Source: Paenibacillus sp. GP183 (GTDB lineage Bacteria; Bacillota; Bacilli; Paenibacillales; NBRC-103111). Taken from it: a DNA stretch of 64,000 nt. The notes below the pieces were generated by a model. It did not search any database. It saw only the letters and a program-made list of their open reading frames with translations, and was not told where the DNA came from. The translations under genes were made by a program, and so were the position numbers. Shown in pieces: positions 1 to 64,000 of this stretch. Location of the stretch: positions 124,001-188,000 of the forward strand of contig NZ_FNSW01000001.1 of the NCBI RefSeq assembly GCF_900104695.1, written 5' to 3'. The stretch's first letter is position 1. Each line of letters begins with the position of its first letter.

Positions 1-417
1 ACAACTCTGCTGGATCAAATTATTCGTTATTTACCGGAAGGTCCGCAGTATTACCCGGCCGATCAAGTGACTGATCATCCAGAGCAGTTTGTATGTGCGG
101 AGCTGATCCGGGAGAAAATTCTCCATTTGACTCGAGAAGAGATCCCGCACTCCATAGCCGTGCAAATTGAAGACATGAAGGTTCAGGAAAATGGACTTGT
201 CCGCATTTCGGCGGTTATTTTTGTGGAGCGTGATTCTCAAAAAGGGATCATTATAGGCAAGCAAGGTGCGCTGCTGAAAGAAATTGGGCAGAAAGCAAGA
301 CATGATATCGAGGCGCTGCTGGGTTCCAAAACGTTCCTGGAATTGTGGGTCAAGGTTAAAAAAGATTGGCGAAATCAGGAAAGAGTATTGAAGGAACTTG
401 GCTTCCGTAACGACTAA
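1..417 (+). CDS. era: GTPase Era, C-terminal part (5' end outside window)
   Basis: Only the last 138 residues are present; the reading frame is open from base 1, so the GTPase domain lies upstream. The segment reads [20 protein letters not shown] and then a KH-type RNA-binding domain with the [11 protein letters not shown] loop, typical of Era. Era binds the 3' end of 16S rRNA and acts as a checkpoint in 30S subunit assembly. It is followed by yqzL and recO, the same order as in Bacillus subtilis. The family assignment is firm. Confidence 0.96.
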
Positions 418-503
418 CGAAGCTGTAACCAGTTATTGCTTTACATATATCCTGCTTGAGAGACCCAAACTAAAGTCATCATGTTCAGTGGGAGATGTTC
501 TGC

Positions 504-650
504 ATGAGAGATTTTACGTGGGAATTTTTTTCTAAAACGGGTGACCTGGATGCCTATTTACTGTATAAGCAGGTTTCGGGAGTGATCCGCATGGAGCCGG
601 AAGGGCTCAAGGATGAGCAGGAAATCGAAGATCAGCCGGGCGGGACATAA
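504..650 (+). CDS. yqzL: YqzL family small protein
   Basis: A 48-residue protein beginning MRDFTWEFFSKTGDLDAYLL, the signature of the YqzL family, which sits between era and recO in Bacillus. GGGAG at 490-494 precedes the ATG. The C-terminus is acidic (DEQEIEDQ). The function is unknown. The combination of family sequence and position makes the gene real despite its size; it lies between two co-directional genes and is probably co-transcribed with them. Confidence 0.85.
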   Translation: MRDFTWEFFSKTGDLDAYLLYKQVSGVIRMEPEGLKDEQEIEDQPGGT

Positions 651-685
651 ACCGTTTCTCCCTGCAGATCGCTGGGGGAAACGAT

Positions 686-1435
686 ATGCTGCGCAATGTT
701 CAGGGGATCGTGCTCCGCAGCACGGACTACGGCGAAGGAAATAAAATCATCAGCTTGCTGACCGCGGAGCTTGGAAAGGTCAGTGTCATGGCCCGCGGCG
801 CCAAAAAATCAAAGAGCCGCCATGCAGCAGTCACTCAGGTTTTCACCCATGCCGATTTTGTTTTTTTTAAACAAAAGGGGCATATGGGAACGCTGAATCA
901 TGCTGATATCATAGAGGGACATCACGCTCTGCGGGAAGACTTGAGCAAATCCGCTTATTCGGCTTATTTAGTTGAAATGACGGACCGCATGCTTGGTGAT
1001 GAGGAAGGCAGCGCCTACATATTCGGGCAGCTTAAAGCGGGATTAAGCGCAATTGAAGACAATAAAGATATGCAAATTGTGATACATCTCTACGAGATGA
1101 AAATGTTTGAACTGGCGGGGTATTTGCCGGTCACTTCCAGCTGTGTCTCCTGCGGTGCCGAGGCTGATCTCGTCTCATTCAGTCCTTCCATGGGCGGGGT
1201 ACTGTGTATTCGCTGCAAGCATAAAGATCCTGTGAGCATTCCGGTTTCCGAAGGGACACTAAAGCTGCTTAAGCTTTTTCCCGTAATGGACATGAACCGT
1301 CTTGGAGCTGTTCAGGTCAAAACAGAGACTAAGGAACAACTTAAAGCTAGCATGAAAGCTTATATGGATACGCATATCGGGATTAACTGGAAATCAAGAG
1401 GTTTCATTGAACAAATGGACAAATACGGCATGTAA
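686..1435 (+). CDS. recO: DNA repair protein RecO
   Basis: 249 residues, the usual RecO length. The N-terminus (MLRNVQGIVLRSTDYGEGNK) is the OB-fold segment. A zinc-binding motif CVSCGAE with the second pair CIRC lies around residues 152-174. RecO works with RecF and RecR to load RecA on SSB-coated single-stranded DNA and can anneal strands. It follows era and yqzL. In Bacillus subtilis glyQS comes next; here it does not. Confidence 0.96.
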   Translation: MLRNVQGIVLRSTDYGEGNKIISLLTAELGKVSVMARGAKKSKSRHAAVTQVFTHADFVFFKQKGHMGTLNHADIIEGHHALREDLSKSAYSAYLVEMTDRMLGDEEGSAYIFGQLKAGLSAIEDNKDMQIVIHLYEMKMFELAGYLPVTSSCVSCGAEADLVSFSPSMGGVLCIRCKHKDPVSIPVSEGTLKLLKLFPVMDMNRLGAVQVKTETKEQLKASMKAYMDTHIGINWKSRGFIEQMDKYGM

Positions 1436-1757
1436 CGTATCTCGCTTTTATGTGTTTTTTGCATATCAGCGGGTTTTTTTATGCGTTCGATTCAAGAGCA
1501 GCGCACATACTTATGTCATATATGGAATCAGCCGATCATATTTTAAAAAGGTTAAAACTACAGGATTTGCGGGTAAATAAAAGGAAAGTCATGATTTCAG
1601 GACATTCCTGTATGCGTTCAGGCTAAATTTATGCAACCTATGCCAAATTCCTGCGTATTAATTTAGAATCAATCGTCACTTCTGAAGCAGGATTTTTTAT
1701 AACTTCATCGTATATAATAGTACGGCAGGAATTTGGGGAACTCGGGGGCTTTGGAAG
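1436..1757. other. Intergenic region recO-yqxD (322 bp)
   Basis: The first 45 bases hold a probable recO terminator. The rest is A+T-rich and shows no convincing gene. A 37-codon frame starting at 1513 has no ribosome binding site. A TATAAT at 1713-1718 is a plausible -10 for yqxD-dnaG-sigA, but I see no good -35 at 16-18 bp. No T-box or other riboswitch pattern was recognised, although glyQS with its leader occupies this slot in B. subtilis. Confidence 0.5.
1443..1480 (+). terminator. Probable intrinsic terminator after recO
   Basis: Arms CGCT/AGCG and TATG/CATA, separated by a two-base internal loop on each side, close a T-rich loop and are followed by GG and seven T. The stem is weak in GC, so efficiency is uncertain. 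Confidence 0.5.
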
Positions 1758-2222
1758 ATGCAAGCAAGTAAAATTGTTGTAGACGCCGATGCCTGTCCTG
1801 TAAAAGCTGAAATCGTCAAAGCTGCCGGACAATATGGCGTTCAAGTACTCATGGTTGCTTCCTTTGACCATCGATTGAACGAAAGCGAAGGAGTAACCGT
1901 CGTACAAGTAGACCGCAGCGACCAATCCGTGGATCTGTACATTGCGAACCATCTCAAGGCAGGTGATATTCTGGTTACCCAGGATTTTGGTCTCGCTGCT
2001 ATCGGACTTGGCAAACGGGCTATCGCTTTATCGAACCGCGGACAAACCTATACCGACAGGACGATAGATTTCTTGCTTGAAAAAAGGCATGAGTCAGCGA
2101 AGCAGCGGCGAAACGGCAAGCATAGTAAGGGACCAAAGCCATTCACCGATGAAGACCGCACCAACTTTCTGCAAACTTTGTCAAAAGTTTTAGCAAATTT
2201 GCAGGATTATGGCTCCGGGTAG
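1758..2222 (+). CDS. yqxD: YaiI/YqxD family protein (DUF188)
   Basis: 154 residues with the family's N-terminal KIVVDADACPVKAEI motif and the VTQDFGLAAIGLGKRA segment, so the UPF0178/DUF188 assignment is secure. The fold is PIN-like with acidic residues near the N-terminus (D9, D11), which suggests nuclease-type chemistry, but no activity is established for the family. It lies directly upstream of dnaG, as in B. subtilis, and is probably the first gene of the yqxD-dnaG-sigA operon. Confidence 0.93.
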   Translation: MQASKIVVDADACPVKAEIVKAAGQYGVQVLMVASFDHRLNESEGVTVVQVDRSDQSVDLYIANHLKAGDILVTQDFGLAAIGLGKRAIALSNRGQTYTDRTIDFLLEKRHESAKQRRNGKHSKGPKPFTDEDRTNFLQTLSKVLANLQDYGSG

Positions 2223-2285
2223 CGAATAGTTATACGTCGGAAACGGCGGCGTCCAATGGGCGTTACTGAATTGAAGGTGGTTAGA

Positions 2286-4142
2286 TTGAGCTACGGACGT
2301 ATACCGGAAGAAGTCATTGAAGCGGTTCTGGCTCGTCACGATATCGTGGAGGTCATTGGCAAATACGTTCATTTAACTAAACAGGGCCATTACATGAAGG
2401 GCCTCTGTCCATTTCATTCCGAGAAGAGTCCGTCCTTTACAGTCACGCCGGAGAAGCAGATCTACCATTGCTTCGGCTGCGGGGTCGGAGGCAATTCCAT
2501 TCACTTTTTGATGGAAAAGGAAGGATACAGTTTTGCCGAAGCGGTTCGAATTTTGGCAGATGAAGCAGGTATTCCGATCAGTTGGGAGGAATCGACAGCG
2601 GAGCAAACCGAGCAGCAAAAAGAGAAGGCATCCCTTCTTCAAGCTCATGAGTTTGCTGCAAAGTTGTACCAATATATTCTAGGCAACACGGAGCAAGGCA
2701 AAAAGGCATTGGTCTATCTTCGTTCCCGCGGTATGTCGGATAAGCTGATTGAAACATTTCAGATTGGTTATGCCCCTGTAATGTGGGATACACTTGTCCT
2801 GCAGCTGGAAAAGCGCGGATACGACATGCAGCTTATGGAAAAAGGCGGTCTGATCTCGGCAAGATCCGAAGGCAGCGGCTACGTAGATAAATTCCGGGAA
2901 CGCATCATGTTCCCTATTTGTGACTCTACGGGCAAAGTGATTGCTTTCGGCGGCAGGGCAACGGGCGATGTGCAGCCCAAATACCTGAACAGTCCGGAGA
3001 CGATGCTCTTCAATAAGAGCCGCACTTTGTATAACATGCACTTGGCCAGGCCTAATATTCGCAAGGCGGAAAAGGCCGTTTTGTTCGAAGGATATGTGGA
3101 TGTTATTAAAGCCTGGGAAGCGGGAGTTCATAATGGGATAGCAACCATGGGCACTGCGCTTACCAAGGAGCATGCGGGTATATTGAACCGAAACAGCGAA
3201 AGAATCGTATTATGTTATGACGGGGATAACGCCGGGCAATCCGCTGCATTCAAAAGCATTCCAATTCTTGAGGAAGCCGGTTGCAAAGTTTCGGTAGCGA
3301 TGCTGCCGGATAACCAGGACCCTGATGAATATGTAACCGCCCATGGTTCCGAGCGATTTGTGCGGGAGATTGTGGAGCCTTCCGTACCGTCGATGAAATA
3401 TAAACTTCTTTACATTCGAAAAAACTTCAAGCTGCACGAGGACGGCGATCGAGTCCGATATTTGCAAGCTGCGGTAAAAATGATCGCTGATCTATCTTCA
3501 CCTATTGAAAGAGAACATTATCTCAAGCAATTATCTTCAGAATTTCCGGATTCTTCTTATGAAGCTTTAAAGCAGGATTTGACGGAGCACCTGCTGTTAT
3601 CGGAAAAAAACAGAAATACTGGGGATAATAAACCATTTCTGTGGAATAATGTTATGAATAATAGGAGAGCAGCGGGGGCGAAGCACCTCACTGGGTTTAG
3701 TGATGTGTATAACGCTGAAAGCGAATTAATTTTTTTTATGATTCATGATAAAGACATCACGCATTATGTCCAGGAAAAGCTGGGGGCTCAATTTATAGAA
3801 GATAAGTTCGCGGCGTTGTCTGCCTATCTGTATTCCTTTTATTCAGAGAATGATACGAATCCGGGACTTTTTATTTCCAAGATCCAGGACGCGAAATTAA
3901 GGGAGCTGGCCACGTCCCTTGTGATGAAAGACGCAAGGCCCATTCATATTGAACAGATTCAGGAAGCGGATTACAGGATACAAACCATCCTGAGCCATTA
4001 TATTCGTTTGGAAATTGAAGAAAAAAAAGCCGAGGCGAATCGACTTGTTCTTTTGAAAGATAACCTATCGGCAGCAAAAATTCTTAGTGAAATAAGATCC
4101 CTAGAAGATAGAAGAAAAGTGATGAAAAGTTCTTCTAGCTAA
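2286..4142 (+). CDS. dnaG: DNA primase DnaG
   Basis: Makes RNA primers at the replication fork. I place the start at TTG 2286 because GAAGGTGG at 2272-2279 lies at the right distance and the product then begins MSYGRIPEEVIEAVLARHDI; the frame could also start at ATG 2256 with a weaker site. In the 618-residue product the CHC2 zinc ligands are C41, H44, C62 and C65. The TOPRIM core follows (FEGYVDVIKAWEAG, then CYDGDNAGQ) and a helical C-terminal region binds the DnaB-type helicase. It sits between yqxD and sigA. Confidence 0.97.
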   Translation: MSYGRIPEEVIEAVLARHDIVEVIGKYVHLTKQGHYMKGLCPFHSEKSPSFTVTPEKQIYHCFGCGVGGNSIHFLMEKEGYSFAEAVRILADEAGIPISWEESTAEQTEQQKEKASLLQAHEFAAKLYQYILGNTEQGKKALVYLRSRGMSDKLIETFQIGYAPVMWDTLVLQLEKRGYDMQLMEKGGLISARSEGSGYVDKFRERIMFPICDSTGKVIAFGGRATGDVQPKYLNSPETMLFNKSRTLYNMHLARPNIRKAEKAVLFEGYVDVIKAWEAGVHNGIATMGTALTKEHAGILNRNSERIVLCYDGDNAGQSAAFKSIPILEEAGCKVSVAMLPDNQDPDEYVTAHGSERFVREIVEPSVPSMKYKLLYIRKNFKLHEDGDRVRYLQAAVKMIADLSSPIEREHYLKQLSSEFPDSSYEALKQDLTEHLLLSEKNRNTGDNKPFLWNNVMNNRRAAGAKHLTGFSDVYNAESELIFFMIHDKDITHYVQEKLGAQFIEDKFAALSAYLYSFYSENDTNPGLFISKIQDAKLRELATSLVMKDARPIHIEQIQEADYRIQTILSHYIRLEIEEKKAEANRLVLLKDNLSAAKILSEIRSLEDRRKVMKSSSS

Positions 4143-4181
4143 TTCAGATGTTCGACTGACTAGGGAGGAGGGAGTACGAAT

Positions 4182-5300
4182 ATGGCGAACGATCAGCGCA
4201 CAGAACTGGATACAGATTTAACCTTGGAGCAGGTAAAAGAACAGCTCATGGAGCAGGGCAAAAAACGTTCTTCACTCACTTACAAGGATATTATGGAGAA
4301 ACTGGCTCCATTCGATCAGGATCCCGAGCAAATCGATGAATTTTTCGAGCATCTTTCGGAAATGGGGATTGACGTGGGAAATGAGTCGGATGACGAGACG
4401 TCGGTTAATCCGGAAGACAGAGAGCATGACGAATTTAATTTCGACGATGATCTTACCCTGCCTCCGGGCATTAAGATTAACGATCCGGTTCGCATGTATT
4501 TGAAAGAAATCGGCCGTGTTCCCTTATTGTCGGCAGAAGATGAAGTCGATCTGGCCAAACGTATAGAGAATGGCGACGAAGAAGCCAAACGCCGCTTGGC
4601 CGAAGCGAATCTGCGTCTCGTAGTCAGCATTGCCAAACGCTATGTAGGCCGGGGTATGTTGTTCCTTGATTTGATTCAAGAGGGGAACATGGGACTGATC
4701 AAAGCAGTGGAGAAATTTGATCACACCAAAGGATATAAGTTCAGTACCTATGCTACCTGGTGGATTCGCCAAGCCATTACTCGCGCAATAGCGGACCAAG
4801 CAAGGACCATTCGAATTCCGGTACATATGGTAGAGACGATTAACAAGCTTATTCGTGTCTCCCGCCAGCTGCTTCAAGAGCTTGGGAGAGAACCTACACC
4901 GGAAGAAATTGCCAAGGAAATGGATTTGAGCACCGATAAAGTGCGTGAGATTATGAAAATTGCGCAAGAGCCGGTCTCCCTCGAAACTCCGATCGGAGAA
5001 GAGGATGATTCACATCTCGGCGATTTCATAGAGGATCAAGAGGCATTGGCGCCCGCGGATGCGGCGGCCTATGAACTGCTCAAGGAGCAATTGGAAGATG
5101 TGCTGGATACGTTGACCGAGAGGGAAGAAAACGTGCTTCGGCTCCGTTTTGGACTCGATGACGGGCGTACGCGCACCTTGGAAGAAGTTGGCAAAGTATT
5201 CGGCGTCACTCGTGAACGGATTCGCCAGATTGAAGCAAAGGCGCTTCGCAAGCTGAGACATCCGAGCCGGAGCAAGAGATTAAAGGATTTTTTGGAATAA
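4182..5300 (+). CDS. sigA: RNA polymerase housekeeping sigma factor SigA (RpoD)
   Basis: 372 residues, close to B. subtilis SigA (371). Region 1.1 is at the N-terminus and an acidic stretch follows. Region 2 contains the -10 recognition helix ([17 protein letters not shown]), region 3 follows, and region 4.2 is the -35 helix-turn-helix ([20 protein letters not shown]). AGGGAGGAGG precedes the ATG. It is the last gene of the yqxD-dnaG-sigA unit and is closed by a terminator. It recognises the TTGACA/TATAAT promoters proposed elsewhere in this window. Confidence 0.98.
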
Positions 5301-5313
5301 ACGCGTAACTGAT

Positions 5314-5346
5314 GACCCTGCCACAATCCGGCGGGGTATTTTTTTG
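5314..5346 (+). terminator. Intrinsic terminator after sigA
   Basis: ACCCTGCC pairs with GGCGGGGT (one T-G pair) around a 7-base loop, followed by a run of seven T. It ends the dnaG-sigA transcript before the membrane-protein gene. Confidence 0.8.
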
Positions 5347-5406
5347 CAAAAACTTCTAAATCGATAAGTCTTTACGGCCGATAAAGTAGCTAGGAAGGTG
5401 AAAACG

Positions 5407-6237
5407 ATGGAAGATGAAAAAAGAAGATTGATTGTAAAAGAAATTGATCATTGGCGCAGAAGCCGACTATTACCCGAGCAGTATTGTGATTTCCTGATGA
5501 ATTTGTATCTGGAGGACGGAAAGGATAAGCCCAAATCATTCCTCGGTGTTTCTGCGGAGTCCATCATAGCCAGCAGTTGGAAGATCTGGGTGCTTGTTCT
5601 GGTGATTATTGGATGTATTTCCTTTTCTGCTCTTAATTTTAACTCTTTTGGAATTGCAATGCAAATCGTGATTTTGGCTTTGTTGGTGCTTGGTGGTTAC
5701 ACCTACGGTTTCAAAAAAAGGAATGACGCTCCGCTTGCCACTCATTTGCTTTTCGGAATCGCTTCGATCTCGCTGCTCTTTATAGGTTTATACATAATGA
5801 AATTACATGGATGGAATTCCCCTGGTCAAAATGTGGGATACATAGCTTTTTGCAGTATCATATGGCTGCTGGCCGGAATATCGGCAAAGATGAAAGCCTT
5901 GCAATTCAGCGGTTGGGTTGTACTGCTGGGCACCTATGGGTGGCTGCTGGTTCATAAGCTGAGAGAGCCTATTTGGTGGCCGCTCGAGCTTAGCTGGCTG
6001 CCGGTGGCTGTTCTATTTATTTGGTTGGCTTGGCTGGTGCATCATACGAGCAAAGAGGTATCGGGCAGCCTCTTTTTTATCGGGTTTCTTGCTCTCTTCG
6101 CCCCGGAAGTGATAAGCTTTTTAACAGACGTGCATACATCTTCGCAAGCGATACAGCTATCTTTTATGATAAAACTGATCGCAGCGGGTATCGCGCTGTA
6201 CTTATTACGAAAAAAATGGATAGAGTGGGTTATGTAA
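5407..6237 (+). CDS. Multi-pass membrane protein of unknown function
   Basis: 276 residues from ATG 5407, chosen because AGGAAGG at 5392-5398 is 8 bases upstream; GTG 5398 is in frame but overlaps that site. About 70 soluble residues (charged, with HWRRSRLLPEQ) are followed by roughly seven or eight hydrophobic segments with short loops, ending LLRKKWIEWVM. The soluble head plus helical bundle resembles DUF2157-type proteins, but I cannot assign it firmly. Its stop codon abuts the trmK start, so the two are likely co-translated. Confidence 0.8.
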   Translation: MEDEKRRLIVKEIDHWRRSRLLPEQYCDFLMNLYLEDGKDKPKSFLGVSAESIIASSWKIWVLVLVIIGCISFSALNFNSFGIAMQIVILALLVLGGYTYGFKKRNDAPLATHLLFGIASISLLFIGLYIMKLHGWNSPGQNVGYIAFCSIIWLLAGISAKMKALQFSGWVVLLGTYGWLLVHKLREPIWWPLELSWLPVAVLFIWLAWLVHHTSKEVSGSLFFIGFLALFAPEVISFLTDVHTSSQAIQLSFMIKLIAAGIALYLLRKKWIEWVM

Positions 6238-7017
6238 ATGACAGTCAAATTATCAAAACGGCTGCAGCGGATCGCGGATAAGGTTCCGTCCTTCAGCCGT
6301 TTGGCCGATATCGGATCGGATCACGCCTTGCTGCCCGCTTATCTGGTGCAAGCTGGAATCGTAACATGGGCCATAGCCGGAGAAGTCAACCCAGGTCCCC
6401 TTGCAGCCGCTGCTAAGCAAGTGAAAGAATCCGGCCTAACCGGTAAAATTGAAGTTCGTGAAGGAAATGGTCTGGAGGTGCTGTGTTCTGGGGAAGTCGA
6501 TGTCATTTCGATTGCCGGAATGGGAGGCAGCTTGATCGCTTCGATTCTGGAGGGAGGCCAAGATAAGCTGAGCAGCGTAAACATGCTGGTCCTTCAGCCT
6601 AATGTTGGGGAAGATCAGGTCCGCCGCTGGCTGGACAGGCATCAATGGCTTTTGGAATCCGAAGACATCCTGGAAGAGGACGGCAAGATCTATGAAATAT
6701 TGACAGCTGTTCCTGCGGGGAGTCATGCAAAAAACAGATCAGAGATGTTAGAAGCTCTTTATCAAGTCCGCAAGCTTGGTCCTGATAAGGAAATCGGGAA
6801 AGAAAGACAGCTTCAGATGGGACCTTACCTGCTGCAGGAGGCTGGAGAAGTATGGCACCGCAAATGGCAAGGCGAGCTCGACAAGCTGGAAATGATCCGC
6901 GAGCAGCTGTCGCTGTCCGATGCTGATGCTTCCAAACTCAAAGCTGAAACCCTGCGCAAGGAAATTCAGGACATCCGGGAGGTGCTTGCCCTTTGCTTGC
7001 AAAAGGACAAACCGTAA
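6238..7017 (+). CDS. trmK: tRNA (adenine(22)-N1)-methyltransferase TrmK
   Basis: 259 residues. SAM-binding motif I is DIGSDHALLP (residues ~23-32), followed by GEVNPGPLAAA, the REGNGLEVL segment and the AGMGG and LQPNVGEDQVR motifs characteristic of TrmK (YqfN), which makes m1A22 in tRNA. The C-terminal coiled-coil arm is present (QGELDKLEMIREQLSL). It starts at the base after the upstream stop codon and overlaps yqfO by 25 bases, the same adjacency as in B. subtilis. Confidence 0.95.
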   Translation: MTVKLSKRLQRIADKVPSFSRLADIGSDHALLPAYLVQAGIVTWAIAGEVNPGPLAAAAKQVKESGLTGKIEVREGNGLEVLCSGEVDVISIAGMGGSLIASILEGGQDKLSSVNMLVLQPNVGEDQVRRWLDRHQWLLESEDILEEDGKIYEILTAVPAGSHAKNRSEMLEALYQVRKLGPDKEIGKERQLQMGPYLLQEAGEVWHRKWQGELDKLEMIREQLSLSDADASKLKAETLRKEIQDIREVLALCLQKDKP

Positions 7018-8102
7018 TTCAAATCTTCGAGCAGTTTTCTCCCAAGCATTTGGCTGTGCATGATGATAAAATCGGCTTGCAGCTCGGAACCCTTCAAAAA
7101 GACATTCGCAAAGTGCTCATCACGCTTGACGTCACCTGCGCCGTTGTAGAAGAAGCCATTCAAGAGCAGGTTGATCTGATTATTGCTCATCATGCGATCA
7201 TCTACCGTCCGCTCTCGCACCTGCAAACGGATACTCCTGCAGGACGGCTTTATGAGAGGCTTATCAAGCATGATATTGCTGTGTATATCGCGCATACGAA
7301 TCTGGATGTCGCCGAAGGCGGCGTGAATGATATGATGGCTGAGGCGCTGGGGCTGTTTGATCTAAGTTATCTCGAGGCTGTGTACACAGACAAGCTGAAG
7401 AAGCTCGTCTGCTATGTTCCGCAGACGCATCACCAGCAGGTGCTGGATGCCCTGTTCGCCGCCGGAGCCGGCTCGATCGGGCCCTACAGCAACTGCAGCT
7501 TCAGCTCCCCCGGTACCGGCACATTCCTTCCGCAGGAAGGAACGCACCCGTTTATCGGGGAGCCGGGCCAGCTGGAACGCGTACAGGAGGTACGCGTCGA
7601 AACGATCGTGCCTGAAAGCTTGCAGCGCAAAGCTGTTCAGGCCATGATCAAGGCCCACCCCTACGAGGAGGTGGCCTATGACCTGTACCCGCTGGAGCAG
7701 GCGGGTCGGGTTCACGGGCTCGGCCGCGTCGGCAAGCTGCCGGCCGCCGTCACTCTGCGCGAGCTGGCCGAGCTCGCGAAGAGTGCCTTCGACGTGCCCG
7801 CGGTGCGCGTCGTCGGCGATTTGGAACGGCCCATCCGCAAGGTGGCCGTTCTGGGGGGATCAGGCGGGCGCTATGTGCGCCACGCCATCTTTGCCGGCGC
7901 CGATGTGCTCGTCACCGGCGACATCGATTACCACACCGCGCACGATGCGGACGCGGCGGGGATTGCTCTGCTCGACGTGGGACATAACGTCGAGAAGATC
8001 TTGAAGCGCGGCGTAGCGGCATACCTTGCCGCGCAGCTCGCGAACACTGCAACGCAGGTGCTGGCGTCGCAGGTGGATACGGAGCCGTTTAAGTTTCTAT
8101 AA
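6993..8102 (+). CDS. yqfO: Nif3-like dinuclear metal centre protein YqfO
   Basis: 369 residues. Nif3 metal-site motifs are visible: HHAIIYRPL, HTNLDVAEGGVNDM near the N-terminus and DVGHNVEK near the C-terminus. Between them is the inserted PII/CutA-like domain typical of Gram-positive homologues (FSSPGTGTFLPQEGTHPFIG, AHPYEEVAYDLYPL). TTG 6993 is the best start because GGGAGG at 6977-6982 precedes it inside trmK. The biochemical role is unsettled (GTP cyclohydrolase-like fold, hexameric). The second half is far richer in GC than its surroundings; see findings. Confidence 0.93.
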   Translation: MLAKGQTVIQIFEQFSPKHLAVHDDKIGLQLGTLQKDIRKVLITLDVTCAVVEEAIQEQVDLIIAHHAIIYRPLSHLQTDTPAGRLYERLIKHDIAVYIAHTNLDVAEGGVNDMMAEALGLFDLSYLEAVYTDKLKKLVCYVPQTHHQQVLDALFAAGAGSIGPYSNCSFSSPGTGTFLPQEGTHPFIGEPGQLERVQEVRVETIVPESLQRKAVQAMIKAHPYEEVAYDLYPLEQAGRVHGLGRVGKLPAAVTLRELAELAKSAFDVPAVRVVGDLERPIRKVAVLGGSGGRYVRHAIFAGADVLVTGDIDYHTAHDADAAGIALLDVGHNVEKILKRGVAAYLAAQLANTATQVLASQVDTEPFKFL

Positions 8103-8146
8103 CGGCTGATTTCTTGCCGGCGCCATCCTATGGAAAAGAGTTGCGG

Positions 8147-8175
8147 TTGAATTCCTTAGCAAATCGCTGTATACT
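8147..8175 (+). promoter_or_regulatory. SigA promoter of rnpB
   Basis: TTGAAT at 8147-8152 and TATACT at 8170-8175 are separated by 17 bp. Transcription would begin about 8182, just upstream of the first paired bases of the RNase P RNA. Confidence 0.8.
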
Positions 8176-8187
8176 AGCAGTTGCATT

Positions 8188-8637
8188 GGAAAGTTTGACA
8201 GACAATCGCTGGCTGAGGATTACTCCGAGGCGAGAGGAAAGTCCGGGCTCCAAAGGGCAGGGTGCTGGATAATGTCCAGTCGGCGCGAGCTGAAGGATAG
8301 TGCCACAGAAATGGACCGCCGATGGCACCGCCGTCTAACGACAGCGGATGTCGCAGCCTTAAGGCTGTGACCGCACAGGCAAGGATGGAACCGTGGTGTA
8401 AGAGACCACGAGGATGTAAGGTGACTTATGTCCTGGTAAACCCCACTTGGAGCAAGACCTAGAGGGACGCAGGCCGCTCTTGAGCGGCAGCCTTTGCCCG
8501 AGGCGCGTTCGGGTTGGTCGCTTGAGCCGTGCAGCAATGTACGGCCTAGATAGATGATTGTCACTTCAATGGTGGGAGGGCGCTAGACACCCGATGGACC
8601 ACCGGAAGTACAGAACCCGGCTTACGGCAAACTTTCC
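8188..8637 (+). ncRNA. rnpB: RNase P RNA (M1-like), A-type core
   Basis: The catalytic RNA that trims tRNA 5' leaders. The ends form helix P1: GGAAAGTTTG at 8188-8197 pairs with CAAACTTTCC at 8628-8637. Universal blocks are GAGGAAAGTCCGGGCTCC (8231-8248), ACAGAAATGGACCGCC, GGTAAACCCCACTTGGAGCA, and ACAGAACCCGGCTTACGG near the 3' end. The blocks AGGGCAGGGTGCTGG and CTAGATAGATGATTGTC look like the ancestral A-type rather than the Bacillus B-type. It has its own promoter and terminator. The exact mature ends are inferred from P1. Confidence 0.96.
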
Positions 8638-8660
8638 ATTAGTCTTTTACCAGGATCATC

Positions 8661-8694
8661 AAAAAACAAAAGGATAGCCGACAGCGGCTACCCT
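8661..8694 (-). terminator. Terminator of the S8 protease gene (minus strand)
   Basis: Read on the minus strand, AGGGTAGCCG pairs with CGGCTATCCT around CTGT and is followed by TTTGTTTTTT. It lies just beyond the protease stop codon and back-to-back with the rnpB terminator. Confidence 0.65.
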
Positions 8695-8696
8695 GA

Positions 8697-8727
8697 GACC
8701 GTCGAGACATTCTCGACGGTCTTTTTT
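8697..8727 (+). terminator. Intrinsic terminator of rnpB
   Basis: A perfect 11-bp stem, GACCGTCGAGA/TCTCGACGGTC, around a three-base loop is followed by TTTTTTATT. Confidence 0.92.
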
Positions 8728-8811
8728 ATTGGAAAATGACCAAACATCATCAGCTTTTTCATGCTCCTTGTTTCTAATTGTCCCTAAGGGTCCTCTGCCC
8801 AGCCATATGTT

Positions 8812-10752
8812 TCAACGCTTATTAAAAAACCAATTCAGAGTCTGCTGCAGCCTGCCAAGCGGATCTGTAAAAAATGAAGGTGAAGCAGGAGCTGCTTGTC
8901 CGTTGTTCGTTTTATTGTTTACATTTCTTCCATTTGCGGTATTAACAGCCTGCATGACATTGATGAGGCCGTAGCCGAAATATTTATCTTTCCCGGGGTC
9001 GCCCAAATCTTGCGCGCTTTTACGCATGATTTCGTACACCTCCGTGTTTTTCAACGATGGATTAGTTGAGCGAATGAGAGCAGCCAGAGCTGTCACATGG
9101 GGGCTGGCCATCGACGTGCCGGAAAGTGCGGCATACTGATTGTTCGGATAGGTGCTTGCAATGCTTACGCCTGGGGCGGTTACATCAATGTAATCCCCGT
9201 AATTGGAGAAAGGCGCCTTTTTATTGCTGGAATCGCTGGCTGCGACCGCAAAAACCTCCGGATAAGCGGCAGGATAGCCGGGCTGCTCGGTATTATCATT
9301 GCCGCTTGCTGCGATCAGTGCAACATCATGATTGAATGCATAGGTTACCGCATCATGCAGGAAGCTCGAATCCGCATAATTACCCAGGCTCATATTGATC
9401 ACTTTTGCCCCATGGTCGGTTGCCCAAATGATGCCCTGTGATACGGAATAGGTGTTTCCCGCACCGGTTTTATCCAACACTTTTACCGGCATAACCTTGT
9501 TGTACCAAGTCATGCCAGCGACACCGAGGTTATTGTTCACCAGAGCAGAGATGACTCCCGCGACATGCGTACCATGGCCGACATCATCATTGGGACTAGC
9601 GTTTTGATCGACAATGTTCGTACCAGCAACCAAATGGTCCTTTAAATCCGGATGATTAAGGTCCACTCCAGTATCTACAACAGCAACGACGATGTCCGAG
9701 GCACCACGATTAACCTGCCAGCCCTTAGGGGTCTCAATGATTGGCAAATTCCATTGGTACTTGCTGTACAAGTTATCATTGGGAATAAAATCAGGAGTGA
9801 TAACTGCAGGTGAGTCACTGGAAAAGGGCTTCGGCTGGGCCGAGGCGCCGTTAACTGTTTCGCTCATCCGTTCATTAGTCATGTAAAGGTAATGAGGCTC
9901 TGCATACTCGACATCCCATTTTGAAAAATAAGACATCAACTGTTTGGCTTCCATCGAGCCAGCTTCAAAAACGTAAGTATATCCGAGCTTCTTTGACCCG
10001 CTGGCCCCAATTTCTTTATGAATTTGCGCTAGCTGAGCCTGGGTCGGGTCCTGTTTAAAGCGCACCGCCACTTCGTTTTTATGGTAATGGCTTGTATTCT
10101 GATTATCTTCTGGGTGATTGACTTTTTTATCCCGTAAAGTTCCTGTTTCAACGGATTCGATTTTCCATTTATTCTCGTTCGGGTAGGGCTCCAGCCGCAA
10201 GTTTTTACGTTGATGATCGGCAACTTTAGATAAAATATCTTGATGAATGACACCAATCAGAGAGCTCGTCCCATCGGATGAGGGTACCCCAAGCACAAAA
10301 TAAGATTGGCTGCCCTGGCCGATATTTGGGGACTGGTAACTCGTTCCGGTCTTAACCTTCTGTTTTGCAGTTTCCATATAATTAGCCGCGGGCTTCTGTA
10401 TCTCTTGCTTGAGGGTTCCGATTTTGGTTCCGGACATCAGTGGCTCAGCATGCTTGGACCAGACCAGGTAATCCATTTTCTCATGCATCGCTTTCATCTC
10501 GGATAATATTTCTGCAGCAGATTTACGGTCATGAATGCCATTGATCATTTGATGAAAATCGACCGAGCACTGAGTCCGGCATAAATCATCCGTCAGCTTT
10601 ACATCCTGGTTCAGCAGTGTCTGTTTTGCACTTAATTCATAAGCTGTGCTGTAAACTTCAGGCGTCGGCGGTGGTTCCGTCCCTCGATGCCCGGCAATCA
10701 CAAATATCCCTAAACCGACGATGACCATAAATGATAATACATAACGCCACAT
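8812..10752 (-). CDS. S8 family serine peptidase (subtilase), membrane-anchored or secreted
   Basis: 646 residues. Residues 4-20 form a signal anchor. Residues ~25-200 are an extracytoplasmic segment that looks like a Cache/PAS-type sensor fold (SYFVLGVPSSDG, SLIGVIHQDIL). Residues ~225-292 resemble an I9-type propeptide (EVAVRFKQDPTQAQL ... VEYAEPHYLY). The catalytic domain has D360 in VVDTGVDLNHPDL, H393 in GHGTHVAG, oxyanion N485 and S547 in SGTSMASPHV. The triad is complete, so an active protease is expected. AAGGAGGC precedes the ATG. It is the only gene on this strand between 1 and 22 kb. Confidence 0.95.
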   Translation of the reverse strand: MWRYVLSFMVIVGLGIFVIAGHRGTEPPPTPEVYSTAYELSAKQTLLNQDVKLTDDLCRTQCSVDFHQMINGIHDRKSAAEILSEMKAMHEKMDYLVWSKHAEPLMSGTKIGTLKQEIQKPAANYMETAKQKVKTGTSYQSPNIGQGSQSYFVLGVPSSDGTSSLIGVIHQDILSKVADHQRKNLRLEPYPNENKWKIESVETGTLRDKKVNHPEDNQNTSHYHKNEVAVRFKQDPTQAQLAQIHKEIGASGSKKLGYTYVFEAGSMEAKQLMSYFSKWDVEYAEPHYLYMTNERMSETVNGASAQPKPFSSDSPAVITPDFIPNDNLYSKYQWNLPIIETPKGWQVNRGASDIVVAVVDTGVDLNHPDLKDHLVAGTNIVDQNASPNDDVGHGTHVAGVISALVNNNLGVAGMTWYNKVMPVKVLDKTGAGNTYSVSQGIIWATDHGAKVINMSLGNYADSSFLHDAVTYAFNHDVALIAASGNDNTEQPGYPAAYPEVFAVAASDSSNKKAPFSNYGDYIDVTAPGVSIASTYPNNQYAALSGTSMASPHVTALAALIRSTNPSLKNTEVYEIMRKSAQDLGDPGKDKYFGYGLINVMQAVNTANGRNVNNKTNNGQAAPASPSFFTDPLGRLQQTLNWFFNKR

Positions 10753-10891
10753 GGTATAGCCTCCTTTTGCATGTATCTTAGGTTGAGGTGAGGAGGGATG
10801 TTTTATGCACCGAATTGAACGTTTTGATATACCTTTTAATGTGATTTTATGGTACGATAGAACAAGCGCAAATAGAGGAGGTCACTGAGGC

Positions 10892-11392
10892 ATGGCTGTT
10901 TTCAATGTAAAAAATGTTTGTGATTCAACCCGTACCAAGCTTAAAGAAGCAACCGCAAAATTGGAGCTGTTCTTGAACCATAGCTCACTAAACCAGCTAA
11001 ATGCGGAAAATGATCCGGCCATGGACGAATTTTACCGGGGGTATCTGCAGGATACTCGAAATCTATTGGTGTTCTGTGAAGTCGCTTATGAAAAACTGGG
11101 GGTGTGCTTGCGCCGCCCAACTTTTAATGTAGAGTTTTCCGAGAAGGTTTTATATGAGGTTTATCATACTTGTGTGAATACATTCTTTTACCCGAAAAAT
11201 GAATGCTACTCTGAAGACGGCCGTTATGCATATACGGGGCAGGATGCGATTCGCTTTCGCAAAAAACCAACCCGCGAGGTTCGCGATTTGACTGTAGAGA
11301 TGTCCAAAATATTTGAGCAGCTGCGCGAAGACTTGTCTTATTATGAAACAGATTATATTACGCAGCGCCGAATGCAGGGTGAGAAAATATAG
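10892..11392 (+). CDS. YpuI-like protein (DUF3907)
   Basis: 166 soluble residues. The long helical N-terminal part (CDSTRTKLKEATAKLELFL) and the FFYPKNECYSEDGRYAYTG segment match my recollection of the DUF3907 family, of which B. subtilis YpuI is a member. There is no signal peptide or membrane segment. AGAGGAGG precedes the ATG. The function is unknown. It is divergent from the protease, so the 139-bp gap should contain promoters for both, and a terminator follows it. Confidence 0.72.
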   Translation: MAVFNVKNVCDSTRTKLKEATAKLELFLNHSSLNQLNAENDPAMDEFYRGYLQDTRNLLVFCEVAYEKLGVCLRRPTFNVEFSEKVLYEVYHTCVNTFFYPKNECYSEDGRYAYTGQDAIRFRKKPTREVRDLTVEMSKIFEQLREDLSYYETDYITQRRMQGEKI

Positions 11393-11430
11393 CAAGTGCA
11401 ATCATGAGAATCATTTGCACGATACAGAGG

Positions 11431-11456
11431 GATGCGGCTTGAGGCGCATCTTTTTT
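11431..11456 (+). terminator. Intrinsic terminator after the DUF3907 gene
   Basis: GATGCG pairs with CGCATC around an 8-base loop, followed by six T. Confidence 0.75.
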
Positions 11457-11538
11457 GTTTGCTTTGGTGTTATCTAACAAACTCCGATAGCGAATATCCG
11501 CTCCTGTCCGTGCCGATGCTAAGGGAGGGGTGATAACG

Positions 11539-11748
11539 ATGCCGGATGTGAAATGTTCTGTGGCAAACTGCGAATATTGGTCAGTGGGAAACAATTGTCA
11601 CGCAAAATCGATCATGATCGAAATTGATAAACACGCTAGTGTAAGCTTTAACGAGGAATTTGCAGCTGAAGCCTACCGTACAGAGCATAAGGATGCCGCA
11701 AGAAATGCGGCGAATACGTGCTGTCAAACGTTTGAACTGAAAAAATAA
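11539..11748 (+). CDS. DUF1540 small Cys-rich protein
   Basis: 69 residues starting MPDVKCSVANCEYWSVGNNC, with a second cysteine group (NTCCQTF) near the end. This C-x5-C spacing and overall layout fit DUF1540, a family that probably binds a metal. AGGGAGGGG at 11522-11530 sets the start at ATG 11539 rather than the in-frame GTG 11530. The function is unknown; many homologues occur in spore-formers. Confidence 0.85.
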   Translation: MPDVKCSVANCEYWSVGNNCHAKSIMIEIDKHASVSFNEEFAAEAYRTEHKDAARNAANTCCQTFELKK

Positions 11749-11777
11749 AAATAGCTTTCCGGACGGGAGGTTATACA

Positions 11778-12128
11778 ATGTTTTACGAGGAGTCGGATTG
11801 GGACAAAGAACAATCTGAGAAGCTGAAAAGAGACGCACGCTTCAAGGGCCATGTGATCATAGGTTCCGAAGAGGAATTTGCAGAGGAAATCGCGGTTCCA
11901 TCCGTAGACAAATCTGCCAATTTGTCCAGATCCAAAAGGATCGGCTATGCAGCCTTGATCTTGGCGCTTCTGTCCATGTTTATCTGGCCCGTAATTCTTG
12001 GCCCCGCTGCCATAATCCTTGGTTTTATGGCCTATAGCGGAGGAAAACGCGGCCTCGGCAGTTGGTCCATTGCTTTAGGACTGCTATCCTTCGCCGCCTA
12101 TTTCTTGCTCATGCGTATGCATTCTTGA
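11778..12128 (+). CDS. Small membrane protein, DUF4190-like
   Basis: 116 residues. An acidic hydrophilic N-terminal half (~55 residues) is followed by two transmembrane segments, IGYAALILALLSMFIWPVI and a C-terminal one, joined by a glycine-rich loop (MAYSGGKRGLGSWSIALG). This double-helix hairpin resembles DUF4190. GGACGGGAGG lies upstream of the ATG. It follows the DUF1540 gene by 29 bases, so co-transcription is likely, and ends at a strong terminator. The role is unknown. Confidence 0.8.
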   Translation: MFYEESDWDKEQSEKLKRDARFKGHVIIGSEEEFAEEIAVPSVDKSANLSRSKRIGYAALILALLSMFIWPVILGPAAIILGFMAYSGGKRGLGSWSIALGLLSFAAYFLLMRMHS

Positions 12129-12130
12129 AT

Positions 12131-12175
12131 AAAAATAAAGAAACAAGCCTCATTCGGGCTTGTTTCTTTATTTTT
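12131..12175 (+). terminator. Strong intrinsic terminator
   Basis: AAATAAAGAAACAAGCC at 12133-12149 pairs perfectly with GGCTTGTTTCTTTATTT at 12157-12173 around a 7-base loop; A- and T-rich flanks would let it work in both directions. Confidence 0.9.
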
Positions 12176-12292
12176 ATTTGAAAAAAGGGCTGAGAATGGA
12201 CTGTGGCCGGATTATGACCGCTGACAGTCCGTTTTGAGCCATTAATACCCCTGTAGTTGATCATTTTGGCTTGTGGAGTCATAATGGAAGAT

Positions 12293-12320
12293 TTGACTGT
12301 ATAGGGTAGTAATATATAAT
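12293..12320 (+). promoter_or_regulatory. SigA-type promoter of the CNNM gene
   Basis: TTGACT at 12293-12298 and TATAAT at 12315-12320 with a 16-bp spacer, about 70 bases before the CNNM transporter start. Confidence 0.62.
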
Positions 12321-12391
12321 AAAAAGTGATATCTGAAATAAATTTATTTTCAAGGGAGGTGCACCCATTCTCCTCGGCGTTATTGTAGGGG

Positions 12392-13738
12392 ATGGGTAAG
12401 GTATTGGATAGTGATCCGTTACCGCTTTTATTAAAGTTAGGCTTGGTTTTATTATTGGTTTTATTAAACGGTTTTTTCGTGGCAGTTGAATTTGCCATGG
12501 TCAAGGCAAGAGGAAGCCGCATCGATACAATGGCAGAAGAAGGCCGCAGGAATGCGAAGTTCGCCAGAGGCATCATGAATAATTTGAATGCCTATCTATC
12601 GGCGTGTCAGCTCGGGATTACACTGACGTCCTTATTACTTGGTTATGTGGGTGAGCCAGCCTTTGCCTTATTGCTGGAACCGGTGCTTAAACCGCTTGGA
12701 TTATCGGATGGACTTTTTCATACCATTACATTTATCATAGCATTTACGTTGATGACCATCTTCCATATTACACTGGGTGAACAGTTCCCCAAAACCTATG
12801 CAATCCGTAAAGCGGAGAGCATTACTTTGCTTGCCGCGCTGCCTATTGTTCTCTTTTACAAGCTCATGTACCCTTTTATCTGGTTGTTAAACGGGATATC
12901 CAACTGGATGCTGCGACGCGTCGGGATTGAACCGGAAAATGAGCATGATACAGCTCATACGGAAGATGAAATCAGGGTATTGATGAAGGAAAGCCACAAA
13001 AACGGCCTTATTGATAATACAGAGCTTACGCTTGTCGATAATATATTTGAGTTTGCAGAAACAACAGCCAAAGAAATCATGATTCCAAGAACGGAAATGG
13101 AATGCTTGTATGCCAATCTCTCTTTTGGCGAAAATCTAGCTTTTGCTGTCAAGGATATGCGGACTCGTTACCCTGTTTGTGATCCCGATAAAGATAATAT
13201 CATCGGTTTCGTCCACATTAAGGATTTATTGAAACCCGATGCCAATCTCAAAGGGATTAAGAAAATAATGCGTCCTATTACGACTGTGCCGGATTCTATC
13301 CAAATCAGTGATTTGCTGAAAATTTTACAGAAAAAGCGCAGCCAAATGGCGCTGCTTATTGATGAATACGGCGGTACTTCAGGCCTCGTGACCCTGGAAG
13401 ATATCATGGAGGAAATTGTCGGAGAAATTCAGGACGAATTCGATGAAGAGCGCCCAACCATAGAGATGAAGGATGAGAATACATTCTCTATTGATGGATT
13501 GCTTCATATTGACGAAGTGAATGATTATTTCGGCCTTGAAATTGCTTCGGATGATTATGACACCATCGGTGGCTGGATTTACTCCCAGATTGAAATACCT
13601 CCAAGCAAAAATCAGCAGGTCATCTACAATGATGAATTTGAGTTTATGGTGGAAGAAACCGATCACCTTCGCATTTCTCGGGTTAAAGTTCGCAGAATCG
13701 CCGAGCAGGATGATGTGCTCGAGCAAAATATATCTTAA
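12392..13738 (+). CDS. Hemolysin-family CNNM/CorC-type transporter protein
   Basis: 448 residues in the classic three-part layout. First is a DUF21/CNNM membrane domain (~residues 10-200) with four hydrophobic segments and the FFVAVEFAMVKARGSRID and NLNAYLSACQLGITLTSL motifs. Next are two CBS domains (~220-340: PRTEMECLYA, YPVCDPDKDNIIGFVHIKDLL, IDEYGGTSGLVTLEDIMEE), then a CorC/HlyC C-terminal domain (~360-440). Relatives are implicated in magnesium efflux or homeostasis; toxin activity is unlikely. The start is uncertain: the strong AAGGGAGGTG at 12352-12361 is 30 bases upstream with a stop codon between. Confidence 0.92.
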   Translation: MGKVLDSDPLPLLLKLGLVLLLVLLNGFFVAVEFAMVKARGSRIDTMAEEGRRNAKFARGIMNNLNAYLSACQLGITLTSLLLGYVGEPAFALLLEPVLKPLGLSDGLFHTITFIIAFTLMTIFHITLGEQFPKTYAIRKAESITLLAALPIVLFYKLMYPFIWLLNGISNWMLRRVGIEPENEHDTAHTEDEIRVLMKESHKNGLIDNTELTLVDNIFEFAETTAKEIMIPRTEMECLYANLSFGENLAFAVKDMRTRYPVCDPDKDNIIGFVHIKDLLKPDANLKGIKKIMRPITTVPDSIQISDLLKILQKKRSQMALLIDEYGGTSGLVTLEDIMEEIVGEIQDEFDEERPTIEMKDENTFSIDGLLHIDEVNDYFGLEIASDDYDTIGGWIYSQIEIPPSKNQQVIYNDEFEFMVEETDHLRISRVKVRRIAEQDDVLEQNIS

Positions 13739-13820
13739 GCTGAGGCAGCCGCCTCTGATCGCAGAATGGTCTGGGGCGGCTAATCTAAGAAATAACCATT
13801 GTTTAGAAGCGAGGATGCAA

Positions 13821-14495
13821 ATGAACATTGACCCAAGAGTCATGAGCCAGCTACTTAAGCTCCAGATGCTGAACAGCAGCACGTTAATCTCGGGAGGGAC
13901 TCCTGATCCCGAACAGTCAGGCTCTGATTTCAGTGCTATTTTGCAAAGCTATTTGGGACAGGCATCGGCGAATCCCGGGTCTGTATCTACAGATCCATTA
14001 GCAAGCTCATTTCTCCCTGCCAATCTCTTGGGTATAAACCAATCCTATTCTCCATTGCAATCTTTATCCAGACAATCGGCGCCGGGTAATTATGAGGCAT
14101 TAATCAATCAAGCCAGCAGTCGATTTGGTGTGGATTCAAGCTTGATCAAAGCAGTCATTGATCAGGAATCCTCATTTAACAAGAGCGCGGTTTCATCCGC
14201 TGGCGCCAAGGGGCTGATGCAGCTAATGGACGACACCGGAAGCGGCCTAGGAGTCACTGACCCTTTTGATCCTCAGCAAAATGTTCATGCTGGCACGCTT
14301 TTTTTATCCTCTCTGCTAAAAAAGTATAACGGCAACGAAGGAACGGCTCTAGCCGCTTATAATGCAGGCCCGGGACGTGTAGACCGGCTTGGCATCCGTA
14401 ATGATCTGGATTTGCAGCAAAAGCTGCATTTATTGCCAAAGGAAACTCAAGATTATGTAACTAAGGTACTTGGATTGAAGCAAAAATACGAATAG
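13821..14495 (+). CDS. Secreted or cell-wall lytic transglycosylase (SLT domain)
   Basis: 224 residues. The frame is open further upstream, inside the preceding gene, but GCGAGG at 13809-13814 points to ATG 13821 (ATG 13815 is also possible). About 95 low-complexity residues (Ser/Gln/Leu-rich) are followed by a lysozyme-like SLT domain with catalytic Glu in VIDQESSFNKSAVS, then AGAKGLMQLM and AYNAGPGRVD. It would cleave the MurNAc-GlcNAc bond in peptidoglycan. There is no classical signal peptide; B. subtilis CwlQ/YjbJ is similar in this respect. Confidence 0.9.
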   Translation: MNIDPRVMSQLLKLQMLNSSTLISGGTPDPEQSGSDFSAILQSYLGQASANPGSVSTDPLASSFLPANLLGINQSYSPLQSLSRQSAPGNYEALINQASSRFGVDSSLIKAVIDQESSFNKSAVSSAGAKGLMQLMDDTGSGLGVTDPFDPQQNVHAGTLFLSSLLKKYNGNEGTALAAYNAGPGRVDRLGIRNDLDLQQKLHLLPKETQDYVTKVLGLKQKYE

Positions 14496-14506
14496 CTTGG
14501 AAGAAA

Positions 14507-14540
14507 AGCCGAACCAATTTAATTGGTCTCGGCTTTGTTT
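14507..14540 (+). terminator. Intrinsic terminator after the transglycosylase gene
   Basis: AGCCGA and CCAATT pair with AATTGG and TCGGCT across a short loop with a small bulge, followed by TTGTTTGTT. Confidence 0.75.
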
Positions 14541-14617
14541 GTTCTTGAGTTCTTTTTTAATTTAAGTTTAAATAAGGATGTAGATTTGTATTTCAGCAGT
14601 GGAAAGGAAATACGATT

Positions 14618-15802
14618 ATGTTGTATCTGGATTACGCTGCTACGACACCTGTTTTCGATGAAGTGATTGAATCGGTTGCGGAAGTGATGAAGCAGCATTT
14701 CGGCAATCCATCCTCGATCCATCGATTAGGTATGCAGGCGGAGAGCCTTGTGCATAGATCCAGGGGAGTTATCGCTGAAGCTTTCCATGCAGATCCCACT
14801 CGGGAAATTATATTTACATCGGGGGGTACCGAGAGCAACAATTTAGCAATCAAAGGCTTCGCTTTGCGCAATCGAAAGAAAGGCAATCATTTGATCACCA
14901 CTCAAATTGAGCATGCCTCTGTTTCGGAAGTGTTCGCACAATTGGAGGAACAGGGCTTTCGGGTCACCTATTTGCCCGTAGATCATACCGGGGTCGTATC
15001 ATTGATGAAGCTAAAGGAAGCAATTACCGAGGATACAATTTTGGTGAGCATCATGTATATCAATAATGAAACAGGACGAATTCAGCCGATCAGCGAAATC
15101 GGCAAGGTGCTCTCCCAATATCCGCGAATCCAATTTCATGTGGATGCCATTCAAGCGGTAGGCAAGCTGCCCATTCGGCCAAAGAAGATGGGCATTGATC
15201 TGCTCAGCGCCTCCGCGCATAAATTCGGCGGTCCCAAGGGAGTCGGCTTTCTGTATTGCCGACATGGCATTCAATTGGAACCGCTGCTGGCTGGCGGCGG
15301 ACAGGAGCACGGCATTCGTTCCGGCACGGAAAATGTGCCGTTGATTGTCGGAATGGCCAAAGCGTTCCGCATGTCGATGGATAGCCTTTCCGCCAATGAA
15401 GAACACATGCGCCGCATGCGCAGATTGCTTGTCAGCGGCATCACTGCGATTCCCGAGCTAGCCATAACGGGTTCTTCACTTGAACCAGATATGGCGCCCC
15501 ATATCGTGCATTTCATTTTTCCCGGGATGAAAGCGGAAGTCGTCGTCCATGCCTTGGAGCAATCAGACATTTATATTTCAACGAAATCCGCATGCTCCGG
15601 AGCAAATGATGCCCCGAGTCATGTCCTGCTGGCCATGGGGTTTGATCGAAGCCAATCATCCAGCGGCCTCAGGGTCAGCTATTCGGGCCGGCAAACCGAA
15701 GATGAGGCGCATCAATTTATCACTGCACTGAAAAGGGTCGTTGGAGAATTAGCGCATGCCCGCCGCAAATACACAGCAGGAAGGGGAGATCGCGTTACAT
15801 GA
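14618..15802 (+). CDS. Cysteine desulfurase of the IscS/NifS family, partner of ThiI
   Basis: 394 residues. PLP-dependent enzyme that moves sulfur from cysteine to an enzyme persulfide. The PLP lysine is K202 in SASAHKFGGPKG, the cofactor-binding segment is TSGGTESNNLAIKG and the catalytic cysteine is C326 in STKSACSG. The stop codon overlaps the thiI start in ATGA, so the two are translationally coupled. In B. subtilis the equivalent NifZ is a dedicated sulfur donor to ThiI, and the same role is inferred here. It is not the Fe-S cluster enzyme SufS. Confidence 0.94.
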   Translation: MLYLDYAATTPVFDEVIESVAEVMKQHFGNPSSIHRLGMQAESLVHRSRGVIAEAFHADPTREIIFTSGGTESNNLAIKGFALRNRKKGNHLITTQIEHASVSEVFAQLEEQGFRVTYLPVDHTGVVSLMKLKEAITEDTILVSIMYINNETGRIQPISEIGKVLSQYPRIQFHVDAIQAVGKLPIRPKKMGIDLLSASAHKFGGPKGVGFLYCRHGIQLEPLLAGGGQEHGIRSGTENVPLIVGMAKAFRMSMDSLSANEEHMRRMRRLLVSGITAIPELAITGSSLEPDMAPHIVHFIFPGMKAEVVVHALEQSDIYISTKSACSGANDAPSHVLLAMGFDRSQSSSGLRVSYSGRQTEDEAHQFITALKRVVGELAHARRKYTAGRGDRVT

Positions 15803-17004
15803 ATCCCGATTGGTTGATTCTTCGGCTCGGCGAGCTTACCCTGAAAGGCAAAAATAGAGGTCGATTCGAGAAACGTGTCATGGCTCAAATTCATAACGTG
15901 CTGTCTGCCTTTCCTATTTTACAAATTAAACCTGAATTCGGCCGCGTATATGTGGAGCTGGGAGCAGCCTACTACCAGGATGTGTTAGCTGCTCTAAACA
16001 AAATATTCGGGCTGACTTCCTATAGTCCAGCATATCAGGCTCCATTGGAGCTGGAACGGATTCGTGAACAAGCGCTAAGGATTATGAAATCATTGCCGAA
16101 GCTTCCTGATACGTTTAAAATTAGCGTTCGCAGGGTGAACAAAGACTTTCCTTACGATACACAGCAAATGAATAATCTGGTCGGAGGCTTTGTTCTGGAA
16201 GGCTGTCCCGGACTGAAAGTGGACGTGCACCATCCGCAGGTCGAGCTTCGGGTGGAAATAAGGGAGGAGACGGCTTACCTGTTTACGGAGGTTATGGAGG
16301 GCGCAGGCGGATTCCCGGAAGGGAGCAGCGGCAAAGCGCTCTTGCTGTTATCAGGAGGCATTGACAGTCCTGTTGCAGGATGGTTGGCGATGCGCAAGGG
16401 GTTAGAGCTGGAAGCTATCCACTTTTACAGCTTTCCATATACAAGCGAACGGGCTAAGCAAAAAGTTATTGATCTGACTCGCAAGCTGTCCGAGTATACG
16501 GACTCCATCAAGCTTCACCTCGTCCCCTTTACGGAGGTTCAGACCTCCATTCATAAAGTATACAATGACAATCTACTAGTGACTTTAATGAGAAGAGCCA
16601 TGTATCGGATCGCGGAAAAAGTTGCAGACAGGGAGCAGCTTTCTGCATTGGTGACTGGGGAAAGCCTGGGTCAGGTTGCGAGCCAGACCCTTCCCAGCTT
16701 GAATGCCATTGGCCGAGTGAGTTCAATTCCGATTCTGCAGCCTGTAATCATGATGGACAAGAAAGAGATTGTTCGCATCGCGGAGATGATTGAAACCCTT
16801 CCGATTTCAATTCTTCCTTACGAGGACTGCTGCACGCTGTTTATGCCGAATTCACCAAGCACCAACCCCAATTTAAGGGTCTTGGAGACACTGGAACAAA
16901 AAATGGATTTTTTACCTGGTCTATTGGATGAAGCCGTGGAACATATCGAAACAGTCGTGATACGTTTCGACGATGCGGCTCATAAAATCGAACATTTCTT
17001 TTGA
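15799..17004 (+). CDS. thiI: tRNA 4-thiouridine synthetase ThiI
   Basis: 401 residues: an N-terminal ferredoxin-like part and THUMP domain (to ~residue 165), then an ATP-pyrophosphatase domain with the PP-loop SGGIDSPVAGW (185-195). It adenylates U8 of tRNA and accepts sulfur from the adjacent desulfurase. It lacks the C-terminal rhodanese domain of the E. coli enzyme, the normal Bacillus form. Conserved EDCCTLFMP near residue 345 is part of the catalytic domain. It starts 4 bases inside the upstream gene. Confidence 0.96.
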   Translation: MNPDWLILRLGELTLKGKNRGRFEKRVMAQIHNVLSAFPILQIKPEFGRVYVELGAAYYQDVLAALNKIFGLTSYSPAYQAPLELERIREQALRIMKSLPKLPDTFKISVRRVNKDFPYDTQQMNNLVGGFVLEGCPGLKVDVHHPQVELRVEIREETAYLFTEVMEGAGGFPEGSSGKALLLLSGGIDSPVAGWLAMRKGLELEAIHFYSFPYTSERAKQKVIDLTRKLSEYTDSIKLHLVPFTEVQTSIHKVYNDNLLVTLMRRAMYRIAEKVADREQLSALVTGESLGQVASQTLPSLNAIGRVSSIPILQPVIMMDKKEIVRIAEMIETLPISILPYEDCCTLFMPNSPSTNPNLRVLETLEQKMDFLPGLLDEAVEHIETVVIRFDDAAHKIEHFF

Positions 17005-17057
17005 AAAATTGAAACCATTAAGGATTTGCTTCGTATGGTTAACGGGGGGTCGAGGAC

Positions 17058-17720
17058 ATGCTGGAACAGTTTATATTATTTTTGCAAATTATGTTGATAA
17101 ATATTGTGCTTAGCGGTGATAACGCCGTAGTTATCGCTCTAGCCAGTAAAAATCTTCCACTCGAACAAAGGAAAAAAGCAATTTGGTGGGGAGCCTTTGG
17201 TGCCATAGCGCTGCGTCTTGTTCTTACTCTGGTGGCAGTAAGTCTACTGGATATTCCTTATATTCAAGCCGCAGGTTCATTGTTGTTGTTTTGGATAGCC
17301 GTTAAACTGCTTACCGACGATGACAGTCATGCCAATATCAAGGAAGCATCGACACTTGGAAAAGCGATTTGGACGATTGTTGTAGCGGATTTTGTCATGA
17401 GTCTGGATAATGTACTGGCGATTGCAGCCAAAGGCAATGGGAATAATGCCATCATCATACTGGGTATCGGCTTGAGTATCCCGATCATTATTTGGGGAAG
17501 TACAATGGTCGTAAATCTTTTGAACAAGTACCCGATTCTCGTTTTTCTAGGGGCAGCCATCCTGGGGTACACGGCAGGGGAAATGTTTGTGAATGACGCC
17601 AAAATGGAAGAATGGTTCGTACATAATAATCCGATTTTGCATGCTTCCATTCCTATTGGTGCAACTATATTGGTCCTCGTAGCCGGATTGATCAGCAAAG
17701 CCAGAAAGTCTAACGCATAA
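17058..17720 (+). CDS. TerC family integral membrane protein (YjbE-like)
   Basis: 220 residues with about seven transmembrane segments. TerC signature residues are in NIVLSGDNAVVIALASKNL and in the repeat FVMSLDNVLAIAAKG; each contains the intramembrane Asp-Asn pair thought to bind metal. Bacillus homologues are linked to manganese efflux or metalation of secreted enzymes. GGGGGG precedes the ATG. There are only 53 bases between thiI and this gene, so no room for a yybP-ykoY riboswitch. A terminator follows. Confidence 0.92.
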   Translation: MLEQFILFLQIMLINIVLSGDNAVVIALASKNLPLEQRKKAIWWGAFGAIALRLVLTLVAVSLLDIPYIQAAGSLLLFWIAVKLLTDDDSHANIKEASTLGKAIWTIVVADFVMSLDNVLAIAAKGNGNNAIIILGIGLSIPIIIWGSTMVVNLLNKYPILVFLGAAILGYTAGEMFVNDAKMEEWFVHNNPILHASIPIGATILVLVAGLISKARKSNA

Positions 17721-17731
17721 CCATGGAAAAT

Positions 17732-17768
17732 AGCCGTTCACCTTCACAGGGTGGGCGGCTTTTCATTT
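17732..17768 (+). terminator. Intrinsic terminator after the TerC-like gene
   Basis: AGCCG and CACC pair with GGTG and CGGCT around TTCACAG with a 2-base internal loop on each side; TTTTCATTT follows. Confidence 0.75.
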
Positions 17769-17873
17769 AAATGACAGGCCATAGTGGATTCTTATGGTTT
17801 TTTTGCTTAAGTTGAGATAAACTATCTGTAAAAGCTTGTCGAATTGATCTTCATTTTTTTAGGAGGAATTCGG

Positions 17874-18356
17874 ATGTCCAGAAATAATTATTCGATCGGT
17901 ATGATACTGATCGCAGTAGCTGTTGTTTTGCTGCTTGGCAAGCTGGGCGTTTTTCATTTTCTGGGCTTCTTACTGTGGCCGCTCCTTATTCTGGTTCCCG
18001 GTCTGCTTCTGCACTTTCTATTTTTTAATCGTGTGCTTCCCGCCGGTGTTCTCGTTCCGGGAGGGATGCTGATTACGTATTCCCTGATGTTTTTCTTTTG
18101 CAACCTGTTTGGGTGGCATGCGATGGGGTATATATGGCCAGGGTTTATTTTTGGAGTTGCGGTCGGTCTTTATGAGTTCTACATCTTTAATAGGGACAGC
18201 GACAGAAATATCCGAACAGTCTCAATTGTCCTTGCTGTGCTTGCTGCGGCACTGTTTCTGATGATGATCTTGTTTAAAGTTGGTATTTACTTGATCGCGC
18301 TTTTGCTGGTGTTGGCAGGGATTCTGATCATTATGCGTAAACCCAGGGTGTGGTAA
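17874..18356 (+). CDS. Small integral membrane protein, LiaI/DUF5668-like
   Basis: 160 residues, almost wholly hydrophobic, with five or six transmembrane segments (for example LIAVAVVLLLGKLG and LLWPLLILVPGLLLHFLFF) and a short basic tail (MRKPRVW). The first segment, a conserved G-x-L-x-L-x-G pattern followed by a W-P-x-x-x-I/L motif, resembles the toast-rack-associated LiaI/LiaF transmembrane domain. AGGAGG at 17861-17866 decides the ATG at 17874. It is monocistronic between two terminators. The function is unknown. Confidence 0.82.
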   Translation: MSRNNYSIGMILIAVAVVLLLGKLGVFHFLGFLLWPLLILVPGLLLHFLFFNRVLPAGVLVPGGMLITYSLMFFFCNLFGWHAMGYIWPGFIFGVAVGLYEFYIFNRDSDRNIRTVSIVLAVLAAALFLMMILFKVGIYLIALLLVLAGILIIMRKPRVW

Positions 18357-18408
18357 GCGTTTGCAGTGTTAAAAGAATGTTAAAGTTTTTGGAAACCGCT
18401 AAATAACC

Positions 18409-18437
18409 TTGCTATTTGTCTGAATTGAGCATATACT
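18409..18437 (+). promoter_or_regulatory. SigA-type promoter upstream of typA
   Basis: TTGCTA at 18409-18414 and TATACT at 18432-18437 with an exact 17-bp spacer. The predicted first base (~18444) lies immediately before a terminator-like hairpin at 18452-18482. Confidence 0.6.
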
Positions 18438-18451
18438 AAAAATAAATGTCA

Positions 18452-18482
18452 AGCGTCGGCGGCTTATGTCCGGCGCTTTTTT
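18452..18482 (+). terminator. Terminator-like hairpin in the typA leader
   Basis: AGCGTCGG pairs with CCGGCGCT (one T-G pair) around a 10-base loop and is followed by TTTTTT. It may end transcription of the upstream membrane-protein gene, or act on the typA leader, because a promoter lies between that gene and the hairpin. Confidence 0.7.
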
Positions 18483-18524
18483 ATGGACAGAGAAGAAATT
18501 AACGGATGGAAAGGGTTTGAAATC

Positions 18525-20366
18525 ATGCACGCAAGAGACAAAATTCGCAATATTGCCATCATCGCGCACGTTGACCATGGGAAAACGACGCTTGTGGATA
18601 AACTGTTACAACAATCGGGGACTTTCCGTGAAAATGAAGCCATACAAGAAAGAGCCATGGACTCCAATGATTTGGAGAGAGAACGCGGGATTACCATTTT
18701 GGCTAAAAACACAGCCATTAACTATAAGGACTATCTGATCAATATCGTGGATACTCCCGGGCATGCCGACTTTGGCGGCGAAGTGGAGCGGATCATGAAA
18801 ATGGTCGACGGCGTTCTGCTTGTCGTTGACGCCTTTGAAGGAACCATGCCGCAAACGAAATTCGTTCTGCGCAAAGCATTGGAGCAAAACCTGAGCCCGG
18901 TCGTTGTTTTGAACAAAATTGACCGTCCAAATGCACGTCCGACTGAAGTCGTCGACGAAGTGCTGGATCTGTTTATTGAACTCGGTGCAACCGACGAGCA
19001 GCTTGATTTCCATGTAGTGTTTGCTTCCGCACTTCAAGGAACATCCAGTTTGGATCCGGACCATCAAGATGAGAACATGGGCGCCATCTATGAAACCATT
19101 GTTGAGCATATTCCTGCTCCAACGGAAAGTGTGGAAGAGCCGCTGCAATTCCTGGTTACATTGATGGATTACAATGAATATTTGGGCCGTATCGGGGTTG
19201 GACGTGTGAACCGTGGTAAAATTCGTCAGGGCCAATCCGTGGCTGTTATGACACGTGAAGGCGGTATGAAGCAAGCCAGAATTGAGAAGCTGTTTGGTTT
19301 TCAAGGGCTTAAGCGGATCGAGATCGAAGAAGCGGGTGCAGGAGATATTATAGCCATCGCCGGAATCAAGGATATCAACATTGGCGAGACTATTGCAGAT
19401 CCAAATCATCCCGAAGCATTGCCGGTATTGAAGATTGATGAGCCTACTCTGCAGATGACGTTCTCAGTGAACAACAGCCCTTTCGCCGGACGTGAAGGTA
19501 AATGGGTAACTTCCAGGAAGCTGCGCGAGCGTCTGTACAAAGAGCTGGAAACGGACGTTAGTCTTCGCGTTGAAGATACCGATAGTCCGGATGCTTTTAT
19601 CGTGTCAGGCCGCGGTGAATTGCACTTGGGCATCCTGATTGAAAACATGCGCCGCGAAGGATTTGAGATGCAGGTATCCAAGCCAGAAGTGATCATCCGT
19701 ATGGTGGACGGTCAAAAAATGGAGCCCATCGAGCATTTGATCATCGACGTCCCTGAAGAAAACATGGGATCGGTTATGGAGAGCCTTGGAACACGTAAAG
19801 CGGAAATGTTCAATATGATCAACAATGGCAGCGGCAATGTTAGGCTGGAGTTCAAGATTCCGGCAAGAGGCCTTATCGGATACAGAACGAATTTCTTGAC
19901 GCTGACACGCGGTTATGGAATCATGAACCATGCGTTTGACAGCTATGGTCCTTATCAAGGAGCAGGCGTTGGCGGGCGTCATGAGGGTGTACTTATCTCC
20001 AGTGAGACTGGCTCATGTACACTGTATGGGATTCTATCCGTTGAAGATCGCGGGATTATGTTCCTTTACCCGGGTGCAGAAGTTTACGAAGGCATGGTGG
20101 TGGGTGAGCATAATCGCGACAACGACATCATCGTGAACATTTGCAAGGAGAAACAAGTCAATAATATACGTTCCGCGAATAAAGAAGAAACCGTAAAAAT
20201 GAAGACACCTCGCACATACTCATTGGAGGGCGCGCTTGAATATTTGAATGATGATGAATTATGCGAGATTACCCCTAAATCGGTACGTATCCGCAAAAAG
20301 ATTCTTAACAAGAGTGAGCGCGAACGTGCCGAGAAACACCGCAAAACCGCTGAAGCAGGCGTATAA
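18525..20366 (+). CDS. typA: Translational GTPase TypA/BipA
   Basis: 613 residues from ATG 18525 ([20 protein letters not shown]); AAGGG at 18511-18515 supports this over ATG 18483, which sits against the hairpin. G1 is [10 protein letters not shown]3 [15 protein letters not shown]4 NKIDR. EF-G-like domains III and V and the TypA-specific C-terminal domain ([19 protein letters not shown]) follow. It is a ribosome-binding GTPase involved in 50S biogenesis, especially at low temperature. The B. subtilis orthologue is ylaG, also followed by ylaH. Confidence 0.97.
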
Positions 20367-20374
20367 GCTGTCCA

Positions 20375-20410
20375 AAGGGGAAATGCAGTCAAGCTGCATT
20401 TCCCTTTCCC
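20375..20410 (+). terminator. Hairpin after typA
   Basis: GGGAAATGCAG pairs perfectly with CTGCATTTCCC around a 5-base loop. The following TTTCCCTGT is a poor T-tract, so this may be a weak terminator or an mRNA-stabilising stem. Confidence 0.55.
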
Positions 20411-20462
20411 TGTATTCAGGGCAAAGCCCTTAGATTAGAATCTTTGGAGGTGAAGCTGTTTC

Positions 20463-20738
20463 ATGATGAACGAATGGTTTTACAATCATATGATTCTTAC
20501 ATATATCTTGATCTTCATTCTCCTCTCCTTTGTTTATAACAGAGTATTTCGTACTCGAAAGCTTCCTGTTCTGAAAGCGCTCATTATTTATCTGCTGATA
20601 GGTATTGGTGCCATTCTGCTGTTGTTTTTCCAATTAGTAGGCTTGCCGATTATATTGTGCCTATGTGCCGCAATATTGATGATGCTGATACTGAGGATTC
20701 GTTATTTCATTGAAAAACGAAGCGGGCGCAGGTCCTGA
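20463..20738 (+). CDS. ylaH: YlaH-like membrane protein
   Basis: 91 residues with two or three transmembrane segments (MILTYILIFILLSFVYNRVF, then ALIIYLLIGIGAILLLFFQ and a third) and a basic tail (KRSGRRS). Sequence layout and location right after typA match the YlaH family of Bacillus. GGAGGTGA at 20447-20454 is the ribosome binding site. The function is unknown. Confidence 0.85.
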   Translation: MMNEWFYNHMILTYILIFILLSFVYNRVFRTRKLPVLKALIIYLLIGIGAILLLFFQLVGLPIILCLCAAILMMLILRIRYFIEKRSGRRS

Positions 20739-20752
20739 CGGAGGCGAATGAG

Positions 20753-21187
20753 ATGTCACGTTATTGGATGACACCGATTCTAAATAGGCTTCCTTTAAAG
20801 CTGGGTGCTGATCGAATAAGCTGTGGGGCGACAGCTGAACTCGATACTTTTCGGGCAAAGCTTCATCTTTTGCATCCATGGCTGCTCCCTATGTTTAAGA
20901 CCAGTTTATTGCTGAGCGAGGATGATGAAGCTTGTGGATCGATGACAACGGAGATCGAGTGGAGCCATGCGCAAGAGCTTGTATTCGACGGTGAGCCGTT
21001 TCATTTATCGCATTGTGCAGAGGCATTCTTTGACCGATTGCTCGGTGCCGAGCAGGTATATTCTCTATTAAATTTTGAAGTTGAAAGGCATGATTGGACC
21101 CCGATTCAAGTGAATTGGTTGGAGCATATGTCTAACTGGCTCCGCAAAGGCCAGGAGGTCATCTTACTAAGAGAGGACGGCGTGTAG
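20753..21187 (+). CDS. Uncharacterised soluble protein (144 aa)
   Basis: I do not recognise a family. The product is soluble, with a leucine/tryptophan-rich composition, no signal peptide, no cysteine motif beyond scattered residues, and an acidic C-terminal half (EVILLREDGV). GACGGAGG lies 7-10 bases upstream of the ATG. It is 14 bases after ylaH and 1 base before the next small gene, so these three are probably one transcript. Codon use looks like the neighbours. Confidence 0.78.
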   Translation: MSRYWMTPILNRLPLKLGADRISCGATAELDTFRAKLHLLHPWLLPMFKTSLLLSEDDEACGSMTTEIEWSHAQELVFDGEPFHLSHCAEAFFDRLLGAEQVYSLLNFEVERHDWTPIQVNWLEHMSNWLRKGQEVILLREDGV

Positions 21188-21188
21188 A

Positions 21189-21467
21189 ATGACTTTGCAG
21201 GATGCGCTTTTCAATTGGGTCCAAATGGCTATTGTTGCAGACGCTAGACCGGATGATCAAGCAGCAAGGGATACGAGAGATTTTTTTGAGCAGATTCTTC
21301 GGGAGGATCACGGATTGACCACTTTTCATATCGAACAAAAAGACGAGACCATGCTTTATATCAGATATGAGCTTGAGGGAAAGAGCAAGAAGCAAATGTT
21401 CGATCGGGAGTCCTCGGAAAAACTGCTGGATGATATTCTTTCCAATCCGAAATATAACGAGCAATAG
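21189..21467 (+). CDS. Uncharacterised small soluble protein (92 aa)
   Basis: Unrecognised. Helical N-terminus (LQDALFNWVQMAIVADARPD), a middle strand-rich part (MLYIRYELEGKSKKQMFDR) and an acidic helical end. It starts 1 base after the previous stop codon, with GAGAGGACGG inside that gene as ribosome binding site, so translation is likely coupled. The pair with the 144-residue protein suggests a shared role that I cannot name. Confidence 0.78.
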   Translation: MTLQDALFNWVQMAIVADARPDDQAARDTRDFFEQILREDHGLTTFHIEQKDETMLYIRYELEGKSKKQMFDRESSEKLLDDILSNPKYNEQ

Positions 21468-21569
21468 AGGATATAACTGGATACAATTGCGATGGATTAA
21501 CCGCTATTTCATATGATATACTGAAAGAGGAAGATAATTTCATACAACCTTGTAGGAGGTGCAAACGTC

Positions 21570-22022
21570 ATGGCTGAACTCGTTACGGCATTATCAGAGC
21601 CGTTGTTCTCAGTCCTGCAAAGAGAGAAGTTCTTACTTCTGAGCACCATTGATCATGAATCGGGTGTACCTAGTGTTCATGCGATCTCTTGGGTTTACGC
21701 CAAGGATCCCGGAACGATTCGCTTCGCAATCGACCAACGCTCGCGAATTTTAACCAACCTTACCAACAACCCTTCAGCTACACTGAGCTTTATTGGAGCC
21801 GGTTCGGTCTACGCCATTTATGGCTCTGCCCGAGTTGTTTCTCAAACTCTGGAAGGGGTGCCTCTTAAATTGACTTGTATCGATGTAGACATTCAATCAG
21901 TGCGAGACGCCATGTTTTACGGATCCCGAATAGTAACTGAGCCTGAATATGAGAAAACGTATGACAAACGTGCGGCCGACAAACTCGACGGACAAGTTTT
22001 CGAGGCCATGAAAAAAGCCTAA
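21570..22022 (+). CDS. Pyridoxamine 5'-phosphate oxidase family protein
   Basis: 150 residues with a split-barrel flavin-binding fold: EKFLLLSTIDHESGVPSVHA, then the TIRFAIDQRSRILTNLTNNP segment typical of this superfamily. The canonical PLP-forming residues are not obvious, so it is a general flavin or heme-type split-barrel protein rather than PdxH. TAGGAGGTG precedes the ATG. B. subtilis carries ylaL-type genes in the same neighbourhood. A terminator overlaps its stop codon, separating it from the convergent lipoprotein gene. Confidence 0.85.
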   Translation: MAELVTALSEPLFSVLQREKFLLLSTIDHESGVPSVHAISWVYAKDPGTIRFAIDQRSRILTNLTNNPSATLSFIGAGSVYAIYGSARVVSQTLEGVPLKLTCIDVDIQSVRDAMFYGSRIVTEPEYEKTYDKRAADKLDGQVFEAMKKA

Positions 22023-22048
22023 CAGCCTGTTGCTGTTAAGGCTTTCTT
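22016..22048 (+). terminator. Intrinsic terminator at the end of the flavin-fold gene
   Basis: AGCCTAACAG pairs with CTGTTAAGGCT (one bulged A) around CCTGTTG, followed by TTCTTTGG. The left arm includes the stop codon of the preceding gene. Confidence 0.65.
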
Positions 22049-22101
22049 TGGTTGATAAGAATTTCTAAACTTATCTTGCTTCGCAACGTCTCAAAGAGTG
22101 C

Positions 22102-22653
22102 TTACAGTCTAGGCCTGCCCGCTTTATTGGCATCCGTAGATCCCGGAGGAGTTGATGGCTGAGTGCCAACATCTCGCGGCAGCTGAGGCATGGTGCGCCC
22201 GATAATATCAGCCATCTGGTCGGCAAAGCCGGCGATAGGTCGGCCGTTACGAACCTGGCTCCTGATTTCAATAAGCCTTTGATCCAAATCCATATCGGCG
22301 GTCACAATGGCATTAGCGCCGTATGGATCCTTACGCAGAGTCTCGGCCACCGCGTATTTTACGGTCCCAACTCTTGAGCGATCAAGCTCGGGACGAACAT
22401 TGATTCCCACTACAGCCGTATTGCCAAAAACAACGCAATGCGCGCTTTGTACCAAGGGAATACTTGTAGCCAGTTTTTCCAGATGGTCCGCCACAGCCCG
22501 AGGATCATTGATTTGCGGCTTGGGTGGAGCCGCTTGCTGAGCTTTGATTCCGCTCTGAGTAGAGCTTGGAGAGGAGGCAGCTCCTTGTTTCGGCGCTTGA
22601 CTGCAACCGATGAGTAATGACAGGATTAACAGCATCAAGCCAAATATTTTCAC
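22102..22653 (-). CDS. ylaJ: YhcN/YlaJ family sporulation lipoprotein
   Basis: 183 residues. The signal peptide ends in the lipobox LLIGC (C17). After a Ser/Pro/Gln-rich linker comes the YhcN/YlaJ domain: DPRAVADHLEKLATSIPLV, then AVVGINVRPELDRS and KYAVAETLRKDPYGANAIV. Family members are spore membrane lipoproteins. The start is GTG 22653, with AAAGGAA at the correct distance on the minus strand. It is divergent from the PhoH-family gene ylaK, as expected for this neighbourhood. Confidence 0.87.
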   Translation of the reverse strand: MKIFGLMLLILSLLIGCSQAPKQGAASSPSSTQSGIKAQQAAPPKPQINDPRAVADHLEKLATSIPLVQSAHCVVFGNTAVVGINVRPELDRSRVGTVKYAVAETLRKDPYGANAIVTADMDLDQRLIEIRSQVRNGRPIAGFADQMADIIGRTMPQLPRDVGTQPSTPPGSTDANKAGRPRL

Positions 22654-22760
22654 AATGATTCGTTCCTTTCTAATGTCTAACGGTTACCCATAGTTTATCC
22701 AAGCAGTTAAAGTTTATGTATCGCCGAATTTCCTAACACCAACCCTGGGAGGGAACTGCT

Positions 22761-24092
22761 ATGAAGAAAAAATATGTGCTGGATACGAATGTCCTGCTTC
22801 AAGACCCCAATGCGCTGTTCTCTTTCGAAGATAATGAAGTGGTGATTCCGGCAGTGGTGTTAGAAGAGATTGACTCCAAGAAGCGTAATGCGGATGAATT
22901 GGGACGAAATGCAAGACAGGTATCAAGGCTTCTGGACGGTCTTCGGACCAAAGGGAATTTATCGAATGGGATTCAGCTGGAAACCGGTGGCTCCATCAAA
23001 GTGGAGTTGAACCATAAAAGCTTTTCGAAGCTTCAGGAAGCATTTGCTGAAATTACTAACGATAACCGAATCCTTGCTGTGGCTTTAAACTACCATCTTG
23101 AAGAGCAGGGTACAGCTGAACCCAGACCGGTTATTATAGTCAGTAAGGATACTCTGGTTCGTATAAAAGCCGATGTGCTCGGTCTGACGGCTCAGGATTA
23201 TTTAACGGACCGGATTGTAACCCAATCGGATATGTACAACGGCTGCTTGACGCTCCATGTTCATCCTTCCGTGATCGATGAGTTTTATTCCTATCGTTTT
23301 TTGAGTGTTAGCACGCTGAATTTGAACTATGCGCTGAATCCGCATGAATTTGTGATTTTGAAGGATGAGCTGGGCTCTTCGAAATCGGCGCTTTTGAAAG
23401 TAAACGCAGAAGCCAAGAAGCTGGAGCCCTTGTTCATCAGCAATGAGCCCATTTGGGGAATTGCAGCGCGCAATGCCCAACAAAGAATGGCACTGGAGCT
23501 GCTGCTGAATGACGATATTCCGCTTGTTACGCTGACAGGCAAGGCGGGTACGGGCAAAACGCTGCTAACCTTGGCAGCAGGGCTGATGAAGATCGAGGAT
23601 GAACATAAGTACAAGAAGCTGTTGATTGCACGTCCGGTTGTGCCAATGGGCAAAGACATCGGCTACCTGCCGGGGGAAAAGGAAGAGAAGCTTCGTCCCT
23701 GGATGCAGCCGATTTATGATAACCTTGAGTTCCTGTTCGATACGAAAAAAGCGGGGGATATCGATAAAATACTGGCCGGTCTCGGCAGTATACAGGTAGA
23801 AGCGCTCACCTATATTCGCGGACGTTCCATTCCCGGTCAGTTTATCATTATCGATGAAGCGCAAAATCTATCCAAGCATGAAGTAAAAACTATTGTTTCC
23901 CGTGTAGGAGAAGGAAGCAAGATAGTTCTTCTCGGTGATCCGGAGCAAATTGACCATCCTTATCTGGATGCTTCCAGCAATGGATTGACCTACGTGGTAG
24001 AAAGGTTTAAGCAGGAAAGTGTAAGTGGGCATATCACATTGGAACGTGGTGAGCGTTCACATCTTGCTCAGCTGGCAGCTGATTTACTCTAA
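22761..24092 (+). CDS. ylaK: PIN-PhoH family ATPase (YlaK-like)
   Basis: 443 residues. The N-terminal PIN nuclease domain has acidic residues D8 (KKYVLDTNVLLQD), E35/E36 and D101. The C-terminal PhoH ATPase domain has Walker A GKAGTGKT (260-267) and Walker B-like FIIIDEAQN, plus the LLGDPEQIDHPYLD motif. The architecture suggests an RNA helicase/nuclease, like mycobacterial PhoH2 proteins; the in vivo role in Bacillus is not established. GGGAGGG precedes the ATG. Confidence 0.93.
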   Translation: MKKKYVLDTNVLLQDPNALFSFEDNEVVIPAVVLEEIDSKKRNADELGRNARQVSRLLDGLRTKGNLSNGIQLETGGSIKVELNHKSFSKLQEAFAEITNDNRILAVALNYHLEEQGTAEPRPVIIVSKDTLVRIKADVLGLTAQDYLTDRIVTQSDMYNGCLTLHVHPSVIDEFYSYRFLSVSTLNLNYALNPHEFVILKDELGSSKSALLKVNAEAKKLEPLFISNEPIWGIAARNAQQRMALELLLNDDIPLVTLTGKAGTGKTLLTLAAGLMKIEDEHKYKKLLIARPVVPMGKDIGYLPGEKEEKLRPWMQPIYDNLEFLFDTKKAGDIDKILAGLGSIQVEALTYIRGRSIPGQFIIIDEAQNLSKHEVKTIVSRVGEGSKIVLLGDPEQIDHPYLDASSNGLTYVVERFKQESVSGHITLERGERSHLAQLAADLL

Positions 24093-24111
24093 TAGATCAA
24101 ACTCCAACTAA

Positions 24112-24162
24112 AAGACCCCATGCCATTGCTTGTCTTATAGAGACAGCACGGCATGGGGTCTT
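24112..24162. terminator. Bidirectional terminator between convergent genes
   Basis: AAGACCCCATGCC at 24112-24124 pairs perfectly with GGCATGGGGTCTT at 24150-24162; an inner pair TGTCT/AGACA shortens the loop. It separates ylaK (+) from the 161-residue gene (-). The T-tracts are short on both sides. Confidence 0.75.
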
Positions 24163-24170
24163 AGCGATTT

Positions 24171-24656
24171 TTACAAGATGGATACTTGACAATGATAAGC
24201 TTTGGCGATTCCGTGAACGAGCTCTTCGAGTTGATTATCCACCATATAAACGGGCTTTCCGTGCTCGGTGAATTGTGCGATTAGATGCTCATCCAACTGC
24301 TCTAAGACTTGCTCACGTTCTGAACCCGGTTCCTCCGAGAGAAGATGAAAGGAGCAAATCAGCTTACCGTATAAATATGTATGATCCGCTCGACTGATAA
24401 ATCCATAGTCGCTGAATGCGCCTGACAGCACTGCATCCTCAGGGAGCAGCAGAAGCTCAATGGGTTCCGTTGGAATCTTATAACGCTTCATGACCTCGAG
24501 AACGGATTCTCGTTCTTCCTCTGTACTTACAATAAACATCTCCTTATCCCGGTCGAAAATCATCACCTTGTCGGCAAGCGCCTTAATGATCTGGGCGTAA
24601 AATCCAGGGAGCTTACCGTCCGGCAAATCCATGAGCAATGCTAATTTGGTTTCCAT
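24171..24656 (-). CDS. Uncharacterised soluble protein (161 aa)
   Basis: I do not recognise a family. METKLALLMDLPDGKLPGFY at the N-terminus, an acidic middle (EEERESVLEVMKRYKIPTEP) and alternating strand-helix pattern suggest a small alpha/beta domain. There is no signal peptide or cysteine motif. AGAGAGGAA lies upstream of the ATG on the minus strand. It is 42 bases downstream of the secreted coiled-coil gene on the same strand and may be its operon partner. Confidence 0.75.
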   Translation of the reverse strand: METKLALLMDLPDGKLPGFYAQIIKALADKVMIFDRDKEMFIVSTEEERESVLEVMKRYKIPTEPIELLLLPEDAVLSGAFSDYGFISRADHTYLYGKLICSFHLLSEEPGSEREQVLEQLDEHLIAQFTEHGKPVYMVDNQLEELVHGIAKAYHCQVSIL

Positions 24657-24698
24657 GTGACGATTCCTCTCTTTATCTGAAAGTAGTTGTCAATGAGA

Positions 24699-25772
24699 TT
24701 AGAATTTTAGTCTGATAACCAGCTTGCCTTCTTGATTTACCACTTCAGTAACCTCAACTTTTGCTGATTTTTTCGGGAAGAAGCCCAGCCCAAACTCCGC
24801 CTGCAAGGAGGCAATGGTCGTATCCGGCAGCTGGAAGCCATTGAATACGAGCTGGTCTACGGTAAACCGAACTTCATTCATGTCCTGGCCTGGAATCAGC
24901 AAGAAATTCCCCTTGATTTGGATATCGGCGTCATCCTTCTTGCCCGATACCAACACCTTGCCTTCAGTGAAACGGAAAGCCAATTGGTTAAAAAGTTCAT
25001 TCTTGCTTTGCAGGAAGCTGTTCAAGTTTTGGTCCGTTAAAGTGAATACAGCGCCTTTTGTGCCTTCGAAGACCAGGTTTTTGCCGGCATCCTTTGTAAA
25101 CAGCTCAGGCAGGTCCACAAAGGCGATGGAAAGTTTTTCGAAAAATTGTCTGAACAAAGGCAGGCCTTTTTGCTTCCATTCATCGTTCAAAATCTTGATT
25201 TGAGCCTCCACCACTTTTCCTTGGACGCTTACAGCCAATTGTTTATCCAGCTCAGCTTGCAGATCGACAAGCCGGACACGCTGTTTTAAATAATTATCCT
25301 TTGTTTTCTGCAATTCTATACGAGAGGCTTCAAGCTGAGTCTTCAGCTTTTGAAGCTGCGTGTAGGATGCTGTGAATGTTTTTAACGCACGGTTGTCATT
25401 TTGAACGATCATATTCAAGTATTCGAAGGTATGTAAGGCGTCAGTAAAAGATCTTACGGTAAATAAAAGCAGCCAGATGTTATCGCGGTCACCGCTGTAG
25501 TATGCTCTTAGAACCCGTCCGGCATGTTTTCTGGATGCTTGTACATTTTTGTCCTGCTTCACCATATCGATTCCGGTAGTTTGTATTTGATCGGATATTT
25601 TCTTATCCTGTTCATTCAGCCTTTCGATTTCTCGGTCGATTTCATAAATCGTCAAGCCTTTTTGTAGAAGATCCTGCGCTTCCTTGGTATCATTCGAATT
25701 CTCTGCATGGGCTGGAGAAGCGGAAAGCAGCAGCAAAAAAGCCAGTAAAACACGAACGGTTTTCATTTTCAT
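24699..25772 (-). CDS. Secreted coiled-coil protein with PcsB/CwlO-like N-terminal domain
   Basis: 357 residues. The signal peptide is VRVLLAFLLLLSASPAHAE (cleavage after AHA, ~residue 23). Residues ~30-190 are a coiled coil containing GRVLRAYYSGDRDNIWLLL and FTDALHTFEYLNMIV, which resemble the N-terminal domain of PcsB and CwlO, the hydrolase partners of FtsEX. No NlpC/P60 or CHAP domain follows; residues ~215-357 form a strand-rich domain with no catalytic motif. It may be a regulator or adaptor of cell-wall hydrolases; this is inference. Confidence 0.82.
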   Translation of the reverse strand: MKMKTVRVLLAFLLLLSASPAHAENSNDTKEAQDLLQKGLTIYEIDREIERLNEQDKKISDQIQTTGIDMVKQDKNVQASRKHAGRVLRAYYSGDRDNIWLLLFTVRSFTDALHTFEYLNMIVQNDNRALKTFTASYTQLQKLKTQLEASRIELQKTKDNYLKQRVRLVDLQAELDKQLAVSVQGKVVEAQIKILNDEWKQKGLPLFRQFFEKLSIAFVDLPELFTKDAGKNLVFEGTKGAVFTLTDQNLNSFLQSKNELFNQLAFRFTEGKVLVSGKKDDADIQIKGNFLLIPGQDMNEVRFTVDQLVFNGFQLPDTTIASLQAEFGLGFFPKKSAKVEVTEVVNQEGKLVIRLKF

Positions 25773-25823
25773 TCCTGACCTCTCCCCCTACAAACAGATT
25801 ACCATAATTCTATGATTAAATGC

Positions 25824-25856
25824 ATAAAAAATACTTATCCCAAGAGCAGGATAAGC
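25824..25856 (-). terminator. Intrinsic terminator of the lipoprotein gene (minus strand)
   Basis: On the minus strand CTTATCC pairs with GGATAAG around TGCTCTTG, and TATTTTTTATG follows. It lies between the lipoprotein gene and the coiled-coil gene and makes them separate units, or attenuates read-through. Confidence 0.68.
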
Positions 25857-25871
25857 ATGAGATCAAGCTGA

Positions 25872-26843
25872 TTACTTTGCTTTGGGCGCCGTTCCGAGCA
25901 GCTTAAGGACATCATTAAAGCTCTTCACATTTTTCGGAATTTCTTTTTTGAAAGCCGGCGTTTGATTAATGCCGTCTACAGATTGATGCAGGTTGACTTT
26001 GCTGGAAACTGTATTGCCAGTCGCATTAGCGATGGAAAAGCTTAAGTCCATCACCTGATCTCGGATATAGCCTTGATCATCAATAGCGAAAGTCAGCATC
26101 CCCGGAGCATCGATCTTCAAGCTTTTGGAGGAACCGTTTTTGAATTGATCGGCTTGTGCTGCGGTCATCAGACCGTTTGTTTGTAAGGTTTGAATGAATT
26201 CAGGAAGCTTGCTTTGCACCCATGTATTGAGGGCTTGCTCATTTTTCTTTGATATTTCAATGCTGATGGATTTGGCTGATGCGCCGTCTTTGAGCTTTAG
26301 AGGGTCTTTCGCTTCTTTGTACCATTTGGCATCGATCCCGTCTAACAGTAATTTAGCAAGCGCGGTGGTTACTTGGGATGTGTTTTTAAGGCTGTCCACG
26401 TTCAGGGCGCTTTTGCTGTCCTTGCTTATTTGCTGTAAATCAACACTGTAGTATTCGTCAGGTTTATTAATGGCTGGCATATTGAAATACAATTTGCTAT
26501 CTTTAATAAGAACTGGAATCGACGTGCCTGTACTCGATCCTTTGGGCGTAAACGTGAGATCGGTCTCTAGCTGCAACGGCTCTTTATTCACAGCGCCATT
26601 CCAATCCAAATTGCTCTCTTTGGCCATACCAAGCAGTCCATTCATCAAAGGATTGGTCGCTGCGAGCAGCCCGTCACCAAGGCTTAACGTTAGGCTTCCG
26701 TTATAAGATGAGCTTTTGATCTCATTTTGCTTGACTAGCGCCTGATCTACTGCTTGTTTAATCTTCGTACTATCCGTACACCCGGTGAGCGTAGTCATGC
26801 TTACGACGGCAGCAATGGATAATGCAAACCATTTTTTATTCAT
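25872..26843 (-). CDS. Putative lipoprotein of unknown function
   Basis: 323 residues from ATG 26843, placed by GGGAGGTGAG 9 bases upstream; the longer frame to 27008 overlaps the divergent gene and its promoter. The lipobox is TTLTGC. The mature part has a LolA/LppX-like pattern: short amphipathic strands, SYNGSLTLSLGDG, YYSVDLQQISKDSK and IDDQGYIRDQVMDLSFSI. Proteins of this shape often carry lipid or act as membrane sensors; I cannot assign a function. It is transcribed from its own minus-strand promoter. Confidence 0.83.
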   Translation of the reverse strand: MNKKWFALSIAAVVSMTTLTGCTDSTKIKQAVDQALVKQNEIKSSSYNGSLTLSLGDGLLAATNPLMNGLLGMAKESNLDWNGAVNKEPLQLETDLTFTPKGSSTGTSIPVLIKDSKLYFNMPAINKPDEYYSVDLQQISKDSKSALNVDSLKNTSQVTTALAKLLLDGIDAKWYKEAKDPLKLKDGASAKSISIEISKKNEQALNTWVQSKLPEFIQTLQTNGLMTAAQADQFKNGSSKSLKIDAPGMLTFAIDDQGYIRDQVMDLSFSIANATGNTVSSKVNLHQSVDGINQTPAFKKEIPKNVKSFNDVLKLLGTAPKAK

Positions 26844-26876
26844 TATATCTGTCTCACCTCCCGTGAATCCTTTACT

Positions 26877-26905
26877 ATTATAATGCTTTCTATGTCGTTT
26901 GTCAC
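26877..26905 (-). promoter_or_regulatory. SigA-type promoter of the lipoprotein gene
   Basis: On the minus strand GTGACA (26905-26900) and TATAAT (26882-26877) are separated by 17 bp, about 35 bases from the ATG. Confidence 0.65.
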
Positions 26906-26945
26906 AAGTAAACCTATTACATTTATTTACAAAATGAGGTAAAAG

Positions 26946-28079
26946 ATGACACATGCTGCAGGCAATCAACAGCTTATTGAAGTGATTAAAGCCCAGATCC
27001 GCAAGCATCCTTTACGAGTCATCTCATTTCGAGATTATATGGACTTGGTCTTATATCATGAGACTTTAGGCTATTACCGAAATGAGAAGATCAAAATTGG
27101 CCGGGAAGGCGACTTTTATACCAGCTCATCCGTAGGATCAGTCATGGGAGAATTAATTGCTTCCTATATTCTTAAAGAGTCCCTGGTTGAATCACCCTCA
27201 ATGAGAAAGATTCAAATCGTCGAGTGGGGCGGCGGAAATGGCAGATTGGCCCTGCATATCCTGGATGAGCTGCAAAAGCAGGATCCCGCCATCTACGACA
27301 ACTTGACTTATATCATGATAGAATCGAGCAGTTATCATAGCCGTTTGCAAAGAGAAAACCTGCAGTCCCATCGGATGAAAATTGTGCATATGAAAGAATC
27401 GGAATGGTTGGCTAGCGATCCGCACCAGGGCGTGTTTGTTCTAGCAAATGAGCTGCTTGATGCATTTCCCGTTCACCGGATTCGCCGCAGCGGCAGTTCA
27501 TGGCAAGAAAGCCATGTAGCCTGGAACGATAACACCTCCAGCTTCGAGGAGCAGTGGCTTCCCCTGCAGATGGACAGCCCGTTATCCGCCTATCTGGAGC
27601 AAGCGGACTTGACTTTCAAGGAGGGCCAAGTGGCAGAAATCAATCTTCATGCGTCTCAGTGGATTCGAACGGTAGCGAATGCCATGCATGACGGCAGGAT
27701 GATCATCATCGATTATGGCACGGAAGCCAGTGAGCTGTATGCCGCTCATCGTATGCGAGGGACCTTGATGTGTTATCGGAAGCATCAGGCTTATGATAAT
27801 CCATTCATCCATTCAGGGGAGCAGGATATCACCGCACATGTTGATTTCACCGCTTGTATTGAAGCCGCTTCTACAGCTGGTTTCACCCGTTCCAAGCTGC
27901 AAACCCAGCGAGACTTTATGGTGGAGCAAGGGATATTGGAAAAGCTGCAAAATCATTTGGATCTCGATCCGTTTAGTGAAGCCGCCAAAAAGAACAGAGC
28001 CATCCGACAGCTTCTGCTGAGCGATCAAATGAGCGAGCTGTTCAAAGTGCTGATTCTAACCAAGGATAAATCTGTCTAA
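26946..28079 (+). CDS. SAM-dependent methyltransferase, MidA/NDUFAF7 family (DUF185)
   Basis: 377 residues. Family hallmarks are the FRDYMDLVLYHETLGYYRN entry segment, GREGDFYTSSSVG, the SAM-binding QIVEWGGGNGRLA and the FVLANELLDAFPVHR motif. NDUFAF7 methylates an arginine of mitochondrial complex I; bacterial targets are unknown, so this is a protein methyltransferase by inference only. TGAGGT precedes the ATG by 6-7 bases. It is divergent from the lipoprotein gene and ends at a shared bidirectional terminator. Confidence 0.92.
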   Translation: MTHAAGNQQLIEVIKAQIRKHPLRVISFRDYMDLVLYHETLGYYRNEKIKIGREGDFYTSSSVGSVMGELIASYILKESLVESPSMRKIQIVEWGGGNGRLALHILDELQKQDPAIYDNLTYIMIESSSYHSRLQRENLQSHRMKIVHMKESEWLASDPHQGVFVLANELLDAFPVHRIRRSGSSWQESHVAWNDNTSSFEEQWLPLQMDSPLSAYLEQADLTFKEGQVAEINLHASQWIRTVANAMHDGRMIIIDYGTEASELYAAHRMRGTLMCYRKHQAYDNPFIHSGEQDITAHVDFTACIEAASTAGFTRSKLQTQRDFMVEQGILEKLQNHLDLDPFSEAAKKNRAIRQLLLSDQMSELFKVLILTKDKSV

Positions 28080-28085
28080 CTCAAC

Positions 28086-28128
28086 GAAAAAAAGGTGACC
28101 CGGTTCAAGCATCCGGATCACCTTTTTG
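28086..28128. terminator. Bidirectional terminator between convergent genes
   Basis: AAAAAGGTGA and CCGG pair with CCGG and TCACCTTTTT across a short loop with one mismatch (C-A). A-rich and T-rich flanks serve the methyltransferase (+) and the DUF2626 gene (-). Confidence 0.85.
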
Positions 28129-28137
28129 CTTTTTGGT

Positions 28138-28368
28138 TTAAACAGACATTTTGAAGAAGGACCAATACGTAAATCCGCCAAACGAGAGGATCATATATCC
28201 CCAGAACAGCAGCATGTAAGTGCGTTCAGAAAGGCGCATGTAGCCCAAAATCACGAATACGGCTGTTTGGAAAAAGAAAATCAGAGCCATCGGAATCATA
28301 CCGCCGGCTAGACTCATCAAGCCGATTGCGAGCGTCCAAAACCCAAGAACTCTAAACATGCGATCCAT
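28138..28368 (-). CDS. DUF2626 small membrane protein (YqgY-like)
   Basis: 76 residues starting MDRMFRVLGFWTLAIGLMSL, with three transmembrane segments and the LSERTYMLLFWGYMILSF motif, matching the DUF2626 family (B. subtilis YqgY). AAGGAGG at the correct spacing puts the start at ATG 28368, not the upstream in-frame GTG. The function is unknown. It stands alone on the minus strand. Confidence 0.85.
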   Translation of the reverse strand: MDRMFRVLGFWTLAIGLMSLAGGMIPMALIFFFQTAVFVILGYMRLSERTYMLLFWGYMILSFGGFTYWSFFKMSV

Positions 28369-28639
28369 TGTGACCAACCTCCTTCAGCAAAACGTGCACA
28401 TTTTCTAAGTCACATTATACCTTTTTTGTCTTATCGGTGTAAACCTTCAAACCGTGACGAATTTTAAAACTTTGCTGCAATATTCGATAGTATACCTTTT
28501 TCTCCCGAAAGCATGTATGAGGGTACGAAAAAATGGCAATACCAAATAGTATGAAATAGATTCTATGAACTCTACTACGGGCATAGGAATAGTAATAATG
28601 GCATCGAACCATTTATACCGTTTAGGAGGATTGACCGTT

Positions 28640-29290
28640 ATGTCGGCAATTAGGCAAGATGCTTGGAGCGATGAGGACGATTTGATTCTCGCAGAGGTAA
28701 CTTTGCGGCATATTCGCGATGGAAGCACCCAATTATCCGCCTTCGAAGAAGTGGGAGAGCGAATCGGGCGCACCGCAGCTGCTTGCGGCTTTCGCTGGAA
28801 CAGCTTTGTCAGGAAAAAATACGAAGCCGCTATCCAGATCGCAAAAGCTCAGCGGCAAAAAAGAACACAGCTTCGCAAGCATGCGGTAGTCAGTATGGCA
28901 GGCTCATCGGTTGCCGTTCTGGATTCTGTTGATCTTGGTCAAGGCAAGCATGATACATTCACGGAAGAAACGTTATCCATTGATGCGGTTATCCGGTTTC
29001 TTCGCCAATGGAGGAATACGTACCAGGACATGAACCGTCATTTCAAGAGCTTGGAGAAAGAGCTGCATGACAAGGAAGAGGAACTTCTCCGGCTGCGAAG
29101 AGAGAATGATAAGCTGAACAAGCAAGTGAATGAAGTTGAAACCGATTATCGAGTGGTCAATGATGATTACAAGGCTTTGATTCAAATCATGGACCGCGCA
29201 CGCAAGATGGCATTCTTAGTTGAGGAAGAGGAAGAAACCCGATCTCGATTTAAAATGGATGCCAACGGAAATTTGGAAAGAATAGAGTAG
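28640..29290 (+). CDS. rsfA: Prespore-specific transcriptional regulator RsfA
   Basis: 216 residues. The N-terminal Myb/SANT-like helix-turn-helix (IRQDAWSDEDDLILAEVTLR, TAAACGFRWNSFVRKKYE) is followed by a long coiled coil (~140-195: LEKELHDKEEELLRLRREND). In B. subtilis RsfA is made in the forespore under SigF and modulates the SigF regulon. TAGGAGGAT at 28623-28631 sets the start at ATG 28640; the frame is open upstream but without a site. A SigF-like promoter candidate lies about 95 bases upstream. Confidence 0.92.
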   Translation: MSAIRQDAWSDEDDLILAEVTLRHIRDGSTQLSAFEEVGERIGRTAAACGFRWNSFVRKKYEAAIQIAKAQRQKRTQLRKHAVVSMAGSSVAVLDSVDLGQGKHDTFTEETLSIDAVIRFLRQWRNTYQDMNRHFKSLEKELHDKEEELLRLRRENDKLNKQVNEVETDYRVVNDDYKALIQIMDRARKMAFLVEEEEETRSRFKMDANGNLERIE

Positions 29291-29311
29291 GTAATAGAAG
29301 TTAGGACAGCG

Positions 29312-29357
29312 AGCCCCGGTTAAGGAGAAGTTCCTTATGACGGGGCTTGTTTTGTTG
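29312..29357 (+). terminator. Intrinsic terminator after rsfA
   Basis: AGCCCCG pairs with CGGGGCT, and an inner AAGGA/TCCTT pair extends the stem; TGTTTTGTTGT follows. It lies 40 bases before panE. Confidence 0.7.
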
Positions 29358-29393
29358 TATAATTTACTTATTGAGCAAGAAGGAGACCAGATC

Positions 29394-30362
29394 ATGCATA
29401 TTGCCGTTATGGGGGCAGGCTCCATTGGACTTCTGTTGGCAGCTAGACTCTCGGCTGTCACTGATACACTTGAAATTATTACGAGAACAGAAGAGCAAGC
29501 CGATGCAATCCGCAGAGAAGGTATTTCTGTAGAAGAAGAATCCATCATTTCGGCAGATAAGTTCGAAGTCATTTCTTATGAAACCAAGATTGCTAAGCGG
29601 AAGGCAAGCCATGATCTTCAATTTTTAGTCCTTGCCGTCAAGCAATTCGCTATTAACAATGAGCTGGTTGCATTCATACTGAGGTATATTACACCCCATA
29701 CAACCATCATATGCTTTCAAAACGGGATGGGACATGTTGATAAACTGCTCGCTCATCTGGATAAAGAACGTATTTTACTGGCGGTTACGACGGAAGGGGC
29801 AAGGAAAACAGGGCTATATCAAGTTAGTCATACTGGCAGCGGCATTACGGACTTGGGATATAGCTTCCAAGATATTGGGGAGAATGCTGAAAACGCACAA
29901 AAAATATTTGCCGGCCTCATGAAGAGAGCAGGATTCGAGGTGTCTTTGTCGAAAAACATGGGTATAAAGGTATGGAGCAAACTGATCATCAATGCTGTCA
30001 TCAATCCTTTGACCGCAATACTGAAGATTCGCAATGGAGAATTACTGCAAACTCCTTCAAGCAAGGCCCTAATGTTAGCTTTATTTAGTGAAGGGATCGC
30101 TGTTGCCAGAGCGAATCAGCTGGATTTGCCAGACGAACTTTGGGAAACGGTTCTTCAGGTATGCAAGCTCACAGCCGATAATCAATCTTCGATGCTGCAA
30201 GATATCATTCATAGCAGAAGTACAGAAATCGACAGCATCAACGGCACCCTGCTTCGCATAGCGGAACAACATAAGCTTGTGCTGCCTGTTAATCAGGTGG
30301 TATTTCATATGATAAAAGCTCTAGAGAACAAGAAGGTGAGCGATATTGTCGGTGATTGTTGA
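29394..30362 (+). CDS. panE: 2-dehydropantoate 2-reductase (PanE/ApbA family)
   Basis: 322 residues. NADPH-dependent reduction of ketopantoate to pantoate for coenzyme A synthesis. The Rossmann motif is MGAGSIGLLLAARL, followed by FQNGMGH and the catalytic Lys segment WSKLIINAVINPLTA; EIDSINGTLLRIAEQH is the C-terminal family motif. AAGGAGA at 29380-29386 fixes ATG 29394. The B. subtilis counterpart near bshC (ylbQ) is the same family. It overlaps the DUF3397 gene by 17 bases. Confidence 0.93.
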   Translation: MHIAVMGAGSIGLLLAARLSAVTDTLEIITRTEEQADAIRREGISVEEESIISADKFEVISYETKIAKRKASHDLQFLVLAVKQFAINNELVAFILRYITPHTTIICFQNGMGHVDKLLAHLDKERILLAVTTEGARKTGLYQVSHTGSGITDLGYSFQDIGENAENAQKIFAGLMKRAGFEVSLSKNMGIKVWSKLIINAVINPLTAILKIRNGELLQTPSSKALMLALFSEGIAVARANQLDLPDELWETVLQVCKLTADNQSSMLQDIIHSRSTEIDSINGTLLRIAEQHKLVLPVNQVVFHMIKALENKKVSDIVGDC

Positions 30363-30744
30363 GATTTTATTAAATCTGTACTCTTGGTTAGCCGCTTTAC
30401 CCTTTGTTACTTTTATTGTCATCTGGTTTGGGGTCTATTTGTTTTTGAAAAACAAGAAGCTGACTACCAGGCTTTCCATGGATATTACGATGCTATTCTT
30501 GATTGGCTCTGTCTCAGTGATCTGGAATCAGTTGTTCCAAGCCAAATTCGGATTTTGGCTGATCATTTTAGTGCTTTTGATCTCATTTGGCTTAATCGGA
30601 GGCTATCAGAACCAAGCCAAAGGTAAGACAGATCTGCTGAAAGTATTTCGCGTCGTCTGGCGATTGGGCTTTTTGACACTTTCAGTATTGTATATTGTGC
30701 TTCTGCTGGCAAATATACTTAAAAACATGATCATTCCTACATAA
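30346..30744 (+). CDS. DUF3397 membrane protein
   Basis: 132 residues with four transmembrane segments and short basic loops (FLKNKKLTTRLSMDITMLFL, FGLIGGYQNQAKGKTDLLKV), the DUF3397 pattern. The start is TTG 30346 with AAGGTGAG at 30333-30340, inside the end of panE, so translation is coupled. Members of this family commonly sit between panE and bshC in Bacillales. The function is unknown. Confidence 0.83.
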   Translation: MSVIVEILLNLYSWLAALPFVTFIVIWFGVYLFLKNKKLTTRLSMDITMLFLIGSVSVIWNQLFQAKFGFWLIILVLLISFGLIGGYQNQAKGKTDLLKVFRVVWRLGFLTLSVLYIVLLLANILKNMIIPT

Positions 30745-30765
30745 TTAAAGGAGAGGTTCCAGTTG

Positions 30766-31044
30766 ATGGTGCATAACTTAATGGAGGAAGTCGTTAGACA
30801 GTGCTTGAAGGAGCTCATTCAAACTCAAAAGCTGCAGGATTGCGATGTAAAAACTCAAAGCGATATTATGGCTATTGCACTTAATAACCTCCAGCCGAAA
30901 TATGTTTCTTCCACACAAGGCGAAATGTTTGTAAAGACCCAGGTTCGTCAGCTGGAGCCGGATGTTTATAAGGAGCTTTCCTATGCGATTGAAAAGGTGC
31001 AGAATACACGGAGAAAAACGGACTTTCAAACAGACGAATTGTAA
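30766..31044 (+). CDS. ComFB family late competence protein
   Basis: 92 residues. MVHNLMEEVVRQCLKELIQ, then CDVKTQSDIMAIALNNLQPKYV, the ComFB pattern, although only one cysteine of the usual pair (here LQDCDVK) is seen. In B. subtilis comFB lies between comFA and comFC; here it stands alone behind DUF3397, and homologues in other bacteria bind cyclic dinucleotides. AAAGGAGAGG at 30747-30756 precedes ATG 30766. Its role here is unclear. Confidence 0.83.
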   Translation: MVHNLMEEVVRQCLKELIQTQKLQDCDVKTQSDIMAIALNNLQPKYVSSTQGEMFVKTQVRQLEPDVYKELSYAIEKVQNTRRKTDFQTDEL

Positions 31045-31364
31045 AATTAATCCAGCCGAAATCTTATAAATTCAAGTAGATTTTATTGACCGATGGTTGT
31101 ATAATAAATAATTGGTGAGTAGTGTTTTTTTTACAATAATATAACAATGGTAAATTAGCACTAGACTTTATAAAGCTATTTGTTATAATTGGTTACATGG
31201 AAACGAGTAAATTAATTTACTAGCGAAATAATGTTAGGTTTTCTAACACATAGCCGATCTCACCTGTTTTATCTTGTTTTGGGTTTCCGGCGCCCGGGTT
31301 GATGAATTTTATTATGCTGAGCGCCATAACCATAGAGATTTACATATTTTAAAGGAGGAGTTTT
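31045..31364. other. Intergenic region comFB-oppA (320 bp), regulatory
   Basis: No gene is visible. The region is very A+T-rich and carries two TATAAT sequences (31100-31105 and 31184-31189), a perfect 16-bp palindrome AGTAAATTAATTTACT at 31206-31221 and a small hairpin TGTTAG/CTAACA at 31232-31248. It is probably the control region of the opp operon. Confidence 0.6.
31162..31189 (+). promoter_or_regulatory. Candidate promoter of the opp operon
   Basis: TAGACT at 31162-31167 and TATAAT at 31184-31189 are spaced 16 bp. The -35 is imperfect. The palindrome at 31206-31221 would overlap the first transcribed bases. Confidence 0.4.
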
Positions 31365-33062
31365 ATGAAAGCGTCGAAGTGGGTCTCAACAGCGGTAGCC
31401 CTGACATTGGTCGGAAGTGTAGCTATCGGTTGTACAAGTAAACCAGCAGCACCAACTACATCACCAGCAGCATCCGGGGGTGCGACAGCCACAGCATCAA
31501 CAGCGCCAGCAGCACCAAGCAAACCGCAAGAAATCAAAATCAACTTTTCGGCTGAGCCGCCTGTTCTGGACAGCTCGAAAACAACAGCATCAGCTTCGTT
31601 CACGCTTATTGGTGCATTTAATGAAGGTCTATATCGTCTTGATAAGGACGGTAAACCAACACCTGCTCTTGCCAAAGACATGCCTAAGAAATCTGCAGAC
31701 GGCCTAACTTACACGATCGAAATCCGCGACAATGCGGTATGGGCCGATGGTACCCCTGTAAAAGCCTCCGATTTCGTATATTCCTACAAACGTACTTTGG
31801 ACCCTGCTACAAAAGCGCAATACAGCTTCATTGTTGCATGGATTAAAGGCGGAACGGCTGTAACTAAAGCTGACACTCCAGAAAAACTAAAAGCGGCTCA
31901 AGATGCTCTTGGCGTTAAGGCGCTTAGTGACAAGCAACTTGAAATTACGTTGGAGAAGCCAGTGACTTTCTTCACAAGCTTGCTTGCTTTTGCCACATTC
32001 TTCCCGCAAAAAGAAGATTTCGTGAAAGCTCAAGGAGATAAATACGGAGCTGAAGCAGACAAAGTTATCGGTGCAGGACCTTTTATTTTGAAGCAATGGG
32101 ATCACAGCCAAACCCTAGTTCTTGAGAAAAATCCCAAGTACTGGGATGCTGCCAATGTGAAGCTTACAAAAGCCACAATCAACATTATAAAAGATACCAA
32201 CACTGGTCTTAACCTTTATGAAACTAACGCTGCTGATCTTACTGAGATCAAAGGCGATCAACTCAAGCTTTACCAAGGCAAGCCTGATGTGACTCCTAAG
32301 CCTGAGCTTACTAACTCATATATCATGTATCAAGTGAAGAAAGTGCCTGCACTTGCTAATAAGAAAATTCGTCAAGCTTTGGGTATGGCTATCGATCGTC
32401 AAGCTTACGTTGATACAGTTATTGCTAACGGTTCCGTTCCTTCCATAGGTCTTGTACCAACCGGTACACTTGATGGTAACGGCGGTGACTTCCGTAAAAC
32501 AGCTGGCGATGTTCAACCTAAATTTGACGCTGCAAAAGCAAAGCAGCTGTTCCAAGAAGGCTTAAAGGAGCTAAATCTTACTGCATTGCCGCCGCTGAAG
32601 ATGACTGCTGACGATACAGAAACCGCTAAAAAATCTCTTGAGTTCATTCAAGCTCAATGGAAGCAAAACCTTGGCTATGATATGATAGCTGAACCGGTTC
32701 CGCACGCATTGCGCATAGAAAAACAATCTAAGCATGATTTCGAACTGTGTCTTGCTCTTTGGGGAGCTGACTACAATGATCCGATGACATTCCTTGACAT
32801 GTGGGTAACTGGTGGAGAGTTCGACGAAGGCGACTACAGCAACCCGCAATACGACGCTTTGATCAAAACTGCTCAAAACGAAGCCGATCCTGCGAAACGC
32901 GTAAAAGCAATGGTTGATGCAGAGAAGCTTCTGATGGACGATCAAGGTGTATCACCACTTTATTTCCGTGCTCGTGCTTACCTGAAAAAAACAAATGTTG
33001 ATGGGTTGTTCCTTGCTCCTTATGGTCCTGAATGGGAACTGAAATGGACAACTGTAAAGTAA
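31365..33062 (+). CDS. oppA: Oligopeptide ABC transporter substrate-binding lipoprotein OppA
   Basis: 565 residues. Lipobox SVAIGC with C23, an Ala/Thr/Ser-rich linker to ~residue 50, then the SBP family 5 fold: LYRLDKDGKPTPALAKDMP, YTIEIRDNAVWADGTPVKAS and GPFILKQWDHSQTLVLEKNP. It captures extracellular peptides and delivers them to OppBC. AAGGAGGAG precedes the ATG. First gene of the operon, separated from oppB by a hairpin that should raise its yield over the membrane genes. Confidence 0.95.
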   Translation: MKASKWVSTAVALTLVGSVAIGCTSKPAAPTTSPAASGGATATASTAPAAPSKPQEIKINFSAEPPVLDSSKTTASASFTLIGAFNEGLYRLDKDGKPTPALAKDMPKKSADGLTYTIEIRDNAVWADGTPVKASDFVYSYKRTLDPATKAQYSFIVAWIKGGTAVTKADTPEKLKAAQDALGVKALSDKQLEITLEKPVTFFTSLLAFATFFPQKEDFVKAQGDKYGAEADKVIGAGPFILKQWDHSQTLVLEKNPKYWDAANVKLTKATINIIKDTNTGLNLYETNAADLTEIKGDQLKLYQGKPDVTPKPELTNSYIMYQVKKVPALANKKIRQALGMAIDRQAYVDTVIANGSVPSIGLVPTGTLDGNGGDFRKTAGDVQPKFDAAKAKQLFQEGLKELNLTALPPLKMTADDTETAKKSLEFIQAQWKQNLGYDMIAEPVPHALRIEKQSKHDFELCLALWGADYNDPMTFLDMWVTGGEFDEGDYSNPQYDALIKTAQNEADPAKRVKAMVDAEKLLMDDQGVSPLYFRARAYLKKTNVDGLFLAPYGPEWELKWTTVK

Positions 33063-33096
33063 TCAAATAATAAATTAATATGTTACATGCAGGAAG

Positions 33097-33128
33097 GGGC
33101 CGTTCGCACCTCGTGAGAACGGTCCTTT
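33097..33128 (+). terminator. Hairpin/attenuator between oppA and oppB
   Basis: GGGCCGTTC at 33097-33105 pairs with GAACGGTCC at 33117-33125 (one G-T pair), followed by TTTCTGAATTT. The T-tract is short, which suggests partial termination or protection of the oppA mRNA 3' end. Confidence 0.65.
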
Positions 33129-33177
33129 CTGAATTTCATTTTACCAATATTTTCAATTTCCAATAAGGAGGGGCATC

Positions 33178-34125
33178 ATGCTTAAGTATATTCTGCGCCG
33201 TTTCGTATATACGCTTGTTACGTTATGGCTCATCGTCACGTTTACATTCGTGCTGATGAAAAATTTGCCCGGAGATCCGCTTGGTGAAGGCTCCGAGAAG
33301 ATCCCAAAAGCGACTAAAGAAATGCTGCTCAGGCAGTATGGCTTGGACAAGCCTCTGTGGGAACAATATTTAACTTATATGAACAGGATCGCTCATTTTG
33401 ACCTCGGATATTCCTTTCAATTCCCTGCTCACAAAGTGACTGATATTATTAAACAAGCCTTTCCTTCCTCGTTGGAGCTTGGGTTAGTCGCTCTGTTTTT
33501 TGCTATTGTGGTTGGTTTGCTGCTTGGTATTATCGCTTCGTTAAACCACAATAAAGCGGGTGATTATACTGCCATGTTCGTTGCTATTATCGGGATTTCG
33601 GTGCCCTCCTTCGTGCTTGGGCCGTTCTTATCCTATTTTATTGGCGTTAAACTGCATTGGCTGCCTGCAGGATTATGGAAGGACACACTCTTTACAGGTT
33701 TTCAATACCGAATATTGCCTGCCTTGACTTTATCCTTTGGTACGTTGGCCATTCTGGCCAGATTAATGCGTACATCCATGCTGGACGTACTTAATCAGGA
33801 TTATATCAAGACAGCCAAGGCCAAAGGACTTGCTGCCTTCTCCGTAATTTCGAAACATACGATAAGAAATGCCATTTTACCCGTTGTTACCATAATTGGA
33901 CCAATATTTGTAAACGTCATCACCGGAACATTGGTCGTTGAGCAAATTTTTGGAATACCCGGTTTGGGTAAGCATTTTGTTTCTTCTGTATATTCCAATG
34001 ATTACACCATGATTGCAGGGTTAACCATTTTCTACTCCGCCATTTTGATTTTTGTTATTTTTTTAACAGATATTTTATATGGCTTTATCGACCCTCGAAT
34101 TCGTCTTGGGAAAGGCGGTAAATAA
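33178..34125 (+). CDS. oppB: Oligopeptide ABC transporter permease OppB
   Basis: 315 residues, six transmembrane segments. N-terminal MLKYILRRFVYTLVTLWLIV with the family's NLPGDPL motif. The EAA-type coupling loop is at TAKAKGLAAFSVISKHTIRNAILP, and EQIFGIPGLGKHFVSSVYSND is the OppB C-terminal signature. It pairs with OppC to form the channel. AAGGAGGGG precedes the ATG, and it ends 3 bases before oppC. Confidence 0.95.
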   Translation: MLKYILRRFVYTLVTLWLIVTFTFVLMKNLPGDPLGEGSEKIPKATKEMLLRQYGLDKPLWEQYLTYMNRIAHFDLGYSFQFPAHKVTDIIKQAFPSSLELGLVALFFAIVVGLLLGIIASLNHNKAGDYTAMFVAIIGISVPSFVLGPFLSYFIGVKLHWLPAGLWKDTLFTGFQYRILPALTLSFGTLAILARLMRTSMLDVLNQDYIKTAKAKGLAAFSVISKHTIRNAILPVVTIIGPIFVNVITGTLVVEQIFGIPGLGKHFVSSVYSNDYTMIAGLTIFYSAILIFVIFLTDILYGFIDPRIRLGKGGK

Positions 34126-34128
34126 TCG

Positions 34129-35061
34129 ATGCAGCCATCTGAACAAAGACAAGTAACGAACAACAAGTTTATCCGAGTTGAAAGTGCGAGTTTAACGAGT
34201 GAAGCCATCGTTCGGCCGTCACAAAATTATTGGCAGGACGCTTGGAGACGACTTAAGAAAAACAGACTGGCAATGGCCGGCTTAATTATACTTTTGGTAC
34301 TTATTTTACTAGCTCTGATCGCTCCAATAGTTTCTCATTTTGACTATAGTACGCAGGACTTAAAAATTAAAAATCAAGCTCCTAACGACTTGCATTGGTT
34401 TGGAACAGATGATTTTGGACGAGATTTGTGGACACGAATATGGTGGGGGACTCGAATTTCCTTATTTATCGGGATTACCGCAGCCTTAATTGATTTGGTG
34501 ATCGGCGTATTATATGGAGGAATTTCTGCTTACTATGGTGGAAAAGTCGATGATGCGATGCAGCGGGTTATCGAAATTGTTGTTTCGATCCCTTACTTGA
34601 TTATTGCTGTTCTTATGATAATGGTTATTGGACCAGGTATCCCCACCATTATATTAGCCTATGCAATTACGGGTTGGGTTCCGATGGCAAGACTGGTTCG
34701 GGCACAGATGCTTACTCTCAAAGAGCAGGAATTCGTTTTGGCGGCACGCACTTTGGGTGCAGGGCCTTGGCGCATTATTTTACGCCACCTGGTTCCTAAT
34801 GCTCTGGGTATCATCATTGTTCAAATCACTTTCGTTGTACCGACGGCCATATTTGTAGAGGCATTCTTAAGCTTTATCGGGTTGGGAATTCGTCCGCCTC
34901 TGGCATCATTAGGAAATCTATTGTCAGATGGAGCCAACTATTTACGATTCTATCCGCACCGGTTGATCTATCCGACTGTTGTGTTCAGTTTAATTTTATT
35001 AAGCTTTAACCTTTTGGGAGACGGGCTGCGCGATGCGCTGGATCCAAAAATGCGCAAGTAA
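34129..35061 (+). CDS. oppC: Oligopeptide ABC transporter permease OppC
   Basis: 310 residues. Cytoplasmic N-terminal tail (~60 residues), then six transmembrane segments, with HWFGTDDFGRDLWTRIWWGTR, the EAA loop AARTLGAGPWRIILRHLVPN and the terminal LLGDGLRDALDPKMRK typical of OppC. Forms the membrane channel with OppB. No strong ribosome binding site is seen, so translation is probably coupled to oppB. Confidence 0.95.
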   Translation: MQPSEQRQVTNNKFIRVESASLTSEAIVRPSQNYWQDAWRRLKKNRLAMAGLIILLVLILLALIAPIVSHFDYSTQDLKIKNQAPNDLHWFGTDDFGRDLWTRIWWGTRISLFIGITAALIDLVIGVLYGGISAYYGGKVDDAMQRVIEIVVSIPYLIIAVLMIMVIGPGIPTIILAYAITGWVPMARLVRAQMLTLKEQEFVLAARTLGAGPWRIILRHLVPNALGIIIVQITFVVPTAIFVEAFLSFIGLGIRPPLASLGNLLSDGANYLRFYPHRLIYPTVVFSLILLSFNLLGDGLRDALDPKMRK

Positions 35062-35082
35062 CATGAGGAAAGGGTGAGATCG

Positions 35083-36117
35083 ATGACCGCGAATAACAAC
35101 CTGCTGGAGGTTAAGGATTTAAAGGTTTCTTTTCATACCTATGCAGGAGAAGTACAAGCCGTGCGCGGCATTTCCTTTACATTAAAAAAAGGTGAGGTTT
35201 TGGCGATTGTAGGAGAGTCCGGCTGCGGGAAGTCCGTAACGGCACAAACCCTGATGCGATTAGTTCCAAGCCCGCCCAGCTATATAAAAAGCGGATCGAT
35301 ACTATTTGAAGGCGATATTGATATCGTAAAGCTGTCGAACAAGCAAATGGAAAAAATCCGCGGCTCCGAGATGGGGATGATTTTCCAGGATCCGATGACC
35401 TCGCTCAATCCGACCATGAAAATCGGAGACCAGATTTCAGAAGGTCTCATCAAGCATCAAAAGATGGATCGCAGAACTGCGCTGTCCAGAGCTGTTGAGA
35501 TTCTGAAGCTCGTCGGGATCAATAACCCTGAAGGCCGGATTCACCAATATCCGCACGAATTATCCGGAGGAATGCGTCAACGGGTGATGATTGCTATCGC
35601 TTTGTCTTGTTCTCCCAAGCTGCTTATTGCCGATGAGCCTACAACGGCTTTGGATGTGACCATCCAGGCCCAGATCATCGCCTTAATGAAGAAGCTTTCC
35701 GAACAAACGGATGCCTCGATTATATTAATTACCCATGACCTCGGCGTTGTGGCTGAAATGGCTCAAAGAGTCATTGTTATGTATGCTGGTAAAGTAGTGG
35801 AACAAGGGACAGTCGATGATATTTATTATAAGCCGGCGCATCCTTATACATGGGGCTTGCTGAGATCTATCCCAAGGCTTGATAACGACGCCAAAGCGGA
35901 GCTGGTTCCTATTCCCGGGACACCTCCTGACTTATTTGCACCACCCAAGGGGTGCGCGTTTGCAGCAAGATGTCCTTATGCCATGGACATTTGCATAGAG
36001 CAGGATCCAGAGCATACTAAGATTTCACAGGAGCATAGTGCGGCTTGCTGGCTGCTGCATCCGGATGCTCCGAAAGTTGAGCGTCCCGTCGGAGAAGGAG
36101 GTACCGTTCATGTCTGA
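35083..36117 (+). CDS. oppD: Oligopeptide ABC transporter ATPase OppD
   Basis: 344 residues. Walker A GESGCGKS, signature [15 protein letters not shown], Walker [14 protein letters not shown]-loop [12 protein letters not shown], and the C-terminal oligopeptide/dipeptide extension with cysteines ([21 protein letters not shown]) that in relatives binds an Fe-S cluster. GAGGAAAGGG at 35065-35074 favours ATG 35083 over GTG 35074. It overlaps oppF by 8 bases. Confidence 0.95.
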
Positions 36118-37066
36118 AAAACCAATTCTTGAAGTTCGCAACATGAAAAAGCACTTTCATCTGAGTGGAGGCAAGGTCCTTAAAGCGGTAGACAGCTTCT
36201 CGATTGCGATCAATCGTGGAGAAACTTTCGGTCTTGTCGGGGAATCCGGATGCGGGAAATCAACAGCTGGCCGAACCATAATCAAATTGTATGATGCCAC
36301 TCAGGGCGAAGTCATATTTAACGGTGAAAATATTCATAAATTGCAGGGCAAGAAATTAAAGGAATTCAACCGCAATATGCAAATGGTATTTCAGGATCCG
36401 TATGCTTCACTGAACCCTCGTATGACGGTTGGCAATATCATTGCCGAAGGTATCGATATTCATGGCTTATATACAGGAGCTAAGCGGAAAGCACGGGTGT
36501 TCGAACTCCTGCATTCCGTAGGATTGAACGAAGAGCATGCGAATCGTTTCCCTCATGAATTCTCCGGCGGCCAGCGGCAGCGGATCGGTATTGCCCGTGC
36601 GCTCGCGATTGAACCTCAGTTCATCATTGCAGATGAGCCGATCTCTGCTTTGGACGTATCCGTTCAAGCGCAGGTGGTTAACCTGTTTAAAAGGCTGCAA
36701 AAGGAAATGGGCTTGACCTATTTATTTATCGCGCATGATCTGGCGATGGTCAAGCATATCTCCGATCGGATCGGGGTTATGTATTTGGGCAATCTGGTTG
36801 AGGTCACCACCTCAGAGCATTTGTATGCAAAGCCGTTGCATCCTTATACACAATCCTTGTTATCCGCGATACCGATTCCAGATCCTGAAATCGAGCGCAC
36901 ACGCGAGAGAATCATCCTGCAAGGCGAGGTGCCAAGCCCGCTCAATCCGCCAAGCGGATGCCCTTTCCGTACGCGTTGTCCGAAGGCAATGCCTCATTGC
37001 GCGGACTCGATGCCGCTGATCAAAGAAGTTGAGCCTAGCCATTTTGTAGCTTGCCATTTATATTGA
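36110..37066 (+). CDS. oppF: Oligopeptide ABC transporter ATPase OppF
   Basis: 318 residues from ATG 36110, set by AAGGAGGT at 36095-36102. Walker [14 protein letters not shown], signature FSGGQRQRIGIARAL, Walker B FIIADEPISALD, H-loop LFIAHDLAMV, and the C-terminal Cys-rich extension (PPSGCPFRTRCPKAMPHC). Together with OppD it powers peptide uptake. It overlaps the end of oppD and is followed by the operon terminator. Confidence 0.95.
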   Translation: MSEKPILEVRNMKKHFHLSGGKVLKAVDSFSIAINRGETFGLVGESGCGKSTAGRTIIKLYDATQGEVIFNGENIHKLQGKKLKEFNRNMQMVFQDPYASLNPRMTVGNIIAEGIDIHGLYTGAKRKARVFELLHSVGLNEEHANRFPHEFSGGQRQRIGIARALAIEPQFIIADEPISALDVSVQAQVVNLFKRLQKEMGLTYLFIAHDLAMVKHISDRIGVMYLGNLVEVTTSEHLYAKPLHPYTQSLLSAIPIPDPEIERTRERIILQGEVPSPLNPPSGCPFRTRCPKAMPHCADSMPLIKEVEPSHFVACHLY

Positions 37067-37074
37067 AGATTGAC

Positions 37075-37105
37075 GCCGTCCCTTCACGGGGCGGCATTCT
37101 TGTTC
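37075..37105 (+). terminator. Intrinsic terminator of the opp operon
   Basis: GCCGTCCC pairs with GGGGCGGC (one T-G pair) around TTCAC; ATTCTTGTTCT follows. Confidence 0.75.
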
Positions 37106-37131
37106 TAAGTGTAAATAAGGAAAATACAGTT

Positions 37132-37160
37132 TTGACGATTTCCCTTTGTACGTGTACAAT
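37132..37160 (+). promoter_or_regulatory. SigA promoter of bshC-sahH
   Basis: TTGACG at 37132-37137 and TACAAT at 37155-37160 with exactly 17 bp between, about 48 bases before bshC. Confidence 0.75.
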
Positions 37161-37208
37161 CAAGTAAGACACTTATACTTTTGTACTGATGAGGGAGTGG
37201 CCGGAAGC

Positions 37209-38840
37209 ATGCAAGTTGAAGCATTACACTGGAAGAAAAGTCAGCCGCTGGCTGAGGATTACATACAGGTATCGGATCAGGCATCCGACTTATTTGATAC
37301 ACACTTCAAGGATGCCAAAGGATGGCAAGAAAGGGCTGCGTGGCTTCTCGAATCCGGGGCGCCTAAGGCGAATAGACAACAATTGATTCAAGTACTGAAG
37401 ACTTTTAATGAAGGCGTGGGGAATTCTCCTGAGGCGCTTAAAGCGATTGATACTCTGGCCCAATCCAATGCACTCACTGTAGTGGGTGGGCAGCAATCCG
37501 GCTTATTCGGCGGTCCTCTTCACAGTATTTATAAAGCAATAACCCTGCTCCAGCTCGCCAGAGAATGGAGTGATAAACTGGCATGTCCCATAATACCCGT
37601 TTTTTGGATTGCCGGTGAAGATCATGACTTTGATGAAGTGAATCATATTTTTTATTTATCAAGCCAGATGCAAGTTGAGAAATTGAAGGTAGAGCATCCC
37701 TCCGGACACAGGACCTCAGTCAGCAGACTGCCTCTGCAGCCGGAAGCTTGGCGCGAAGCGATAGAAGCGCTTGATGTTTCCTTGATGGACACTGAGTTCA
37801 AAGGGGAAATTCTCTCCAGACTGAGAGAACTGCCGCTCGAATGTTTAACGCTTACAGGTGCCTTTGCCCGTATTATGGCTAATTTGTTTGGTGAATTCGG
37901 ACTTGTTCTGATAGATTCCGATGATCCGGCTCTGCGCCAATTGGAAGCTCCCATGTTTGAGCAATTGGTGAATCGGAATGAAGAACTGTGTGCGGCCCTG
38001 CTCGAAGGAAAAGCCATGGTCGAGCATGCGGGTTATGTTCCACAAGCTGATGTTCATGATCAAGCCGCGAACCTCTTTGTTTTTGAGGCGAGTGGGCGCT
38101 TGCTGCTGCAGCGGGAAGGTGAGCTCTTTACCGATAAGAAGAAGGACTATACGTACACCAAAAGCCAACTGCTCGATATCATTCATACATCACCGGAGAG
38201 ATTGAGCAACAATGTAATGACCCGGCCCCTTATGCAGGAGTTCTTATTTCCTGTACTGGCCACGGTTCTCGGAGCGGGAGAGATCTCATACTGGGGATTG
38301 ACGAAGCAAGCATTCCATGTTTTTGGAATGAAAATGCCGATTGTCACCCCTCGACTGGAGTTTACTTTGCTGGAGGGTGCCGTCCAAAAGAATATGGCGA
38401 AATACTGTTTGACCTGGGACGATATTTTGCATCATTTTGAAGAGAAACAGCAAGACTGGCTGAAGGCTCAAGATACTTTGCAGCTTGCCGGCCGTTTTGG
38501 CGCGGTTAAGGAAGACTTTCAGCGCAGATATGAACCGCTTGTGGAGCTGCTGGGTTCCATCAATCCGGGTATAAAGAAGCTCGGTGAAACAAATCTGGCG
38601 AAAATAATCGAGCAGATTGATTTTCTGGAGGGCAAAGCTCACGACGCTCATAAAAGCCAGTTCGATTCAGCCCTCAGACAATGGGAGCGAATTCGCTTAT
38701 CGATCCTTCCATTTGCCAAGCCGCAAGAGCGAGTTTATAATGTTCATACTTATTTAAATCGTTACGGTGACGGATGGATCAAGCAATTAATTGAAAATCC
38801 GATTCCCGTTGACGGCTTGCATCGTGTATATTATTTATAG
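37209..38840 (+). CDS. bshC: Bacillithiol biosynthesis cysteine-adding enzyme BshC
   Basis: 543 residues from ATG 37209 (MQVEALHWKKSQPLAEDYIQ); the usual length for YllA/BshC. The BshC core has VVGGQQSGLFGGPLHSIYKA, FWIAGEDHDFDEVNHIF and the HxGH-like nucleotidyltransferase-type fold; a coiled coil follows (~460-510), ending NVHTYLNRYGDGWIKQLIE. It adds cysteine to GlcN-malate in the last step of bacillithiol synthesis. In B. subtilis it precedes mraZ directly; here sahH and a lipoprotein gene lie between. GGAGTGG is the likely ribosome binding site. Confidence 0.94.
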   Translation: MQVEALHWKKSQPLAEDYIQVSDQASDLFDTHFKDAKGWQERAAWLLESGAPKANRQQLIQVLKTFNEGVGNSPEALKAIDTLAQSNALTVVGGQQSGLFGGPLHSIYKAITLLQLAREWSDKLACPIIPVFWIAGEDHDFDEVNHIFYLSSQMQVEKLKVEHPSGHRTSVSRLPLQPEAWREAIEALDVSLMDTEFKGEILSRLRELPLECLTLTGAFARIMANLFGEFGLVLIDSDDPALRQLEAPMFEQLVNRNEELCAALLEGKAMVEHAGYVPQADVHDQAANLFVFEASGRLLLQREGELFTDKKKDYTYTKSQLLDIIHTSPERLSNNVMTRPLMQEFLFPVLATVLGAGEISYWGLTKQAFHVFGMKMPIVTPRLEFTLLEGAVQKNMAKYCLTWDDILHHFEEKQQDWLKAQDTLQLAGRFGAVKEDFQRRYEPLVELLGSINPGIKKLGETNLAKIIEQIDFLEGKAHDAHKSQFDSALRQWERIRLSILPFAKPQERVYNVHTYLNRYGDGWIKQLIENPIPVDGLHRVYYL

Positions 38841-38852
38841 GAGGGGATTCAT

Positions 38853-40115
38853 TTGAATATAATTGAAAAAAGTATCGTGGCTGATATGTCGTTAGCCGCG
38901 GAAGGGCATTTGAAGATCGATTGGGTAAAGGCGCACATGCCTGTATTGAACCGCATTCGCGAGCAGTTTGAGAAAGAACAGCCCTTCGCAGGATTGAAAG
39001 TGGCGATCTCCCTTCATCTGGAAGCCAAAACCGCATATTTGGCCAAAGTCGTCAAAGCCGGGGGCGCTGAAGTGACGATCACGGGAAGCAATCCGCTGTC
39101 GACTCAAGATGATGTGTGCGCGGCATTAGTCGAAGACGGGATTACCGTTTTTGCGAAATATAATCCCAGCCCTGAAGAATACAAACAGCATTTGATCAAA
39201 GCGCTCGAAACAAAGCCGGACCTGATCATTGACGATGGCGGCGACTTAGTTTCCATTTTGCATAGTGAGCGCAAGGATCTGCTGACGCAAGTCCGCGGTG
39301 GTGCCGAGGAGACAACAACCGGCATTCTTCGCTTGAAAGCGATGGAGAAAGATCATCAGCTGCAATTCCCCATGATCGCCGTCAACGATGCGTTCTGCAA
39401 GTATTTATTCGATAATCGTTACGGAACAGGTCAGTCCGTTTGGGACGGCATCGATCGGACAACCAACCTGGTGGTTGCCGGCAAGACGGTTGTTGTAGCC
39501 GGCTACGGCTGGTGCGGCAAAGGTGTGGCCATGCGGGCCAAAGGCTTGGGAGCAAATGTGGTCGTTACTGAAATTGATGCGATCCGAGCGGTTGAAGCTT
39601 ATATGGATGGTTTTAGAGTAATGTCGATGGAAGAAGCTGCAAAAATCGCAGATTACATTGTAACAGTAACAGGCAACCGCGATATTATTCGTAAAGAGCA
39701 TTATGCAGTCATGAAAGACGGCGCTATTCTTTCGAATGCAGGTCACTTTGATGTAGAAGTGAACAAAGTGGATCTGGATGCCATAGCGGTGTCCAAGAGA
39801 ACAGTTCGACGCAATATCGAAGAGTACCAGCTTGCCGATGGACGCAAGTTCTACCTGCTGGCCGAAGGCCGTCTGGTCAACCTCGCTGCAGGCGACGGGC
39901 ATCCTGCGGAAATTATGGATATGACATTCGCGCTGCAAGCCATGTCCCTGAAGTATGTCAACGAGCAATATAAGAATATCGGCAAGAAAGTGGCTAACGT
40001 GCCTTACGAGCTCGACGAGCAAGTGGCAAGGTTCAAATTGCAATCGCTGGGTATGAGCATTGATTCTCTGTCGCAAGCGCAGCGCGACTATTTGGACAGC
40101 TGGAAAGAACATTAG
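38853..40115 (+). CDS. ahcY: Adenosylhomocysteinase (S-adenosylhomocysteine hydrolase)
   Basis: 420 residues. Splits S-adenosylhomocysteine into adenosine and homocysteine with NAD as bound cofactor. NAD motif is VVVAGYGWCGKGVAMRAKG; substrate and catalytic segments include NDAFCKYLFDNRYGTGQS, NAGHFDVEVNK and LVNLAAGDGHPAEIMDM. The length fits the short bacterial/archaeal form without the ~40-residue insert. TTG 38853 is the start, with AGGAGGGG at 38839-38846 overlapping the bshC stop codon. Most Bacillus use MtnN and LuxS instead, so this is noteworthy. Confidence 0.94.
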   Translation: MNIIEKSIVADMSLAAEGHLKIDWVKAHMPVLNRIREQFEKEQPFAGLKVAISLHLEAKTAYLAKVVKAGGAEVTITGSNPLSTQDDVCAALVEDGITVFAKYNPSPEEYKQHLIKALETKPDLIIDDGGDLVSILHSERKDLLTQVRGGAEETTTGILRLKAMEKDHQLQFPMIAVNDAFCKYLFDNRYGTGQSVWDGIDRTTNLVVAGKTVVVAGYGWCGKGVAMRAKGLGANVVVTEIDAIRAVEAYMDGFRVMSMEEAAKIADYIVTVTGNRDIIRKEHYAVMKDGAILSNAGHFDVEVNKVDLDAIAVSKRTVRRNIEEYQLADGRKFYLLAEGRLVNLAAGDGHPAEIMDMTFALQAMSLKYVNEQYKNIGKKVANVPYELDEQVARFKLQSLGMSIDSLSQAQRDYLDSWKEH

Positions 40116-40143
40116 AACACTGTGATAATATTTAAAGTTATAG

Positions 40144-40190
40144 GGGTTCTTCCTAAAGCCATGGAAATGGCTGTGGAAGAACCCTTTTTA
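40144..40190 (+). terminator. Intrinsic terminator after ahcY
   Basis: GGGTTCTTCC at 40144-40153 pairs perfectly with GGAAGAACCC at 40175-40184, with an inner AGCCAT/ATGGCT stem, followed by five T. Confidence 0.9.
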
Positions 40191-40340
40191 CGTTCTGAAA
40201 ATATAGCTGTGGCGATTACATCTTCTACACCTGCTAATATTTCCACAATAATAAATTTTCCAAGACTCCTTGCAACATACCATACGTGCAATCCGTTAAT
40301 AGGATGTGATACCTAAAAATGGAATATGGGGGCTAAAAAG

Positions 40341-41426
40341 ATGATGGTCTTACGAGGGAAGAAATGGTTGCACAGAAAAGTCATGATTGCGGGCATTCTG
40401 GCGTTGCTCTTGATGGGTTCAATTGTGGGCTGCAGTGCATCCAGGGATGCTAAATCCAGCGGATCTGCCACGAGTGCAGATACTGCTGCAGCACCTGCCG
40501 CGGCCGATATGAAGAATCAGAGCAGCACGGAGTCATTAAAATTAAAATCTGTCGATCAAAACGCAAGTGCGGCAAATACTGCTGCCAGCTCCAAAATGGC
40601 TGCTCCGGCAGCAAGCTCGGCTCCAATAACGGTAACACCGGCTATAGGCAATGACGGTTCTGAGGGCTTTAACCGAAAGCTTATTTATAAAGCTAATCTG
40701 GTAATGCCTGTTAAGGATTATTCAGCTGCGCAAACCCAGCTCAGAGATTTGGTGGCACTAAGCGGCGCTTATATCCTGCAATTTTCCGAGAGCACCAATT
40801 CAGGCGAGAAAGGTGGCAGCTTTACCATTAAGGTCGCGGCGAACGGCTTCGTACCCTTATTAGATGGTTTGGAGAAAATAAGCCCTTCGTACCAGCGCAA
40901 TGTGCAAGGCCAGGACGTCACGGAGGAATATGTCGATTTGTCCTCCAGGCTTAAAGCCAAGCAGGTGGTAGAAACCAGGCTGCTTGCCTTTATGGATAAA
41001 GCGACCAAGACCGATGAGCTGCTGGCTTTCTCCAATGAGCTGGCTAAGGTACAAGGCGAGATCGAGCAGATCAAGGGCCGGATGCGATATCTGGATCAAA
41101 ATGTATCGTATTCTACGGTTGAGCTTCGGATGTATCAACAAACCGGGAGCAAGCCGCCATTTGATCCGAATAAAGGCATTGCGTTAAGCGACCGCTTGCA
41201 AAATGCATGGATTGCAAGCCTGAATGTGCTCACGGTTGTCCTGCAAGGAATTCTTGTTTTCATGGCGGCTGCGTTTCCAATCTTGTTGTTGGCGGCCATT
41301 GTCCTGATACCGGCTTATTATTACAAACGCCGAAGAAATCAAAGACTGGCTGATACCCGAAACCAGTTAAAACAGCAAAATAAATCGGAGTCTTCTACAC
41401 TGAACGAGCCAACTGACACCATTTAA
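40341..41426 (+). CDS. DUF4349 membrane lipoprotein
   Basis: 361 residues from ATG 40341, favoured by the G-run at 40328-40332; ATG 40326 is also in frame. Lipobox GSIVGC, then ~75 residues rich in Ala/Ser/Thr, then the DUF4349 domain: RKLIYKANLVMPVKDYSAAQ, GAYILQFSES, YVDLSSRLKAKQVVETRLL with a coiled coil, and VSYSTVELRMYQQ. A C-terminal transmembrane helix (LQGILVFMAAAFPILLLAAIV) and basic tail follow. The family's function is unknown. It lies alone between two terminators. Confidence 0.88.
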   Translation: MMVLRGKKWLHRKVMIAGILALLLMGSIVGCSASRDAKSSGSATSADTAAAPAAADMKNQSSTESLKLKSVDQNASAANTAASSKMAAPAASSAPITVTPAIGNDGSEGFNRKLIYKANLVMPVKDYSAAQTQLRDLVALSGAYILQFSESTNSGEKGGSFTIKVAANGFVPLLDGLEKISPSYQRNVQGQDVTEEYVDLSSRLKAKQVVETRLLAFMDKATKTDELLAFSNELAKVQGEIEQIKGRMRYLDQNVSYSTVELRMYQQTGSKPPFDPNKGIALSDRLQNAWIASLNVLTVVLQGILVFMAAAFPILLLAAIVLIPAYYYKRRRNQRLADTRNQLKQQNKSESSTLNEPTDTI

Positions 41427-41460
41427 CCATGAATATTTCACATAATTAAAAAAATTTTTT

Positions 41461-41495
41461 AATCCTGCTAACTTTAGCAGGATTTCTTGTTGTTG
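41461..41495 (+). terminator. Intrinsic terminator before mraZ
   Basis: AATCCTGCTA pairs perfectly with TAGCAGGATT around ACTT, followed by TCTTGTTGTT. It insulates the dcw cluster from the upstream gene. Confidence 0.82.
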
Positions 41496-41511
41496 CGGCG
41501 AATTTATATTA

Positions 41512-41549
41512 AAAATGGTGGAAAGTGGCACAAAGTGGAGGGAAAGGGG
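41512..41549 (+). promoter_or_regulatory. MraZ operator: four repeats at 10-11 bp spacing
   Basis: AAAATGG (41512-41518), AAAGTGG (41522-41528), AAAGTGG (41532-41538) and AAAGGGG (41543-41549) lie on one DNA face. MraZ is known to bind such G-rich repeats with one-turn spacing upstream of its own gene (TGGG repeats in E. coli, AAAGTG repeats in Mycoplasma). The cluster overlaps the likely transcription start and the ribosome binding site, which suits autoregulation. Confidence 0.8.
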
Positions 41550-41560
41550 GGTGATGTGCT

Positions 41561-41998
41561 ATGTTTATGGGTGAATATCAGCATAGCATAGACGAAAAGG
41601 GCCGAATGATTATTCCGGCCAAGTTTCGCGAATCCCTTGGAGACTCCTTTGTCGTTACCCGCGGTTTGGATCAATGCTTATTCGTCTATCCAAAGTCGGA
41701 ATGGGCTGTGCTGGAGCAAAAGCTTAAAGCACTGCCTCTCATGAAGTCGGACGCTCGTGCGTTCACCCGTTTTTTCTTCTCCGGAGCTACTGAGTGCGAG
41801 CTGGATAAGCAGGGAAGAGCGAATATTCCCGGTACTCTGATCGATCATGCCAAGCTTGAGAAAGATTGTGTCGTGCTTGGCGTATCCAATCGGGTAGAGA
41901 TTTGGAGCAAGCCAATATGGGAAGGCTATTTCCATGAATCGGAGCAATCCTTTAATGAAATAGCCGAGAAGCTCACTGACTTCAATTTTGACTTATAA
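41561..41998 (+). CDS. mraZ: Transcriptional regulator MraZ
   Basis: 145 residues in two SpoVT/AbrB-like repeats: [20 protein letters not shown] with [19 protein letters not shown], and the second with [15 protein letters not shown]. It forms a ring-shaped DNA-binding oligomer and controls the division cluster through the repeats at 41512-41549. GGGGGGTGATG precedes the ATG. First gene of the dcw cluster. Confidence 0.96.
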
Positions 41999-42028
41999 AG
42001 CTGACTAACAAGCAGGAGGACAATCCAA

Positions 42029-42979
42029 TTGTTTCATCACATCACGGTACTAAAGGAAGAAGCGGTTGAAGGCTTACATATACAACCTGGTGGCATTTAT
42101 GTGGACTGCACCCTGGGCGGTGCCGGTCACAGCTCACTAATAGCCTCAAAGCTTGGTCCTGGCGGGCTTCTCATCGCGCTAGATCAGGATGAGACGGCTT
42201 TAGCTAACGCGGCCAAGGTACTGGCCCCTTATGAAGACCGTGTACACACGGTAAAAAGTAACTTTCGAGAGATTGAAGAGGTTTTGCAAGGGATTCCCCA
42301 AGCATTACGTGAAGGCAAACCGCAGGTCGACGGCATTTTGTTTGATCTGGGTGTCTCCTCGCCGCAGCTGGATGAAGCGGATCGCGGCTTCAGCTATAAT
42401 CACGATGCCGAGCTCGATATGCGAATGGATCGTACAACTGAATTAACTGCGAAAGTCATTGTAAATGAGTGGACACCAGAGCGTATTGCGCGAATTTTGT
42501 TTGAATATGGCGAAGAAAAGTTTTCCAGACGTATCGCTTCAGTTATCGAAGCAGCACGAGCCAAACGTACCATTGAGACCACCGGCGAGCTGGTGGAGTT
42601 GATTAAGGAAGGCATACCCGCCGCAGCCAGAAGAACGGGTCCGCATCCTGCCAAACGCAGCTTTCAGGCGCTGCGCATTGCGGTAAATGATGAACTGGGC
42701 GCGTTTGAAGAAGCGCTTGAACAATCCATACGCTGTCTCGCTCCGGGCGGAAGGGTAGCTGTTATTACGTTCCATTCCCTCGAAGACAGAATTTGTAAGC
42801 AAACTTTTGCGAAATATGTTGAAAAATGCACATGCCCGCCGGATTTTCCAATCTGTGTTTGTCAAAAATCGGGAGTTTTAAAATTAGTAAACAGGAAACC
42901 GATCGTGCCAAGCCGCGAGGAATTGGAAACCAATCAAAGAGCCCGATCATCCAAACTGCGAATAGCAGAAAAATATTAA
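42029..42979 (+). CDS. rsmH: 16S rRNA (cytosine(1402)-N4)-methyltransferase RsmH
   Basis: 316 residues, start TTG 42029 with AGGAGGA at 42013-42019. N-terminal [17 protein letters not shown] motif [14 protein letters not shown], then [29 protein letters not shown] and the [10 protein letters not shown] and [10 protein letters not shown] motifs. It methylates C1402 in the ribosomal P site. Standard second gene of the dcw cluster. Confidence 0.96.
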
Positions 42980-43004
42980 GATAAAAAGGGGAGGACTTTC
43001 ATTC

Positions 43005-43427
43005 ATGCCTGCATACATCCAAGGGAATCTGGCTGTCGATAAGAAGCCGACTCAAAAAGTAACGATCAAGGAAACCAAAAAAGTCGTTTATCGCAATAAA
43101 TCATTGCCTGCTCAGGAGAAGATGCTCTATCTTTTTACTGTTGCTCTTTGCGTCATTGTTGCAGGTGTGATCATTTGGCGGTATTCGCAAATTTACCAAA
43201 TGAATGCCGATATGCTGAAAATTAAGCATGATATTAGTCAAATTCAAGCGGAAAACAGTGCGCTGAAGCAAGAGGTGGAAAAGCTGCAAAGCCCGGAGCG
43301 TCTTGGTAAATTGGCGAAAGAATACGGATTTGTTCCTCAAGACGACAAGCAGGTTACTCAAGTACCAGCTGGTAAAGCGACTGCCAAGACAAGCGGCAGC
43401 AATAATAAAGTAGCATACACTCCATAA
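43005..43427 (+). CDS. ftsL: Cell division protein FtsL
   Basis: 140 residues with the FtsL bitopic layout: ~40 basic cytoplasmic residues, one transmembrane helix (YLFTVALCVIVAGVIIW) and an extracellular leucine-zipper coiled coil (~70-105: LKIKHDISQIQAENSALKQE, VEKLQSPERLGKLAKEYGFV). The C-terminal tail is Lys/Thr/Ser-rich. It forms the DivIB-DivIC-FtsL septal complex that activates FtsW and PBP2B. GGGGAGG precedes the ATG, and the position between rsmH and pbpB is canonical. Confidence 0.9.
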   Translation: MPAYIQGNLAVDKKPTQKVTIKETKKVVYRNKSLPAQEKMLYLFTVALCVIVAGVIIWRYSQIYQMNADMLKIKHDISQIQAENSALKQEVEKLQSPERLGKLAKEYGFVPQDDKQVTQVPAGKATAKTSGSNNKVAYTP

Positions 43428-43445
43428 AACAGGCAGGTACGCAAA

Positions 43446-45740
43446 ATGAACAAAAAAATAAGGGCTCGCTCTTTGTTGATCGGAGGGGTATTTACCCTTT
43501 TTTTTGTGTTGCTATTGGCAAAAGTATATGTTATTCAAGTGGTAGAAGCGTCGTTTCTGTTAGGACAAGCGGAGCAGGTCTGGCAAACGGATAAAATTTT
43601 AACTCCGGAACGCGGTTCCATCCTTGACCGCACGGACAAAGTTCTCGCCCTCGACTCGGCAGCTTACACTGTATCTTTGAATCCAAAGCTGCTTAATGAG
43701 AATCAAATTGTGCAAGAAGCGGTGCAAGGTTTGACTGCTATATTAGCAGGGCCGGATCAAGATAAGACTGCATTGGCAGCTAAAATTCTCGATAAGGCCA
43801 CAAAGAAGAAAGACGATGGTAAATTCGCCGTTTCAGTGGAAATTCGCAATGAAGGCTGGAAAATTGATAAAGATAAAGCAGACCAGGTCAAAGCCCTCAC
43901 AGCAGATTTGCAGAAAAAGCTCAATACCAAGCAAAACATCGGCATCTTTTTATTAGAAGATAAAAAACGTTTTTATCCAGGCGGTTCATTGGCTGCGCAG
44001 CTGCTTGGATATACCAATAAGGAAGGCGTGCCGACGCTGGGTCTGGAAGCAAAGCTGGATGATATTTTGAAAGGTGTTCCAGGCAAGCTGAACTATGAGA
44101 CCGATGCAAGGGGAGTAGAGCTGCCGAACTCCAAGGTGGATTTTAAAGCAGCGGAGAATGGCAAGAATGTGCGCCTGACGATCGACAAAAACATTCAATT
44201 CTATATAGAAAATGCTCTCGCGAAGGTTAACGATAAGTTCCATCCGCAGAGCATGACAGCTATTGCTGTAGATCCGAAGACGATGGAAATCCTGGGGATG
44301 GCGAGTACGCCGACTTTTAACCCCAATCAATACTGGAACATTAACAGCACCAGCGATTTTATCAATCATTCGGTGGCATCTCAGTACGAGCCCGGATCCA
44401 CGTTCAAGCTTGTAACTTTGGCTGGCACCGTAGAAGAGGGATTGTTCAATCCGAGTGAAAAGTATCAATCTGGTTCGATCAATGTTCCCGGAAGAACTCT
44501 CCATGACCATAATTACGTAGGGTGGGGGCAAATTGATTTTCTTGAAGGCTTGAAGCGTTCAAGCAACGTTGCCTTTGTTAAATTGGGATATGAGAAGCTG
44601 GGCAAACAAAAGCTGGAAAGCTATATCCATAAATTCGGTTTCGGTGAAAAAACGAATGTCGATCTACCCGGAGAGGTTCCGGGATTGGTGAGTCTGAAAT
44701 ATGAATCGGATTACGCCACAGCCACCTACGGGCAAGGAGGCGTAGTTGTAACTGCAATGCAGCAGACGGCGGCATATGGAGCTATCGCAAACGGCGGCAA
44801 GTTGATGTGGCCGCACGTCGTGGAAGATATTTTGGATCCTGCTACAGGAAAGGTCGTTCAGCATTTTGACCCGAAAGTAGTACGCCAGGTCGTTTCCGAA
44901 AGCACGGCCAAGAAAGTAACCGAGCTTCTGGAGCAGGTTGTGTCCGATCAAGAAATAGGCACCGGAAAAAATGCCTTTATCGATGGTTATCGGGTAGCCG
45001 GCAAAACGGGTACTGCGAATATCGTAGTGCCGGGGGAGAAAGTGTACTCTACCACTCAATGGGTCGTTTCCTTCATCGGGTATGCGCCTGCAGATGATCC
45101 CAAAATTCTGGTCAGCGTTATTGTTGACAGGCCGGATATTGGAGGCAACTATCATCGTGGCGGCGAGGTGGCTGCTCCGGCTTTTAAAGAAATCGTAACT
45201 CAGACACTGCAGTATATGGGAGTTGCATCGAGTAAACAACAAGCCAAAACAGTTTCAACCAGTTCTGTAAAAATAACAGTACCTGACTTTTCCAACCTGA
45301 CTCTAAAAGCTGCCAAGGATACCGCTGCACAATTTAACCTCAACCTGGAAACACTCGGAAAAGGTGCAAATGTCATTGAACAATATCCAAAGGCAGGCTC
45401 TGAAATTGGGCAGACACAGAGGGTTTATGTTGCCATGCAGCAGCCCGACGCGCTGTCTCTGCCGGATTTCACAGGAAAATCGCTTCGTGATGCGATGGAA
45501 GTTTGCTCGTTCTTAAAAGTAAACTGCCAAGCGGCTGGAGAGGGTTATGTCAACAGTCAGAGCGTTACCGGTGATGGCACAAGCAAGGTTGTTATGCTGC
45601 AGCTCCGTCCATTAAGCGCTCCTGCGGATACAGCTCAGCAGCCTGTTCAGCAGCTTGATACTGCAGTAGCCACGGATAAAAAGAATTCCAATCTTGCAGC
45701 GAAACCGAAGGACCAAGCAACTGCGAAAAAAGCTCCCTAA
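43446..45740 (+). CDS. pbpB: Septal penicillin-binding protein (PBP2B/FtsI-type) with PASTA domains
   Basis: 764 residues. One N-terminal transmembrane helix (~residues 11-33), a pedestal/dimerisation domain with RGSILDRTDKVLA, and a transpeptidase domain with S318-T-F-K321, S372-S-N374 and K520-T-G522. Two PASTA repeats follow (~627-740) and a Gln/Lys/Ala-rich tail ends the protein. It cross-links septal peptidoglycan with FtsW. The order ftsL-pbpB-spoVD is conserved, which distinguishes this from the sporulation paralogue downstream. Confidence 0.93.
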   Translation: MNKKIRARSLLIGGVFTLFFVLLLAKVYVIQVVEASFLLGQAEQVWQTDKILTPERGSILDRTDKVLALDSAAYTVSLNPKLLNENQIVQEAVQGLTAILAGPDQDKTALAAKILDKATKKKDDGKFAVSVEIRNEGWKIDKDKADQVKALTADLQKKLNTKQNIGIFLLEDKKRFYPGGSLAAQLLGYTNKEGVPTLGLEAKLDDILKGVPGKLNYETDARGVELPNSKVDFKAAENGKNVRLTIDKNIQFYIENALAKVNDKFHPQSMTAIAVDPKTMEILGMASTPTFNPNQYWNINSTSDFINHSVASQYEPGSTFKLVTLAGTVEEGLFNPSEKYQSGSINVPGRTLHDHNYVGWGQIDFLEGLKRSSNVAFVKLGYEKLGKQKLESYIHKFGFGEKTNVDLPGEVPGLVSLKYESDYATATYGQGGVVVTAMQQTAAYGAIANGGKLMWPHVVEDILDPATGKVVQHFDPKVVRQVVSESTAKKVTELLEQVVSDQEIGTGKNAFIDGYRVAGKTGTANIVVPGEKVYSTTQWVVSFIGYAPADDPKILVSVIVDRPDIGGNYHRGGEVAAPAFKEIVTQTLQYMGVASSKQQAKTVSTSSVKITVPDFSNLTLKAAKDTAAQFNLNLETLGKGANVIEQYPKAGSEIGQTQRVYVAMQQPDALSLPDFTGKSLRDAMEVCSFLKVNCQAAGEGYVNSQSVTGDGTSKVVMLQLRPLSAPADTAQQPVQQLDTAVATDKKNSNLAAKPKDQATAKKAP

Positions 45741-45824
45741 TGGGCAGCTTGTTCTATCCCCTGGTTGTCCCGAATAGTCATACAAATAAAGATACTGACT
45801 AATTGAGAAGGGGAGCGGGCAACC

Positions 45825-47771
45825 ATGCGGGCTTCTAATGCTTTGCTGAGGCGAAGGCTATTTTTGGCGCTGATCATAGGCACTGTAATTTTTGCAGCAT
45901 TGATTGTACGTCTGGGCTATGTTCAGCTGTGGAAAGGCTCGGAGCTTGCTCAAAGGGCCGAGGACAACTGGCGGAGAAATATTCCTTTTGCGCCTAAAAG
46001 GGGAGAAATTCTTGACCGTAACGGTGTACAATTGACTTACAATATAAGCACACCTTCTGTGATGGCTATACCTGCGCAAATCCAGGACGCGAAGAAGGTT
46101 TCGGCTCAGCTTGCAGGTGTACTGCAAACTACAGAAGACGTGATTTATAAACAAATCACCAAAAAATCATTGATCAACCGGATCCAACCGGCCGGGCGTA
46201 AAATCACGCAGGAGAAAGCGCAGGAAATCCGCCAGCTGCAAATACCCGGCATTGTCGTTGCGGAGGATAATCTTCGATATTATCCATTCGGCTCGCTGGC
46301 AGCGCATGTTTTGGGTTTTACTGGGATTGATAATCAGGGGCTTTCCGGAGTCGAAGCCAAATACGACAAAGAACTGACAGGCTTGCCCGGCAGCATTTCA
46401 TTCATGGCGGATGCAGCAGGCAGGAGCTTGGCAGGAACCTCTGAGGAGTACATAAAACCAAGAGACGGACTCAGCCTGAAATTAACCATCGACAGTCATT
46501 TGCAGTCGGTAATGGAGCGAGAGCTCGATCAAGCGTTACTGCAGTATCAAGCGAAGAGTGTCAATGCGATCATGATGGATCCGAACAACGGCGAGATCCT
46601 TGCCATGGCTGGAAGGCCGAATTATGAGCCAAGCCATTTTAGAGATTATCCGGTGGAAACCTACAATCGAAATTTGCCTATTTGGATGACTTATGAGCCA
46701 GGCTCTACGTTTAAGATCATTACTTTGGCGGCAGCGATTGAAGAGAAAAAGATAGATTTGAATAATGAAAGGTTTTATGATCCCGGCTTTATTGAAGTGG
46801 CAGGAGCCCGGCTTCGTTGCTGGAAACGAGGCGGACACGGCAGCGAAACCTTTCTTGAGGTTGTCCAAAACTCCTGTAACCCCGGATTTGTGGTCATGGG
46901 GCAGCGGCTTGGAAAGGAAAAATTATTCGATTACATCTATAGATTCGGCTTCGGCAAAAAAACGGGAATTGACCTCGGCGGCGAAGAAAACGGCATCATG
47001 TTCAGGCCCGCTCAAATAGGTCCGGTTGAGCTTGCTACAACAGCCTTCGGGCAGGGTGTTTCCGTCACGCCCATTCAGCAGATAACAGCCGTTTCAGCAG
47101 CTATTAATGGGGGTAAGTTATTTAAGCCGCACATTGCGAAAGCTTGGGTACAGCCCGAAACGGGAGAAGTGATCGATACTGTCAAGCCTGAGCTCGTACG
47201 GAATGTTATTTCCGAAGCTACATCCCAAACCGTTCGGGAAACGCTGGAAAGTGTGGTTGCCAAAGGTACCGGGAGAAACGCTTTTATCGACGGTTTTCGT
47301 GTAGGCGGCAAGACAGGAACCGCTCAAAAAGTCATCAATGGCCGCTATTCAGCCGATGAGCATATTGTGTCCTTTGTTGGGTTTGCCCCTGCAGACAATC
47401 CCAAAATCGTCATCTACGCCGCAGTGGATGATCCGCAAGGGTTGCAATTTGGCGGCTTGATCGCTGCGCCGCTGGTGAAAAACATGATGGAGGATGCTCT
47501 CCGTTACATGAAGGTGGAACCAAGCAGTAAACAGATTGAGCGCGATTACCGATATGGAGAGATTCCCTTAGTGGAAGTACCGAACTTGGTCGGTGCCTCG
47601 GTCACGGATATTTATGAGGACATGAATGATAACTTCACGCTGGCCAAATCCGGCAATGGAAAGTATGTGCTTAGTCAGGCGCCTAAACCAGGTACGAAGA
47701 TGAATCGCGGGTCGACCATTCGCATATTTTTAAATGATACACCGCCTGCCGAAAGCGGGGCTCCCAAATAA
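45825..47771 (+). CDS. spoVD: Stage V sporulation protein D (SpoVD), PASTA penicillin-binding protein
   Basis: 648 residues. Transmembrane anchor ~12-33, RGEILDRNGVQLTYN, catalytic S294-T-F-K297, S350-C-N352 and K496-T-G498, then one PASTA repeat (~575-640). Two cysteines, C332 and C351, match the positions of the B. subtilis SpoVD pair that forms a redox-controlled disulfide reduced by StoA. SpoVD makes spore cortex peptidoglycan with SpoVE. AAGGGGAG precedes the ATG; an 84-bp gap after pbpB leaves room for a sporulation promoter. Confidence 0.94.
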   Translation: MRASNALLRRRLFLALIIGTVIFAALIVRLGYVQLWKGSELAQRAEDNWRRNIPFAPKRGEILDRNGVQLTYNISTPSVMAIPAQIQDAKKVSAQLAGVLQTTEDVIYKQITKKSLINRIQPAGRKITQEKAQEIRQLQIPGIVVAEDNLRYYPFGSLAAHVLGFTGIDNQGLSGVEAKYDKELTGLPGSISFMADAAGRSLAGTSEEYIKPRDGLSLKLTIDSHLQSVMERELDQALLQYQAKSVNAIMMDPNNGEILAMAGRPNYEPSHFRDYPVETYNRNLPIWMTYEPGSTFKIITLAAAIEEKKIDLNNERFYDPGFIEVAGARLRCWKRGGHGSETFLEVVQNSCNPGFVVMGQRLGKEKLFDYIYRFGFGKKTGIDLGGEENGIMFRPAQIGPVELATTAFGQGVSVTPIQQITAVSAAINGGKLFKPHIAKAWVQPETGEVIDTVKPELVRNVISEATSQTVRETLESVVAKGTGRNAFIDGFRVGGKTGTAQKVINGRYSADEHIVSFVGFAPADNPKIVIYAAVDDPQGLQFGGLIAAPLVKNMMEDALRYMKVEPSSKQIERDYRYGEIPLVEVPNLVGASVTDIYEDMNDNFTLAKSGNGKYVLSQAPKPGTKMNRGSTIRIFLNDTPPAESGAPK

Positions 47772-47852
47772 AATAAATTTTTGCTTTTCTATATGCATAA
47801 AATTGTCCATAATAGAATCATTGTGAAATTAATGCGAAAGGGGCAGATGTCC

Positions 47853-49346
47853 ATGCAGTTACAAGAACTCGCATCCGTGCTTTTGATCAGCCGTATTCAT
47901 GGAGATGCTGCTGTAAGCATTAAAGGCATTCAAACCGATTCGCGAAAAGTTAAGCAGGGGGATTTATTCATTTGTGTCCCTGGTCTTGTGACAGACGGCC
48001 ATGCTTATGCGGACAAAGCCGTTGAGCTCGGAGCATCGGCGCTTGTGGTCGAGCATCAGCTTGATCTTTTCCTACCTGTTCCTCAATTAATTGTTAAAGA
48101 TTCAAGGCATGCCATGACGGCTCTATCGAGCCATTTTTACGGATACGCCAGCAAAGAAATGAAAGTCATCGGGATTACCGGAACCAACGGGAAAACGACA
48201 ACCACCTATCTGATTGAAAAAATATTAAGCGATCAGGGTTTAGTAACCGGATTGATGGGCACGATTCAAATGAAAATCGGATCTGCATATACCGAAATGG
48301 AACGTACCACCATGGAAGCGGCGGACATTCAGCGTTATTTCCGGGCCATGAGAGAGCAGGGAACGGATTACTGCATCATGGAGGTTTCCAGTCATGCACT
48401 GGAGCTTGGCCGTGTGAAGGGCATACATTTTCGCACAGGAATATTCACGAATTTAACGCAGGATCACCTGGATTATCATAAGACCATGGATAACTATAAG
48501 GCAGCTAAAGGACTCCTATTTTCAAGGCTGGGCAATGACTTTGCATCCGATCCGACTGAGCGCAGCTATGCTGTACTCAACGCAGATGATCCAGCATCGG
48601 AAACCTTCAGCAAGCTTACCTCGGCGGAGGTTATCACCTATGGGATTCATCGCGAATGCGATGTCCAGGCCTCCGATATTCGAATCACGGCAGATGGAAC
48701 CGAATTTCGAGTAACTTCGTTTGCGGGTGATGCTCATTTTCGCATGAAACTGGTTGGCACCTTCAATGTTTACAATGCGCTCGGGGCAATTGCCTCAACT
48801 TTGGCGGAAGGAGTACCGCTTGAACAGATCAAGAATAGCTTGGAGGGAATAGCTGTTGTTGATGGACGCATGGAGGTTGTCAGCGAAGGACAAGACTTTC
48901 TCGTATTGGTCGATTATGCCCATACTCCGGATGGGCTGGAAAACGCACTGACGGCGATACGGGAATTTGCCCAAGGAAAAGTGTATACGGTCTTTGGCTG
49001 CGGAGGAGATCGTGATCGGACGAAACGCCCGCTTATGGGTAAAGTAACCGCTGCCTACAGTGATTATTTATTTGTCACTTCAGACAATCCGCGTACGGAG
49101 AATCCGGAATCCATCCTGCAGGACATTTTGCCGGGTCTTGAAGAGGTTGGTTATTCCCGCGATCAGTATGAACTCATCGTAGATCGCCGGGCAGCTATTC
49201 AAAAAGCAGTTGATCGGGCAGGCCCTGGAGATGTAGTATTAATAGCGGGAAAAGGTCACGAAACGTATCAGGATATCATGGGCGTCAAACATGATTTCGA
49301 TGATCGTCTGGCGGCTAAAGCAGCGATAAGAGGTTCAAATCGATGA
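47853..49346 (+). CDS. murE: UDP-MurNAc-tripeptide synthetase MurE
   Basis: 497 residues from ATG 47853, preferred because AAGGGG at 47838-47843 is 9 bases upstream; ATG 47847 is also possible. ATP motif GITGTNGKTTTTYLIEKIL, then the carbamylated-lysine region and VDYAHTPDGLENAL. The DNPR motif (SDNPRTENPE) is diagnostic for addition of meso-diaminopimelate. It overlaps murF by 4 bases (ATGA). Confidence 0.96.
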   Translation: MQLQELASVLLISRIHGDAAVSIKGIQTDSRKVKQGDLFICVPGLVTDGHAYADKAVELGASALVVEHQLDLFLPVPQLIVKDSRHAMTALSSHFYGYASKEMKVIGITGTNGKTTTTYLIEKILSDQGLVTGLMGTIQMKIGSAYTEMERTTMEAADIQRYFRAMREQGTDYCIMEVSSHALELGRVKGIHFRTGIFTNLTQDHLDYHKTMDNYKAAKGLLFSRLGNDFASDPTERSYAVLNADDPASETFSKLTSAEVITYGIHRECDVQASDIRITADGTEFRVTSFAGDAHFRMKLVGTFNVYNALGAIASTLAEGVPLEQIKNSLEGIAVVDGRMEVVSEGQDFLVLVDYAHTPDGLENALTAIREFAQGKVYTVFGCGGDRDRTKRPLMGKVTAAYSDYLFVTSDNPRTENPESILQDILPGLEEVGYSRDQYELIVDRRAAIQKAVDRAGPGDVVLIAGKGHETYQDIMGVKHDFDDRLAAKAAIRGSNR

Positions 49347-50749
49347 TAGAGCGTACATTGGAGCAAGTCCAATCATTAATTAGTCCGCAGCTTGCAGGCG
49401 AAACTCAAAGCAGCGCTCAATCTCGCTATAATCAGATTCGAATTGCCGGTGTCTCCACAGACACCAGAACCATTCAGTCCAGTAATCTGTTTATACCTCT
49501 GGTCGGCGAACATTTTGACGGACACGACTATGCCTCTGATGCATATAATAGAGGTGCTGCTGCTGTACTTTGGCAGATCGATCATCCGAGCCCGCCAAAG
49601 GGCGTGCCGATTATTCTGGTACTAGACACATTATTGGCGCTCCAGCAGCTAGCTAAAGCCTACAGACAGGAGCTTCCTGTTAGAGTTATTGGCATCACTG
49701 GCAGTAATGGCAAGACGACCACCAAGGATTTGGTAGCTTCTGTACTATCGACAACGTATCACGTACACAAAACCAAAGGAAACCTGAATAATCACATTGG
49801 GCTTCCACTCACTCTTCTCCAGCTGGATGAAAACACGGAGTTTGCCGTGATCGAGATGGGAATGAGCAACAGGGGAGAAATCGCCCTTTTGTCAGAACTG
49901 GCAGAACCTGAAGCGGCAATCATTACGATGATTGGTGAAGCTCACTTGCTGCAGCTTGGGTCACGCAAAGAAATTGCCAGAGCCAAGGTGGAAATCCTGG
50001 AAGGTCTGCAGGTGGGCGGCACGTTAATTTACAATGGTGATGAGCCAATAATTGAAGAAGTGTTACTGGAGCTGCACAAGGCGGCTTCTTTCAAGCGTCT
50101 GCGGTTTGGCAAATCGGAAACGAATGATGTATACCCGACACAAGTGAAGCTTGATTCAGAGGGCACCCACTTCCAGGTGAACAAAACGGAGTATCCGGAT
50201 TTCTATATACCCTTGCTGGGCTTTCATAATGTCATTAATGCGCTTGCGGCTATAGAAGCTGCAGCCTTATTCGACGTTAAACCCGAGCAGATTCAAAGCG
50301 GTCTGGCTGCATCGCAATTGACGAGCATGCGGATAGAAAAGCTGAAGGCCCCATTCGGGCTGACTGTTTTGAATGATGCCTACAATGCAAGTCCGGCTTC
50401 AATGAAGGCAGCCCTGGAGCTAACCGAGCAGCTAAGCGGTTATGGTCGCAGATTTGCCGTCCTGGGAGATATGCTCGAATTGGGCAGCGACGAAGAGCAA
50501 TTCCACCGGGATATCGGCAAATTGCTGTCCCCAGGTGCGTTCGACACGGTCTTTACCTTCGGCCGGCTGGCAGCCTTCATCGCCGAGGAAGCTGCGCAAG
50601 CTTTTCCGCAAGGAAAAGTAAAAGCTTTCCAGGATAAACAGGAGCTCATTCAGCAGCTTCAAGCCCTAATCTCTAAAGATGACGTAGTCCTCATCAAAGG
50701 CTCCCGCGGCATGCGTTTGGAACAAGTCGCCAATGCTTTGCTGTCTTGA
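49343..50749 (+). CDS. murF: UDP-MurNAc-tripeptide:D-Ala-D-Ala ligase MurF
   Basis: 468 residues. ATP-binding GITGSNGKTTTKDLVASVL, then KGNLNNHIGLPLTLL, VIEMGMSNRGEIALL and the C-terminal NDAYNASPASMKAAL, all MurF signatures. It adds D-Ala-D-Ala to complete the pentapeptide. In B. subtilis murF is elsewhere with ddl; here it is inside the dcw cluster, coupled to murE. Confidence 0.96.
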   Translation: MIERTLEQVQSLISPQLAGETQSSAQSRYNQIRIAGVSTDTRTIQSSNLFIPLVGEHFDGHDYASDAYNRGAAAVLWQIDHPSPPKGVPIILVLDTLLALQQLAKAYRQELPVRVIGITGSNGKTTTKDLVASVLSTTYHVHKTKGNLNNHIGLPLTLLQLDENTEFAVIEMGMSNRGEIALLSELAEPEAAIITMIGEAHLLQLGSRKEIARAKVEILEGLQVGGTLIYNGDEPIIEEVLLELHKAASFKRLRFGKSETNDVYPTQVKLDSEGTHFQVNKTEYPDFYIPLLGFHNVINALAAIEAAALFDVKPEQIQSGLAASQLTSMRIEKLKAPFGLTVLNDAYNASPASMKAALELTEQLSGYGRRFAVLGDMLELGSDEEQFHRDIGKLLSPGAFDTVFTFGRLAAFIAEEAAQAFPQGKVKAFQDKQELIQQLQALISKDDVVLIKGSRGMRLEQVANALLS

Positions 50750-50865
50750 TAGGCTTTGAGTTTAAGTTTTGATTTGGGTTTATGCGCACACTCCGAGTGG
50801 AAGGCTCAGTAATTGCTCGGAGAAACGGCAATTGAAATTTAACAAGGCAAGTAGGGGGAAAGAAA

Positions 50866-51825
50866 GTGGAAAACGCAATCTTATTTACAATGGCGGTTGC
50901 CTTCGTATTGGCGCTGATTATGGGACCGCTCCTCATTCCGATTTTGCGCCGCTTGAAATTCGGACAACAGATTCGCACCGACGGGCCTCAGGGGCATATG
51001 AAAAAGCAGGGAACACCAACCATGGGCGGTGTCATCATCCTGCTGGCTTTAGCGTTGGCATCCCTGCGTTTTGCCGATAAGAACACCGATTTGCTGATAC
51101 TCCTCATCGCTTCATTGGGATACGGACTGGTTGGCTTTTTGGATGACTATATCAAGATTGTCTTTAAACGCTCACTTGGCCTCACAGCCAAGCAAAAGCT
51201 AGTAGGCCAATTATTGATTTCGGCCATTGTTTGCTTTTTGCTGATTCAGCAGGGACACAGAACGGATTTGTTCATTCCTTTTACAGATATTCATTTTAAC
51301 CCGGGCTGGCTGTACTTTCCATTGATGGCTATCTTGATGCTGGGAGCATCCAATGCGGTGAATTTTACTGATGGGTTGGATGGTCTTTTGGCAGGTACGA
51401 GCGCGATCGCTTTTGGCGCCTATACGATTATCGCGATGAATCACACACAACCGGAAGCAGCCATTTTTTCCGCAGCCATGGTTGGAGCAGTACTGGGTTT
51501 CCTTGTTTTTAACGCGCACCCGGCCAAAGTTTTCATGGGAGACACCGGTTCACTCGGGATCGGAGGCGGTCTGGTAGCTGTAGCGATTCTGACTAAGGCA
51601 GAGCTGCTTCTTGCGATCATTGGCGGAGTGTTCCTGATCGAGATTTTGTCCGTGGTCATTCAGGTCGTTTCCTTTAAGACCAGAGGTAAGCGTGTGTTCA
51701 AAATGAGCCCGATCCATCACCATTTTGAGCTGGTGGGTTGGTCCGAGTGGCGCGTGGTCATAACCTTTTGGGCGACAGGCTTAGTGCTTGCTGCTTTGGG
51801 ATTATACATGAATAGAGGTGTTTAG
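50866..51825 (+). CDS. mraY: Phospho-MurNAc-pentapeptide transferase MraY
   Basis: 319 residues, about ten transmembrane segments. Makes lipid I from UDP-MurNAc-pentapeptide and undecaprenyl phosphate. Motifs: [25 protein letters not shown] with the catalytic Asp pair, [24 protein letters not shown] and [11 protein letters not shown] 50866 is the start, with AGGGGGAAAG upstream. 116 bases separate it from murF, with no terminator seen. Confidence 0.96.
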
Positions 51826-51828
51826 AGC

Positions 51829-53223
51829 ATGATGCATCCACAGGAGTATAGCGGCAAAGAAGTCGTCATTCTGGGATTGGCCAGAAGCGGAGTCGCTGCT
51901 GCTAAGCTTTTCCATAAGATGGGGGCTGTGGTCACGGTCAATGATAAAAAAGAACAAAGCGCATGCCCTGAAGCCGACGAGTTGGAGGCTCTGGGTATTT
52001 CTGTTATATGCGGGTCTCATCCGGACTCTTTGATCCACGACGGCATATCGCTGGTTGTGAAAAATCCGGGCATCCCCTATTCGGTACAGCCTATACGCGA
52101 TGCAGTGGAGCGAGGGATCGATGTGGTCACTGAGGTTGAGGTGGCTTACCGCATTTGCCAAGCTCCCATTATAGGCATTACGGGCTCCAACGGGAAGACC
52201 ACGACAACCACGCTTATAGGGCTCATGCTGGAAGCAGGAGGGTTATCACCGATCGTAGCGGGTAATATCGGCAGAGCGCTGACGGAAGCCGCCCTGGATG
52301 CCACGGCAGCCGATTGGATGGTCGTCGAGCTCAGCAGCTTCCAGCTCAAAGGCACCCAAACGTTCAGGCCGCGAATTGCATGTCTGCTCAATGTTTACGA
52401 AACACATCTCGATTATCACGGCTCAATGGAGGATTATGAAGCTTCCAAAGCGAAGATCTTCCACAACCAGCTTCCGGAAGATACGGCTGTCATCAATTGG
52501 GATGATCCTGCATGCCGCAGTCTCATTCCGGAGATCAAGGCCAAGCTTCTGCCTTTTTCGATGAAAGAAGCTCTCCCGAATGGCGTGTATTTGGACGAGG
52601 CTGCCCAGTCCCTTATATACAGCGATGCCGAAGGAAGCAAAATCTCCATTCTGGCTGCCAATGAAATGGGCATGCCCGGCAGCTATAATATCGAAAATGC
52701 ACTTGCTGCAGCCGCAGCGGCACTTACAGTCGGAGTCAAACCTGATGCCATTGCTGAAGTGCTTCGCAGCTTTCGAGGTGTTGAGCATAGACTGGAATTT
52801 GTCAGGGAGCTGAACGGCATCACCTTCTATAATAATTCCAAAGCAACGAATCCCGCTGCTGCCATCAAGTCAATGGAAGCGTTCGAGCAGAGGGTCGTGC
52901 TGATTGCAGGAGGGCTGGATCGCGGTTCGGACTACATGGAGCTTTTACCCATTTTTCGAGATAGGGTTAAAGCCATTATCACCTTGGGAGAAACCAGAGA
53001 GAAAATCAATCACGTAGCTCACCTGGCAGGGATTAGTTTGATCCAAACCGTCGATACTGCTAACAATGCTGCGGATGCTGTAGCCTTAGCCGTTCAGAAA
53101 GCGTGGTCTGTGAGTGAATCGGGAGATATTGTGCTGCTTTCACCGGCCTGCGCCAGCTGGGACATGTTTCCTTCCTATGAGGACAGGGGACGCATGTTTA
53201 AGGAGTCCGTGCATAACCTTTAG
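51829..53223 (+). CDS. murD: UDP-MurNAc-L-Ala-D-Glu ligase MurD
   Basis: 464 residues. N-terminal Rossmann-like domain (KEVVILGLARSGVAAAKLFH), ATP site GITGSNGKTTTTTLIGLML, then VVELSSFQLKG, NVYETHLDYHGSMEDY and the C-terminal LIAGGLDRGSDY and LLSPACASWDMFPSYEDRG. Adds D-glutamate. The start is 4 bases after mraY (ATG 51829 or 51832). Confidence 0.96.
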   Translation: MMHPQEYSGKEVVILGLARSGVAAAKLFHKMGAVVTVNDKKEQSACPEADELEALGISVICGSHPDSLIHDGISLVVKNPGIPYSVQPIRDAVERGIDVVTEVEVAYRICQAPIIGITGSNGKTTTTTLIGLMLEAGGLSPIVAGNIGRALTEAALDATAADWMVVELSSFQLKGTQTFRPRIACLLNVYETHLDYHGSMEDYEASKAKIFHNQLPEDTAVINWDDPACRSLIPEIKAKLLPFSMKEALPNGVYLDEAAQSLIYSDAEGSKISILAANEMGMPGSYNIENALAAAAAALTVGVKPDAIAEVLRSFRGVEHRLEFVRELNGITFYNNSKATNPAAAIKSMEAFEQRVVLIAGGLDRGSDYMELLPIFRDRVKAIITLGETREKINHVAHLAGISLIQTVDTANNAADAVALAVQKAWSVSESGDIVLLSPACASWDMFPSYEDRGRMFKESVHNL

Positions 53224-53279
53224 AGAGGGCTTATCCATTGTAAGGAATGCCCTGACACTGACATATTGAGGTGTTCCAC

Positions 53280-54377
53280 ATGGGTAAAGCACGGTCCGCT
53301 CCGGACATTTGGATCATTATTACCACCTTGCTGCTTTTGACAATCGGCGTCATTATGGTGTACAGTGCGAGTGCAGTGCTTGCTTTTCACGAATTCGGCG
53401 ACTGGTATTATTATTTGAAGCGCCAGCTGCTATTTGCAGTACTCGGCGTTGTTGCCATGTTTTTTACGATGAATGTGGATTACTGGGTTTGGAAGAAATA
53501 CGCCAAGGCAGGATTATTCATTTGCCTGGGGCTCTTGATCATCGTGTTGATTCCCGGTTTGGGCGTCGTCAGAGGCGGAGCGAGAAGCTGGCTGGGCATA
53601 GGTGCATTTGGCATTCAGCCCTCTGAATTTATGAAGATCGGGATGATCCTGTTTTTGGCCAAATGGCTGTCGGAGGATCAAGCGAAGATTACCCGTTTTG
53701 TAAAAGGATTCTTGCCCCCTTTGGCACTTATGGGACTTGCCTTCGGATTGATTATGCTGCAGCCGGACCTGGGTACGGGAGTCGTGCTGATTGGAGCTTC
53801 GCTGCTGATCATTTATACGGCTGGAGCGAGAATTCTCCATCTTTCCTATTTTGCCATGCTGGGTTTGGCCGGTTTTGCAGGCTTAATTATTCAAGCGCCT
53901 TATCGGCTGCTTAGGATTACATCTTTTCTGGATCCATGGCAGGATCCTCTGGGGGCTGGGTATCAAGCCATTCAATCTCTCTATGCAATCGGTCCCGGAG
54001 GTTTAGTCGGGCTGGGGCTAGGAATGAGCCGACAAAAGTACAGCTATTTGCCGGAACCGCAAACCGATTTTATTTTCTCCATCATTGCCGAGGAGCTTGG
54101 TTTCTTTGGAGGTGGATTAGTCCTGCTGCTCTTCTCGTTTCTTGTCTGGAGAGGCATGAGAACAGCCATAACAGCCCCGGATACGTTCGGAAGCCTGGCA
54201 GCGGTGGGCATTATCGGCATGGTTGCCGTACAAGTCATTATTAACATCGGGGTCGTGATCGGCATGTTCCCTGTTACCGGAATCACACTTCCTTTAATCA
54301 GCGCAGGAGGTTCCTCCTTGACTTTAATGCTGACTTCCATTGGCATTTTACTTAATATATCCCGTTATTCGAGGTGA
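53280..54377 (+). CDS. spoVE: Stage V sporulation protein E / FtsW-type SEDS glycosyltransferase
   Basis: 365 residues, ten transmembrane segments. SEDS family: TIGVIMVYSASAVLAFHEFG, RSWLGIGAFGIQPSEFMKIG, GLGLGMSRQKYSYLPEPQTD and GMFPVTGITLPLISAGGSS. It polymerises lipid II with a class B PBP; by its position between murD and murG it is SpoVE, the spore-cortex partner of SpoVD, though a dual role as FtsW cannot be excluded because no other SEDS gene is in the window. GAGGTG at 53269-53274 favours ATG 53280 over GTG 53271. Confidence 0.92.
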   Translation: MGKARSAPDIWIIITTLLLLTIGVIMVYSASAVLAFHEFGDWYYYLKRQLLFAVLGVVAMFFTMNVDYWVWKKYAKAGLFICLGLLIIVLIPGLGVVRGGARSWLGIGAFGIQPSEFMKIGMILFLAKWLSEDQAKITRFVKGFLPPLALMGLAFGLIMLQPDLGTGVVLIGASLLIIYTAGARILHLSYFAMLGLAGFAGLIIQAPYRLLRITSFLDPWQDPLGAGYQAIQSLYAIGPGGLVGLGLGMSRQKYSYLPEPQTDFIFSIIAEELGFFGGGLVLLLFSFLVWRGMRTAITAPDTFGSLAAVGIIGMVAVQVIINIGVVIGMFPVTGITLPLISAGGSSLTLMLTSIGILLNISRYSR

Positions 54378-54383
54378 ACAGGA

Positions 54384-55454
54384 ATGAAAACCATCGTCTT
54401 TACCGGAGGAGGCTCAGCCGGGCATGTCACACCAAATTTGGCCCTTATGGCACGGCTGCAGCAGCTTGGCTGGAACATCCACTACATAGGATCGGCGACC
54501 GGTATTGAAAAAGATATCATTCAGCAGGAGCGCATTCCTTTCCACTCCATTTCATCCGGTAAGCTAAGAAGATATTTTGATTTGAAAAATTTCAAGGATC
54601 CTTTTAAAGTGTTAAAAGGCGTGTACGATTCTTATCAGCTGCTGCGGAGTATTAAGCCTGCCATTGTTTTCTCCAAAGGCGGGTTTGTTTCTGTGCCTGT
54701 AGTGCTCAGCAGCCGCATGAGGCGCATTCCCTCGATTATACATGAATCGGATATTACACCGGGGCTGGCCAATAAGCTGTCGATTCCTTTTGCCACCAAG
54801 GTATGTATCACTTTTCCCGAGACGATGCCGCTGATCCAAGGCCGGAAGGCTGTGTTAACAGGCGTTCCTATCCGTGAGAAGCTGAAGCTTGGGAGCAGAA
54901 TCAAAGGCCTGCAGTCATGTGGATTTCACAGCGAAAAGTCGGTCATTATGGTGATGGGCGGGAGCTTGGGATCACAAGTAATCAATAAAGCAGTACGAGA
55001 TAGTTTGCAAGATTTGCTTTCCCGTTATCAAATCGTGCATATTTGCGGAAAAGGGAATGTCGTAGGAGAGTTATTAGCTGCAAAGGGCTATAAGCAATTC
55101 GAATATGTTTCCGATGAGCTGCCTGATCTTATAGCGATGGCAGATATTGTCGTTTCCAGAGCGGGTTCTACCTCGATTTATGAATTTCTGGCGCTGGGCA
55201 AGCCTATGCTGCTCATTCCGTTAACCAAACAAGCAAGCCGTGGAGATCAGCTTTTAAATGCGGAATCCTTTGAAAAGTCAGGCTATGCACAGGTGCTGTT
55301 TGAAGAAGCGCTGACCAAAGATTCCTTGATTTCCAATGTAGATTCTTTATATGATAGGCGTGAAAGATATAAAGCCGCGATGTCCGCCCAGAACGGGAAC
55401 GATGCTGTCGAGGCCATAGTTCAATTAATTGAGACATACAGCTTGCCATCCTAA
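54384..55454 (+). CDS. murG: UDP-GlcNAc:lipid I N-acetylglucosaminyltransferase MurG
   Basis: 356 residues, two Rossmann-like domains (GT28). N-terminal TGGGSAGHVTPNLALMARLQ, middle GGFVSVPVVLSS and HESDITPGLANKL, C-terminal VMGGSLGSQVINKAV and the UDP-binding SRAGSTSIYEFLALGKPMLL. Forms lipid II at the inner membrane face. It begins 6 bases after spoVE, with GAGGTGAAC inside the end of that gene. Confidence 0.96.
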   Translation: MKTIVFTGGGSAGHVTPNLALMARLQQLGWNIHYIGSATGIEKDIIQQERIPFHSISSGKLRRYFDLKNFKDPFKVLKGVYDSYQLLRSIKPAIVFSKGGFVSVPVVLSSRMRRIPSIIHESDITPGLANKLSIPFATKVCITFPETMPLIQGRKAVLTGVPIREKLKLGSRIKGLQSCGFHSEKSVIMVMGGSLGSQVINKAVRDSLQDLLSRYQIVHICGKGNVVGELLAAKGYKQFEYVSDELPDLIAMADIVVSRAGSTSIYEFLALGKPMLLIPLTKQASRGDQLLNAESFEKSGYAQVLFEEALTKDSLISNVDSLYDRRERYKAAMSAQNGNDAVEAIVQLIETYSLPS

Positions 55455-55566
55455 GAGAGACTGGAGTGAATAGGCGTTTGTCACACTCTATCCGCTTTTA
55501 CATAAACTACACTATAACCGTGACACACACCTATGGCTATATGCAGCGTGTGAAGGAGGTTTTCCC

Positions 55567-56472
55567 ATGGAGCAGATAATCTCTGACCTGCAAGCGGCAG
55601 GTATTGGAGAAATAAGGCAGAATGAATCGCTAGCCCTCCATACGACTTGGAAAATCGGAGGGCCTGCCGATGTATTCGTTATCCCCAGGGACAAAGAACA
55701 ACTGGTATCTCTAATTCGGATTCTCTATCTTCATGGCACCCCATGGATGGTTATCGGACGGGGATCCAATTTATTGGTCGCTGATAAAGGCATACGTGGC
55801 GTTGTCATCAAGCTGGGCGATGCTCTGGAATCCTTGCGCTTTGAGGGTACGGATGTGTATGCCGGTGCTGCTTATTCGTTGATCAAGCTGTCTGTTCTTG
55901 CCGCCAAGGAGGGCTTAACGGGTCTTGAATTCGCCGGAGGTATTCCAGGCTCTGTGGGAGGCGCCATCTACATGAATGCGGGTGCCCATGGTTCGGATAT
56001 GTCGCGCATACTTAAGCGGGCTGAAGTCATTTTGGACACGGGTGAATTGGTCACCATGCAAGCGGAGGAATTTCACTATGCGTACCGGCATTCCATTCTT
56101 CAACAGCAGCGGGGAATCGTGACGGAGGCCGTTTTTGAACTCGAACACGGGGACCGTACAGAGATAGCTGGAGCGATGGCGGCTTATAAAGACCGCAGGC
56201 TGAGAACACAGCCGTTGCAGGTTCCTTGCGCAGGCAGCGTTTTTCGCAATCCAGAAAACCACCATGCCGCCAAGCTGATCGAAGAAGCAGGATTGAAGGG
56301 AATGCGTGTTGGCGGAGCTGAAGTATCCCCAATGCATGCCAATTTCATCGTGAACACAGGAAATGCTACAGCCGTTGACGTGCTTACCCTCATACAAGAA
56401 GTACAACGTATCATCCTTGATCAAACAGGGATTACGCTGGTACCTGAGATCTTGGTGGCGGGTGAGAGGTAA
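55567..56472 (+). CDS. murB: UDP-N-acetylenolpyruvoylglucosamine reductase MurB
   Basis: 301 residues, FAD-dependent. HTTWKIGGPADVFVIP, the FAD motif IGRGSNLLVADKGIRGVVI, GLEFAGGIPGSVGGAIYMNAG and the catalytic PCAGSVFRNP. It reduces the enolpyruvyl group to form UDP-MurNAc. The length is that of the short Gram-positive type. GAAGGAGG precedes the ATG. 112 bases separate it from murG. Confidence 0.96.
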   Translation: MEQIISDLQAAGIGEIRQNESLALHTTWKIGGPADVFVIPRDKEQLVSLIRILYLHGTPWMVIGRGSNLLVADKGIRGVVIKLGDALESLRFEGTDVYAGAAYSLIKLSVLAAKEGLTGLEFAGGIPGSVGGAIYMNAGAHGSDMSRILKRAEVILDTGELVTMQAEEFHYAYRHSILQQQRGIVTEAVFELEHGDRTEIAGAMAAYKDRRLRTQPLQVPCAGSVFRNPENHHAAKLIEEAGLKGMRVGGAEVSPMHANFIVNTGNATAVDVLTLIQEVQRIILDQTGITLVPEILVAGER

Positions 56473-56487
56473 ATCGGAGGTGGAACA

Positions 56488-57744
56488 TTGGAGAAGCTGG
56501 TTATCGAAGGTGGAAGATCTCTCTCGGGAGCCATCCAGATACACGGCGCGAAAAACGCCGCATTGCCTATTTTGGCGGCATGCATCATGACTGGCGGTAC
56601 CTACACGCTGGGCAACGTTCCGAGTCTGCTCGATATCGATGTGATGCTGCAGATTCTTCGCGCGCTCGGCTGCCGCGCGGAGCAGCAAGGCGAATTCATT
56701 ACCGTTCATACCAGGACCGCACATTCTTCGCATATCCCGGAAGAGCTGATGGGTCAAATGCGTTCCTCGATTTTTCTTATGGGTCCTCTGCTATCCAGAT
56801 TCGGCAGTGTGACAGTCTACCAACCGGGGGGCTGTGCTATCGGAGATCGCAAGATCGACCTGCATCTCAGAGGGCTTCAAGCATTGGGGGCGAACATAAC
56901 AGAAACCGGCAACAAAATCGTTTGTACCGCGGAGAGGCTTCGCGGAGCAGAGATCATGCTTGATTTACCGAGTGTGGGCGCAACAGAGAATATCATGATG
57001 GCCGCCGTTATGGCGGAGGGCGTGACCTCACTTTATAACGCAGCCAGAGAACCGGAAATTCAAGATTTGCAAAACTTCCTGAACACCATGGGCGCTGATA
57101 TTATCGGTGCAGGAACAGACACGATTACCATAAAAGGCGTACCATCATTAATCCCTTGCTCTTATCGCATCATCCCGGATCGGATCGTAGCCGGTACCTT
57201 CCTAGTTGCTGCTGCCATCACGAAAGGCAGTATTAGTCTGGAAAGAGTAAACCCCTCCCATTTGACAGCTGTGATACACATACTGAGGCGTGCAGGTGTT
57301 CAAATCATCATTGACGGTGATATAATACATGTAAGCAATCCGGCTCGTGCCAAGGCTGTGGAGCGAATTGTCACATCACCCCACCCGGCGTTTCCAACTG
57401 ATCTGCAATCTCAAGTCATGGTGCTGCTTTCTCTGGCAGACGGATTAAGTATAATGAAAGAAACGGTATTTGAAGGTAGATTCAAGCATGTGGATGAGCT
57501 TAGCCGCATGGGAGCTGACATCCGCGTAGATTTAAACTCCGCTTTTATCCGCGGCGTTCCGCGTCTTTACGGAGCGACCGTAGAAGCGACTGATTTGCGT
57601 GCCGGCGCCGCATTGGTCATTGCCGGATTGGCAGCCCATGGCACGACGACCGTTGAGCAGATCCATCATATCGATAGAGGGTATGATAGAATTGAGAAGA
57701 TGCTGACTCAATTAGGAGCATCCATCGTCCGGCAATACGCCTAA
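56488..57744 (+). CDS. murA: UDP-N-acetylglucosamine 1-carboxyvinyltransferase MurA
   Basis: 418 residues. First committed step of peptidoglycan synthesis, the target of fosfomycin. EPT fold with VIEGGRSLSGAIQIHGAKNA at the N-terminus and the catalytic C116 in PGGCAIGDRKIDLHL; the cysteine implies fosfomycin sensitivity at the enzyme level. Start TTG 56488 with CGGAGGTGG upstream. B. subtilis has its murA genes outside the dcw cluster; here it follows murB. Confidence 0.95.
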   Translation: MEKLVIEGGRSLSGAIQIHGAKNAALPILAACIMTGGTYTLGNVPSLLDIDVMLQILRALGCRAEQQGEFITVHTRTAHSSHIPEELMGQMRSSIFLMGPLLSRFGSVTVYQPGGCAIGDRKIDLHLRGLQALGANITETGNKIVCTAERLRGAEIMLDLPSVGATENIMMAAVMAEGVTSLYNAAREPEIQDLQNFLNTMGADIIGAGTDTITIKGVPSLIPCSYRIIPDRIVAGTFLVAAAITKGSISLERVNPSHLTAVIHILRRAGVQIIIDGDIIHVSNPARAKAVERIVTSPHPAFPTDLQSQVMVLLSLADGLSIMKETVFEGRFKHVDELSRMGADIRVDLNSAFIRGVPRLYGATVEATDLRAGAALVIAGLAAHGTTTVEQIHHIDRGYDRIEKMLTQLGASIVRQYA

Positions 57745-57772
57745 CTGGAATTAAGCAGCCATAATAAGCCAC

Positions 57773-57802
57773 GCCTCTCTTGCTGCACAAAGCAAGGGAG
57801 GC
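57773..57802 (+). terminator. Hairpin after murA
   Basis: GCCTCTCTTGCT pairs with AGCAAGGGAGGC (one T-G pair) around GCACAA, followed by ACATTATTATATTT. The T-tract is poor; it may attenuate rather than stop transcription into divIB. Confidence 0.6.
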
Positions 57803-57823
57803 ACATTATTATATTTGGAAATT

Positions 57824-57952
57824 AGCTTACGATGCCAGTTTGTTCGTATTAAGCATTGCATGCTTAGTCTTTCTCACAAACTCAAGTTTAAGCTTACGAT
57901 GCCAGTTTGTTCGTATTAAGCATTGCATGCTTAATTTAATTCTCACAAACTC
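57824..57952. repeat. Tandem duplicated 67-bp palindromic element upstream of divIB
   Basis: Two copies with a 67-bp period. The first 43 bases of each (57824-57866 and 57891-57933) are identical, and both end in TCTCACAAACTC. Inside each copy TTAAGCAT-TGC-ATGCTTA(A) is a palindrome, and an outer pair AGTTTGT/ACAAACT brackets it, so each copy can fold into a nested hairpin. The second copy ends 3 bases before the divIB ribosome binding site. Confidence 0.93.
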
Positions 57953-57968
57953 TTAGGTGGTGCCCATC

Positions 57969-58826
57969 TTGCCGGAAGACCAGAAAGTACCTCCCTTGCC
58001 AAAACCGCCTGCCCGCCCGCGTTCCAATCGCAAGCTGCTGGCTTTTCTAATTTTATTTTTTGTTACAGTGCTGGTGATTTTATTTTTTCGATCCTCACTC
58101 AGCCGAATTGACGAAATTCAGATTGAGGGCATAGAGCTCATTCCCAAAGAGGTTGTTGGACAAGCTGCTGCTCTTGTACCGGGGGACAGTTTTTTTGCGA
58201 CAAGCGGGACAACCATCGAGAATCGGGTGAAGAGCTTGCCGATGATCAAGTCCGTTAAGGTTACCAAGCACTTTCCGGGCGTGCTGCACATCCAGGTTCA
58301 GGAATTTCCCAAGGTGGCCTTTCAATTCACTGCCGTTGGCAAGACACAGGCTGTTTTGGCCGATGGAACAAGCATCGATTTACCCCCTGGAGACGTTCCT
58401 ATCGATCGGCCTATCCTTAGCGGTTGGACAGATAATGATCCGAACAAGAAACAGCTCTGCAAGGTGCTGGGGGAGATCCAGGCCGTTGCGCTGTCTGACA
58501 TATCGGAAATCAAGCCGGATCCATCCGAATCTTATCCCGATAAAATCAAAATATACACCAGATCCCAATTCGAGGTATATACAACCATTGGCTATTTTCC
58601 GGATAAAATTGATAATCTGCCAGCTTACATTGCCACATTAAAAGAAAATAATGTTTCAAAGGGAGTCATTAAAATGCTGGAAGTGGACAACCATGCCCCC
58701 TTTCAATTGGAGCAGGATAAATCGAGCAGCGACACTAAAGCAACTCCCGTTCCGAGCGCAACACCCAAAGCCACTCCCAAACCAACACCGAAATCAACTC
58801 CCAAAGATACGAGCAAGACAAATTAA
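57969..58826 (+). CDS. divIB: Cell division protein DivIB/FtsQ
   Basis: 285 residues from TTG 57969, chosen because AGGTGG at 57955-57960 is 8 bases upstream (in-frame GTG codons at 57957 and 57960 fall on that site). Cytoplasmic Pro/Lys/Arg-rich head, one transmembrane helix (LLAFLILFFVTVLVILFF), a POTRA domain (IQIEGIELIPKEVVGQAAAL, KSVKVTKHFPGVLHIQVQEF) and a beta domain. The tail is a Thr-Pro-Lys repeat. It is part of the septal DivIB-DivIC-FtsL complex. Confidence 0.92.
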   Translation: MPEDQKVPPLPKPPARPRSNRKLLAFLILFFVTVLVILFFRSSLSRIDEIQIEGIELIPKEVVGQAAALVPGDSFFATSGTTIENRVKSLPMIKSVKVTKHFPGVLHIQVQEFPKVAFQFTAVGKTQAVLADGTSIDLPPGDVPIDRPILSGWTDNDPNKKQLCKVLGEIQAVALSDISEIKPDPSESYPDKIKIYTRSQFEVYTTIGYFPDKIDNLPAYIATLKENNVSKGVIKMLEVDNHAPFQLEQDKSSSDTKATPVPSATPKATPKPTPKSTPKDTSKTN

Positions 58827-59160
58827 TAAAAAAACGAGAGTTGGACTACTCTTTCCTTGTAAATAGTGTTAAAATTAGTTTCATGGTTACTTGGTAGAGT
58901 CTACTAGAATCGCGATATATGTGGCAATGATTATTAGATGAGATAATCCTCTATCGAGGTCATTCGAAGATGAGCGACCGCGTTTAAAGGTAGGTTTATT
59001 CGCCAATAAGAAAGTCTATTTCGGAGATTCGAAATGTTATACTTCTTATGTGGTAAAAAAAATGTAGAAAAAAGAGGGAAAATAGGTGTTGTGTTGAATA
59101 AGTACAGAAGTATCTGTGGACAACTCAATTATTTACCAAGTTACAGGAGGTGCCAAGGGC
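58827..59160. other. Intergenic region divIB-ftsA (334 bp), regulatory
   Basis: No gene is visible. A small hairpin AGAGT/ACTCT followed by TTCC lies at 58837-58855. TTGGTA (58891) with GATATA (58914) and TATACT (59038) are weak SigA-type matches. The best signal is the SigH-like promoter at 59073-59099. The ftsA ribosome binding site AGGAGGTG is at 59145-59152. Confidence 0.55.
59073..59099 (+). promoter_or_regulatory. SigH-like promoter of ftsAZ
   Basis: -35-like AGGGAAA at 59075-59081 (consensus RnAGGAwWW, one mismatch) and -10 GTTGAAT at 59093-59099 (consensus RnnGAAT) with an 11-bp spacer. B. subtilis ftsAZ has a SigH promoter that raises FtsZ at sporulation onset. Confidence 0.5.
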
Positions 59161-60417
59161 TTGAGCAACAATGACATCATTGTTAGTTTGGACATCGGTA
59201 CATCCAAGGTTCGTGCTATTATTGGGGAAGTTGTGAACGGAACCATTAATATAATTGGCGTAGGATCTGCCGACTCAGAGGGTATTCGTAAAGGTGCTAT
59301 AGTTGACATTGATCAAACGGTTCAGTCCATTCGGAGTGCAATTGATCATGCAGAGCGTATGGTGGGTTTACAAATATCCGAGGTTTACGTAGGAATTACT
59401 GGAAATCATATCACTCTTCAATCCAGCCATGGCGTAGTTGCGGTATCTAATGAAGATCGTGAAATTGGTGAAGAGGATATTGAACGCGTCATTCAAGCGG
59501 CAAGAGTCATTGCATTACCTCCCGAGCGTGAAATCATTGGAGTTGTACCCAAGCAATATTTGGTTGACGGGCAAGAAGGAATTAACGATCCCCGCGGTAT
59601 GATTGGTGTACGATTGGAAGTGGAAGCTACCATTATCACCGGAGCCAAAACCGGTATACATAACTTGCTCCGAGTTGTGGAGAAGTCTGAACTCAAAGTA
59701 TCGGGCCTCATTTTGATGTCTCTGGCATCTGGCGGCCTCGCTCTATCGAAAGATGAGAAAGCGATCGGTACAGTACTTGTTGATGTTGGTGCCGGAGCCA
59801 CCACAATAGCCGTCTTCGAGCAAGGAAATCTCACCGCTACTTCCACACTTCCCATAGGTGGCGAGTACATCACCAACGATATCGCCATCGGTCTAAGAAC
59901 CCAAATGGAAATCGCTGAGAAAATTAAACTTAAATTCGGCTGTGCCTCCATTGAGGACTCTGCCGCTGATCAAGTATTCAAAGTAACCAGAATCGGCAGC
60001 AATGTTGATAAAGAGTTTTCACAGGTGGATTTAGCCAACATTATTGAACCGCGTGTTCAAGAAATATTCGAGCTCATCCGTGCTGAAGTTCATCGTTTGG
60101 GCTATGGCGATTTGCCCGGTGGTTATGTGCTTACAGGAGGAACTGTGACAATGCCGGGTATGCTGACCGTAGCACAAGCTGAGCTTATGACTTCTGTGCG
60201 CATTGCCGTGCCGGATTTTATAGGTGTGAGAGACCCTTCTTATACCAGTGGTGTCGGCATTATTCAATTTGTTTCCAAATACTTGAGAAGCCGACAGCCA
60301 GGATCCAGTTTTTCGAAAAAGCAAGCGGTTAAAGCGCCAACCAAGAAATCTTCGGCCAGCGAGTCCAGACCCGGATTTTTCGAACGGATCAAAAACTTTT
60401 TCAGTGAGTTTATTTAG
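59161..60417 (+). CDS. ftsA: Cell division protein FtsA
   Basis: 418 residues from TTG 59161 (MSNNDIIVSLDIGTSKVRAI); AGGAGGTG upstream rules for this over GTG 59116. Actin-like ATPase: phosphate-1 VSLDIGTSKV, SHUMP domain 1C, phosphate-2 VLVDVGAGATTIAVFEQGNL, adenosine motif GYVLTGGTVTMPG. The C-terminal amphipathic helix FFERIKNFFSEFI tethers FtsZ polymers to the membrane. Confidence 0.96.
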   Translation: MSNNDIIVSLDIGTSKVRAIIGEVVNGTINIIGVGSADSEGIRKGAIVDIDQTVQSIRSAIDHAERMVGLQISEVYVGITGNHITLQSSHGVVAVSNEDREIGEEDIERVIQAARVIALPPEREIIGVVPKQYLVDGQEGINDPRGMIGVRLEVEATIITGAKTGIHNLLRVVEKSELKVSGLILMSLASGGLALSKDEKAIGTVLVDVGAGATTIAVFEQGNLTATSTLPIGGEYITNDIAIGLRTQMEIAEKIKLKFGCASIEDSAADQVFKVTRIGSNVDKEFSQVDLANIIEPRVQEIFELIRAEVHRLGYGDLPGGYVLTGGTVTMPGMLTVAQAELMTSVRIAVPDFIGVRDPSYTSGVGIIQFVSKYLRSRQPGSSFSKKQAVKAPTKKSSASESRPGFFERIKNFFSEFI

Positions 60418-60501
60418 GCCCGCAAGTAGGTAAGGGATTGAACCTGCCGAGCACAACATTAAAATTTGCTAATGAAGCAAAGTTAGGGGGATAACACTCA
60501 C

Positions 60502-61641
60502 ATGTTTGAATACGATATGGATACGGACCATTTGGCTCAGATAAAAGTAATCGGCGTAGGCGGTGGCGGCAGCAATGCCGTGAATCGCATGATTGAGAAC
60601 GGAGTAAAAGGTGTCGAGTTTATTACGGTAAACACCGATGCACAGGCTTTGCACCTTTCCAAGTCCGAGCATAAGCTGCAAATTGGCGATAAGCTGACTC
60701 GCGGACTCGGTGCCGGCGCTAATCCGGAAGTAGGCAAGAAAGCTGCCGAAGAATCCAAAGAGCTCATCATGAATACACTTCGTGGTGCTGACATGGTATT
60801 CGTCACTGCAGGTATGGGCGGAGGAACGGGCACTGGTGCCGCTCCGGTCATTGCAGAAATCGCCAAAGAATGCGGCGCCTTGACGGTAGGCGTTGTTACG
60901 CGTCCATTCACTTTTGAAGGCCGCAAGCGCGCTATGCAAGCTGATATCGGCATTGCGGCGCTTAAGGAAAAAGTGGACACGCTGATCGTCATCCCGAATG
61001 ATCGCTTGCTTGAAATTGTTGATAAAAAAACTCCAATGCTGGAAGCTTTCCGCGAAGCGGATAATGTGCTTCGTCAAGGTGTACAAGGCATTTCGGATTT
61101 GATCGCGGTTCCGGGCTTAATTAACCTGGACTTTGCCGATGTCAAAACGATCATGACTGAACGCGGATCCGCATTGATGGGAATCGGTGTGGCTACAGGT
61201 GAGAATCGTGCAGCGGAAGCGGCGAAGAAAGCCATCATGAGCCCGCTGCTGGAGACTTCTATTGACGGAGCTCGCGGCGTACTGATGAACATTACCGGCG
61301 GAGCTAACCTCAGCTTGTATGAAGTGAATGAAGCCGCAGATATCGTGGCTTCCGCTTCCGATCTGGAGGTCAACATGATTTTCGGCGCTGTGATAAACGA
61401 AAACTTGAAGGAAGAAATCATGGTAACCGTGATCGCAACAGGCTTTGAGCATAAGCCTGCGGCTCAACAGCAGCCTCGTCGTCCTGTGCCGGGCCAATCT
61501 TCTCAGCCGCAGCAACCCGCAGAAACAGCGGCATCCGATAATCGCCTTAATAACCTGAGGCCTTTTGGCAGCCAGCCGAGCAGTGATCAGTTGGATATCC
61601 CAACCTTCCTGCGTAATCGCGGGCGCAATACCGACAAGTAA
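60502..61641 (+). CDS. ftsZ: Cell division GTPase FtsZ
   Basis: 379 residues. Tubulin signature [18 protein letters not shown] in the GTP-binding domain, N-terminal [18 protein letters not shown]7 loop [11 protein letters not shown], and after a Gln/Pro-rich linker the conserved C-terminal peptide [13 protein letters not shown] that binds FtsA, SepF and EzrA. It forms the Z-ring. GTTAGGGGG precedes the ATG. A strong terminator follows. Confidence 0.98.
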
Positions 61642-61668
61642 GCCAATCTAAAACTCAAATCTATGAAG

Positions 61669-61704
61669 CCAGAGCTCTGCATGCTGCAGAGTCTCTGGTT
61701 TTTT
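61669..61704 (+). terminator. Intrinsic terminator after ftsZ
   Basis: CCAGAG and TCTGCA pair with TGCAGA and CTCTGG, with a one-base versus two-base internal bulge and a TGC loop, followed by six T. It ends the dcw transcript before spoIIGA. Confidence 0.88.
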
Positions 61705-61812
61705 GCGTTGATAGGCTTCGCATCGATCATGACAGACGCGCTCATCATCCAGGACGGCGTTACCGTTTCTCCTTGGATTTACTGGGGTCTGCTCCTCTTA
61801 TACCAAACAGGA

Positions 61813-61879
61813 ATTGACAAAAAAAGTTGCAAGCTTCCGGCATGTTTAGACAGACTTTGAAATATGATTCTAATATACT
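61813..61879 (+). promoter_or_regulatory. Spo0A-type promoter of spoIIGA-sigE
   Basis: -35 TAGACA at 61846-61851 and -10 TATACT at 61874-61879 are 22 bp apart, the unusual spacing known for B. subtilis spoIIG. TTAGACA (61845-61851) differs in one base from the inverse 0A box TTCGACA and overlaps the -35; ATTGACA (61813-61819) is a second, weaker match. Confidence 0.55.
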
Positions 61880-61907
61880 GATTTAGAGCCGCCGGGGGGT
61901 GAGGGAC

Positions 61908-62828
61908 GTGGTCGTTTATGCGGATCTCATTTTTGTATTCAATTTCCTGATGGATGCCGCTATACTCTTTGCCGCAGGAAGAGTTCGAAAGTTAAAGCTC
62001 AATGGGTGGAGAGTCGCCCTGTCTGCAGCTATCGGCGCTTCTTATGTGATTATGATGCTGTTTCCGGCACTTTCGCTTTTTTTTACATTTGCCGTAAAGT
62101 GTTTATTTCTACTCATCATGATTCTGGTTGCATTCGGTTTTGGAGGCTTACCGCATTTTTTGCGCAATGCGGGTACTTTTCTACTCATTAATTTCGCTGT
62201 GGCCGGTGGAATGTTCGGAATTCATTATTTCCTTCAATCGTCCGGGGAAGTGATCAACGGCATTCTGTTCACCCATTCCGGGGGACTGGCCTTCCGGGTT
62301 CAGATCGGTTTGGTGACGATCCTCGTGCTTGCTGTCGTGATGATCGGATGGTTCCAAACTATTTTTTCAAGCACGAAAAGAAGAAACGATTTTGTCGCGA
62401 TTTTGGCCGAGGTCCATATTCATATCGATCAATTTACTTCCACTTGTACAGGCATGATTGATACGGGAAATCATCTTTATGACCCGCTCACCCGAACGCC
62501 TGTCATGGTCCTCGAGGTATCGGAATGGAAAAATATGCTGCCTGAGGCGTGGATCGAACAGATTCGTTCATCGAATGTGGATCAAATCTTTACAAGTGTT
62601 GGAATGGAGTCATTTGTGTGGCAGGATCGAATGCGCCTCGTCCCCTACAAGGGTGTAAATCACGGAACAGCATTTATGCTGGCTGTCAAACCGGATAAAG
62701 TGGTAATAGAGTATCAAGGACAAAGATTTGAATCCGCCAAAGTGCTGATTGGCTTACAAGGCGGAGCCCTTTGCAGCGATGGTTCCTATCACGCTATCAT
62801 ACATCCCTCATTAATCGCTGCCGGATAA
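61908..62828 (+). CDS. spoIIGA: Sigma-E processing protease SpoIIGA
   Basis: 306 residues from GTG 61908 (MVVYADLIFVFNFLMDAAIL), favoured by GGGGGGTGAG upstream; GTG 61899 is in frame. Five transmembrane segments form the membrane receptor part; the cytoplasmic C-terminal half is an aspartic-protease-like domain with the catalytic Asp in GMIDTGNHLYDPLT. It cleaves pro-SigE after a signal from the forespore protein SpoIIR. The adjacent substrate gene sigE confirms the identity. Confidence 0.95.
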   Translation: MVVYADLIFVFNFLMDAAILFAAGRVRKLKLNGWRVALSAAIGASYVIMMLFPALSLFFTFAVKCLFLLIMILVAFGFGGLPHFLRNAGTFLLINFAVAGGMFGIHYFLQSSGEVINGILFTHSGGLAFRVQIGLVTILVLAVVMIGWFQTIFSSTKRRNDFVAILAEVHIHIDQFTSTCTGMIDTGNHLYDPLTRTPVMVLEVSEWKNMLPEAWIEQIRSSNVDQIFTSVGMESFVWQDRMRLVPYKGVNHGTAFMLAVKPDKVVIEYQGQRFESAKVLIGLQGGALCSDGSYHAIIHPSLIAAG

Positions 62829-62876
62829 ACAGGAAATTAGAAGGAAATATAGTAATGCCTTAGGAGGAAAGTATAG

Positions 62877-63599
62877 ATGATGGTGAAGTGGAAAATGCAG
62901 CTGCAGCTTACGTACTACCGGATCTTGTTGTTTTTAGGCCTTCGGGGCGAGGAAATCTATTACATAGGTGGCAGTGAAGCGCTTCCGCCTCCCCTTACAC
63001 GAGAAGAAGAGGAATTCCTGCTGGGAAAACTATCGTCAGGGGACGCGGCCATTCGAGCGATGCTCATTGAACGCAACCTCCGGCTGGTTGTATATATAGC
63101 GAGAAAATTCGAGAATACCGGAATCAATATCGAGGATCTGGTTTCAATTGGAGCCATCGGATTAATTAAAGCAGTCAACACCTTCGATCCGGAGAAAAAG
63201 ATTAAGCTCGCCACTTATGCATCACGTTGTATCGAGAATGAGATTCTCATGTACTTGAGAAGAAACAGTAAGATTCGCACGGAGGTTTCGTTCGATGAGC
63301 CGCTGAATATTGATTGGGACGGCAATGAGCTGCTGCTGTCCGATGTCCTCGGTACCGAGAATGATACGATCTATCGCAATATCGAAGAGCAGGTTGACCG
63401 CAAGCTTCTGCATAAAGCGCTGGATAAGCTCTCGGATCGGGAGCGAGTGATCATGGAGCTTCGCTTTGGGCTTCAGGACGGTGAGGAGAAGACACAGAAG
63501 GATGTCGCTGATATGCTCGGTATTTCCCAATCCTACATTTCAAGGTTGGAAAAAAGAATTATCAAGCGCTTGCGCAAGGAGTTTAACAAGATGGTGTAA
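62877..63599 (+). CDS. sigE: Sporulation sigma factor SigE precursor (mother cell)
   Basis: 240 residues. The amphipathic pro-sequence ends at [16 protein letters not shown], where SpoIIGA cleaves; counted from the second ATG (62880) this falls between residues 27 and 28, as in B. subtilis. Region 2 has [20 protein letters not shown] and [20 protein letters not shown], region 4.2 [29 protein letters not shown] precedes the start. It directs early mother-cell transcription after polar division. Confidence 0.97.
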
Positions 63600-63698
63600 A
63601 ATTTTTTTTTGCTCGTCTGAGATTCAAACTTCATCAGCAAACATAGGTGAGAGCAAGTGCAAACCCTTTTGTCAAGTGGGTTTCGGGCTTCTGATGCA

Positions 63699-63728
63699 CG
63701 CATAAAAACAACGACCTCGGAGATAATT
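63699..63728 (+). promoter_or_regulatory. SigF-like promoter of sigG
   Basis: -35 CGCATA at 63699-63704 and -10 GGAGATAATT at 63719-63728 with a 14-bp spacer; the -10 fits GGnrAnAnTw at every position. In B. subtilis sigG is transcribed by SigF from its own promoter. Confidence 0.55.
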
Positions 63729-63762
63729 AACATTAATGTTTCTCCTTGGGAGGTAAATCACG

Positions 63763-64000
63763 ATGACCCGGAATAAAGTCGAAATATGTGGTGTTGATAC
63801 CGCCAAGCTACCTGTCCTTACAAATGTGGAAATGCGAGAACTATTCACTGCACTGCAAACGAAGCATGATCGATCCGCAAGAGAGAAGCTGGTCAATGGC
63901 AATCTAAGGCTGGTTTTGAGCGTGATTCAGCGTTTTAATAATCGAGGAGAGTTCGTCGATGATCTATTTCAAGTAGGGTGTATCGGGCTGATGAAGGCCA
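63763..64000 (+). CDS. sigG: Forespore sigma factor SigG, N-terminal part (3' end outside window)
   Basis: The first 79 codons are present; the frame runs off the window end. MTRNKVEICGVDTAKLPVLT is the SigG N-terminus and region 2.1-2.2 follows (KLVNGNLRLVLSVIQRF, EFVDDLFQVGCIGLMKA). GGGAGG at 63748-63753 precedes the ATG. SigG drives late forespore genes. The spoIIGA-sigE-sigG order is that of B. subtilis. Confidence 0.96.
   Translation, partial: MTRNKVEICGVDTAKLPVLTNVEMRELFTALQTKHDRSAREKLVNGNLRLVLSVIQRFNNRGEFVDDLFQVGCIGLMKA

Follow-up and report, generated by a model that had tools for sequence, protein, structure and literature searches.

What is the tandem pair of palindromic units that lies immediately 5' of divIB, and does it belong to this gene in particular? 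The pair is located in the window, by which we mean the whole stretch of 64,000 nucleotides of Paenibacillus sp. GP183 that was analyzed. An earlier note on this DNA described a tandem 67-bp duplication of nested palindromes ending at the divIB ribosome-binding site, and proposed that it could be a regulatory operator pair, an RNA switch for DivIB dosage, or a small dispersed palindromic repeat. The description itself is confirmed: two head-to-tail units with a period of 67 bp occupy window positions 57824-57952, the first 43 bases are the same in both, each copy terminates in TTCTCACAAACTC, and the array stops 2 nt 5' of AGGTGG, the Shine-Dalgarno (SD) sequence of divIB, which has one mismatch to AGGAGG. 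The array has a Tandem Repeats Finder score of 228, the top score among 4 rows in the window. The features of the locus are as follows.

56488-57744, forward strand: EPSP-synthase family gene, upstream of divIB and on the same strand; we take it to be murA from its position
57773-57802, forward strand: 12-bp hairpin in the gap between the presumed murA and divIB, terminator-like in a simple scan, outside the repeat
57824-57890, forward strand: unit 1, long subtype, with the core GCTTACGATGCC at 57825-57836
57837-57843/57876-57882 and 57848-57856/57860-57868, forward strand: outer and inner stems of unit 1
57891-57952, forward strand: unit 2, long subtype, with the core at 57892-57903
57904-57910/57945-57951 and 57915-57923/57927-57935, forward strand: outer and inner stems of unit 2
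57950-57960, forward strand: CTCTTAGGTGG, joining the element at its 3' boundary to the divIB SD (AGGTGG, 57955-57960)
57969-58826, forward strand: divIB, FtsQ-type POTRA protein, probable TTG start; Pfam POTRA_1 2.8e-14

The inner palindromes (57848-57868 and 57915-57935) and the outer pair AGTTTGT/ACAAACT are present in both units, and a pattern search matches unit 2 at 57904-57951. When folded, each unit forms a nested hairpin. The fold energies are ordinary (z scores of -1.3 and -0.9 for the two units, and -1.2 for both jointly), and therefore the case for structure rests on comparison rather than on energy. The array adjoins the SD of the coding sequence in the sense orientation, at CTCTTAGGTGG, which is followed by the TTG start; a similar CTNAGG junction is found in most other members of the family described below. 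The start of divIB is probably TTG 57969, 16 nt past the array end, because relatives align there and the GTG at 57957 chosen by the ORF finder falls within the SD. The protein has no NCBIfam match.

The gap upstream of the array contains a separate hairpin after the murA stop (57773-57802, GCCTCTCTTGC...GCAAGGGAGGC). A similar hairpin occupies the same place in a number of relatives, which suggests a conserved terminator or attenuator before divIB; the scan that reports it found 2 terminator-like sites, compared with 0.9 expected by chance. An intrinsic terminator with a GC-rich stem and a T run was rejected as an identity for the repeat, since the scan reports this hairpin and not the repeat units.

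Searching the window unit against its own genome yields many 17-nt matches elsewhere, some of them arranged as 40-bp tandem series, and such scattered copies are what the earlier note had expected of a dispersed element. The core GCTTACGAWGYMAGTTT, which matches both window units with 0 mismatches, has 130 genome matches at up to 2 mismatches, against 11 for the reversed pattern. In total, at least 56 arrays were collected in the genome, 49 from the core pattern and 7 from a covariance model, R1, whose seed consists of 29 of 74 distinct units, hand-picked among those with an 8-4-8 hairpin. The basic unit contains a conserved GCTTACGAWGYM motif, a short hairpin AGTTT...AAACT, and CTNAGGAGG, and the repeat ends at the SD. 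At the RNA level, the consensus shows a conserved motif GCUUACGAWGYM, then a predicted base-paired stem with a freely varying loop, then CUNAGGAGG. The short subtype measures about 36-42 nt and the long subtype about 57-67 nt; the units at divIB are of the long subtype, in which the stem AGTTTGT...ACAAACT encloses about 30 nt. In a 118-kb search, R1, which was built without the window units, gives 25.4 bits (E 7.7e-5) for unit 1 and 29.8 bits (E 5e-6) for unit 2; the whole-genome run scored 150 of 4965 candidates, and the window units are absent from its list. The 67-bp tandem unit at divIB is thus a long variant of a dispersed family.

Arrays contain 1 to 11 units at the model threshold. Because the units within an array mostly have a common loop sequence (exceptions include L068, L087, and L092), arrays seem to grow by duplicating locally and not by one insertion after another. 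When the SD-adjacent unit is compared with the first unit of its array, the former has the better score in 23 of 34 arrays and the latter in 10, with 1 tie (Wilcoxon p 9e-4), the scoring model being trained partly on the same units. The divIB site of G001, the only other genome of the same genus, carries one long and one short unit, so that the near-identical window pair seems to have arisen when the long unit was recently duplicated in place. This orthologous long unit has the same junction, which disposes of both an element absent from relatives and a local assembly duplication, the findings that would have told against the earlier description. In a separate locus of the studied genome (L081, G000:C1 1735597-1736052), eleven head-to-tail units precede a 77-aa ORF, with the core and stem identical in ten of them; it is likely a copy-number-variable locus. 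In the units at L094 (gyrA) and L368 (rpmJ of G021), the hairpin is missing and the GCTTACGAWG motif lies almost directly on the SD.

The positions of the arrays are far from random. Among the at least 56 arrays, 52 lie directly 5' of a coding sequence, in sense. Two others adjoin tRNA genes within 16S-5S-array-tRNA-tRNA-23S operons. The sole clear antisense array (L345, 777-811) has a unit inverted exactly at the 23S 3' end, between 23S and 5S, and L347 is a low-scoring match without a gene. In the first set of 47 coding arrays, the SD is exactly AGGAGG in 42 and matches five of six bases in the other 5, divIB included; for comparison, AGGAGG precedes any candidate start in 14 of 55 window genes under permissive scoring. 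In 36 of the 47, the longest open frame in the 700 nt upstream is on the same strand, and 29 of these frames end within 100 nt; by this crude test, many sites are probably operon-internal. Hence the proposal of a small dispersed palindromic repeat stands as regards dispersion, whereas a scatter without preference does not, given that the copies are in sense and against SDs.

The ORF downstream was named automatically for 44 of 49 arrays, and divIB and two very short ORFs (L059, 26 aa; L098, 25 aa) were identified by separate inspection. NCBIfam scanning of 39 of the 44 downstream proteins, several of which have no match, identified YqfD, XPB helicase, HslU, RimP, CinA, allantoinase, GlgB, TrpD, isopentenyl-diphosphate isomerase, SerA, purine-nucleoside phosphorylase, PheT, PurU, a SagB-type dehydrogenase, GltD, RpmJ, AtpC, and DusB, together with a GyrB/ParE fragment (match below the cut-off) and a GyrA fragment (match just below it). 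FlbD and Asp23 are also among the downstream proteins. The labels groEL, apt, nusB, hrcA, rplX, and atpG, the names of tRNA isoacceptors, and those of the two very short ORFs are presumed. The genes preceded by the element are unrelated and have no common pathway. A regulatory operator pair is not supported, because the same element precedes unrelated genes and stands inside rRNA operons.

Both rRNA operons of the type mentioned above (L091 and L097, at about 3,212,000 and 3,831,500 of G000:C1) have the order 16S-5S-repeat array-tRNA-tRNA-23S. A 5S gene between 16S and 23S is an unusual operon order. A search for empty rRNA sites found none, arrays being present at both tRNA genes of this type. 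In G036, from another family of the order, a consensus repeat adjoins the 5' end of 5S rRNA, before a tRNA cluster (L105).

Covariation supports selection on stem pairing, as expected of an RNA structure. In the 29-unit seed alignment, 98.7% of cells pair, and changes on both sides occur in 7 cells, compared with 1.1 in shuffles. A pattern scan gave 121 elements from at least 120 loci, in which the insert within AGTTT...AAACT lengthens the stem by a mean of 2.49 bp, against 0.56 for shuffled inserts and a maximum mean of 0.82 among 1000 shufflings. For 75 distinct inserts, the extension is 2.51 bp, compared with 1.38 when the 5' and 3' halves are swapped, and the second added pair in 82 distinct inserts is CG in 29, GC in 32, TA in 11, and AT in 2. 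Of the 121 elements, 118 precede a start codon with an ORF 40 or more codons long, the pattern itself already demanding an SD. The motif is among the most constant parts of the element, the loops vary, and the spacing from element to SD is near-fixed. Note that alignment A3 includes antisense matches of the palindromic stem and is excluded from the main evidence. The suggestion of a hairpin RNA is supported by covariation in the family, but not by the ordinary fold energies of the window units. For the long units, RNAalifold draws a mini-hairpin within GCTTACGAAGC, which we do not claim, since several units have a T at position 11 with no compensating change; it finds no conserved helix in the inner 30 nt of the long subtype.

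Orthologous sites indicate how the element fares over time. For rpmJ, 30 loci were fetched of 56 genomes with a match, and 29 were counted, L375 being excluded for a coordinate offset at the contig start. The motif and hairpin are found in 19 of the 29, from three families of the order, with compensatory changes; a hairpin as such is found in 20, compared with a shuffled mean of 4.4 (maximum 11). Pairs at single positions of the stem run through TA, CG, GC, and AT, and pairing is 99% between own arms and 76% between swapped arms. The rpmJ element persists even where hits are few, as in G035 (4) and G007 (7), and is absent from rpmJ in G001. A homologous multi-unit rpmJ array is common to G000, G033, and G021, in which the loops differ and the first-unit stem holds. 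Comparison at the sequence level demonstrates that the units are oriented in sense, multiply in tandem, are under selection for pairing, and have been kept at rpmJ in different families.

Ortholog searches matched divIB in 57 of 59 genomes and hslU in 59 of 59, and 30 loci were read for each. The element is clear at 4 of the 30 divIB loci (G000, G001, G028, G034), perhaps also in G012, and at 2 of the 30 hslU loci. In the genus of G028, none of 13 genomes has a copy at hslU, and no filled/empty pair was obtained there. This sparse presence, together with the unrelated genes that the element precedes, speaks against an RNA switch for DivIB dosage. At some genes the element is thus kept under selection, and at others it has come and gone; judged by its patchy presence before divIB and hslU, the majority of copies seem dispensable to the genes that they precede.

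The family is nearly confined to one order of Bacilli, Paenibacillales. In a set of 59 genomes of relatives, the own genome included, a match is found in 46 at E <=0.1 and in 32 at E <=0.001, and the hits per genome range from 0 to 123, numbers that can include antisense matches of the palindromic stem. A sample of 299 Bacilli gave 28 genomes with a match at E 0.001, namely the own genome, 24 others of the same order, and 3 from outside it that have a single match apiece; the sample also includes at least 2 members of the order without a match. The loci listed by the pattern scan are labeled as Paenibacillus, Gordonibacillus, or MAGs of Paenibacillaceae, apart from two 'Bacillus sp.' strains and one MAG named 'Bacilli bacterium'. 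Only 4 of 98 genomes contain the exact long pattern. Another family of the order often carries a long form: among 40 loci of five genomes, chosen by hand from long matches, 39 contain a long unit by pattern and one does not, and in the 39 an SD lies within 14 nt in 37 and a start and ORF follow in 38. In G014, a repeat copy is located inside a MITE-like element with terminal inverted repeats AGAGTGTGTTTAATAAGT (L109); the top score in this genome is common to eight matches, and these may represent copies of the MITE-like element.

How does the family relate to known elements? In Rfam, the window has one sub-threshold match, outside the repeat, and the repeats of 27 further member loci give only sub-threshold matches, e.g., mir-16 (29.5 of 36.5 bits); the sole match above threshold in those loci is a tRNA in L081, away from the array. 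A known Rfam family (riboswitch, leader, or sRNA) is ruled out accordingly, as none of these repeats reaches the gathering score. Ribosomal-protein leaders and riboswitches are likewise structured 5' UTR RNAs with covariation, and the element also precedes a ribosomal-protein gene, rpmJ; unlike them, it precedes unrelated genes and has no Rfam match at threshold, and in the short subtype the variability of the loops speaks against a ligand pocket. Mimicry of or pairing with rRNA was also rejected: the longest stretch in common with partial 16S, 23S, and 5S sequences is 10 nt, from the loop-and-stem part, and nothing is convincing.

REP, BOX, and other stem-loop repeats are similarly short, dispersed, palindromic, intergenic, and clustered. 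REP elements have random orientation and lie mostly outside 5' UTRs; such placement is ruled out here by the 52 of 56 arrays that are in sense and SD-adjacent. In contrast to REP and BOX, the present element is near-fixed in this position, contains the motif GCTTACGAWG, and has no Y1 dependence. In fact, a REP mobilized by RAYT/Y1 was rejected because no PF01797 match occurs in nine genomes with 28-123 element hits (G013, G014, G021, G028, G030, G033, G034, G044, and G057, some of them draft), of which G034 has 123 hits, G014 100, G030 76, G028 66, and G057 63; G000 itself has 15 PF01797 matches. In the portions of two repeat surveys open to keyword search, Paenibacillus is not mentioned (PMC2267715, PMC12306157).

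Another close likeness is to 5' mRNA stabilizers, such as those of B. subtilis cggR-gapA and Ruminiclostridium cip-cel, in which a hairpin lies near the 5' end of a downstream cistron within an operon; here a hairpin lies near the SD of a cistron that follows another gene in 36 of 47 arrays, by the crude test above. At cggR-gapA, mutational scanning points to the hairpin as the stabilizer of the cleaved product, and this downstream hairpin is not essential for RNase Y cleavage (PMC11780869); for cip-cel, stem-loops are placed at operon junctions (PMC10311766). However, those are single-locus structures, whereas here a single sequence family, joined directly to the SD and marked by a shared upstream motif, recurs at dozens of unrelated loci in each genome. 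A search of open-licence papers for repeats, leaders, spacers, and literal sequences found no description of the element, and the family is apparently both large and undescribed. Hairpins at cistron 5' ends and dispersed stem-loop repeats are already known; their union in an SD-fused, order-wide family appears new.

Our preferred reading, to which we assign a probability of about 0.42, is that the element is a Paenibacillales-wide family of cis-acting RNA hairpins located directly 5' of the SD of individual cistrons and serving in processing and/or stabilization. That it would work in the transcript we infer from its sense orientation, its fusion to the SD, the pairing kept despite sequence drift, and the probable operon-internal sites. 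Most likely, it would create or protect the 5' end of the downstream cistron: an endoribonuclease may cut in or near the conserved motif, and the hairpin would guard the end so formed against 5'-to-3' decay without covering a strong SD; a gene within an operon could thereby gain a stability and translation level of its own. Extra upstream units would be local duplicates that tend to decay, the SD-adjacent unit being kept. RNA ends are favored over translation alone because copies occur at tRNA and 5S boundaries, where processing matters and translation is irrelevant. The conserved motif alone does not point to a nuclease, and several results count against this reading, namely the patchy occupancy at divIB and hslU, the antisense array at 23S, the gene-less L347, the lack of the element at rpmJ in G001, the RNase Y cleavage at cggR-gapA that does not require the hairpin, the ordinary window fold energies, and the 10 of 34 arrays in which the SD-adjacent unit scores lower.

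Some of these results are what would be expected of a selfish or passively spreading hairpin repeat with the target preference TNAG^G, a sequence found in SDs and at tRNA and rRNA ends. Orientation would then follow the target, arrays would arise because every copy supplies a fresh TNAG at its end, and any influence on genes would be a by-product. We consider this a serious rival, although on balance an unlikely one: the patchy occupancy, the copies adjoining SDs, tRNA and 5S starts, and the 23S end, the variation from 0 to 123 hits per genome, and the copy carried within MITE-like inverted repeats all fit, but the loops common within arrays look like local growth rather than repeated insertion, and the rpmJ element persists across families with compensatory changes, even in few-hit genomes. 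In any case, a Y1 transposase is not its motor, since none is found in the nine genomes listed above. Less probable still is a site at which a trans-acting factor, either an RNA-binding protein or a small RNA, reads GCUUACGAWG and the hairpin and thereby co-adjusts the translation of many cistrons. The constancy of the motif beside variable loops and the near-fixed spacing to the SD would suit such a factor, and several units could raise binding avidity; on the other hand, the genes preceded share no pathway, and in the rRNA spacers there is no SD for the copies to control. An operator or internal promoter acting at the DNA level seems very improbable. The inner palindrome could bind a dimer, and one promoter-like match lies upstream of the array (57784-57812), where the scan of both strands of the region found 2 against 1.0 expected by chance; nevertheless, an operator would keep its sequence and not its pairing, whereas these stems covary as the sequence drifts, and the copies are in sense, at a fixed position relative to the SD, and also present in rRNA spacers.

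Returning to the reading as an RNA processing or stabilizing hairpin, the position of these repeats directly against the ribosome-binding sites of many unrelated genes of the Paenibacillus order is suggestive of a previously unseen module for control at the RNA level. In this genome the repeat stands at the ribosome-binding site of at least 52 coding genes, including rpmJ, gyrA, atpC, pheT, hslU, trpD, and serA. If the element sets mRNA ends or translation, it would provide modular, copy-number-variable tuning of operon genes and could serve as a ready-made part for expression in Paenibacillus; a selfish element would be an unusual repeat that settles at ribosome-binding sites. More speculatively, and with some doubt on our part, a dedicated order-wide RNA module might mark selected cistrons, tRNAs, and rRNAs on their 5' side and be read by one common factor, a nuclease or RNA-binding protein, with tandem duplication acting as an evolvable output dial for single operon genes.

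Two further observations concern other repeats. In the window, a 12/24-bp tandem repeat is located at 58758-58806, in the C-terminal coding part of divIB. In relatives, other dispersed-looking hairpins, for example CAGAAAGTATAAGTTTT..., occur near gene starts (L299, L265, L284), and these may represent a second repeat family.
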